Shown piece by piece: positions 1 through 25,958 of a stretch of 25,958 bases of DNA. Below the pieces are notes generated by a model. It was given only the letters and a program-made list of their open reading frames with translations, was not told the origin of the DNA and searched no databases. Location: the IMG/VR virus record IMGVR_UViG_3300035698_005696, positions 1 through 25,958 of that record. One strand, given 5' to 3'. This DNA is from a virus. Both the position numbers and the translations under genes were made by a program. Within the stretch, counting starts at the first letter, position 1; each line of letters begins with the position of its first letter.

Positions 1-2
1 GA

Positions 3-1013
3 TGCCCAGAGGCGACCACCATACATAGTCTAATCTACCAGCCGCAAGATCGATCCAAGGTCCGTTTGCTAGAGCTTCGATCACACGTGGAGAATTTCCC
101 TGATGACGGCCACCCAGAGGAGCTAGAGGACCTTCTAGACCAGCTCAGGATAGAAGAGTCCACAGCTGCCAGCCCGAGCTTCAAGCTCAAGTCCGACAGC
201 CCACTGCGATACGCGTCCCTCTGTATCATCGACGAGTGCTCCATGATCGACGAGGCAATTGGCAAGGACCTGCTGAGCTTCGGCGTACCCATCCTAGCCC
301 TGGGGGATCCTGGGCAGCTGCCACCCGTCTTTGGGCAAGGCTACTTCACAAACCCCAAGCCTAGCCACTTACTCACGCAGATTCACAGGCAGGCCAAGGA
401 CAGCCCGATCATTAAGCTGGCCACCACTGTCCGCACTGGTGGCTCACTCACTGTTGGCAAGTACGGTACTTGCGAAGTGATCGCTAAGTCCAAGACGCCC
501 GAGGCCAAGGCCCGAGTGCAAGAGCTTGTCATGGCTGCCGATCAAATCATCGTTGGTCGCAACAAGACTAGGCAGAACATCAACCGACGAACACGAGAGG
601 TGCTGGGCTACCCAGGTGGCATACCAGTCCCCGGTGACAAGTTGATCTGTCTGCGCAACAACCACGACCTCGGCATCCTAAACGGATCACTATGGGAGGT
701 GGAGGAGATCGACGTGTTCACTGAGGATACGTGCCAGCTCACGGTCAAGCCTTACCAGACCGAGGGGGAGTCGGTGACATGCACTGCGCACATGCACCAC
801 TTCCAGCGAAGGATCAAAGAATTAGACTACTGGGACCGGCGAGACGCAGAGGAGTTTGACTTCGGCTACGCCATCACTTGTCACAAGAGCCAGGGCTCAC
901 AGTGGGACAATGTTCTGATCATCGACGAGTCCGATTGCTTCCGCGGGAACGCATCGAAGCATCTCTACACAGCGATCACACGAGCAGTCAGGACAGTAAC
1001 GGTGATTATATGA
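3..1013 (+). CDS. RecD/Dda-like SF1 DNA helicase, C-terminal part (cut at window start)
   Basis: The frame is open to the left edge, so this is the last 336 codons of a longer gene; the Walker A region lies outside the window. The visible part begins with a TIHSLIY stretch typical of SF1B (RecD/Dda-type) helicases. It then shows motif II (IIDECSMID), motif III (ALGDPGQLPPV), an HRQA segment, motif V (TCHKSQGSQWDNVLI) and motif VI (YTAITRAV). Such helicases unwind DNA 5'-3' using ATP during phage replication or recombination. It is the first gene of the plus-strand replication operon, and its TGA overlaps the next ATG (ATGA). The TTG at 66 is only an internal codon. Family assignment is firm; the exact role (Dda-like or RecD2-like) is inferred. 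Confidence 0.9.
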   Translation, partial: CPEATTIHSLIYQPQDRSKVRLLELRSHVENFPDDGHPEELEDLLDQLRIEESTAASPSFKLKSDSPLRYASLCIIDECSMIDEAIGKDLLSFGVPILALGDPGQLPPVFGQGYFTNPKPSHLLTQIHRQAKDSPIIKLATTVRTGGSLTVGKYGTCEVIAKSKTPEAKARVQELVMAADQIIVGRNKTRQNINRRTREVLGYPGGIPVPGDKLICLRNNHDLGILNGSLWEVEEIDVFTEDTCQLTVKPYQTEGESVTCTAHMHHFQRRIKELDYWDRRDAEEFDFGYAITCHKSQGSQWDNVLIIDESDCFRGNASKHLYTAITRAVRTVTVII

Positions 1014-1333
1014 CCAAGGAAACAATCCTCGCCTCTCTAGACAGTCACGAAGGAGTCTATCCCGGCGATGTCACCGTTGAGGCACTAAGGGATGCCGGTT
1101 GCATGGACACTCTCATGCCTCTACCAGATAGTTTTGGTGAACGTATTGGGTACATAGGAAATCTACTAGTTCAAATGTGTTGCGGGGTACGAGGAAGAGA
1201 CGAGAGATTGATCATGGATTTGCGAATGCTTTCGGCATCTCTCAGCTATCTTTTGAACTCGACATCTTTCCAATCTACGGAATATTTTAATTTTGACAAG
1301 GTTGCAGTAGACAAAAAGTTGGGACGACAATAA
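1010..1333 (+). CDS. hypothetical protein, 107 aa
   Basis: The start was chosen at the ATG that overlaps the helicase stop (ATGA); a longer reading frame from 878 would run far into the helicase gene. I do not recognise the family. The protein is mixed acidic and hydrophobic, with helical-looking segments (GYIGNLLVQM, LRMLSASLSYLL) and no zinc or nucleotide-binding motif. The last third of the gene is AT-richer than its neighbours. It ends TAATG, so its stop overlaps the next start. Position suggests a replication-module accessory protein, with no direct evidence for that. Confidence 0.7.
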   Translation: MTKETILASLDSHEGVYPGDVTVEALRDAGCMDTLMPLPDSFGERIGYIGNLLVQMCCGVRGRDERLIMDLRMLSASLSYLLNSTSFQSTEYFNFDKVAVDKKLGRQ

Positions 1334-1500
1334 TGACCAAGAAGGAACGCGAGGCTTTCGCCAAGATGCTGTACGAAGCGTACAACGACAATGCCGATGG
1401 GCAGATCAGCTACGAGTCGTTGGCACACACTCATGGCAAAGCCATGAGTACGATCCACAGGCTGGTGAATCAGCACAAGGCGAAGCTGGAGGAAGGCTAG
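1333..1500 (+). CDS. small helix-turn-helix protein, 55 aa
   Basis: A 55-residue protein begins at the ATG inside TAATG and ends with a TAG that overlaps the polymerase GTG (TAGTG). A charged N-terminal helix is followed by a homeodomain-like or sigma-type helix-turn-helix: helix around ISYESLAHTHG, turn, recognition helix around KAMSTIHRLVNQH. The size matches single-domain phage DNA-binding proteins. Coupling on both sides argues that it is truly expressed. It may bind DNA as a regulator or act as a replication accessory protein; the sequence does not decide. Confidence 0.65.
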   Translation: MTKKEREAFAKMLYEAYNDNADGQISYESLAHTHGKAMSTIHRLVNQHKAKLEEG

Positions 1501-3425
1501 TGCAGCAACTTCCATTCGATGCGTTCCTTCCACACAGCACGTGGATAGCCCCCCGTGTCTGTGATCTTCCTTCGTGGAAGGGTGTGCCTCGTGCCTGCAT
1601 CGACATCGAGACAAAGGACCCAGACCTTAGAGAGCTTGGTATCGGTGTGCGCCGTGACGGTGACATCATCGGGGCGTCATTTGCGTTCGAGGATGGCCAG
1701 GGGTTCTACCTCCCGTGGGGCCACGCTGGTGAAGGAAACCTGGACAGAGAGCAGTGTCTCCAATACCTGAGAGATCAGGCTGCTGTGTTCGAGGGTGTGC
1801 TCACTGGTGCCAACCTCCCATACGACCTCGACTACCTGGCAGAGTACGGTGTGATCTTTCACCGTGCAGAGATCAGAGACATCCAAGTTGCTGAGCCTAT
1901 ACTCAACGAGCACCGACTTCGGTACGGTCTTGACACACTGTGTGAAATCTACAACCTGCCTGGTAAGGACGAGACTCTACTGCGCGAGGCTGCCTCCGTC
2001 TTCAAGGTCAACCCAAAGAAGGGGCTATACCTCCTGCCAGCGAAGTTCGTTGGGCTCTACGCCGAGCAAGATGCCCACGCTCCGCTGCGTATCCTACGCA
2101 AGCAAGAGCGTTTGATTGAGGACCAAGGACTCTGGAAGATCTATCTGTTGGAGTGTGCGCTCACACCTATACTGATCAAGATGCGCCGACGTGGCGTGCT
2201 TGTAGATCAGGATAGGCTGGCTATGCTCACCACCCACGTTGAGAAGATGAAGATAGACATGTGCAAGGAGATCAATCGCCACACACCGATACACCTAGCA
2301 CCTACGGATCTAAAGAAGGCTGCCGCCATCGGACCCATATTCGAGTTCCTGGGGATAAAGGTTCCTCGCACAGCGAAGACCAAGCAGTTCTCCATCGACA
2401 AGGACTACCTGGACTCGATTGATCATCCCGTAGCTAAGATGATTAAAGAGGCTCGGGGCATGGATACAATGCACTCCTTCTGTAAGGGCATCCCCAGGCA
2501 CCTAACGCCGTCGAGCCGTGTCCATTGCACGATCAACCAACTCAAGTCAGACAAAGAGGGTGGCGGCACAAAGGGTACCGTATCTGGCAGGGTGAGTTCT
2601 CAAAATCCCAACCTGCAACAACAGCCGATCAGACACAAGACGCTTGGCGCTGTGTGGCGCGGCATCTACATGCCAGAGGATGGCTGCAAGTGGACCTCGT
2701 GCGATTACTCGGCCCAAGAGCCACGGCTCACCATCCACTACGCAGAGCTTACCGGATGCAAGGGTGCCAAGGCTGCGGGCGACAGGTTCCGCAACAACCC
2801 GAACGAAGATGCCTACGCACACATGATGAAGGTCACTGGCATGGATCGAAAGACCTGCAAAGTGATCGTGCTGGGCTCTAGCTACGGCATGGGCGGGGCA
2901 AAGCTATGCGACAGCCTTGGCTACCCGGTAGAGACAAAGAAGATCGAAGGTGTGTGGCGACGAGTTGCAGGGCCACAGGGCCAGGCAGTCATCAACAAGT
3001 TCCACGAAGAGGTGCCCTTCATTAGAGAGCTTGCTCGCAAGTGTGAGAAGAAGGCAAAGAACGTCGGACTTATCACCACGCTCCTTGGTCGGGGGATCCA
3101 CTTCGAGAAGGATGACCTTGGCAACTTCGAGTACACCTACAAAGCTCTCAATCGTTTGATCCAGGGTGGGTCTGCCGACCAGATGAAACAGGCCATGGTA
3201 ATTGCCGACAAGCTAGGCATCAAGATCCAGCTCCAGGTACACGACGAACTTGACTTTTCATCTAAGTCACCAGAGGAGGCAGAAGAACTTGCCCAGGCTA
3301 TGCGAGATGCAGTGCCTTTACTTGTGCCCAGTGTGGTAGACACCGAGTCCGGCGACAGTTGGGGTGAAATCAATGAAGATGGTAGGGCTCAATGTGAGGC
3401 GTTCTATGGAAAGGTTGCGGCATGA
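1500..3425 (+). CDS. family A DNA polymerase with 3'-5' proofreading exonuclease
   Basis: Replicative phage DNA polymerase of 641 aa. The exonuclease domain shows Exo I (DIET; D35, E37), Exo II (N105, D109 in LTGANLPYDLDYL) and Exo III (Y187, D191 in LYAEQD), so proofreading looks intact. The polymerase domain shows motif A (DYSAQEPRL, D402), motif B (R450, K454, Y462, G463) and motif C (QVHDELDF; H581, D582). No 5'-3' exonuclease domain is present, as usual in phages. The motif B position equivalent to E. coli Phe762 is Leu458. GTG start overlaps the upstream TAG and has a strong ribosome site (GGAGGAAGG) just upstream. The stop overlaps the next ATG. Confidence 0.97.
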   Translation: MQQLPFDAFLPHSTWIAPRVCDLPSWKGVPRACIDIETKDPDLRELGIGVRRDGDIIGASFAFEDGQGFYLPWGHAGEGNLDREQCLQYLRDQAAVFEGVLTGANLPYDLDYLAEYGVIFHRAEIRDIQVAEPILNEHRLRYGLDTLCEIYNLPGKDETLLREAASVFKVNPKKGLYLLPAKFVGLYAEQDAHAPLRILRKQERLIEDQGLWKIYLLECALTPILIKMRRRGVLVDQDRLAMLTTHVEKMKIDMCKEINRHTPIHLAPTDLKKAAAIGPIFEFLGIKVPRTAKTKQFSIDKDYLDSIDHPVAKMIKEARGMDTMHSFCKGIPRHLTPSSRVHCTINQLKSDKEGGGTKGTVSGRVSSQNPNLQQQPIRHKTLGAVWRGIYMPEDGCKWTSCDYSAQEPRLTIHYAELTGCKGAKAAGDRFRNNPNEDAYAHMMKVTGMDRKTCKVIVLGSSYGMGGAKLCDSLGYPVETKKIEGVWRRVAGPQGQAVINKFHEEVPFIRELARKCEKKAKNVGLITTLLGRGIHFEKDDLGNFEYTYKALNRLIQGGSADQMKQAMVIADKLGIKIQLQVHDELDFSSKSPEEAEELAQAMRDAVPLLVPSVVDTESGDSWGEINEDGRAQCEAFYGKVAA

Positions 3426-3628
3426 TAATCAAACAGACGTTGCGTATCGGGCAGGAGCAGGAGTGTGGGGAAGAATTCTTCAAGGTGGTTCCAGATGAAC
3501 CCGACCTAGTGGAGTCACTGCAAGAAGCTCTGGACGTGATCTACAATAACGTGGAGGGTTACGAGCGCTACTTCACTTTGGCATTGGACACCGACCTTAG
3601 AACCGTCGATGTATTGGAGGTAGTATGA
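3422..3628 (+). CDS. hypothetical acidic protein, 68 aa
   Basis: Small acidic protein starting at the ATG that overlaps the polymerase stop (ATGA) and ending in a TGA that overlaps the next start. No recognised domain. Alternating hydrophobic residues (YFTLALDTDLRTVDVLEVV at the C-terminus) suggest a beta strand-rich fold. Tight coupling in the replication operon supports expression. Function unknown. Confidence 0.7.
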   Translation: MIIKQTLRIGQEQECGEEFFKVVPDEPDLVESLQEALDVIYNNVEGYERYFTLALDTDLRTVDVLEVV

Positions 3629-4029
3629 GCGAGAAGAGATATGACAATCGTACTGAGGAAGAGATCATTGCAGACCTGGAAGCACGTCGCAAAGTTCACG
3701 TTTTCCAGACCACTGAGGATGCCCAGGCTTGGAATGCCTCGCGTCCAAAGAGTCCTCTAAGCAAAAATCACTGGAGTCACAAGGATAACAAGATCAAACA
3801 CGTTCTAATGATGGGGGCTGCGTGGAAGCGTTATGCCAAGCGTCTACACAAAGACGTACAGCCTGTGTTGGATGGGGTGCATGAAATGCGTGCCACGATA
3901 CGAAAGCAAGAAGAGGAGATCACATCGCTACGGCGCATGATGATCTACTGCGAAAGGTGCGTTTCTCAGCCAGGTAAGGAGTGTAAGTCCCACTGCACTC
4001 GCGACGGAAGCAGGGATAGCTGCCCATGA
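3625..4029 (+). CDS. hypothetical protein with C-terminal Cys cluster, 134 aa
   Basis: The ATG overlaps the upstream TGA, and a good ribosome site (GGAGG) lies 5 nt before it. The N-terminal half is charged (KRYDNRTEEEIIADLEARRK). The middle (about residues 85-110) looks like a helix or coiled coil (MRATIRKQEEEITSLRRMM). The last 25 residues carry CERC, a third Cys, an SHC and a final Cys, which could bind zinc. No family recognised. The stop overlaps the following nuclease start (ATGA). Probably a small nucleic-acid-associated accessory protein, by context only. Confidence 0.7.
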   Translation: MSEKRYDNRTEEEIIADLEARRKVHVFQTTEDAQAWNASRPKSPLSKNHWSHKDNKIKHVLMMGAAWKRYAKRLHKDVQPVLDGVHEMRATIRKQEEEITSLRRMMIYCERCVSQPGKECKSHCTRDGSRDSCP

Positions 4030-4451
4030 ACGAATCGGCCATGCGGCAGATCGTAGTGCGGGCGCTCAGTGGCTTGGATGGATTCTCTGTGGAAAATCCT
4101 GTAAGGCCAGGTACCCCCGACCTGAATTACATTGAGGGGTGGGTTGAGCTAAAGGTCCTACACCAGTGGCCAGCGCGAGCATCAACAAAGATCAGAGTCC
4201 CGTGCTTCACAGCCCAGCAACGAGTGTGGCTCAGGCGACGGTGGGAGCGTGGAGGGGCAGCCTACTTCCTGATCTTGATAGACGATGACTGGTTACTCTT
4301 CGACGGAGACGTAGCTGGGCGATTTATTGGGAAGTATGACAAGAACGAAATGATAGCGGCGGCTCGCATGTACGGCGAGGGGTCCTTGGACAAAGCAACA
4401 CTCTACCGGATATTAAAAAATGGCCGAATTAACGCTACTAACAACAAGTGA
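4026..4451 (+). CDS. VRR-NUC-type (PD-(D/E)xK) endonuclease
   Basis: A 141-residue PD-(D/E)xK nuclease. The active-site signature is visible as GTPDLNY (P31, D32) followed by WVELKV (E41, K43), then a conserved glutamine segment (TAQQRVWLRRRWERGGAAYF) typical of VRR-NUC/phage resolvase-like nucleases. Family members cut flaps or branched DNA; in phages they sit beside the polymerase and are taken to process replication or recombination intermediates. Length fits single-domain phage versions. The start overlaps the upstream stop (ATGA). The gene overlaps the next one by 32 bp, unusually long for this operon. Confidence 0.8.
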   Translation: MNESAMRQIVVRALSGLDGFSVENPVRPGTPDLNYIEGWVELKVLHQWPARASTKIRVPCFTAQQRVWLRRRWERGGAAYFLILIDDDWLLFDGDVAGRFIGKYDKNEMIAAARMYGEGSLDKATLYRILKNGRINATNNK

Positions 4452-4764
4452 TCTAACTAGGGGCGAGAAGCTCTACATCAAACGCAAGCGCCTGGGACTA
4501 TCCCAGATTGAAATGAGTGTGGACCTTGGTGTGATCCACTCTCAGTACCGTGCCATGGAGCAAGACGTTGAAGGTGCTGAGCCTCCCTACATATCGCTCG
4601 GTACGCTGCTTGAGTGTGAGGCGTACTGCGTGAAGCGTGTCCGCTTAGGGATTAACAAGACAAAGCTGGCGGCAGAGATTGGTGTGAGCATCTACTGGCT
4701 CAGGCAGATGGAGCGTGGTGATGCACCGATCAAACGATTAGCGGAATACTGGGAGGCTATGTAG
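4420..4764 (+). CDS. tandem helix-turn-helix protein, 114 aa
   Basis: Two XRE-like helix-turn-helix units appear in series, at about residues 16-49 (KRKRLGLSQIEMSVDLGV, then SQYRAMEQ) and 68-103 (KRVRLGINKTKLAAEIGV, then YWLRQMERG). They share the pattern KR-RLG---L--D/E-GV----R-ME, which points to internal duplication. Such proteins bind DNA; two units in one chain could recognise a dyad as a monomer. It is the best regulator candidate in the window. The start lies 32 bp inside the nuclease gene; a later in-frame ATG (codon 32) would destroy the first unit, so the early start is preferred. The stop abuts the next GTG. Confidence 0.75.
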   Translation: MAELTLLTTSDLTRGEKLYIKRKRLGLSQIEMSVDLGVIHSQYRAMEQDVEGAEPPYISLGTLLECEAYCVKRVRLGINKTKLAAEIGVSIYWLRQMERGDAPIKRLAEYWEAM

Positions 4765-5376
4765 GTGGGATTCAAGGACAAAGAGACTGAGCGTGCCTAC
4801 ATGGAAGCTAACCGTGAGAATCGTGCAGACATGACAAAGCGTTGGGCTGATAAGAATAAGCAGCGTGTCAGGGACTATAATAAGGCTTACAGGTCAACAC
4901 CCGAAGCAAAGGCTACTCGTGCGGCCAGGAGAGTCCGTAACAAGGAGCAGATCAAATCTCGTGCAGCTGCATACTACAAAGAGAACAAGGCAAAGATGGA
5001 TGCCAGCAACAAATCATGGCGGGAGAATAACAAAGAGAAGACTGCTGAGATTGGCCGACTCTGGCAACAGGCCAATAAAGAACACCGTGCAGCTTATGGA
5101 AAGTCTCGGGCTAACCACAATAGGGCGAACTCTTACGGCATCAGCATCGAAGACCTATATGAGATGTACGATAGGCAAAATGGGTGTTGTGCAATATGCC
5201 TAGTCCCAGAGGAGAAAGAAGTGCGAAGGCTGGCCATTGATCACTGCCATGACACTGGCAAAGTGCGTGGACTCTTGTGCATCAACTGCAACACAGGTAT
5301 TGGAAAGCTAAACGACGATAAGAACCTACTGATCTTAGCAGTTCAGTACCTAGAGTCTTACGAGGATCAAAACTAA
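4765..5376 (+). CDS. HNH endonuclease of the recombination endonuclease VII type
   Basis: The C-terminal third carries the endonuclease VII zinc/HNH signature: CAIC (C142, C145), the catalytic block DHCHDTGKVRG (D159-H160-C161-H162) and LLCINCNTGIG (C172, C175). T4 endonuclease VII resolves branched DNA; many phage relatives are free-standing nicking or homing nucleases. The first 120 residues are a highly charged Lys/Arg/Asn-rich helical region, common in this group. The GTG start directly follows the upstream TAG and has GGGAGG about 9 nt upstream. TAATG links it to the primase gene. Resolution of replication intermediates is likely but homing cannot be excluded. Confidence 0.9.
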   Translation: MGFKDKETERAYMEANRENRADMTKRWADKNKQRVRDYNKAYRSTPEAKATRAARRVRNKEQIKSRAAAYYKENKAKMDASNKSWRENNKEKTAEIGRLWQQANKEHRAAYGKSRANHNRANSYGISIEDLYEMYDRQNGCCAICLVPEEKEVRRLAIDHCHDTGKVRGLLCINCNTGIGKLNDDKNLLILAVQYLESYEDQN

Positions 5377-7763
5377 TGGCAGACCCAAGGAGAGACAACG
5401 ACGCGGCGGTAAAGTTCCTTAGAGCTTGGAGTATGAACGGTCCATGGGCGCTCACAGCCATTGACCCAGACAAGCGCTACTTGGTTGGCGGTCTGTTTCA
5501 ATCGGACGAAGAGGACAAGCTCCGAGCATGGTTAGACAAGTACGGAGAGCTTGAACAGAATATTTACTTCAGTGTAAACCCAGTAATACCCAGTAAGTTT
5601 GGTAATAAAGCCGAGCGCGAGGGCATCGAGCGCATGACTCACTTACACGTAGACATTGACCCTCGTGCTGGTGAGGATCTGGATACTGAGCGAGCGCGCA
5701 TCTTAAAGCAGATCAACAATCCGCCCGAAGGTGTGCCTAAGCCTAGCGTTGTGATCTTCAGTGGTGGGGGGTACCAAGCGTTCTGGACATTGGACACCCC
5801 GGTCGAAATTGGTGGTAATTTAAACAAGGCCGAGGCCGCGAAGCTATACAACATACAACTTGAATTCCTCTTCCATGCAGACGCCTGTCACAACGTGGAC
5901 CGGGTGATGCGCCTCCCTGGGACCATCAATGTCCCAGACAAGAAGAAGCTTGCCAAGGGTCGCACGAAAATCCTAGCTGAGCTGCTGGAGTTTGACGAAG
6001 ATCTTAGTTACCCGTTGAGCGCGTTCACCAAGGCTGCCGGTGTACAGGCAACTGGCGAAGACGAAGGCTTCTCGAACAGCGGTAACATAAAGATCAGTGG
6101 CAACTTCAAACCTGCCGAGGACATCGAGGAGATTATCAAATGGGCCGAGGACGCAGGCGGCGAGATACCTGACGCAATTTTAATGCTGGTAGGCCAAGGG
6201 GATGACCCAGACGACCCAACCAAATACAACGGCGACCGTAGCCTAGCGCTATTCGCCTGCGTGTGTGGATTGGTACGCGCCAAGCTCAGCGACGATCAAA
6301 TCTACTCCATCATAACAGACAAGACCTGGGAGATCAGCAAGTCTGTACTGGACAAAGGATCAAGTATCGAGCGCTACGCCAAGCGGCAGATTGCCCGCGC
6401 TCGCGACCACGCCATAGACAAGAACCTAGCCAAGATGAATAAGCGCCATGCGGTGATTGGAAACTACGGCGGCAAGTGCGTTGTGATCGAGGAGGTGTGG
6501 GACGCATTCATGGAGCGCGACAACATGACCATCCAGTCGTTCGGTGCCATAAAGGATAGGTACTGCAACAGGAAAGTGTGCATCGGAGAAGACGCAGACG
6601 GCAACAAAAAGTACGCCAAGCTCGGGCACTGGTGGATAGATCACCCAGACCGTCTTGAGTACAACCACATTGTGTTCTCTCCTAATGGAGACGTTGACGG
6701 TGCGTACAACCTATGGCAAGGCTTCGCCTGCGAGGCAGTACCAGGGGACTGTAGCTTGCTACTCACCCACATGGAGAAGAATATTTGTGGCGGCGACAAG
6801 GGATACTACGAGTACCTGATCAACTGGATGGCTCGCGCTGTCCAATACCCTGCCACTACTGGCGACACGTCTGTGATCCTTCGCGGCGACCAGGGCACAG
6901 GCAAAGGTGTAATGATCAACGCACTGGGCGCCTTGTTCGGTCGGCACTACATGCACGTCTCCAACTCCAGCCACCTCGTTGGCAACTTCAACAAGCACCT
7001 TCGCGACTGCGTGCTGTTATTCGCAGACGAGGCGTTCTTTGCTGGCGACAAGAAGCACGAGGGTGTGCTCAAAGCTTTGATCACTGAACGATACCTGGCA
7101 GTGGAGGCCAAGGGTGTTGACATCGAGCCTAGCCCTAACTTCATCCACTTGATGATGGCTTCCAACAGCGATTGGGTTGTTCCAGTTGGTATGAACGAGC
7201 GGAGGTTCTTCGTACTCGACGTGAAGAGCCACCACATGCAGGACACGAAATACTTCAAGAAGATCACAGATCAGTTTAACAGTGGTGGTAAAGAAGCGTT
7301 CCTACACTTTCTCCAGTCACGTAATATATCCGACTACAACCACAGAAATATTCCTAAGACGGGCGCGTTGCAGCAGCAGAAAGAACTCTCCATGCTTCCA
7401 GAGGAGGCGTGGTGGTACAACAAGCTTGTCACTGGAACTATGATCGATAACGGGGATCAGTGGACGCAGCGCGTGTCCCGTGGACACCTACAGTTCGACT
7501 ACGTTGAGGCCATGAAGAACGTGGGGCAGCAGAGGAAGAGCAGCCCCACGGTCCTCGGGCGTTTCTTAAACAAGGTCACTCCACCAATGTTTCCGAAGAA
7601 ACAGCAAGAGGTGATGCAGGACCACATCACCGGAGAAGATCGGATGCTTGCCATATATATGTTCCCAGCGCTGGAGGAGTGTCGTACCCACTGGAATGAT
7701 CACTTTTTCAAGGGTGAGTGGATAACAGAAACCGTTGAGAAGTCGTCTCCAGCGCCATTCTAG
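5376..7763 (+). CDS. bifunctional primase-SF3 helicase (DUF5906-like)
   Basis: A 795-residue replication protein. The N-terminal part (about 60-190) looks like an archaeo-eukaryotic/RepB-type primase: HVDID (D93, D95), SGGGYQAFWTL and DRVMRLPGTIN. The C-terminal part is an SF3/D5-like helicase: Walker A GDQGTGKG (504-511), Walker B LLFADEA (D551, E552), a sensor-like SNSDW (N597) and an arginine pair near 609-610. It would lay down primers and unwind DNA at the fork, acting with the family A polymerase upstream. TAATG overlap with the HNH gene shows translational coupling. It closes the operon; 88 bp follow before the next gene. Domain assignment is secure; primase activity is inferred. Confidence 0.92.
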   Translation: MADPRRDNDAAVKFLRAWSMNGPWALTAIDPDKRYLVGGLFQSDEEDKLRAWLDKYGELEQNIYFSVNPVIPSKFGNKAEREGIERMTHLHVDIDPRAGEDLDTERARILKQINNPPEGVPKPSVVIFSGGGYQAFWTLDTPVEIGGNLNKAEAAKLYNIQLEFLFHADACHNVDRVMRLPGTINVPDKKKLAKGRTKILAELLEFDEDLSYPLSAFTKAAGVQATGEDEGFSNSGNIKISGNFKPAEDIEEIIKWAEDAGGEIPDAILMLVGQGDDPDDPTKYNGDRSLALFACVCGLVRAKLSDDQIYSIITDKTWEISKSVLDKGSSIERYAKRQIARARDHAIDKNLAKMNKRHAVIGNYGGKCVVIEEVWDAFMERDNMTIQSFGAIKDRYCNRKVCIGEDADGNKKYAKLGHWWIDHPDRLEYNHIVFSPNGDVDGAYNLWQGFACEAVPGDCSLLLTHMEKNICGGDKGYYEYLINWMARAVQYPATTGDTSVILRGDQGTGKGVMINALGALFGRHYMHVSNSSHLVGNFNKHLRDCVLLFADEAFFAGDKKHEGVLKALITERYLAVEAKGVDIEPSPNFIHLMMASNSDWVVPVGMNERRFFVLDVKSHHMQDTKYFKKITDQFNSGGKEAFLHFLQSRNISDYNHRNIPKTGALQQQKELSMLPEEAWWYNKLVTGTMIDNGDQWTQRVSRGHLQFDYVEAMKNVGQQRKSSPTVLGRFLNKVTPPMFPKKQQEVMQDHITGEDRMLAIYMFPALEECRTHWNDHFFKGEWITETVEKSSPAPF

Positions 7764-7813
7764 GGAGTCAAGACAGAACATCTCTAATTTTTTGTGTGCC
7801 AACACACCAAGGC

Positions 7814-7847
7814 TCTGTACTTTTAGTGAAATGCGGTAAAGTATACG
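7814..7847 (+). promoter_or_regulatory. possible promoter before the membrane protein gene
   Basis: The 88-bp gap after the primase gene carries TAAAGTATAC just before the ATG at 7852. TAAAGT (7837-7842) or TATACG (7842-7847) could be a -10 box, but no good -35 box is visible. The minus-strand operator dyad is absent. Weak call. Confidence 0.3.
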
Positions 7848-7851
7848 AACC

Positions 7852-8421
7852 ATGTCTGTATCAGATGCCACGTCGATCACGCCACCCAATGGCGTATCTG
7901 TAATCCCCGAGGATACGGGTGAGCACGTCATCGCTCAGATCGCCGCTGCGAAGTCCGAGGATGGCGATCCTAACGAGGCGTTGGCTAAGCTGATTCTAAC
8001 GTCGCTAAAATCTAGGAGTGGTGGAGATGGTGGCGATGGTGGCGACGGCGGTATCGAGCTTCTGAAAAGCATCAAGCGGCACAAGTGGCTCGCCGGCATC
8101 ATGGCCTTGGTCCTTGGTCCTGGCGGAATGACGGCGACGTACTATGCGATCCGAGACAGGTCGCTGGCCAACGAGGCGCACGTTAATCAATTGAACGAGA
8201 AGCACACTGAGATTGCGCCGAAGATAGAGAAGAACACCGAGGATATCCGTTTGATCAAGGTAGATGTCAGTGGCATCAGCAAATCGGTAAACGAGATGCA
8301 GAAGCAGCAAGGGGTTATCGCGCAAGGCGTAGAGTCTCTCAAGCAGGTCAATGTGAACAAGCTTGAGAAAGAGAACGCAAAGCTTGAGCAGAAGATTCGC
8401 AGACTAGAGGGCAGCCGATAG
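7852..8421 (+). CDS. single-pass membrane protein with Gly-rich linker and coiled coil, 189 aa
   Basis: The N-terminal 55 residues are soluble and acidic. A low-complexity (GGD)n linker at about 57-67 comes from near-repeated GGTGGCGAT codons. A basic stretch (KSIKRHK) precedes one membrane segment at about 80-100 (WLAGIMALVLGPGGMTATYY). The rest is a long charged coiled coil (about 104-189). Basic residues before the membrane segment suggest the N-terminus stays in the cytoplasm, with the coiled coil outside. No family recognised. A lysis (spanin or holin-like) or envelope role is possible. It is separated from the replication operon by the only gap on this strand, and its stop overlaps the next GTG. 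Confidence 0.7.
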   Translation: MSVSDATSITPPNGVSVIPEDTGEHVIAQIAAAKSEDGDPNEALAKLILTSLKSRSGGDGGDGGDGGIELLKSIKRHKWLAGIMALVLGPGGMTATYYAIRDRSLANEAHVNQLNEKHTEIAPKIEKNTEDIRLIKVDVSGISKSVNEMQKQQGVIAQGVESLKQVNVNKLEKENAKLEQKIRRLEGSR

Positions 8422-8540
8422 TGCAGATCACAGGCGAAGACGACTGGGGTAGTCGTCGCGCTGGATGGAACAACAAGCCTCACGCACCCTTCAGTTACGA
8501 CGAGGATCGTGAGAAGGATGGCGGGCCGCTGAAGACTTAG
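8421..8540 (+). CDS. tiny hypothetical protein, 39 aa
   Basis: The GTG overlaps the upstream TAG (TAGTG), the same coupling seen elsewhere in the operon. The product is polar and lacks hydrophobic segments (for example WGSRRAGWNNKP). It contains a perfect 7-bp DNA hairpin at 8439-8457 (GACGACT/AGTCGTC, 5-nt loop). Its TAG at 8538-8540 overlaps the stop of the convergent endolysin gene. It may be a real small protein or the tail end of the unit; no function proposed. Confidence 0.5.
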   Translation: MQITGEDDWGSRRAGWNNKPHAPFSYDEDREKDGGPLKT

Positions 8541-9187
8541 AACCGAACGATCTTAACCAGACGCCGCTCGACCTGAGCGAGTGTGCTGGTGCGATGGTTC
8601 ACCTTGTCGCCGCTCTCGTTGGCTCCAATGCCTTCGTAGATGCCGTTGGCACCCAGGCGCACCATGCGGACGTGATTGAGTCCGCTGTTGATGTTGCCTC
8701 GGCTGTACTGAGCCACACCAACATCGTTGGGCTTCATGTCCTCGGGCTCTACCTCGTAGGCTCCAGCGTCCAGCATGTTGCGAACCAGGCCAGGTGCAGA
8801 CCGGCTTTTGACTGCATGGCCCAAGTCGTGATCAGACAGGACGATCCAGTTACTGATCCCTACAGCACACCAAGCGCCGCCGCCTAGCTTGGGCAGACCT
8901 GTACGCTCTCTGATCTCATCGAGGTAAACACCCTCGTTGTTTTTGATCCCGTCACCACCCTTGCCGATGTCGGCGCTGGCATGGGACCAAGCGATCTGGA
9001 GGATCGTATCGTCTGGGCATGGCCCAGTGAAAGTCTCTAGCGACTTCCTTGTGTCGGGGCCACACTTGCCATCGAGGGGGTCGAGGCCATGTTCATCCTG
9101 CCAGAACAGGGTCATGCGAGAGACATGGGCCATGGTGAGGAGGCCCTTGTTGTACTGACTTAGATTGTATTCGGGTGCTGTGATCAT
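8537..9187 (-). CDS. endolysin: peptidoglycan-binding segment plus CHAP amidase/peptidase
   Basis: A 216-residue lysin. Residues about 25-52 (FWQDEHGLDPLDGKCGPDT and following) resemble a PG_binding_1 repeat. From about 95 on there is a CHAP domain: GGGAWCAV with catalytic C107, MKPNDVGV (the usual pGDvv segment), LNHVRMV with catalytic H172, and YEGIGAN (the EGN-like segment). CHAP enzymes cut peptide or amide bonds in peptidoglycan and release phage at lysis. There is no signal peptide, so it needs the holin. I chose the ATG at 9187 over a longer frame because it overlaps the upstream stop (ATGA) and has AAGGA 6 nt before it. It is the last gene of the P5 unit. Confidence 0.85.
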   Translation of the reverse strand: MITAPEYNLSQYNKGLLTMAHVSRMTLFWQDEHGLDPLDGKCGPDTRKSLETFTGPCPDDTILQIAWSHASADIGKGGDGIKNNEGVYLDEIRERTGLPKLGGGAWCAVGISNWIVLSDHDLGHAVKSRSAPGLVRNMLDAGAYEVEPEDMKPNDVGVAQYSRGNINSGLNHVRMVRLGANGIYEGIGANESGDKVNHRTSTLAQVERRLVKIVRF

Positions 9188-9441
9188 AGGGATTCCTTGC
9201 TTGGCTCTACGTCTGTCAGAAGCCATCGCATCTTAACATGTTCGAGGGCGCCCAGACGGGCGAGGAAGTTCATGGTGGGTGTGTACGCCGACGCCACACC
9301 ACCATCACTCAAGATTCCACAGACCACAATCTCTTGAATCTTACCACTCTTCGCATCTGCGAGCATTTCTTCAAGCATCTGGACGGCAAGCTCGTTGACA
9401 AGCGCCGCCTGTGGTTTGATATCCACTACCTCTTTGATCAT
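9184..9441 (-). CDS. conserved-type hypothetical protein, 85 aa
   Basis: The start is the ATG at 9441 that overlaps the upstream TGA (ATGA); a TTG five codons earlier is less likely. The sequence has a helical N-terminal half (VNELAVQMLEEMLADAKSG), a beta-type segment (IQEIVVCGILSDGGVASAYT) and a helical end. The GGVASAYTPT stretch resembles small proteins common in phages of proteobacteria, but I cannot name the family. The stop overlaps the endolysin start, so it is co-translated with the lysin. Confidence 0.7.
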   Translation of the reverse strand: MIKEVVDIKPQAALVNELAVQMLEEMLADAKSGKIQEIVVCGILSDGGVASAYTPTMNFLARLGALEHVKMRWLLTDVEPSKESL

Positions 9442-9752
9442 GTGTTGAGCCAATCTGGTAGGTCCCCGAGGGGTACGGTCTGTCCTGCTAGTTTGTGTGT
9501 GCAGTCGCTAATAAATTTGATCGTCCCGTTAGTGACGAACGAGTGGCAGATAGGCTTCGTGGGATTCGAGCTGCCTCGGTTCACCAGGACGGATGGCTTG
9601 AACGTAGGCTTCACCAGATCCTCGTTGAACTTCCATGCGTTCGGTGAGGCGTTCGTGGGCAGTGTGTGAACATCGTCGCACCCTGGGCACTGGAAGTGGT
9701 AGCCGTAGGTGCTACCATCCTTGTTGACAATCCTGTGAACCTTCTCGGACAC
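9438..9752 (-). CDS. DUF6527-like protein (often misnamed ammonia monooxygenase)
   Basis: The pattern is that of a small family frequent in phages: YGYHFQCPGCDDVH (zinc-ribbon-like CPGC), WKFNEDLVKPTFKPSVLV, CHSFVTNGTIKFISDCTH and HKLAGQTVPLGDLP. The family function is not established; the automatic label ammonia monooxygenase is not supported by any enzyme motif. The longest reading frame starts at 9848 but overlaps the upstream gene heavily. The GTG at 9752 lies 7 bp after that gene's TAG and starts right before the conserved part, giving 104 aa. The stop overlaps the next ATG. Confidence 0.8.
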   Translation of the reverse strand: MSEKVHRIVNKDGSTYGYHFQCPGCDDVHTLPTNASPNAWKFNEDLVKPTFKPSVLVNRGSSNPTKPICHSFVTNGTIKFISDCTHKLAGQTVPLGDLPDWLNT

Positions 9753-9759
9753 GGACTGA

Positions 9760-9996
9760 CTAGACTCTCGGTGGCCAGTCCCAGGACATCTCACTGTGAG
9801 ATTCGTCGAAGCACACAGAAGTGATCCAGGGCATACTCTCGGAGTCACAGATCAGTCGAAGGTTGACACAATCATCAGAGTGGACTGCCACAACGACAGC
9901 TGCGACAGGATTGCCCAGCTTGTGATCGTTGTAGTCCTCTGGATGGTCCGAGGCCATGGGGTAATAGTGAACGATTCGTCCGATGGTAGGTTTCAT
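9760..9996 (-). CDS. conserved small phage protein ending in WPPRV, 78 aa
   Basis: It starts MKPTIGRIVHYYP, contains NPVAAVVVAVHSDDCVNLRL and ends SWDWPPRV. This arrangement is seen in small hypothetical proteins of many tailed phages (GRIVHY at the front, WxWPPR at the end), probably a compact SH3-like beta fold; that fold is my inference. The ribosome site GGAGA lies about 9 nt before the ATG. Two bases separate it from the upstream stop. Function unknown. Confidence 0.75.
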   Translation of the reverse strand: MKPTIGRIVHYYPMASDHPEDYNDHKLGNPVAAVVVAVHSDDCVNLRLICDSESMPWITSVCFDESHSEMSWDWPPRV

Positions 9997-9998
9997 GA

Positions 9999-10247
9999 TT
10001 AACGTCTCCGTTTCGTGGGCGTCTTAGGTTTTGCCTTCGGCTTTGGCTTTGGCTTCGACGCCAAGCTGCTCATGGCAGAGGCTTTCGTCCTCGCCTCGGC
10101 AGCTCGCTTCTTCTGCTCAACCACCAGCTTCGCCGCAGCTTTCTTGGCAGCAGCCAGGCGAGTAGGATCCGATTTGATCGCGGCAGCCTCGGCCACAGTG
10201 TGGGCATCGTTCTCGGCTTGCCATACAAGTTCTTGCTTTGTTGTCAT
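9999..10247 (-). CDS. small basic Lys/Ala/Pro-rich protein, 82 aa
   Basis: The N-terminal part (WQAENDAHTVAEAAAIKSDP) resembles a widespread short phage protein built as one long helix. Residues about 30-60 continue as an Ala/Lys helix, and the last 18 residues are a Lys-Pro repeat tail (KPKPKPKAKPKTPTKRRR). Such a tail may bind nucleic acid or the membrane surface. It starts 2 nt after the upstream stop. No enzymatic motif. Confidence 0.7.
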   Translation of the reverse strand: MTTKQELVWQAENDAHTVAEAAAIKSDPTRLAAAKKAAAKLVVEQKKRAAEARTKASAMSSLASKPKPKPKAKPKTPTKRRR

Positions 10248-10249
10248 GC

Positions 10250-10498
10250 TTAGAATGTACCTCGAATGCCTGCGCCTAGTCGAGCCTCAATGCTCGTAGA
10301 GCCCCGCATCCGTAGTAGGCCAACGTTGGCCTCCGCGAACGCAGAGATGCTGTTGGTGAGCCTGGAGGAGATGTCTCCGTGCAGACCAGCCCGTGTCACG
10401 CCAGCGGCGTGAAGCATGTACGCCTGAAGATCGAACTCAGTGGTTCCCACTGGCAGATCATCGGCGCGGTCGAGCCCTTCGCGGACCCTGCTCAACAT
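10250..10498 (-). CDS. hypothetical protein, 82 aa; possible -1 frameshift extension of the holin-like gene
   Basis: From the ATG at 10498 the frame encodes an 82-residue protein of unknown family (FDLQAYMLHAAGVTRAGLHG, then SRLTNSISAFAEANVGLLRM). The ATG has no convincing ribosome site and lies 38 bp after the upstream stop, unlike the overlapping neighbours. The same frame is open upstream, without any ATG, GTG or TTG, back to a CCCAAAG heptamer at 10549-10543 in the upstream gene. A -1 slip there would fuse the two proteins. Either independent translation or frameshift expression is possible. Confidence 0.6.
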   Translation of the reverse strand: MLSRVREGLDRADDLPVGTTEFDLQAYMLHAAGVTRAGLHGDISSRLTNSISAFAEANVGLLRMRGSTSIEARLGAGIRGTF

Positions 10499-10536
10499 GC
10501 CGTTGGTAGCAGGGTCCAGATTGATAGCGGAGGGGG

Positions 10537-10941
10537 CTAGTCCTTTGGGGGCAGCGCAGCCGTCTTCATGTCAGCGAGAGTCGCTTCCACTTGGGTGCCA
10601 AGCCAGCTATCGATGGAGCCACCGATGCCAAGGATCTTCGTCAGACGTTTGATCCCTTTCATGCCCCAATTCTCTTTGAGCTTGGCGATGGCTTTCTTTT
10701 TGGCTTCGGCTTTCTCTTCGTCGGTCCACTCGCCATCTTGGCCAGCGTCCTTGAGAGCCTCCACGTAGGTGGCGTTCACCTCAGTGATCACAGCACGAAT
10801 CTCTTGGCCAAAGGACAGGACCATCTCTTTGATGCGTCCGCTTTTGATCTTGTCGGCTAAGAATCTGTAGTAGAGCCAAGCGAGAGCGCCGAGCACAGCA
10901 GCCACAGCGAGGGGACCGTATTCGATATATAGTTCTTGCAT
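10537..10941 (-). CDS. holin-like membrane protein (LLH-type arrangement), 134 aa
   Basis: The first 30 residues hold one membrane helix (YGPLAVAAVLGALAWLYYRF). A long charged helical region follows (IRAVITEVNATYVEALKDAG, EEKAEAKKKAIAKLKENW). Order and spacing recall LLH-type phage holins: N-terminal membrane helix, then a yVe-LK--G segment and an Ala/Lys helix. Holins form membrane lesions that let the endolysin out, and the CHAP endolysin is the last gene of the same unit. It is the first gene after promoter P5, whose -10 box ends 8 nt before the ATG. A -1 slippery heptamer CCCAAAG sits two codons before its stop. Holin activity is inferred from architecture and context. Confidence 0.6.
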   Translation of the reverse strand: MQELYIEYGPLAVAAVLGALAWLYYRFLADKIKSGRIKEMVLSFGQEIRAVITEVNATYVEALKDAGQDGEWTDEEKAEAKKKAIAKLKENWGMKGIKRLTKILGIGGSIDSWLGTQVEATLADMKTAALPPKD

Positions 10942-10949
10942 AGGCCCAG

Positions 10950-10976
10950 CCTATACCAGAACTGATTGCTTGACAA
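10950..10976 (-). promoter_or_regulatory. promoter P5 (lysis unit)
   Basis: The -35 box TTGTCA (10976-10971), a 15-bp spacer and TATAGG (10955-10950) preceded by TGG, an extended -10. The -10 box ends 8 nt before the ATG of the holin-like gene. The -35 region contains TGTCAAGC, half of the operator dyad seen at P1-P4; the other half is not recognisable. The short spacer makes this the weakest of the five. Confidence 0.55.
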
Positions 10977-10987
10977 CCAGCCCGAAA

Positions 10988-11060
10988 TGGAAAAGGGCCG
11001 GGCTCGAACCGGCATCTCCATGGGATCAGAGTCCCTGGCGTAATATCCTCACCATTCCAT
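10988..11060 (-). tRNA. tRNA-Gln-like RNA (anticodon CTG), atypical or degenerate
   Basis: A perfect T-arm is present: stem GCCGG/CCGGC around loop TTCGAGC (11013-10997). An anticodon-loop-like CTCTGAT matches the tRNA-Gln(CUG) loop. The rest does not fold canonically. If the acceptor is GGAATGG (11058-11052) with CCTTTTC, there is one T-T mismatch and no D-stem. If it is TGGAA with TTCCA, a D-arm GGTG/CGCC (loop AGGATATTA) appears, but two extra bases sit between T-stem and acceptor. The anticodon stem has two mismatches or a bulged A. No full CCA is encoded. Probably a decayed phage tRNA or a tRNA mimic. Confidence 0.5.
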
Positions 11061-11154
11061 GGATGGCGTTTCTCTACGACCTAATCAAAATTGATGAAGA
11101 GCTTGCCCCATCTCCCCGTGGACTCCCAGTTGAGCCTACCCGCGTATCCCTTCG

Positions 11155-11232
11155 TGGAGAGCCTGGGAATCGAACCCAGTTCCAAGCCTTGCGCTTGCGC
11201 GCCCTAGAGCCTGTCGAAGCCAGAAGCCCCCC
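11155..11232 (-). ncRNA. miniature tmRNA-like RNA: tRNA-like domain without mRNA-like domain
   Basis: The 5' end reads GGGGGGC, then TTCTGGCTTCGACAGG, which matches the conserved start of tmRNA (E. coli: GGGGCTGATTCTGGATTCGACGGG, split here only by the acceptor boundary). The 3' end has a perfect T-arm CTGGG-TTCGATT-CCCAG and acceptor strand GCTCTCC, which pairs with GGGGGGC over all 7 positions (two G-T). A discriminator A follows; CCA is not encoded. The whole RNA is only 78 nt, while tmRNAs are roughly 300-400 nt. In place of the mRNA-like domain and pseudoknots is a short hairpin, GCGC-GCAA-GCGC. No canonical D-stem or anticodon stem fits, so an ordinary tRNA is unlikely. Confidence 0.5.
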
Positions 11233-11261
11233 TGATGACACGAGGATTTACTCCCCTTTGT

Positions 11262-11284
11262 CCCCACCCCCAAAAACGGTGGGG
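11262..11284 (-). other. strong hairpin upstream of the tmRNA-like RNA
   Basis: CCCCACC and GGTGGGG form a 7-bp G/C-rich stem around a 9-nt loop, lying between the stop of the 44-aa gene and the RNA. No T-run follows on either strand, so it is not a standard intrinsic terminator. It may mark an RNA processing site. Between the two RNAs (11061-11154) I see no gene or promoter. Confidence 0.4.
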
Positions 11285-11308
11285 CCAGGCGTGTGCCGTC
11301 GCCAAAGT

Positions 11309-11443
11309 TTATGGAATGGTTCGCCAAGCCAGCATGAAGTAGGATATCCCAGCACTAAAGATCCACGGCAGCGCCGCAAGGACGATGACTGCGCCGAGGG
11401 CGCCCCAGACATCCGTGATCTCGCTTTGTTTAGACTGCGCCAT
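11309..11443 (-). CDS. small single-pass membrane protein, 44 aa
   Basis: The ATG lies 14 bp inside the end of the upstream gene, in another frame. The product has a polar start (MAQSKQSEITDVWG) and one clear membrane helix at about residues 15-40 (ALGAVIVLAALPWIFSAGIS), ending WRTIP. It has the size of small phage membrane proteins such as pinholins or superinfection-exclusion peptides. No specific family is recognised. It is followed by about 370 bp of non-coding DNA with RNA genes. Confidence 0.6.
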   Translation of the reverse strand: MAQSKQSEITDVWGALGAVIVLAALPWIFSAGISYFMLAWRTIP

Positions 11444-11756
11444 TGGCTTTCAGTTGTGCGAACGCACGCTCGCGGACAAAGGTGCTCATGCCATAGCTGG
11501 CAGGGTTTAACATGTTGTCGATACAGTGATCGGCGTAAGCCTGCTCAAAGACGTTCCACATGTCGGGCTTCATTCGCACGTACACGATGGTGTCGCCAGC
11601 ACGCTTCTGTAGCGATAGCTTCTTGCGACCGTCAAGGGCAAGTTCGATCTCGGCTTTGGAGGCTTTGGACTTCGCCGCCGCAGCAGTGTGCTTCTTAGTG
11701 ACCCCTCTTACAACTTTGGCTTTGGGGATCTTTGTTTTGGATTTTGACTTCGCCAT
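11430..11756 (-). CDS. basic protein with C-terminal folded domain, 108 aa
   Basis: The first 45 residues are Lys/Ala-rich (MAKSKSKTKIPKAKVVRGVT), followed by an alpha/beta segment (DTIVYVRMKPDMWNVFEQAY) and a helical end (GMSTFVRERAFAQLKA). The second part resembles a ribbon-helix-helix or similar DNA-binding layout, tentatively. The ATG at 11756 is chosen: an upstream TTG at 11792 lies inside the -35 box of promoter P4. The -10 box ends 7 nt before this ATG, so the transcript would start at or next to the start codon. A DNA-binding role is a guess from the basic tail. Confidence 0.65.
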   Translation of the reverse strand: MAKSKSKTKIPKAKVVRGVTKKHTAAAAKSKASKAEIELALDGRKKLSLQKRAGDTIVYVRMKPDMWNVFEQAYADHCIDNMLNPASYGMSTFVRERAFAQLKANGAV

Positions 11757-11763
11757 AATTCTT

Positions 11764-11794
11764 AACTTATCATCGTGCTTTACAGGTGTCAATC
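11764..11794 (-). promoter_or_regulatory. promoter P4 with operator dyad
   Basis: TTGACA (11792-11787), 17-bp spacer, TAAGTT (11769-11764) preceded by TGA (extended -10). The dyad GATTGACACCTGTAAAGC (11794-11777) covers the -35 box and differs from the P3 copy at only two positions. The TGA stop of the upstream gene lies inside TTGACA. The -10 box ends 7 nt before the ATG at 11756. Confidence 0.7.
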
Positions 11795-12256
11795 GATTAT
11801 GCCTGCCAGTTGTAAAGAGAGTGTTTCCACCAACCCTTCTAGTTCTGCGATTCGTTCTGGTGCGTCTGCGAGCTGCTCTTCTAAATAGGCTATGCGTATT
11901 TGGTCATCGTTGTCTCTCAACAGCTCGGTGCGCTCGTCGTGAACGTCTCTTGCGTAGTGCTTATCCTCAAGCTTGTATATGTATCTCTTGCCAGCGGTGG
12001 TGAATGGAGATTCTTTGGACTCCATCAGCGTTGGGAGGTCCTTGACCAGCCTGCGCTCACCGAAGACCGACCACTCCTCGGGTTCCGCGGGGACCTGGGC
12101 AGGGATCTGATCTGCGGCGCGTCCTATCTGGTGGGCCAGGCTAAGCCCCTCCTCAGAGGGTCTGCCATGAGGGCCTCTAGCGCGGAGGGCTACCAGCATA
12201 GCCCGTCGCCTCTCTGCCATCACGCCAGCTCGGTAGCCCTTATCGTACTCGGACAC
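11789..12256 (-). CDS. hypothetical protein with C-terminal coiled coil, 155 aa
   Basis: GTG start one base after the upstream TAA. The N-terminal half is Arg/Ala-rich (YRAGVMAERRRAMLVALRAR). The C-terminal 45 residues form a regular coiled coil (IRIAYLEEQLADAPERIAEL). No family recognised. The stop TGA falls inside the -35 hexamer of promoter P4, so this gene closes the P3 transcription unit. Function unknown. Confidence 0.7.
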   Translation of the reverse strand: MSEYDKGYRAGVMAERRRAMLVALRARGPHGRPSEEGLSLAHQIGRAADQIPAQVPAEPEEWSVFGERRLVKDLPTLMESKESPFTTAGKRYIYKLEDKHYARDVHDERTELLRDNDDQIRIAYLEEQLADAPERIAELEGLVETLSLQLAGIID

Positions 12257-12257
12257 C

Positions 12258-12812
12258 TTAGCAGAGCTTCAGGTTGGTCTGGTTCGTGACCACTTCAGGC
12301 GGGGCAATCCGCTCAAGAAGCTGCGGCAATACACCGTCGATCAAGAACTGTGCAAAGCCTGTTGTCTGCATGAAAATGAATCCATCACAAGGCTCTTCAA
12401 GCAGCTCGTCAAGAACATCCGACGCATCTTGCCCACTGGGCAAGATGTCCCCGTGAGAGTCGATGCTGGCAATTAGATCTTCAATGTGTTGGAACGCGCC
12501 TATTGACACAGGTCCAATGATCTCCTGCAAAGCCTTCCGAGTTCGATCCTCGTCGAAGATAAGAGCATCCTGCCCGAGCATCTTGGATACGAGCCAACTC
12601 GGGGTGTTGGCGCAGAGGAATTCCTCGAACGTCTTCTGTCCCCACTGATCTCTGTTAGGCCACTGCCCTGAGATGGCGACACCTCCAGCGGAGATCATTA
12701 GTAGGCCCATCGAACTCTCTAATGCGACATCAGCCGCCAACTCTTCTACGCCATCCTCTGTATCAGCGTGGATGTGCATGTGGAAAATACGTCCGGTAAC
12801 TTCAACTATCAT
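12258..12812 (-). CDS. hypothetical acidic protein, 184 aa
   Basis: Begins MIVEVTGRIFHMHIHADTED, a strand-rich start, and continues acidic with helical parts (ASDVLDELLEEPCDG, FAQFLIDGVLPQLLERI). No motif I can assign. Ribosome site GAGGAGA lies about 10 nt before the ATG. It overlaps the RlpA-like gene by 11 bp. Soluble; function unknown. Confidence 0.7.
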   Translation of the reverse strand: MIVEVTGRIFHMHIHADTEDGVEELAADVALESSMGLLMISAGGVAISGQWPNRDQWGQKTFEEFLCANTPSWLVSKMLGQDALIFDEDRTRKALQEIIGPVSIGAFQHIEDLIASIDSHGDILPSGQDASDVLDELLEEPCDGFIFMQTTGFAQFLIDGVLPQLLERIAPPEVVTNQTNLKLC

Positions 12813-13221
12813 TGCGTGGTCTCCTCAATAGTGTGATCTTTACTTTGGTTCGGCCCTTATGGCCAATGGCTTTCGCCAAGTCTGGGGTTAGATCGGCGCA
12901 CCCTTTGTACTTGCCGACACGTTCGCGATACTTCCGAGAGTTGAACCAGTTGCCGTCTGCATCTACCTTGCCGTAGGGACCTCGGTCAAGGACCACTCCG
13001 AAGGCAGACTGTTTGGTTTTCACGTCTGTGATCTTGATGCGTGCCCCCATTGGCCAGGTCCGGTGAGCGATGCCCATGTCGCCTGGGCGCACTGGCCTCT
13101 TGTAAAGGATCGTGGGCGTCCGTCCCCCGTACTTGTCACCGATGTGTCCGAACTGCGTGGACATACAGACCTGGGTCCTTGGCTGGTGGAGGGCTAGGAA
13201 GATTTGTAGTATCAAGATCAT
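12802..13221 (-). CDS. RlpA-like double-psi beta-barrel protein, 139 aa
   Basis: A short hydrophobic N-terminus (MILILQIFLALHQP), possibly a signal or anchor, is followed at about 35-130 by an RlpA/DPBB pattern: MGIAHRTWPMGARIKI, SAFGVVLDRGPYG (D79, R80, G81, P82) and a DLTPDLAKAIG segment. Septal RlpA proteins are lytic transglycosylases acting on peptidoglycan lacking stem peptides; several phage and secreted proteins reuse the barrel. Here it could act on the cell wall during lysis or entry. It is not next to the endolysin. The start overlaps the upstream stop (ATGA). The domain is well supported; enzymatic activity is not shown. Confidence 0.8.
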   Translation of the reverse strand: MILILQIFLALHQPRTQVCMSTQFGHIGDKYGGRTPTILYKRPVRPGDMGIAHRTWPMGARIKITDVKTKQSAFGVVLDRGPYGKVDADGNWFNSRKYRERVGKYKGCADLTPDLAKAIGHKGRTKVKITLLRRPRNDS

Positions 13222-13652
13222 TTGATCGTCGCCTCAAACAGTTTTCGTCGGAGCTTGGTGAACCGTGGCAGCTTGGCTTCGTCCATGATGACGTAGGGAT
13301 ACTTTTCGCCTTCATAGGGGCAGGGTACACCAAACTTCATGTCACGGATCATTCGTTTCAACCTTGCGGACTTTCCACCCCTACGCATCTCGGGCAGGAT
13401 GACCCGCTCCCACCTATGCTGGTTCATGATGAACTCGTGGTGCGCCTCACGCTGAGCAGTCTCTTCCAACAACTGATCTAGCATCTCGAAGGTGAGCGGC
13501 CCCTGGTTATGGTCGGCCAGCTTAATCCCTGGGGCCAGGCTTGGCAGCCCTAAGAAATCACCAGGCTGGTCGGCTCCTACTGGGCAGTCAGGTCCATGAG
13601 GGTCAAGGCCCAGGCCGCAACCTGGGCAACCGATTGTACCTTCCTCCCCCAC
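13218..13652 (-). CDS. zinc-ribbon protein with duplicated N-terminal module, 144 aa
   Basis: The N-terminal 25 residues form a Cys-rich module (EEGTIGCPGCGLGLDPHGPD, then C). Its DNA is nearly identical (64 of 67 bp) to the start of the gene at 14083-14391. The rest differs: a helical middle (FEMLDQLLEETAQREAHHEF) and a basic end. It resembles no family I know. The GTG start overlaps the TAG of the upstream gene (TAGTG), and the stop overlaps the RlpA-like ATG. The shared module was probably placed here by segmental duplication. Confidence 0.7.
   Translation of the reverse strand: MGEEGTIGCPGCGLGLDPHGPDCPVGADQPGDFLGLPSLAPGIKLADHNQGPLTFEMLDQLLEETAQREAHHEFIMNQHRWERVILPEMRRGGKSARLKRMIRDMKFGVPCPYEGEKYPYVIMDEAKLPRFTKLRRKLFEATIK
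13580..13646. repeat. repeat B, copy 1 (zinc-module start)
   Basis: 67 bp that match 14319-14385 with 3 mismatches. It encodes the CPGC module at the start of the 13218-13652 gene. The copies are 739 bp apart in the same orientation. Confidence 0.9.
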
Positions 13653-14086
13653 TACTTCAGCATCTCAATGCACTGGGCAACAGTATACGTGTGTGATCCT
13701 ACTTGGTCGATGGCCGTGATGGTGGCACTGCGCAGAGACTTGTTAAGGTTCGCAGTGAGAACTTTCTTGGCCCACTCGCGAGTGTCCTTTGTCCATGGAC
13801 CAGCTTCGTCTTCCCCGTTGCCGTAATCCCCTGCAAAGGCGCACTCGAAGGACTCCATCAACTCATCCACCCTAGCATCGAGCCAGCTTCCCAAGACGGG
13901 CTTGGGATTATGGGCGAGGACTAAAAGGTCACCTAGTCGTTCGAATTGAGCCTCTATGGAATCTTCTCGATCCCAGCCGCATTCCATCCGGTGACGGATT
14001 GCCTCCACCACTGTTGGGTAGATATGCCCGTGGTAGTAGTCGCCGCATGTGTAGAGCTTTGCGTCGTTGTATGCTTTGGTGTTCAT
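13652..14086 (-). CDS. hypothetical protein, copy 1 of a duplicated pair, 144 aa
   Basis: Paralogue of the gene at 14388-14816. Both start with (N/D)AKLYTC, continue with an acidic helical middle containing VD-(L/M)ME-F, then PWT-(D/S)TR(E/D)WAKKVL-ANL-KSLRSA and end VGSHT-(Y/F). The most conserved block is at about residues 95-130. No known family. The ATG overlaps the upstream stop (ATGA) and the TAG overlaps the next GTG. Retention of two diverged copies in one operon suggests a selected role. Confidence 0.75.
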   Translation of the reverse strand: MNTKAYNDAKLYTCGDYYHGHIYPTVVEAIRHRMECGWDREDSIEAQFERLGDLLVLAHNPKPVLGSWLDARVDELMESFECAFAGDYGNGEDEAGPWTKDTREWAKKVLTANLNKSLRSATITAIDQVGSHTYTVAQCIEMLK

Positions 14087-14391
14087 AGGCTTCGGCTCCT
14101 TACTAATTCTCTGAGCTTGGTGGTGACATACTCTGCCACGGAATCAGGGGTTCTACAATCCATGACATTGGTCTCTACCCAGAAGTCCAAGGTTCCGTAT
14201 ACGTGCATGATCTGCTTCTTCAATGCCAGCCGTCGATGCCGCTCCCGCTCGTACAAAGCCTGCCACCGCTGGCACTGCTTGACCAGCTTTGTCTTCTGCT
14301 CGACACCATCGCTCCGCACTGGGCAGTCAGGTCCATGTGGGCCAAGGCCCAGGCCGCAGCCTGGGCAACCGATTGTACCTTCCTCGCTCAT
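14083..14391 (-). CDS. chimeric small protein: zinc module fused to duplicated helical module, 102 aa
   Basis: The first 25 residues copy the CPGC module of the 13218-13652 gene. The region from about residue 33 on (CQRWQALYERERHRRLALKK, then QIMHVYGTLDF) copies the C-terminal half of the 14813-15319 gene, with 92 bp identical in DNA. The gene therefore looks assembled from two neighbours by recombination. The C-terminus (VAEYVTTKLREL) is also shared with that neighbour. Start chosen at the ATG overlapping the upstream TGA; a longer frame from 14409 adds six residues inside the upstream gene. Function unknown. Confidence 0.75.
   Translation of the reverse strand: MSEEGTIGCPGCGLGLGPHGPDCPVRSDGVEQKTKLVKQCQRWQALYERERHRRLALKKQIMHVYGTLDFWVETNVMDCRTPDSVAEYVTTKLRELVRSRSL
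14183..14274. repeat. repeat A, copy 1 (92 bp, identical)
   Basis: 92 bp identical to 14913-15004, same orientation, 730 bp apart, inside the helical-module coding sequence. Weaker similarity continues beyond (CAGCTTTGT-TTCTG). Exact identity at the DNA level, against diverged flanks, indicates a recent duplication or gene conversion. Confidence 0.95.
14319..14385. repeat. repeat B, copy 2 (zinc-module start)
   Basis: 67 bp matching 13580-13646 with 3 mismatches; encodes the CPGC module at the start of the 14083-14391 gene. Confidence 0.9.
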
Positions 14392-14816
14392 GTCACCATG
14401 TGGATGCACTCTTCCACGCTGAACGTGTGTGATCCTACCTCTTCGCAGGCGTGAGTGACCGCACTGCGCAGAGACTTGGTGAGGTTAGCGACGAGAACCT
14501 TCTTGGCCCAGTCGCGTGTGGAGTCTGTCCAAGGCTCAGCCTCATGATCATTGCAACCATGCGTCTCGTTGAAACGATCCTCGAACCGCTCCATCATGGT
14601 GTCAACCTCGGAGGCGATCCACTCTGGGCTGATTGGTGTCGCCGCGTAGGCATGGACTGTGATTGGGCCAATGCGTTCGCACTGCTCCTTGATAGTCTCG
14701 TCCTCTTCCCAGTCGCGCTCAAGAGCCTCGACAACTGCCTCGGGCCAGTCCGTGGTGGTGATGTACTCACCGTCTGTGCAAGTGTAGAGCTTCGCGTTCT
14801 TGAATTCTGGTGTCAT
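14388..14816 (-). CDS. hypothetical protein, copy 2 of a duplicated pair, 142 aa
   Basis: Paralogue of 13652-14086. The start is MTPEFKNAKLYTC at the ATG that overlaps the upstream stop (ATGA); the longer frame to 14897 lies in the neighbour. The conserved block is PWTDSTRDWAKKVLVANLTK. More acidic in the middle than its partner. Divergence is much greater than in the 92-bp repeat next to it, so the pair is older or under different constraint. Family unknown. Confidence 0.75.
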   Translation of the reverse strand: MTPEFKNAKLYTCTDGEYITTTDWPEAVVEALERDWEEDETIKEQCERIGPITVHAYAATPISPEWIASEVDTMMERFEDRFNETHGCNDHEAEPWTDSTRDWAKKVLVANLTKSLRSAVTHACEEVGSHTFSVEECIHMVT

Positions 14817-15319
14817 CGGGTTGCCTTCCGTAAGATGTCTCGAAGTTTGTTGGATACATACTCTGCCACGACTTTGGCCTTGGGGTCCACTATACACCCA
14901 GTCTCCATCCTAAAGTCCAAGGTTCCGTATACGTGCATGATCTGCTTCTTCAATGCCAGCCGTCGATGCCGCTCCCGCTCGTACAAAGCCTGCCACCGCT
15001 GGCAGGATTTGATCAGCTTTGTTTTCTGATCGGCGGGGGCTTTCACAAGGTTGCTGTTAAGCTCCTCAAGCCGTTGAGCCAATCTGCGGATTTTGATGTC
15101 GGATCGATAGTTCGCTTCCTTCTCACGCAGCTGCGACTCTTCGAGCCTCTTGGTGAGATCAAGTACGCGCTCCTCCAAGTGAGTTACGGTAGCCGCTAGG
15201 AACAGGTTGCACGCCTCCTTGTCATGATCTAAAAGTGACCTGTATACGACACCCTTCTCGTCTTCGTAGTCCAAGACCTCTTTGCATTCACCGCATCGCG
15301 TATGTACTCTAAGGTTCAT
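14813..15319 (-). CDS. zinc-knuckle and coiled-coil protein, 168 aa
   Basis: Starts MNLRVHTRCGECKEV (C9, C12), with a further Cys near residue 38 that could complete a zinc site. A long coiled coil follows (about 45-95: THLEERVLDLTKRLEES and LAQRLEELNSNLV). The C-terminal half is the duplicated helical module (CQRWQALYERERHRRLALKK). The ATG at 15319 is chosen; a GTG two codons earlier is possible. It overlaps the upstream stop by 11 bp. Donor-like gene for the chimera at 14083-14391. Function unknown; the zinc-plus-coil layout suggests nucleic acid or protein binding. Confidence 0.7.
   Translation of the reverse strand: MNLRVHTRCGECKEVLDYEDEKGVVYRSLLDHDKEACNLFLAATVTHLEERVLDLTKRLEESQLREKEANYRSDIKIRRLAQRLEELNSNLVKAPADQKTKLIKSCQRWQALYERERHRRLALKKQIMHVYGTLDFRMETGCIVDPKAKVVAEYVSNKLRDILRKATR
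14913..15004. repeat. repeat A, copy 2 (92 bp, identical)
   Basis: 92 bp identical to 14183-14274, within the C-terminal half of the 14813-15319 gene. Confidence 0.95.
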
Positions 15320-15623
15320 ACTCACCGGCCTGTTCCATGATCTCTATGATGGTGTCGTCCTCGATGCAACGCTCCGCTTTCTCAACGTCACCGTTGTTGT
15401 GCTCGGCTGCGAAGATCATCACGAAGTCACAGAAGTCCATCGTCTTGACCTCGTTGTCCTCGTCGGTGGCGTACTCCACCTTGCTCTCGAACTCCACCTC
15501 TGGACCCTCCTCTGGGTAGCAGTCCTCGGGCGCGGCGTGATACTTCCCTGGGATTGGTCCTTGGAAGTAGGAGACATGTACCGTGTACGTTGTGTCCTCA
15601 ATGACAAACTCTTTTTCATTCAT
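15309..15623 (-). CDS. hypothetical acidic protein, 104 aa
   Basis: The start is MNEKEFVIEDTTYTVHVSYF, a strand-rich opening, at the ATG 10 bp after the upstream stop; the frame to 15773 overlaps the lipoprotein gene and is rejected. The protein is strongly acidic (ESKVEYATDEDNEVKTMD), with a helical end (AERCIEDDTIIEIMEQAG). No family recognised. Second gene of the P3 unit. Confidence 0.7.
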   Translation of the reverse strand: MNEKEFVIEDTTYTVHVSYFQGPIPGKYHAAPEDCYPEEGPEVEFESKVEYATDEDNEVKTMDFCDFVMIFAAEHNNGDVEKAERCIEDDTIIEIMEQAGEYEP

Positions 15624-15633
15624 GATTTGAACT

Positions 15634-15990
15634 CTATCTAGGTAGTCGTTTGAAGTGCCACACTTCACACACTGGTTTACGTTCTGGGTCATCCGAGCAG
15701 ACAGCGTTGTCATACAGATCAATGCAGTATGTGATCTCAGACTGTCTGTCCTCTGGAGAGTTGGTACAGTCATACATATCGCAGTATTCTTTTACGAAGT
15801 TGCCGTTGCAGTAGTCACCAGACCATTGTCCATCCTGTACTGGAATCAGCGGCTCGCAGCGCATGATGTAATCGCACCAGGAGTCGAAGACTTCTACAAG
15901 CATGTCCTCCTTGGTCTCATAGCGATCAATGTTGTCCCCACACGCCGTGAGGGCAATGAGTGTGCTTAGCGTAAGTAGTAATCGTCTCAT
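15634..15990 (-). CDS. Cys-rich phage lipoprotein, 118 aa
   Basis: A clear lipoprotein signal peptide: MRRLLLTLSTLIALTACGD, with lipobox LTAC at residues 14-17 (acylated C17). The mature part has about nine more cysteines in pairs (for example DYCNGNF, EYCDMYDC, CDYIMRCE), suggesting disulfides and export from the cytoplasm. Phage lipoproteins often act in superinfection exclusion or in lysis; nothing here decides. It is the first gene after promoter P3, with the -10 box ending 9 nt before the ATG, and the signal peptide makes this start certain. No ribosome-binding site is seen beyond GGAG overlapping the predicted transcription start. Confidence 0.8.
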   Translation of the reverse strand: MRRLLLTLSTLIALTACGDNIDRYETKEDMLVEVFDSWCDYIMRCEPLIPVQDGQWSGDYCNGNFVKEYCDMYDCTNSPEDRQSEITYCIDLYDNAVCSDDPERKPVCEVWHFKRLPR

Positions 15991-15999
15991 GATGACTCC

Positions 16000-16029
16000 A
16001 GTATACCACACGCTTGACAGATGTCAATC
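16000..16029 (-). promoter_or_regulatory. promoter P3 with operator dyad
   Basis: TTGACA (16027-16022), 16-bp spacer, TATACT (16005-16000) preceded by TGG (extended -10). The dyad GATTGACATCTGTCAAGC (16029-16012) covers the -35 box and is the best match to the 18-bp consensus. The TGA stop of the upstream gene lies inside TTGACA. The -10 box ends 9 nt before the lipoprotein ATG. Confidence 0.8.
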
Positions 16030-16206
16030 ATCTGGTGGAAATAGCGTGTCCCAGGCGAGGCATCCGAAGAATGCTATGAATAGCCACGGCCAGACGATGC
16101 TGTACTTGAGCTGCTCACGCTTCGGCATGGCCGTGCCATTCGCTACGCTGTAGATCAAAAGTCCAATACCTGTGTAACACAGGCCGATGACTATCAGGGA
16201 GATCAA
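16024..16206 (-). CDS. two-helix membrane protein, 60 aa
   Basis: Two hydrophobic segments: ISLIVIGLCYTGIGLLIYSV (about 2-21) and IVWPWLFIAFFGCLAW (about 37-52), joined by a basic loop (MPKREQLK), ending in acidic FPPDD. The basic loop suggests a hairpin with both ends outside. The TTG start overlaps the upstream TGA (TTGA) and has GGAGA a few bases before it. The size fits a small holin, antiholin or exclusion protein. Its TGA is embedded in the -35 box of P3, and it is the last gene of the P2 unit. Confidence 0.65.
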   Translation of the reverse strand: MISLIVIGLCYTGIGLLIYSVANGTAMPKREQLKYSIVWPWLFIAFFGCLAWDTLFPPDD

Positions 16207-16418
16207 TCAGTCTCCGGTTTTTCCATCGGCTGAGTGATGTCGTTGTCAGTGCTCTCGGCTTCGTTAGTCACCTTGACCGTGTGAACGTAGTAGTTCTCGT
16301 CGTCCAGGTTCATCAACAGCCCGCGCTCCACCTTCTCTGCCTTGCGCTCTGTCATCGGACCCATCGTCTTGACAGGCTCGTTCGTTTTTCTATCTACAAT
16401 CTCTACCATGTAACTCAT
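16203..16418 (-). CDS. small conserved-type phage protein, 71 aa
   Basis: MSYMVEIVDRKTNEPVKTMG followed by PMTERKAEKVERGLLMNL resembles a short protein common in phages (VEIVDRxTxEVVKxMGPMSERKAEKVERG), which I know only as conserved hypothetical. The C-terminal 25 residues are acidic and probably disordered. The ATG overlaps the upstream TGA; the frame further upstream is rejected. No known biochemical role. Confidence 0.75.
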   Translation of the reverse strand: MSYMVEIVDRKTNEPVKTMGPMTERKAEKVERGLLMNLDDENYYVHTVKVTNEAESTDNDITQPMEKPETD

Positions 16419-16792
16419 CGATCCATCTCCAAGAGTAAGTCTTCCATCCAACGCAGTGCCACGGCTGCTACCTGTGAAAGCTCAGCCAGCAGTTCCTTGT
16501 CTGTCTCGTCTTGCATGGCCTTGGCCACCTCGCCCACCTCTTCAGTGAGCACAGCGAGTCGTCTGTCCATCGGCAAAGGACCATCACCCCAGAGTTTGAT
16601 CTGCCGGTGACGCTCCATGGCAATTCGAGTCTTGGCATTGTTCCGAGCCGCGAGCCTGGTAGGTGGGTTGCCCCGCTTCAGCTCAGCCGAGGGTGGGACC
16701 GACAGGAGATCGGCGCAGCCGATACACCTCCGATGCGCCCTCCCAGGCACAGGGATGTGAAGGACGCCGTGCTGGCAGTACGTGCTACTCAC
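16415..16792 (-). CDS. MazG-like all-alpha NTP pyrophosphatase candidate with N-terminal Cys motif
   Basis: The C-terminal two-thirds show a MazG-type pattern: ERHRQIKLWG, RRLAVLTEEVGEVAKAM (the EExxE-like acidic helix) and LLAELSQVAAVALRWMEDLL, the second acidic helix. MazG-like enzymes hydrolyse NTPs or ppGpp-like nucleotides and in phages may adjust host nucleotide pools. The N-terminus has CQHG and CIGC, a possible zinc site not usual in the family. GTG start overlaps the TGA of a 27-codon gene (GTGA), and the TGA overlaps the next ATG. Family call is moderate: the second metal helix is less typical. Confidence 0.65.
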   Translation of the reverse strand: MSSTYCQHGVLHIPVPGRAHRRCIGCADLLSVPPSAELKRGNPPTRLAARNNAKTRIAMERHRQIKLWGDGPLPMDRRLAVLTEEVGEVAKAMQDETDKELLAELSQVAAVALRWMEDLLLEMDR

Positions 16793-16872
16793 AGAAGTTC
16801 TCCATCACGTCGCAACCTCTTCCATTCCTTTAGATAGGCTTTCTTACTGGCTATATCTCCAAATTGCATCAT
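16789..16872 (-). CDS. 27-aa basic micro-protein
   Basis: The ATG overlaps the metalloprotease stop (ATGA), and its TGA overlaps the GTG of the MazG-like gene (GTGA). It fills exactly the otherwise empty 76 bp between them. The product is MMQFGDIASKKAYLKEWKRL plus seven residues: basic and helical. Double coupling makes it a credible gene or a translational relay. No function known. Confidence 0.55.
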   Translation of the reverse strand: MMQFGDIASKKAYLKEWKRLRRDGELL

Positions 16873-17384
16873 TTGCAGTACCTCTGTCTAAGCATGGCCG
16901 CATCAGCGTCTAGTACACTTAAGATATTTTGCTGATCGGTTGCGCAGTTATTAGACATAGCGCCCTTTGGTGCGTGCCGCAATCCGAGTACGTGCCCAAG
17001 TTCATGAAGAATGATACAGGCTTGGGTGTTCGTATTCCCTGGTCTGCTGATTAGAATCTCAAAGGTTTCTTCACCACATGCGTAAGCCGTGGCTGCGTGT
17101 CCCCACTCGTCATCCGGTCGCCACGCATCACCACAAGGCGTACCGTCGTCGCTCTTGACTAGAATGTCGTCACCCTGCACCAAGAACTCACAGCCTGTGT
17201 ACCCATTGATTACGTCCATAGCTGCTCTGGTTTCATCCCCGAAGTCATCCATGACGCTCACGCCTATTGTGATCTTGGCAGGCCCAGGGCCTTTGAACAC
17301 ACCAATCATGGCGATGACAATGGCTGTGGAGAGGATCGCAAAGGCCCCCATGACTAGGTAGTATCTGATCTTATTCATTCTCAT
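16869..17384 (-). CDS. membrane-anchored metzincin (matrixin-like) metalloprotease
   Basis: One N-terminal membrane helix (YYLVMGAFAILSTAIVIAMI, about 8-28) is followed by an exported domain. The zinc site is textbook metzincin: HELGHVLGLRH at 127-137, with catalytic E128. A Met-turn-like GAMSNN follows, then LSVLDADAAMLRQRY, typical of the matrixin C-terminal helix. Cysteines at about 65, 84, 103, 123 and 147 suit an oxidising compartment. The protease would act on proteins outside the inner membrane. ATG at 17384 or 17378 is possible. The long frame to 17561 is a shadow of the upstream genes. The substrate is unknown. Confidence 0.85.
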   Translation of the reverse strand: MRMNKIRYYLVMGAFAILSTAIVIAMIGVFKGPGPAKITIGVSVMDDFGDETRAAMDVINGYTGCEFLVQGDDILVKSDDGTPCGDAWRPDDEWGHAATAYACGEETFEILISRPGNTNTQACIILHELGHVLGLRHAPKGAMSNNCATDQQNILSVLDADAAMLRQRYCK

Positions 17385-17607
17385 TAGGTTGTTTCCAATC
17401 TTTGGATGGGGTTGTACCGTCGCAGTGTCCACAGCGTGTGTCACCGTTAGGTCTTCGTTCTCGTGATGTTCCGAAGGGATCAATCTGTTGGCACAGTGGG
17501 CAGATTCCGTAGCCCTGGAAGGTCTTTCCCTCGGCGCGTGCCGCTCGCCTGGCCTCGACACGCTCGATCACCCAGGCTTTGCCTGGCTTGAAGTCTGTCC
17601 TGGTCAT
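17371..17607 (-). CDS. zinc-ribbon protein, 78 aa
   Basis: N-terminal basic helix (VIERVEARRAARAEGK), then a zinc ribbon with ICPLC and RCGHC about 25 residues apart, and a polar tail. Such small ribbon proteins are common in phage early regions and usually bind DNA, RNA or a host protein. The ATG overlaps the upstream TGA. No closer assignment. Confidence 0.7.
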   Translation of the reverse strand: MTRTDFKPGKAWVIERVEARRAARAEGKTFQGYGICPLCQQIDPFGTSRERRPNGDTRCGHCDGTTPSKDWKQPNENE

Positions 17608-17882
17608 AGTACCAGTCCGTAGGGAAGTATCTCTGGTTCACAGATCTCGAATGGCTCTTGCAGATCAGGGTGGTCCATGTCCCATGGCCATGTGCTGTTC
17701 TCTTCACCAGACATGTACTCTCTCCCCAGGTCATCCTTGAACGCCTCGTGACAGGCCAGGTTGTGATCGTGTTCCTGCTCGGCCATGTAGTAATCCATCG
17801 TCGCCTGGGTCCTCCCCATCTCCAGCTCCATCTCGGAGAAGGTGTGGCCGCCGATGCAAGTGAACTGGTGCTTATCCCCCAT
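17604..17882 (-). CDS. hypothetical acidic protein, 92 aa
   Basis: His-, Cys- and acid-rich (CIGGHTFSEME, EQEHDHNLACHEAFKDD, WDMDHPDLQEPFEICEPE). The His/Cys content could bind a metal, but no known motif fits. It overlaps the upstream gene by 11 bp and the downstream one by 4 bp, which supports expression. Unknown function. Confidence 0.7.
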   Translation of the reverse strand: MGDKHQFTCIGGHTFSEMELEMGRTQATMDYYMAEQEHDHNLACHEAFKDDLGREYMSGEENSTWPWDMDHPDLQEPFEICEPEILPYGLVL

Positions 17883-18429
17883 GGACGTTCTCCTCGAACC
17901 ACTTGCGGACTTGGGACTTTATGATCCAGGTCCAACCGTATGCGCCGCTGGTTAGCTGAGCCACAGCTTCGTTGATGCGTCGATCTCTCGCTTCTGGGTA
18001 GAATCGCAGATAGAAGTTGATTCCGTGGGCGTAGGCTTCCCGCTCGAAGCGGTACCGGAAATAAGCGAAGAACAAAGGTAGGGGCAAGAGCATGTAGCAA
18101 ATCCCATAGGGAATGTATCCCAGCCACACGTATCCGAGTCCCCACTTCTTTGCTTGTTTGATGTGTACTGTCTCATGCTCGATCACTTCTGCCACACCGA
18201 GTGGCCATTTGATCATACCGTCGTAGTAGCTCTTTGGTACACCCACGATGTTGCCGAGGGTGGTGTAGTATCCGTCGAGGAAGGTCCGGTTTGATCCGAA
18301 GGTGAGTATCATCACTGCCCAGTGGAGTGCAACCCAAAACCGCCCTGTCTTGGCGACGATTCTGCCGCCCTCTGCCGAGAGCTTCATGAGGGATGCTGCG
18401 AGTACGACCTTCTGTTCCTCGATGGTCAT
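17872..18429 (-). CDS. membrane-associated zinc metallopeptidase candidate (HETVH), 185 aa
   Basis: The segment VIEHETVHIKQAKK (H85, E86, H89) is a zincin HExxH motif. About 40 residues on, after a membrane segment (YIPYGICYMLLPLPLFFAYF, about 105-124), comes FEREAYAHG, where E129 or E131 could be the third zinc ligand, as in gluzincins. A first hydrophobic stretch lies at about 31-44. This layout is seen in short phage and bacterial membrane proteins of unknown substrate. The start overlaps the upstream TGA (ATGA). The HExxH and glutamate are seen directly; proteolytic activity is inferred. Confidence 0.6.
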   Translation of the reverse strand: MTIEEQKVVLAASLMKLSAEGGRIVAKTGRFWVALHWAVMILTFGSNRTFLDGYYTTLGNIVGVPKSYYDGMIKWPLGVAEVIEHETVHIKQAKKWGLGYVWLGYIPYGICYMLLPLPLFFAYFRYRFEREAYAHGINFYLRFYPEARDRRINEAVAQLTSGAYGWTWIIKSQVRKWFEENVHGG

Positions 18430-18902
18430 TGCTCACGGTCCATCTTATTGAGTCGTTTGGCAAGCTCTCTGTGGAACACACGCTCCTCAGAGAACGGACT
18501 CTTCTTCAGTGCGTCTACATCATACGTCTTCAACCACCCATGCTCTACGGTAGTGGCGATACAGAACAGGGGGTCTTCTGCAATCCGCAGAGCCCGGTTG
18601 GCGTTCATTGCAATGCTGCTAATCTCAAAACTCCAGTCCTGTGGCGCATAGGTCAATGGATCGAAGTTGTGCTTTAGCGCTTCCGCGAACATGGGGTCGT
18701 CGGAAAGATCAACTGCCAGGAGAGATGCTCCCGCGTCGGCATGTTCGCGTCCGCACTGGCACTTGTGCGGGGTGGCATTCTTCAGCATTCTGCGAATGCA
18801 CCGATGGCAGGTGACGTGGTACGGATCATTGACCCTAGCCTCTACCTTGCTAGGATCCTCGTCACACAGTTCATAGTAGTGGTGGTCTGTATCTGTGATC
18901 AT
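18426..18902 (-). CDS. zinc-binding hypothetical protein, 158 aa
   Basis: The N-terminal third has CHRCIRRML and KCQCGREH, a plausible CxxC/CxC(H) zinc site at about residues 32-53, in the style of phage ribbon proteins (YHVTCHRCIRRML). The rest is acidic, mixed alpha/beta, with a helical basic end (HRELAKRLNKMD). No enzyme motif. TAATG couples it to the upstream gene and ATGA to the downstream one. Confidence 0.7.
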   Translation of the reverse strand: MITDTDHHYYELCDEDPSKVEARVNDPYHVTCHRCIRRMLKNATPHKCQCGREHADAGASLLAVDLSDDPMFAEALKHNFDPLTYAPQDWSFEISSIAMNANRALRIAEDPLFCIATTVEHGWLKTYDVDALKKSPFSEERVFHRELAKRLNKMDREQ

Positions 18903-19240
18903 TAGTAGTTGTCCCCTTCACCTTGTTGGTACTTCGTCGCGGCATAGCGCCTGGCGATCTCATTCGTAGGTGGGATCTGCGCCACAATCTTTTCGATCCT
19001 AGCCAATGCCACTGGCTTCAGATCCTCCGGTAGCATGTTCATCACCACTTCCACGGTGGCGGATAGCCTGTGTGCAATAGACATCTCCATCGCACACACA
19101 GCAGCCTGCATTGAGATCCTTTGGTCATTGATCTTCTTGCGAAGCTCCTCGTCGTTCTTGACGTAGGTCTTTAGCTGCTCCGTAAAATTTGCCTCAAGCC
19201 GCGCCAGCCTTTTGTCTATTCCGTAGGTCTCAAGACTCAT
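18902..19240 (-). CDS. helical hypothetical protein, 112 aa
   Basis: Largely helical: a coiled-coil-like first half (IDKRLARLEANFTEQLKTYV, then DEELRKKINDQ) and an amphipathic second half. No cysteine motif, no recognised family. It overlaps the upstream gene by 11 bp. Probably a protein-protein interaction module; that is inferred from shape only. Confidence 0.7.
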   Translation of the reverse strand: MSLETYGIDKRLARLEANFTEQLKTYVKNDEELRKKINDQRISMQAAVCAMEMSIAHRLSATVEVVMNMLPEDLKPVALARIEKIVAQIPPTNEIARRYAATKYQQGEGDNY

Positions 19241-19565
19241 TTTCGTTGGCCTTCCGAATACTTTGTAGCAGTGGACTGGGCTTCCTGCGCCCCTTGTTAA
19301 TCTTAGAGATGGTGCTCTGTCGCCCAGCTTCGCTGGTACTCAGCGCAATGTCCAGTAGCATATCCAGCTTGGATTCCATCTCATAGAATGCCTGGTCCCT
19401 GGCGAACAGCCGCTTGCTGAGATCGTGCTCGGCTAGCTGGGAGTGCTCCAATAGCTTCAAGGTCCTCTCGTGCTTGGCCTGTAGCTCCTGCCACTCTTGC
19501 TCGGTCGGTCCTTGGACCGTCCCGTCATCGTGCGAGTACCCGCATCGTCGGCAGAGTCTGATCAT
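19230..19565 (-). CDS. small zinc-knuckle and coiled-coil protein, 111 aa
   Basis: Starts MIRLCRRCGYSHDDG with a CxxC-GxSH knuckle, followed by a coiled coil (about 20-75: EWQELQAKHERTLKLLEHSQ and beyond) and a basic tail (KINKGRRKPSPLLQSIRK). The same zinc-then-coil layout appears in the 14813-15319 gene. ATG overlaps the upstream TGA. Function unknown. Confidence 0.7.
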   Translation of the reverse strand: MIRLCRRCGYSHDDGTVQGPTEQEWQELQAKHERTLKLLEHSQLAEHDLSKRLFARDQAFYEMESKLDMLLDIALSTSEAGRQSTISKINKGRRKPSPLLQSIRKANENES

Positions 19566-19780
19566 ACTCGCTTGCTCGGGTCCAGCCGCATCACCACTTC
19601 ATCGAGTAGTGAGTAGGCTGGCTCTGTCATGTCCAGGTCGCCCATGAGGTGCTCCTCGATTAGTGCTGCGATATGGCTGTCGGACAAGAGCCTTAGTTCT
19701 TTCGACGTGTCGGCGGCTTGGAACAGCCTACGCACCATCTCCACACGAAGGTTCGCTTTATGTTCTTGGTCGTCGGCCAT
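19562..19780 (-). CDS. hypothetical helical protein, 72 aa
   Basis: The ATG at 19780 (MADDQEHKANLRVEMVRRLF) is preferred over a frame to 19849 because that part lies within the upstream gene, and GGGGAG precedes this ATG by 10 nt. The overlap with the upstream gene is still 23 bp. Acidic, helical, no motif. The stop overlaps the next ATG. Confidence 0.65.
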   Translation of the reverse strand: MADDQEHKANLRVEMVRRLFQAADTSKELRLLSDSHIAALIEEHLMGDLDMTEPAYSLLDEVVMRLDPSKRV

Positions 19781-20777
19781 CTTGCTTCGTCTCCCCTGGT
19801 CGCCCGAGAGCATTCCATGCAAGTGTGTATCCTGGGGTGCCTTGCCCAAACCTCTCCATGGCTAGGCCGTACACGGTAGTGGTCATCGCCTCCTTGGTCG
19901 GGTGCGTGGTGAGGTGTGCTTGCATGGCCCGCAGGTAGAGCCCAGGGGCAGGGTGTCTGCCATACGGAGAACTGAGGTGTATGATCTCCCCCAACGCATC
20001 ATCAAACGTCAGCGTTGCGTTGTCCGGTGGCCACTCGTCCTGACGTATGGCGTCCAGCAAATCTTGAACGCTCGTGAAAGGCTCAATGGTATCCGGGTAC
20101 TCCTGGGAAAGCTCCAAGGACACTAGCCCGATGTCGAGTAGGTACCTGGCCTGCTCCCAGTCTTTGATCTTCTTCTGCGCAGCGTGCTTGTCGGACAGGG
20201 CAGCCTTCAAGTCCTTACCCATTGCTTCGAGCTTGGTCTCTAGCTCACCTACATGCCGGGTGTCTGTGATCGACTTGGACTTGAGACGCTTGATCGTCTC
20301 CTCCAGCTTGGGCACTACGTTCTTACCAACGAGGGTGATGTCCTTCATCTGATCCACAGGAACCATCTTGTCGGCTGCCTGCATTGTAATGATGTCGCTC
20401 ATAGACTGTGGCGTGGTACCACCATAGGCCATGGCTAAGTTCTGCCCCTTGCGAATCTGGTAGGCTTCCTTGAGCTTGGTAGGATCCTCAACCAGCCCGT
20501 TGTACATGTCTTTCAGTTCTTCGTGGAAGGTGCGAGTCTCGTCTAGCATCCGAACCAGGGTGGCGATGGTCTTAGGATCTTCTTCATTGTCATCGTCATC
20601 ATAGGCTTCTCGTGGCAGCGCGTTCCACACCAGAGATGCGTCATCGGACGACTCCCCAACAGGCCCCTCCATGGAGCATCCATGGCAAAAGGCGTAGTGG
20701 TATCCATCTTCGGTGACTTCGTAGGAGATGTTGGTGGTCAGGCATTCTTCGTTCGGACAGTGTTCTAGTGCCATCAT
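19758..20777 (-). CDS. Lar-like zinc ribbon fused to coiled-coil protein, 339 aa
   Basis: The first 55 residues resemble the Lar (restriction alleviation) zinc ribbon: EHCPNEEC, YHYAFCHGC, EGPVGESSDDASLVWNALPR, where family members read CPFCG...C--CGA-GP...A---WN. Lar of Rac prophage counteracts type I restriction; most phage Lar-like ribbons have no tested role. A long helical/coiled-coil region (about 80-240) and a C-terminal alpha domain follow. The start overlaps the exonuclease stop (ATGATGG gives two possible ATGs one codon apart). The fusion to a 280-residue extension is unusual, since Lar-like proteins are normally under 100 aa. An antirestriction role is speculative. Confidence 0.65.
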   Translation of the reverse strand: MMALEHCPNEECLTTNISYEVTEDGYHYAFCHGCSMEGPVGESSDDASLVWNALPREAYDDDDNEEDPKTIATLVRMLDETRTFHEELKDMYNGLVEDPTKLKEAYQIRKGQNLAMAYGGTTPQSMSDIITMQAADKMVPVDQMKDITLVGKNVVPKLEETIKRLKSKSITDTRHVGELETKLEAMGKDLKAALSDKHAAQKKIKDWEQARYLLDIGLVSLELSQEYPDTIEPFTSVQDLLDAIRQDEWPPDNATLTFDDALGEIIHLSSPYGRHPAPGLYLRAMQAHLTTHPTKEAMTTTVYGLAMERFGQGTPGYTLAWNALGRPGETKQDGRRPRT

Positions 20778-21505
20778 CGTCGCAAGCTCCCATCTAGCAT
20801 CGCTCGGATGCTGTTCTTGACGCTGCTTGGGAATGTCCCGCCCAGCATCCATTTCAAATAGCCCTTCTGGAGATAGGCTCGTGTCCCTTTGTGGGTACCG
20901 AACCCGAAGATCACTTTCCCTGCATCGTCCCAGAGGAAGTGGTTGGTGATGCCGACGAACTGGTGTCGGTCGGGCTCACAGATGTCGGCCAGCTCTTCCC
21001 AGCTGGCACCACCGAGTCCCCACTTGTAGATCATGGCCTCTAGCACGTCGCTAGCAGCCTTCACGTCCACGTCGGCAGCGTGAGCACCAGAGAGGGGCTT
21101 GCCCACGAACCTTTGGTGCGCAGACTCCAGGTTGCGGGGCTCCATCTGATACCAGAGCTTGAGCGGATCAACGATCAGCTTCTTCTTGAAGTCCAGCGTG
21201 ATTGCGCATCGCTCGAACTCCTCGGAGATCATAGCGATGTCAAAGCCAACGTTGTACCCGATGATGACCTCGGCCTCATCGAAGTATGGCTTGATGTCGT
21301 CGGCCACCTCAATGAACTTGGGGCAGTCCTTCAAGTCATTCATCGAGATACCATGCACAGCCTCGGCTTCTGGACTGATTGCGATCTTGGGCTTGAGTCG
21401 CCAGGCGAGGCTGCGCTGGTCGTCGCCCATGATGCACAGCTCGATCACTCTGTCGGTGCTGGTGTCTACGCCGGTTGTTTCTGTATCGAATGTAAGTGTT
21501 TTCAT
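20774..21505 (-). CDS. DnaQ-like DEDDh 3'-5' exonuclease with C-terminal DUF3820-like domain
   Basis: The exonuclease motifs are complete: DTETTG (D7, E9), GYNVGFD (D89) and HAADVD (H142, D147), giving the DEDDh catalytic set of DNA polymerase III epsilon-type enzymes. The C-terminal 50 residues (VIFGFGTHKGTRAYLQKGYL, then WML) look like the FGKyKG...YL-Wl motif of DUF3820, often attached to phage and bacterial exonucleases. It would degrade or edit DNA 3' ends; the phage polymerase has its own proofreading domain, so this may serve repair or recombination. ATG overlaps the upstream TGA. Confidence 0.9.
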   Translation of the reverse strand: MKTLTFDTETTGVDTSTDRVIELCIMGDDQRSLAWRLKPKIAISPEAEAVHGISMNDLKDCPKFIEVADDIKPYFDEAEVIIGYNVGFDIAMISEEFERCAITLDFKKKLIVDPLKLWYQMEPRNLESAHQRFVGKPLSGAHAADVDVKAASDVLEAMIYKWGLGGASWEELADICEPDRHQFVGITNHFLWDDAGKVIFGFGTHKGTRAYLQKGYLKWMLGGTFPSSVKNSIRAMLDGSLRR

Positions 21506-21753
21506 GCTTTTGCTTTACCAGTTAAGGGGTCACAGCCCCTAGAAATTCTTTTGCGGATCGTAGCCGGTGATGATCCCGTTAGCTCTGCGATCTGTGCGAC
21601 GGTCAGGGGGATTCCCAGTACGTCAACATGCGTGGAGAGTTTGGCTAGGTGACATTTCCTACTACAGAACTTTCTCTTGCGGAAGTTCTTAGGCTTCTCG
21701 TTGCTCCGCTGAGAGAACTTCTTTCCGCATCGTTCGCAGGGCTTCTCAGGCAT
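21502..21753 (-). CDS. single zinc-module plus HTH protein, 83 aa
   Basis: One zinc module (CERCGKKFSQRS...RKFCSRKC, spacing C-x2-C-x20-C-x3-C) is followed by a helix-turn-helix tail (LTVAQIAELTGSSPATIRKR) and DPLTGKAKA. The same modules make up the six-finger gene just upstream in transcription, so this is the minimal member of a local family. The layout resembles DNA-binding accessory regions of homing endonucleases, but no nuclease is attached. The stop overlaps the exonuclease ATG. Likely sequence-specific DNA binding. Confidence 0.75.
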   Translation of the reverse strand: MPEKPCERCGKKFSQRSNEKPKNFRKRKFCSRKCHLAKLSTHVDVLGIPLTVAQIAELTGSSPATIRKRISRGCDPLTGKAKA

Positions 21754-21852
21754 CTTTCTTCTTGCCTGTTATTGGATCAAGACCCTTCTTGAAACGTGCT
21801 TAACTGGAAGACTCGCCCCGCAAATTACACAAGAGTTCTCCCGTCCAGTCAT
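21749..21852 (-). pseudogene. relic of a third zinc-module/HTH gene (with 27-codon ORF)
   Basis: The ATG at 21852 overlaps the six-finger gene stop (ATGA) and begins MTGRENSCVICGASLPVKHV, like the start of a zinc module; this frame ends at a TAA at 21771-21769 after 27 residues. In another frame the following bases read RFKKGLDPITGKKKDA-stop, matching the C-terminus of the 21502-21753 protein (DPLTGKAKA) and overlapping its ATG. The two ends of a family member thus survive while the middle is deleted and the frame broken. The short ORF may still be translated. Confidence 0.55.
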
Positions 21853-22802
21853 TCCTTATCAACGACTTTGATTAACGGTTTACCATTTCGCAAACGGTGG
21901 GCAATCGTATTACCGGACACCCCTTCTATCTTTGCAATTTGTTTTACGGTCAACTGCATTCCATTTATGTTATGTGTGGGAGTAAGTATTTTTATATAAC
22001 ACTGCTTGCCACATGTTTTACGCAGTGTGAAAGCATGTGATTTTTCGTCACTACGCCTGGTAAATAACTTGCCACAGACTTCACAAGCCTTCTTAAAAAG
22101 AGGTTTCGTAATGAGTAATCTACAACACTCAAGACTGCATGTCTTTCGACCTATATACGCATTAGCCCCCTCATTGCGCCGCTGCTTAAAAATCCCCAGA
22201 CAGTTCTCACATTTTTTAGATGTGGGGACATCCCTCTTTTGGGATGCGTGACTACATGTAAGGCTGCATGTCTTACGTCTGAGATAGTTGACAGCCCGCT
22301 CCCCATAACGACGAGAAAAAGAATCCCCACAGGTCGAGCAGGTTTTAGTGGGGGGTGTTTTTAGAAGCTGTCGAGGTGCTTTAGATCCAGACGGTCTAGA
22401 TCTAAGCATGTGTCCACAAGACTTACTACAAGTCTTCCTTGGAAGGTACGCATAGTTGTCCTCTCCTTTACGGCGTGTAAAAGACACGCCGCAGTTTTCA
22501 CACACCTTAGAAACTGGAGCCTTTTTACGATTAGTTATTGCCGATTTTAAATGTTTGCAAGTATTGCTACATGTTTTTCTCTGACGAAAACGACAGGGTG
22601 ACTCTCCCGATCTTTTTACAAACGGCTTGTTGCACACACAACAATTTATCGAGCCCGGGGTGACGTGGGTGGCAAGTGCGTACTGACAAATCTTGCTACA
22701 TGTCTTACGGCGTCTGTAGTTGTAAGAACTTTCTCCACTCCGCTTGGTGAGCGTGTCCCCACAATTCTCACAGAGGTAGAGTGGTCTTGGCTTACCTCCC
22801 AT
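21849..22802 (-). CDS. six-module zinc-finger array with C-terminal HTH, 317 aa
   Basis: Six tandem zinc modules, each with a core C-x2-C-x20-C-x3-C or close to it and a shared RR-GE...Y--RKTCS--C pattern (for example CENCGVSFTRRKGEDNY; then RKTCSKSC). Linkers of 14-25 residues separate them. A helix-turn-helix follows (QLTVKQIAKIEGVSGNTIAH). It resembles a DNA-binding protein with repeated treble-clef-like units; no catalytic residues are visible. The coding DNA is AT-richer than its neighbours, suggesting separate acquisition. ATG at 22802 overlaps the helicase end by 11 bp and has GGAG nearby. Confidence 0.8.
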   Translation of the reverse strand: MGGKPRPLYLCENCGDTLTKRSGESSYNYRRRKTCSKICQYALATHVTPGSINCCVCNKPFVKRSGESPCRFRQRKTCSNTCKHLKSAITNRKKAPVSKVCENCGVSFTRRKGEDNYAYLPRKTCSKSCGHMLRSRPSGSKAPRQLLKTPPTKTCSTCGDSFSRRYGERAVNYLRRKTCSLTCSHASQKRDVPTSKKCENCLGIFKQRRNEGANAYIGRKTCSLECCRLLITKPLFKKACEVCGKLFTRRSDEKSHAFTLRKTCGKQCYIKILTPTHNINGMQLTVKQIAKIEGVSGNTIAHRLRNGKPLIKVVDKE

Positions 22803-24180
22803 ACTTCGACTCCACGAGCCCATCTACCCAGGATGGGGGTGCGTTTACTTCCTTGGCAATCCTCCGAGCGACTACTAGGTATGCTGCTTTGGCATTGTCG
22901 AGCTTGGCGCGAGTGACCTGCTCCAGCTCCGCTTGCAGTTCTTCTCGCACCTGGGCTGGGGTCCTGATTGGTTCATGCTCGTGGCCACACTGCTCACAGA
23001 TCAGAGAGCCTCGCTCCAATACAGCATCACACTCTTCGCACGCACGTACCCTGGGTTCGGTATCTTTGTCCGACTCTTTGACACCTTCCTTGAGGCCCCA
23101 CTCAATGTCGTCCCCTGGAATGATGTCCAGGCGAGTGACGTTGTTGCCATGATCAATGACGATAGGACGTGAGTTTTTGTAGCGACGTTGCCCACGCCCA
23201 GCCATCTGTATGAAGAGGCCCTTGCTCTTGGTCGGCCTGGCGATGATCACTGCATAAAGTTTAGGTAGGTCCCAGCCCTCGGTGAGAATACCTACGTTGC
23301 AGATCACTTCGACGGCCCCAGAGGATAGGTCCTTGATACAGTTGGCCCTGTCTTCTGCTGGTGTGTGGGCATCAAGGTGCATCGCTGGGATTCCGTTCCT
23401 TAGAAACTCGCTCACGAGACGCTTAGAGTGGGGCACTGTGCAAGCGAAGACTACCTTCGGCTTGTTTGTAGCGAGTCGAATCGCCTCCTCAACAACCCTA
23501 CCGACAAGGAACTTTTTGTCCACAGCCTTGGACATGCTGGCATTGGAGAAGTCTCCCTTAGATGTACGCGCACCCTTCAGTCCTACTCGGACCAGCTTAT
23601 CGATGTCACTTGGCGTGGACCAAGTGACAGGCTTGGCAATGTACTTCTGCTTCTGAAGATCACTGTACTGAGCGACGTTGTAAAGGACATTGAAGAAGTC
23701 TCCGAGCCCCTTCTTGTCGGACCTGCATGGCGTGGCTGTTAGTCCTAGCACCTTGGCCCTTGGCCGTTGCTTAACAATGTCCTGGTAGCTATCGGACGCG
23801 ACCCTGTGCGCTTCATCGAATACGATCAGGGTCACACCCTTGGGCACACCTCGCGAGACAATTGTTTGGACGCTGGCCACCTGTACTCGGGCCTTTTTGT
23901 TCACGCGCTCCTGTCCATGGAGCTGCTCCTCCTGGTCCATGAAGATACCAACGTCGAGCCCTAGTCCCACTAGGGACTTGTAGGCTTGGTCAATAAGCTC
24001 GTGCCGGTGGGCTACCCAAAGAACTTTCTTGTACTCAGGTGACGCCCTGACGAGCAAGGAGGCAATCACCGTCTTGCCAGCGGCAGTGGGTGCCACGGCC
24101 AGGACTTTCTTTGACTCCCTCAACGCCTTTCGTAGATTCTTTACAGCGCGTTGTTGGTATGGCCGCTTTCCAATCTTCAT
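22792..24180 (-). CDS. SF2 DNA/RNA helicase (DEAH-box, UvsW/RAD25-like) with C-terminal zinc ribbon
   Basis: Starts MKIGKRPYQQRAV (Q-motif-like). Walker A is APTAAGKT (about 30-37), motif II DEAH (122-125), motif III LTATP (147-151), and the C-terminal lobe ends with QMAGRGQRR (motif VI). A zinc ribbon (CEECD and CEQCG, about residues 376-398) is attached near the end, then a helical tail. Such phage helicases remodel branched DNA or R-loops during recombination-dependent replication, as T4 UvsW does; the same role here is inferred. It is the first gene of the P2 unit, with the -10 box ending 6 nt before the ATG. A near-complete helicase of 462 aa. Confidence 0.92.
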   Translation of the reverse strand: MKIGKRPYQQRAVKNLRKALRESKKVLAVAPTAAGKTVIASLLVRASPEYKKVLWVAHRHELIDQAYKSLVGLGLDVGIFMDQEEQLHGQERVNKKARVQVASVQTIVSRGVPKGVTLIVFDEAHRVASDSYQDIVKQRPRAKVLGLTATPCRSDKKGLGDFFNVLYNVAQYSDLQKQKYIAKPVTWSTPSDIDKLVRVGLKGARTSKGDFSNASMSKAVDKKFLVGRVVEEAIRLATNKPKVVFACTVPHSKRLVSEFLRNGIPAMHLDAHTPAEDRANCIKDLSSGAVEVICNVGILTEGWDLPKLYAVIIARPTKSKGLFIQMAGRGQRRYKNSRPIVIDHGNNVTRLDIIPGDDIEWGLKEGVKESDKDTEPRVRACEECDAVLERGSLICEQCGHEHEPIRTPAQVREELQAELEQVTRAKLDNAKAAYLVVARRIAKEVNAPPSWVDGLVESKYGR

Positions 24181-24683
24181 GCCTGAAGTATAGGCGAAGG
24201 CTTGCTATCTGTCAAGCGCTGTCTTGACTTGTCTCGATTGAACCCGTCGATGATATTCTTGTTAGCCCGTTGCCGTTGGAACAGTCGCTTGTAAGAAAGG
24301 TGTCTCTTGTGCCAAGTGTTTTGGTAGAACTCGTATTGCCAATCGTCTAACCACCCCCGACGATATGCGTAACTCTGAGTGGCTGCGTTTACAGCATAGC
24401 TATCATCGAACATGATCTTCTTTATGTTCTTGAACATGGCCGACGTATTCGTTCCAAGGAACCGCTTTATACAGACGTTTCCGACCTCGGCGGTTGATTC
24501 GGTTATGTAATTTCTAATTACACATATCTCAACGATGGGGGTGTGGGTGCAAAGACAGGACAATTGTTCCCCACGATCAAGCATGTGGATGTACAGCAAT
24601 CCCCACTCACTCGCTGCATTCTTCCAGGTCTCTGCCTGGGATAACGCTATGATCCGATGTTGTAGAATCTCGAACTTCTTCAT
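24177..24683 (-). CDS. zinc-motif phage protein, 168 aa
   Basis: The N-terminal half has CLCTHTPI, then IRNYITESTAEVGNVCIKRF. This C-x-C-x-H ... VGN-C pattern is known from small phage proteins (CiCg-...IRN...vGs-C---F) and probably forms a treble-clef-like zinc fold. The C-terminal half is basic and aromatic (WQYEFYQNTWHKRHLSYKRL). ATG at 24683 is chosen; the longer frame begins in the -35 box of P1. It is the only gene of the P1 unit before P2, and its last codons contain the whole P2 promoter. Function unknown. Confidence 0.7.
   Translation of the reverse strand: MKKFEILQHRIIALSQAETWKNAASEWGLLYIHMLDRGEQLSCLCTHTPIVEICVIRNYITESTAEVGNVCIKRFLGTNTSAMFKNIKKIMFDDSYAVNAATQSYAYRRGWLDDWQYEFYQNTWHKRHLSYKRLFQRQRANKNIIDGFNRDKSRQRLTDSKPSPILQA
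24187..24217 (-). promoter_or_regulatory. promoter P2 with operator dyad (consensus-like)
   Basis: TTGACA (24215-24210), 17-bp spacer, TATACT (24192-24187). The dyad GCTTGACAGATAGCAAGC (24217-24200) covers the -35 box. The whole promoter lies in the 3' end of the upstream gene. The -10 box ends 6 nt before the helicase ATG. Confidence 0.85.
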
Positions 24684-24690
24684 ATATATT

Positions 24691-24721
24691 ATCTTACGAC
24701 AATGCTTGTCGTGTGTCAAGC
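24691..24721 (-). promoter_or_regulatory. promoter P1 with operator dyad
   Basis: TTGACA (24719-24714), 17-bp spacer, TAAGAT (24696-24691). The dyad GCTTGACACACGACAAGC (24721-24704) covers the -35 box. A second perfect inverted repeat, ACGACAA-3 nt-TTGTCGT (24712-24696), fills the spacer. The -10 box ends 7 nt before the ATG at 24683. Confidence 0.85.
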
Positions 24722-24726
24722 ATACC

Positions 24727-24786
24727 CGCTTGAGTCCTACTGAGTCCTATGGGGTTGGCTACAGTTCGCTTGAGTCCTATTGAGTC
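24727..24786. repeat. two direct 20-bp repeats, 40 bp apart, upstream of P1
   Basis: CGCTTGAGTCCTACTGAGTC (24727-24746) recurs at 24767-24786 with one mismatch; each contains two GAGTC units. The right copy covers the stop codon of the 24777-25385 gene. The 40-bp period (about four helical turns) just upstream of P1 suggests protein-binding sites. Confidence 0.75.
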
Positions 24787-25385
24787 TCTTTAACTAGGAT
24801 AGCGACTTGCGTGCTGCCCTTCTTGCCAGGGCTGTGAACCTGCCTGGTCAAGTGGTAGTTGCCACACACCACACACCAGTAGACAGCCATGCGTTTCAAC
24901 GAGGGATCTTTGGACTCCTCAAGCAGCCTAGAGCCTGTCTCGACAGCCTGATCGTAGCTCAGTTTATTCTTGCCCGTGCAACCATCCGTGGCATCGGCTC
25001 TGATCTTCTTGGTCTTGTTGACTGCCTGCCGGTGCTTCACCTTGTTGTGGTTGGTCGGTGGGATGCGCTTAGACTTAGGCTTGGCGTGCTCCGCATACTT
25101 CTTGTTACGACGCCTTCGACTCGGAGAAGTGCTAGTGGCCTTCTCTGGGATGCTATCCTCGGTCAGCATCTCAACTGGTGCAAGCTCCTCCTGCTCGGGG
25201 TCCAGGCTTATTATGCAAGGACCTATCTCTTTGATCTTTTTAAGCTGTTTGTTGAGTAGCCCAGCTAGGTTCTCTAGCTTGTTGCGCTCAGGCCCTCCCT
25301 CTTTCTTCTTCTCATGCACAGCGTCTAAAAGAGTTTGTAGCGCTTTGGTGAACTCCTTGGAGGCCCTCGTATATTCGTCAAACAT
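24777..25385 (-). CDS. coiled-coil protein with C-terminal zinc (YWCVVCGNYHLT) motif, 202 aa
   Basis: N-terminal helical/coiled-coil region (about 1-55: ALQTLLDAVHEKKKEGGPER), an acidic stretch, a very basic disordered middle (SPSRRRRNKKYAEHAKPKSK) and a C-terminal domain with YDQAVETGSRLLEESKD and YWCVVCGNYHLTRQ. The latter resembles the C-x2-C-x-YHLT zinc motif of small phage proteins. ATG at 25385 overlaps the upstream TGA by 8 bp; an ATG five codons earlier is possible. Likely nucleic-acid binding, inferred. Last gene before the direct repeats and P1. Confidence 0.65.
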   Translation of the reverse strand: MFDEYTRASKEFTKALQTLLDAVHEKKKEGGPERNKLENLAGLLNKQLKKIKEIGPCIISLDPEQEELAPVEMLTEDSIPEKATSTSPSRRRRNKKYAEHAKPKSKRIPPTNHNKVKHRQAVNKTKKIRADATDGCTGKNKLSYDQAVETGSRLLEESKDPSLKRMAVYWCVVCGNYHLTRQVHSPGKKGSTQVAILVKETQ

Positions 25386-25500
25386 TATTTTCGTACCCAT
25401 CGGTGGATGGTGTGAGGTAGATCAGTTCTGGTGGCCCTGGCGTATGGATAAAGAGCGCCCTCCGCACGTCAGGTAGCGGGAGGTAGAACTCAACTAGCAT
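25378..25500 (-). CDS. small hypothetical protein, 40 aa
   Basis: The ATG shares its first base with the TGA of the frame ending upstream (TGATG), and the TGA overlaps the next start. The product (MLVEFYLPLPDVRRALFIHT, then PGPPELIYLTPSTDG) is strand-rich and proline-rich. A longer frame to 25698 is rejected, because its extra part lacks coding character. Function unknown. Confidence 0.55.
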   Translation of the reverse strand: MLVEFYLPLPDVRRALFIHTPGPPELIYLTPSTDGYENNV

Positions 25501-25678
25501 CAGTCCTTCGGATACCGTGAGCTGTAGGTGGGGCCGTAGTACATCGGGGGCTTGGCGAACGCGGCTTGAGTGGTGGGTTGCCTGCCCTGGCACGCTCGGC
25601 CATGATCTCAGCAGTACGCATCTCCAGCGCTGAGTAGTCGATGTTGGCCCATAGGAACCCGTCCTTTGGACTACCCAT
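25500..25678 (-). pseudogene. small gene broken by a -1 frame change (DYSALEMR motif)
   Basis: The ATG at 25678 overlaps the upstream TAG by 8 bp and encodes SPKDGFLWANIDYSALEMRT then AEIMAERA. After about 25600 the coding character moves to the -1 frame, which reads AAFAKPPMYYGPTYSSRYPK-D-stop and ends at TGATG, coupled to the next gene. One missing base near 25590-25610 explains this; I see no slippery heptamer. The DYSALEMR stretch resembles motif A of family A polymerases, but only over about 25 residues. It could be a natural mutation or a sequence error. Confidence 0.5.
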
Positions 25679-25940
25679 AGGACGACACAATGTGCCACTG
25701 GGGTACTGCACCCTTGAGATCAATGCCGGTGGTTTCTGCGAACTTCTTTAGGGTGTCGTCCCACGCTGGAACGACTTGTGTCAGCGCGTTACCGATAGTG
25801 ATCGGGCTGTCCCAGTCTCCGCTCATGCAGGCGTTGGGATGGTTGATGCAAATGAAGTAGCAGGGCTCCTCGTCGAATCCCCAGCTCCCCAGCTTGATGT
25901 CAAGTTCTTTGATCTTGTCCCAGATCTCTTTGTACTCCAT
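25671..25940 (-). CDS. hypothetical protein, 89 aa
   Basis: First complete gene from the right edge. Begins MEYKEIWDKIKELDIKLGSW, contains EEPCYFICINHPNACMSGDW and ends WHIVSSYG. Mixed alpha/beta, two or three Cys, no recognised domain. AAG precedes the ATG closely, but no strong ribosome site is visible. Only 18 bp of sequence lie upstream, so its promoter cannot be judged. Confidence 0.65.
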   Translation of the reverse strand: MEYKEIWDKIKELDIKLGSWGFDEEPCYFICINHPNACMSGDWDSPITIGNALTQVVPAWDDTLKKFAETTGIDLKGAVPQWHIVSSYG

Positions 25941-25958
25941 CTTGCTATGATCTATGCC

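Follow-up and report, generated by a model that had tools for sequence, protein, structure and literature searches.

Does a phage genome encode a tmRNA reduced to its tRNA-like domain (TLD), and what could such an RNA do during infection? This question is raised by a locus on the minus strand (11232..11155) of a virus record, analyzed here over a stretch of 25,958 bases that is referred to as the window. A preliminary description had interpreted this locus as a very small tmRNA-like RNA without an mRNA-like domain, a reading that is supported by the tmRNA covariance match and the conserved family reported below. The same description knew of no described RNA of this form; a precedent is nonetheless in print, as mycobacteriophage DS6A is credited with a TLD-only tmRNA (marked "TLD only" in the tmRNA Website, entry Phage__Mycobacterium.9) in the accessible text of two sources (PMC4131195, PMC11915505).

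In this work, the anatomy of the window RNA (hereafter mini-tmRNA, or mini) was established, a family of related sequences was collected from viral contigs, and the selection on its structure, its alanine identity and its distribution were assessed.

Anatomy and genomic context of the window RNA

The features of the locus are listed in Table 1. The acceptor strands pair over 7 bp, as had been stated, and 30 nt were counted between the two conserved blocks, where about 30 had been given; these form the tip of a P2 stem and contain no tag reading frame, no pseudoknots and no resume codon. The GCAA-capped hairpin already described is present, seated on P2 across an internal loop; P2 proved longer than described, the C of TTCGAC opening a 6-bp stem (CAGGCT/GGCTTG) beneath the hairpin. 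The third G of the 5' acceptor strand (11230) is G3 and pairs with U70, forming the G3·U70 alanine identity pair; it had been correctly noted as G-T, but the accompanying remark that no G-U was visible was mistaken. A second G·U pair occupies acceptor position 5. According to our own mapping of E. coli numbers, the D-loop region would contain the equivalents of G13, G14, U17 and G19, and A11181 is the equivalent of A334. The sequence has neither a D stem nor an anticodon arm, and CCA is not encoded, since the next three nucleotides (11154-11152) are CGA.

Table 1. Coordinates of the predicted mini-tmRNA gene, its parts and its downstream neighbors in the window.
Feature	Coordinates	Strand	Remarks
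Predicted mini-tmRNA gene, tRNA-like domain (TLD) only	11155..11232	-	78 nt to A73; RF00023 1-374, 46.6 bits
5' acceptor strand GGGGGGC	11226..11232	-	7/7 pairs with 11162-11156
Stemless D-loop region TTCTGGC TTCGAC	11213..11225	-	from sequence
P2 stem, 5' strand CAGGCT	11208..11213	-	pairs with 11188-11183; covariation in relatives
GCAA-capped hairpin GCGC-GCAA-GCGC	11191..11202	-	in the place of reading frame and pseudoknots of full tmRNA
P2 stem, 3' strand GGCTTG	11183..11188	-	last G opens conserved GGA (11183-11181)
T arm CTGGG-TTCGATT-CCCAG	11163..11179	-	5/5 pairs
3' acceptor strand GCTCTCC and discriminator A73	11155..11162	-	U70 at 11158
Terminator-like hairpin with T-rich tail	11093..11112	-	about 40 nt beyond the mini-tmRNA 3' end; consensus scan only
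Holin-like gene (phrog_13712)	10537..10941	-	downstream of mini-tmRNA, same strand; E = 2e-8

The minimum-energy fold of the bare 78-nt sequence differs from the TLD fold (-34.1 vs -32.0 kcal/mol), and folding of 91 nt (-33.9 kcal/mol, z -0.82) was uninformative; among the matches listed, the minimum-energy fold retains the T arm in 118 of 182 family sequences. Because the bare sequence favors another fold, the TLD structure is argued here from comparison and not from folding energy.

The mini-tmRNA is placed in a 488-nt gap flanked by two same-strand ORFs, just upstream of the holin-like gene; two further ORFs, of 63 aa (same strand) and 242 aa (opposite strand), overlap it, neither with a PHROG match. 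The consensus scan returned 4 terminator-like sites in 1,501 bases, with 1.4 expected. The window is of phage origin, as indicated by polymerase, primase and holin families among its ORFs, and no integrase family was found among the 24 ORFs scanned against PHROGs. The latter, together with the presence of both ends of the molecule, agrees with the earlier argument that this is not an attP copy of host ssrA, which would have the 3' end only. Downstream of the mini, on the same minus strand, a degenerate tRNA-like sequence (10989-11058) displays by eye a CUG anticodon, a perfect T arm and a poor acceptor; it scores 16.7 bits with the Rfam tRNA model (cut-off 29, E 0.3), and is perhaps a decaying tRNA-Gln or else a chance resemblance.

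Detection by covariance models and gene finders

ARAGORN reported no genes in the window, and Rfam at gathering thresholds reported nothing at the locus, tRNA families included. At a relaxed threshold, the tmRNA model RF00023 aligned with 11232..11152 from model position 1 to 374, skipping 312 positions (46.6 bits, E = 9.9e-17), a score slightly below the curated cut-off of 47 for a full tmRNA; this was the best match of its clan, two lower-scoring, unnamed matches of the same clan being left out. The permuted tmRNA model RF04321 gave 13.5 bits (E 6.5), and the order of parts in the window is standard rather than permuted. The covariance search, which had been put forward as a check, therefore assigned the RNA to tmRNA and not to ordinary tRNA. 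G3·U70, A73 and the T arm are indeed as in tRNA-Ala; however, the lack of a D stem and anticodon arm, the absence of any tRNA report from ARAGORN or from Rfam at its gathering threshold, and the rank of tmRNA within its clan make an ordinary or odd tRNA-Ala extremely improbable.

As for controls, RF00023 at E <= 0.001 had matches in all 14 control genomes, four archaea included, and was above the cut-off in 9. Since the model also matches archaeal controls, a weak RF00023 match proves little by itself, and the comparison of relatives carries the weight. Searches for DNA similarity around the locus in phages returned no record with one place covering 80% of the query, the 20 matches listed spanning 28-42 bases, and a first exact pattern scan gave no matches.

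A family of mini-tmRNAs in viral contigs

Viral contigs were scanned with the pattern CTGGNTTCGACN{20,50}GTTCRANTC, which yielded 74 loci; once pairing of the acceptor and the T stem was required, there remained the window, 30 loci that share its anatomy and two that have no part of it. Two wider scans fixed U70 and A73 in the pattern, their results being those among the matches listed, and a filter requiring at least 6 of 7 acceptor and 4 of 5 T-stem pairs retained at least 142 candidate sequences. From 142 of these, 133 were kept and 9 dropped because tmRNA features were absent by eye, GGG, G3·U70 and A73 being prerequisites of the kept set. This resulted in at least 130 distinct sequences (last three bases removed) at no fewer than 170 places, including the window and two cultured phages; the length was 76-80 nt in 108 of 130 minis among the matches listed, within a range of 60 to 89. 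A third scan, whose pattern omitted U70, A73, GGG and CTGG, gave at least 120 stretches, of which 117 of 120 were examined, with 109 passing and 8 failing. One of the failures (L488) resembles a mini with a damaged 5' end. Over all scans, at least 182 distinct sequences of this form were obtained, a count of distinct sequences that is not a census and over-represents related phages.

A covariance model (R1) was built from a 20-sequence alignment (A2). The window scores 68.3 bits with R1 by construction, being one of the 20 seed rows; 83 of 84 non-seed carrier loci exceeded 36 bits at the expected place, L347 falling short of E 0.0001, and these 84 are part of the 170 carrier loci among the matches listed. 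A few of the 182 sequences are damaged or odd, with no P2 counted in L347, L399, L410 and L004. Second R1 matches were observed in two loci already holding a mini, one with a wrecked T loop (L303 5-81, 45.2 bits) and one with an odd D-loop region (L327 3208-3288, 37.1 bits). Smaller forms of 60-64 nt were also seen, whose P2 has 5-6 bp and is closed by a loop of 4 nt (L231 2366-2428, L235 4080-4143, L270 301-363 and L039 917-976); forms of this size are close to the minimal TLD constructs used by crystallographers.

With regard to annotation tools, RF00023 scored above the Rfam cut-off in 44 of 50 carrier records, and the Rfam tmRNA model reports many minis without flagging the missing template. 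ARAGORN, on which a published survey of tmRNAs in phages relied according to the part of that article available (PMC9004378), touched 5 of 169 minis among the matches listed, each with a much longer tmRNA call. The other end of these calls (L041 10045-10574, L197 2978-3603, L212 2976-3318, L277 4100-4442 and L420 281-906) is distant sequence, and they are probably false extensions.

Selection on structure

P2 was used in no search or filter. Among the matches listed, P2 positions 2-7 were paired in 126, 121, 120, 113, 111 and 107 of 130 distinct sequences (ungapped count), whereas in 2000 shuffles the mean per position ranged from 54 to 61 and the maximum from 70 to 81 (53.8±5.1 at position 2, vs 126 observed), with all six pair types occurring at each of these positions. 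The A2 alignment, made with MAFFT, showed pairing in 90.9% of cells and compensatory changes in 17 of 23 pairs, and its covariation score was 0.709, vs 0.169 when shuffled and at most 0.155 when slid; relatedness inflates such pairing and covariation counts, yet the slid control, which retains relatedness, stays low. The inner hairpin is variable in relatives, with 61.7% of cells paired in A2. A first MAFFT alignment of 82 sequences (A1) had a shifted acceptor strand and no acceptor in its consensus fold, owing to a spacer of variable length (6 to 9 nt); consequently, the A2 subset and the ungapped P2 count were used in its place. In the inner part of P2, before the tip hairpin, an asymmetric internal loop recurs, whose 5' side often reads AAA or AAR and whose 3' side reads A; among the matches listed, the inner segment opens with AAA in 48 of the 90 sequences that have at least 6 P2 pairs.

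Judged from this comparison, the mini-tmRNA family is under selection on structure, and 11232..11155 is almost certainly a real gene for a TLD-only tmRNA. The same data bear on the possibility of a functionless remnant, either a deletion relic of a full tmRNA, as the preliminary description had also suggested, or a copy of host ssrA serving as attP. Prophages are reported to contain ssrA fragments (PMC9004378, in its available part), the weak 35.6-bit R1 match of Mycobacterium phage Nibb, which adjoins an integrase, is possibly such a case, and a few minis do look damaged (L303 5-81, L456). On the other side stand the two ends of the window RNA, its lack of an integrase family among the 24 ORFs, and the strong covariation of P2 and acceptor over 130 distinct sequences (among the matches listed); a relic is also unlikely given that at least 182 distinct sequences share this form. 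A remnant is therefore considered very improbable, and the deletion relic is not supported.

Alanine identity and equivalents of SmpB contacts

As the first kept set had required GGG, G3·U70 and A73 beforehand, alanine identity was judged from the third scan only, in which neither the 3-70 pair nor A73 formed part of the pattern or filter. Among the matches listed, G3·U70 occurred in 84 of 85 distinct sequences and A73 in all 85; the single G3·U70 exception, L456, is a damaged copy of a neighboring type. Unlike the 3-70 pair, pairs 4 to 6 of the acceptor differ between sequences, with compensatory changes. The preliminary description had advised care over alanine identity, and the pair is present in the window as well as in its relatives. 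This G·U pair makes AlaRS charge tmRNA, according to the accessible text of two reports (PMC8363625, PMC3968760), and the mini-tmRNA is very probably charged with alanine too, to judge by its sequence.

The E. coli tmRNA contacts of SmpB include A15, U17, A334 and G19 in the portion of the source available (PMC8363625). In our mapping, the window has the equivalents of U17, G19 and A334, and C at the equivalent of A15. Among the relatives, U17 and G19 were fixed by the searches and A334 was not; its equivalent is A in at least 124 of 130, and that of A15 is U in 91 of 130, both among the matches listed.

A decoy or substrate for a target other than SmpB, which would tie up AlaRS or EF-Tu, or act as bait for a host RNA-cleaving defence, was weighed against these data. 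AlaRS and EF-Tu should need no more than the acceptor and T arm, and the near-invariance of G3·U70 would be accounted for; nevertheless, the conserved tmRNA-specific GGA and P2, fixed by no search, would be left unexplained, and an anticodon nuclease would find no anticodon arm to cut. We consider such a role unlikely.

Distribution of the minis and gene neighborhood

Whether the mini is a bacterial gene was addressed in the genomes of two phyla, where pattern matches were found in 1/396 and 3/398, the reversed control pattern also giving 3/398. Three of the four had no R1 match, and the fourth (L452) was partial, with 22.5 bits, and looks like the 3' half of a regular tmRNA. No TTCGAC-form mini was thus found in the 794 sampled bacterial genomes of these phyla, and within this scope a bacterial gene was rejected. 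Additionally, a pattern scan of bacterial genome contigs gave at least 120 loci, in which 37 rows passed a loose acceptor and T-stem filter and none was tmRNA-like by eye; R1 on 100 of 120 such loci reached 27.7 bits at best among the matches listed, and gave no match in 10 bacterial genomes, a run made without a positive control.

Within the phages, minis tend to lie outside genes (overlap with a crude gene model in 42 of 170, vs 115.2 expected), they share the strand of their neighbors in 231 cases and oppose it in 63, and in 409 of 414 pairs, which are non-independent, the similarity between minis exceeds that of either flank; all three counts refer to the matches listed. A tRNA-array gene was considered and rejected, only 38 of 169 minis among the matches listed being at most 1 kb from a tRNA (18.6 expected).

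No SmpB was detected in 50 carrier records (0/50), with 10/10 bacterial controls positive, and neither RF-1-domain proteins nor peptidyl-tRNA hydrolase was found in 27 carrier records, the window's included (0/27 each). Since many records may be fragments, these absences are weak evidence per record; some huge phages do encode SmpB (PMC7162821, available in part). One of the 50 carrier records, the 123,582-base phage record G035, has a full-length tmRNA besides its mini. The full-length gene (L449 1089-1480, 392 nt, 94.2 bits) and the mini (L448 1487-1565) have a similar T arm and a different acceptor; ARAGORN detects the former, though no tag that it recognizes.

Cultured carriers and relatives of the window phage

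Cultured carriers identified with R1 include the Streptomyces phages BRock (74.0 bits), LuckySocke (73.0 bits), pSt2308 (71.7 bits) and Alone3 (50.3 bits, with broken pairs), and the Stenotrophomonas phage Jojan60 (69.1 bits); phage GiJojo is a carrier by BLAST only. In the cultured phages, the annotation under the minis is "none" or "hypothetical protein", and never tmRNA.

The window polymerase is nearest to those of Pseudomonas phages, at 46-47% identity (15 best of 1,568 records), and YuA, PaMx11 and Epa5, among its nearest polymerase relatives, belong to Mesyanzhinovviridae. None of these three had an RF00023 match (0/3), the same search being positive for Jojan60, and contig L076, the sole one found by its holin, had no R1 match; searches for relatives by protein yielded none by primase and two contigs by polymerase. 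Homologues with compensatory changes, proposed earlier as a check, thus form a large family, although none was seen in the near relatives looked at (L076, YuA, Epa5 and PaMx11). The mini being absent from these close relatives, it is regarded as a sporadic, accessory gene.

Several weaker or different matches were observed in other phages. Microbacterium phages Dismas (L437 1439-1527, 27.9 bits) and Franklin22 (L441 940-1027, 31.2 bits) have weak mini-like R1 matches directly upstream of a tRNA-Gln(ctg), an order as in the window. A standard tmRNA not annotated as such in the stretch shown was seen in Salinibacter phage M31CR41-2 (L438 1157-1532, 80 bits), and permuted tmRNAs, likewise not annotated as tmRNA in the stretches shown, in Synechococcus phage BUCT-ZZ01 (L439 1480-1776), Rhodobacter phage RcSimone-Hastad (L445 973-1260) and Caulobacter phage CcrBL9 (L200 976-1281).

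Discussion

The window RNA is a further TLD-only tmRNA, of the kind already in print for DS6A. The likeness is by description: both would be phage-encoded, complete TLDs in standard order, with both ends and with neither tag frame nor pseudoknots; DS6A is a mycobacteriophage, whereas the window polymerase is nearest to Pseudomonas phages. Compared with standard bacterial tmRNA (ssrA, RF00023), the window RNA shares the acceptor with G3·U70, the stemless D-loop with TTCGAC, the GGA, P2, the T arm and the order of parts; conversely, it lacks template, resume codon and pseudoknots, has 78 nt against 374 model positions, and scores just below the cut-off. The CDS-less tmRNAs of plastids (about 65 bp, Mallomonadaceae) and mitochondria (RF02544) also have a TLD without a tag frame, but are organelle genes, the mitochondrial ones mostly permuted in the available text of PMC11915505, and the window RNA is a phage sequence in standard order and in one piece. 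Full-length phage tmRNAs, such as those of mycobacteriophage Bxz1 and Bacillus phage G, are phage-encoded too, and are not marked as TLD only in the accessible part of PMC4131195. Of the 97,179 sequences in the 2025 tmRNA database, 9 are classed as "standard, no CDS" forms, going by the portion of its description available. In the literature searched, mostly papers outside subscription, no phage RNA of this form other than that of DS6A was found named. What appears to be new here, and was not found in print, is that such RNAs make up a large conserved family in phages, in which P2 is capped and, as read from the sequences, alanine identity is near-invariant.

How might such an RNA act? The mini-tmRNA would be cut from a transcript by tRNA-processing enzymes and then receive CCA; host AlaRS would charge it with alanine, and the charged form would bind host SmpB and EF-Tu, becoming a competitor of host tmRNA for SmpB as well as for stalled ribosomes. 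Having no resume codon, it could not finish trans-translation, so that host tagging and ribosome rescue would be inhibited during infection. That this is a functional phage gene for a TLD-only tmRNA, whose alanylated product competes via host SmpB and blocks trans-translation, is the reading we favor, with reserve; the odds that the net effect is inhibition of host trans-translation seem to us slightly better than even.

The end-to-end RF00023 match, the covariation of P2 and of A2, the retention of G3·U70, A73 and the A334-equivalent, the lack of an SmpB beside the mini, and the placement of minis between genes, co-oriented and more alike than their flanks, are consistent with this reading. 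The near-invariance of G3·U70 argues that the mini would enter the ribosome and be more than a sponge. A molecule like the TLD-only tmRNA of DS6A is stated to be a strong inhibitor of tmRNA in the accessible text of two sources that differ in how they word the molecule tested (PMC4131195, PMC11915505), with which the decoy or inhibitor role first proposed for the window RNA would agree by analogy. Against simple inhibition, the full-length tmRNA besides the mini in G035 is odd for a pure blocker of trans-translation, and tmRNA is needed by some phages for optimal growth (PMC12656738, in the part available). Further points that fit less well are the sporadic nature of the gene, missing in YuA, Epa5, PaMx11 and L076, the score of the window just below the Rfam cut-off, and an A15 contact that is mostly U.

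The main rival is that the alanylated mini, with host SmpB and EF-Tu, would enter the stalled ribosome, accept the nascent chain and clear the P-site tRNA, the peptide gaining one alanine and no degradation tag. Ribosomes would thereby be freed and truncated phage proteins spared, by analogy with the supposed role of CDS-less mitochondrial tmRNAs, which are thought to help with incomplete mRNAs in the available text of PMC11915505. The near-invariant G3·U70 and A73 would be unneeded for a passive sponge, and a crystal structure cited in the accessible parts of PMC8363625 and PMC3968760 has a truncated tmRNA bound to the stalled ribosome together with SmpB and EF-Tu. The carrier records scanned for peptidyl-tRNA hydrolase and RF-1-domain proteins, though, offer no release activity of their own, which host enzymes could supply. 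The sole experiment reported on a similar RNA, in the partial text of the sources at hand, gave inhibition, which also speaks against the rival; Mao et al. 2009 is said to be the primary paper on the DS6A-like RNA tested. We regard rescue by this route as rather doubtful. A broader proposal, in which phages widely carry an alanylated, template-less tmRNA that would do more than bind up SmpB, acting inside stalled ribosomes as an active substitute that receives the nascent chain on a single alanine, either for tagless rescue or as a controlled dead end, is tentative and a shade less doubtful; under it, the near-invariant G3·U70 and A73 amid freely diverging acceptor stems would be the trace of that requirement.

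With at least 182 distinct sequences, several of them in cultured phages, the mini-tmRNA would pass from a curiosity to a widespread phage gene aimed at ribosome rescue, one that is testable with existing isolates. For annotators, ARAGORN mostly misses the minis, and Rfam tmRNA reports give no sign that the template is absent. A reduced decoy may be in wide use among phages, as a means of disturbing the freeing of stuck ribosomes or of taking control of it, and whether they disable or replace trans-translation becomes testable with the cultured Streptomyces and Stenotrophomonas phages.

Follow-up and report, generated by a model that had tools for sequence, protein, structure and literature searches.

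A head-to-tail repeat with a chimeric junction gene in an operon of very small phage genes

Results

In an operon of five small phage genes, a unit made up of the 3′ part of gene A, gene B and the 5′ part of gene D is present twice, head-to-tail and colinear, and gene C is a chimera in which the zinc module of D is fused in frame to the helical module of A, both parents being kept (Table 1). As sequence, the repeat and the chimera are near certain. Their geometry is exactly what a single tandem duplication with one breakpoint within A and one within D would produce, junction chimera included, and supports such an event.

The window, meaning here the whole stretch analysed, corresponds to the entire record IMGVR_UViG_3300035698_005696 (25,958 bases), probably a fragment of a larger phage genome. 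The source virus is a phage near the Mesyanzhinovviridae. Like members of this family and related siphophages (YuA, PAE1, Epa5; also Pam3), it carries replication genes of the Mesyanzhinovviridae type, namely a family A DNA polymerase (full length at 1500-3425) and a DUF5906-type primase, the latter showing 47-49% identity to its counterparts in the Pseudomonas phages YuA and Epa5 (Mesyanzhinovviridae) and in Pseudanabaena phage Pam3. It differs from these phages in that they have no clear relatives of its genes A, C and D, a homologue of B being found only in the unclassified L008. No capsid or tail gene was recognised among the genes examined in this 26-kb fragment. A short frame at 25490-25723 (minus strand) contains a stretch resembling motif A of family A polymerases (NIDYSALEMR) and has no Pfam match at E 0.01; it may be what is left of a gene, or a contig end with a frameshift.

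Table 1. Genes, near-identical tracts and repeat copies of the operon
Feature	Positions	Strand	Description
Gene A	14813..15319	-	168 aa; CxxC zinc-like motif at the N terminus, then a coiled-coil-like middle and a helical module at the C terminus; upstream parent of C
Gene B	14388..14816	-	142 aa, acidic; first copy, nearer to the single L008 homologue
Gene C	14083..14391	-	102 aa, ATG start; zinc module of D with helical module and tail of A
Gene B′	13652..14086	-	144 aa, acidic; second copy, with 46% aa identity to B
Gene D	13218..13652	-	144 aa, GTG start; zinc module C-x2-C-x6-H-x3-C and a different C-terminal part; downstream parent of C
Helix tract in A	14913..15004	-	92 bp identical to 14183-14274
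Helix tract in C	14183..14274	-	92 bp identical to 14913-15004; offset 730
Zinc tract in C	14318..14385	-	68 bp, 3 mismatches vs 13579-13646
Zinc tract in D	13579..13646	-	95.6% identical to 14318-14385; offset 739
Repeat unit, copy 1	14318..15032	-	A 3′ part - B - zinc module of C
Repeat unit, copy 2	13579..14302	-	C 3′ part - B′ - zinc module of D
Inferred duplication junction	14303..14317	-	within C, separating the two copies

The operon runs on the minus strand in the order A, B, C, B′, D. The first-pass annotation had described five coupled genes with two paralogous pairs, and this holds: all five lie on one strand and have overlapping stop and start codons, with ATGA at A/B, B/C, C/B′ and between D and the next gene, and TAGTG at B′/D. 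The products of A and C are basic (pI 9.3 and 8.7), those of B and B′ acidic (4.5 and 5.0). A strong sigma-70-like promoter match (11/12, TG before the second hexamer) lies on the minus strand at 16027-16000, upstream of a lipoprotein-like gene and of the operon. Directly after D, the gene at 12802-13221 (minus strand) gives a weak RlpA-like match (NCBIfam E 7.6e-4, below the cut-off).

Aligned over 724 columns, 9 of them gaps, the two copies are identical at 478 of 715 bases. The offsets of 739 and 730 that had earlier been read as one duplicated unit are indeed the two ends of a colinear series, 739, 736, 733 and 730 from the zinc end to the helix end; every change of offset and every indel is a multiple of 3 and all frames are open. 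B and B′ are colinear between the tracts (offsets 736 and 733) and share 59% of their nucleotides; their differences fall mostly in third codon positions (75, versus 51 and 46 in the others), as expected of real coding genes. The gene at 14083-14391 had been seen as joining the zinc module of one neighbour to the helical module of another, and the alignment agrees: the start of C aligns only to D and the remainder only to A, each where one duplication predicts.

The earlier figures for the tracts, 92 identical bp and 3 mismatches, hold. The unit has the helix tract at one end and the zinc tract at the other; joined in C, they form its first two thirds, and neither has a further copy elsewhere in the window. 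Their blastn E-values (1.7e-27 and 4e-51) exclude chance. In blocks of 30 columns, identical columns number 23, 30, 30 and 30 at the helix end, 10-24 over the tail and B/B′, and 29 and 28 at the zinc end. The diverged stretch is a single continuous block between near-identical ends, from unit column 121 to about 655, and the edge of the helix tract is abrupt.

Codon-level divergence along the paralogues, a check suggested with the first-pass annotation, was followed by counting how many of the aligned codon pairs that specify one amino acid, Met and Trp excluded, are also the same codon. This held for 32 of 35 in the helix module and 19 of 21 in the zinc module, against 33/57 in B/B′ and 5/11 in the A/C tails. 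At full synonymous saturation with the codon usage of the window, 15.0, 7.7, 21.7 and 4.1 would be expected, respectively. Both modules exceed the pooled background of B/B′ and the tails (38/68; Fisher p = 1.4e-4 for helix and 2.7e-3 for zinc). Since synonymous sites are far more alike in the tracts than in this background, amino-acid constraint is not by itself a sufficient explanation. Between the window and its L008 orthologues, same codons amount to 189 of 400 in the primase and 30 of 77 in the gene at 12802-13221, and the longest identical run is 14 nt; a run of 92 identical nucleotides is therefore out of line for this lineage. The likeliest source of the near-identity is recombination, either conversion between the copies or exchange with a related phage. 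The synonymous excess bears out the earlier alternative of recent conversion or strong DNA-level constraint, conversion being the better supported of the two; exchange with a related phage is a possible third cause that had not been considered then.

The nearest relative found, L008, has a primase 54% identical to that of the window, matches the window genes at 12802, 12258 and 11789 (58% identity for the gene at 12802-13221) and carries one B homologue at 18896-18393, identical to B at 41 of 138 residues and to B′ at 30 of 137. B shares 21 residues with L008 only, B′ 10. The genes around this homologue differ from those of the window, and a second B or any A, C or D was not detected in the 34-kb record of L008, which may itself be a fragment. 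In the comparison with related phages that had been proposed earlier, the presence of one B in L008 agrees with a single B having been ancestral and with B being the slower copy, but L008, in which no A, C or D was detected, polarises the ancestry only partly and cannot show the order A-B-D before duplication. Scans of viral contigs, made in part for these genes, scans of genome contigs, and tblastn of A, B′ and D against the phage collection yielded no clear relative of A, C or D. A match of C to an RNA-phage-like contig (L004) concerns a short frame opposite the long frames of that contig and was taken as chance. In the literature titles and abstracts examined, we found no description of the locus or of the gene family.

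Judging from their anatomy, A and C would share a helical surface below different N-terminal heads, and perhaps bind each other or a common partner. The C-terminal part of D (residues 27-115) weakly resembles the major capsid protein family phrog_212, also used by the YuA-like phage PAE1, around residues 130-213 of that family. The hhalign probability is 73% and a profile built without the lead sequence gives D 10.5 bits, a score reached by no shuffled D; the E-value in PHROGs is only 0.38, and an 8-residue pattern match had provided the lead. D would then perhaps be a capsid-derived piece with a zinc head. An AlphaFold model of D, made with no alignment, is uninformative (pLDDT 35). The model of B (pLDDT 79) resembles uncharacterised phage proteins, but only weakly, and has no noteworthy match in the PDB. 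There was no PADLOC match.

Discussion

We think it likely that the repeat arose by duplication in place, with later conversion. An ancestral operon ...A-B-D... would have undergone a single head-to-tail duplication of about 720 bp, through illegitimate (short-homology) recombination or replication slippage, one breakpoint lying in mid-gene in A and the other directly downstream of D's zinc module, yielding the order A - B - (D5′:A3′ = C) - B′ - D. The junction would by luck have been in frame and the unit would have brought its own overlapping stop and start signals; C could then have been translated immediately, giving a small new protein that carries D's zinc module on the helical module of A. 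Afterwards B′ and the tails would have diverged, and gene conversion between the copies would have repeatedly reset both unit ends (the two modules of C), hence their near-identity. Here we infer the direction of the event and the conversion step, as well as the expression and usefulness of C; it is parsimony that sets the order of events, an undivided A-B-D having turned up in no relative. A near-match of 9 bases between the breakpoints in A (GCCGATCAG) and D (GCCGACCAG) was considered as a possible seed of recombination and discounted, its chance occurrence being roughly estimated at ~7%.

Phages commonly have recombination, which is all that conversion between copies needs, and the abrupt edge of the helix tract fits such conversion. 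It is not the sole possible route to the near-identical tracts. Related phages could have recombined by unequal exchange, the D of one being joined to the A of the other in a single step; the parents would have carried diverged versions of B and of the tail of A together with near-identical helix and zinc modules, and B and B′ would be alleles from two phages. In a variant, B′ and the tail of C would have been replaced later from a relative. The continuous diverged block between near-identical ends fits this exchange equally well as it fits conversion, the greater nearness of B to its L008 homologue also speaks for it, and mosaic boundaries of such kind are typical of phages. However, no donor phage was found in viral, phage or genome collections, and modules near-identical between otherwise distant phages would again require a recent exchange; we consider this origin unlikely. 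We give still less credit to the idea that the tracts are conserved as DNA by repeated recombination at this place, the operon being a site at which modules are shuffled and new small proteins assembled from zinc heads and helical bodies.

An additional role of the tract DNA or RNA, as a binding site, an RNA structure or an antisense gene, would account for synonymous sites that are nearly unchanged. Yet folding energy is ordinary (z -0.8 for the helix tract; -1.6 and -1.1 for zinc), 92 bp without change is long for a binding site, and neither tract carries promoter-like or terminator-like sites or an Rfam match, so that we hold such a constraint to be very improbable. Finally, the record is a metagenome fragment and assemblers fail at near-identical repeats, which raises the question of whether two strains, or a chimeric molecule, were joined by the assembler. 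Against this, the zinc/helix join in C contains no long shared sequence usable by an assembler, and the copies differ throughout while keeping open frames and in-frame indels; an artefact is in our opinion extremely unlikely.

A tandem duplication with a breakpoint-spanning chimeric gene is a known class of structural variant. The present case resembles this class in its head-to-tail copies, in the maintenance of both parents and in a junction gene that begins with 5′ sequence of the downstream parent and continues with 3′ sequence of the upstream one. It differs in affecting a phage operon whose very small genes overlap at their stop and start codons, and in copies old enough for one paralogue pair to have come down to 46% amino acid identity. 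As an event this is textbook; its particulars are the setting, a phage operon of small genes, and the way divergence forms a mosaic along the unit. In outline, interlocus gene conversion between duplicated genes is described as leaving patches of near-identity with abrupt edges in diverged paralogues (reviewed in PMC3924818). The tracts of the window, near-identical patches with abrupt edges in diverged paralogues, correspond to this outline, with the difference that conversion is deduced here from one sequence.

The locus provides a compact case in which a phage operon would gain a small gene in one step, the stop/start overlaps being copied along. Given relatives, its mosaic of near-identical and diverged stretches could serve to test conversion against inter-phage exchange as the homogeniser of modules.

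Elsewhere in the window, the gene at 21849-22823 (minus strand) encodes a 324-aa protein in which we counted by eye six zinc-finger-like units of the form C-x2-C...RKTC-x3-C, followed by a helix-turn-helix-like C-terminal end; it has no Pfam match. The adjoining gene at 21502-21753 (minus strand) has a small product that carries a single unit of this form and ends similarly. These two genes are a second case of module multiplication in this phage.
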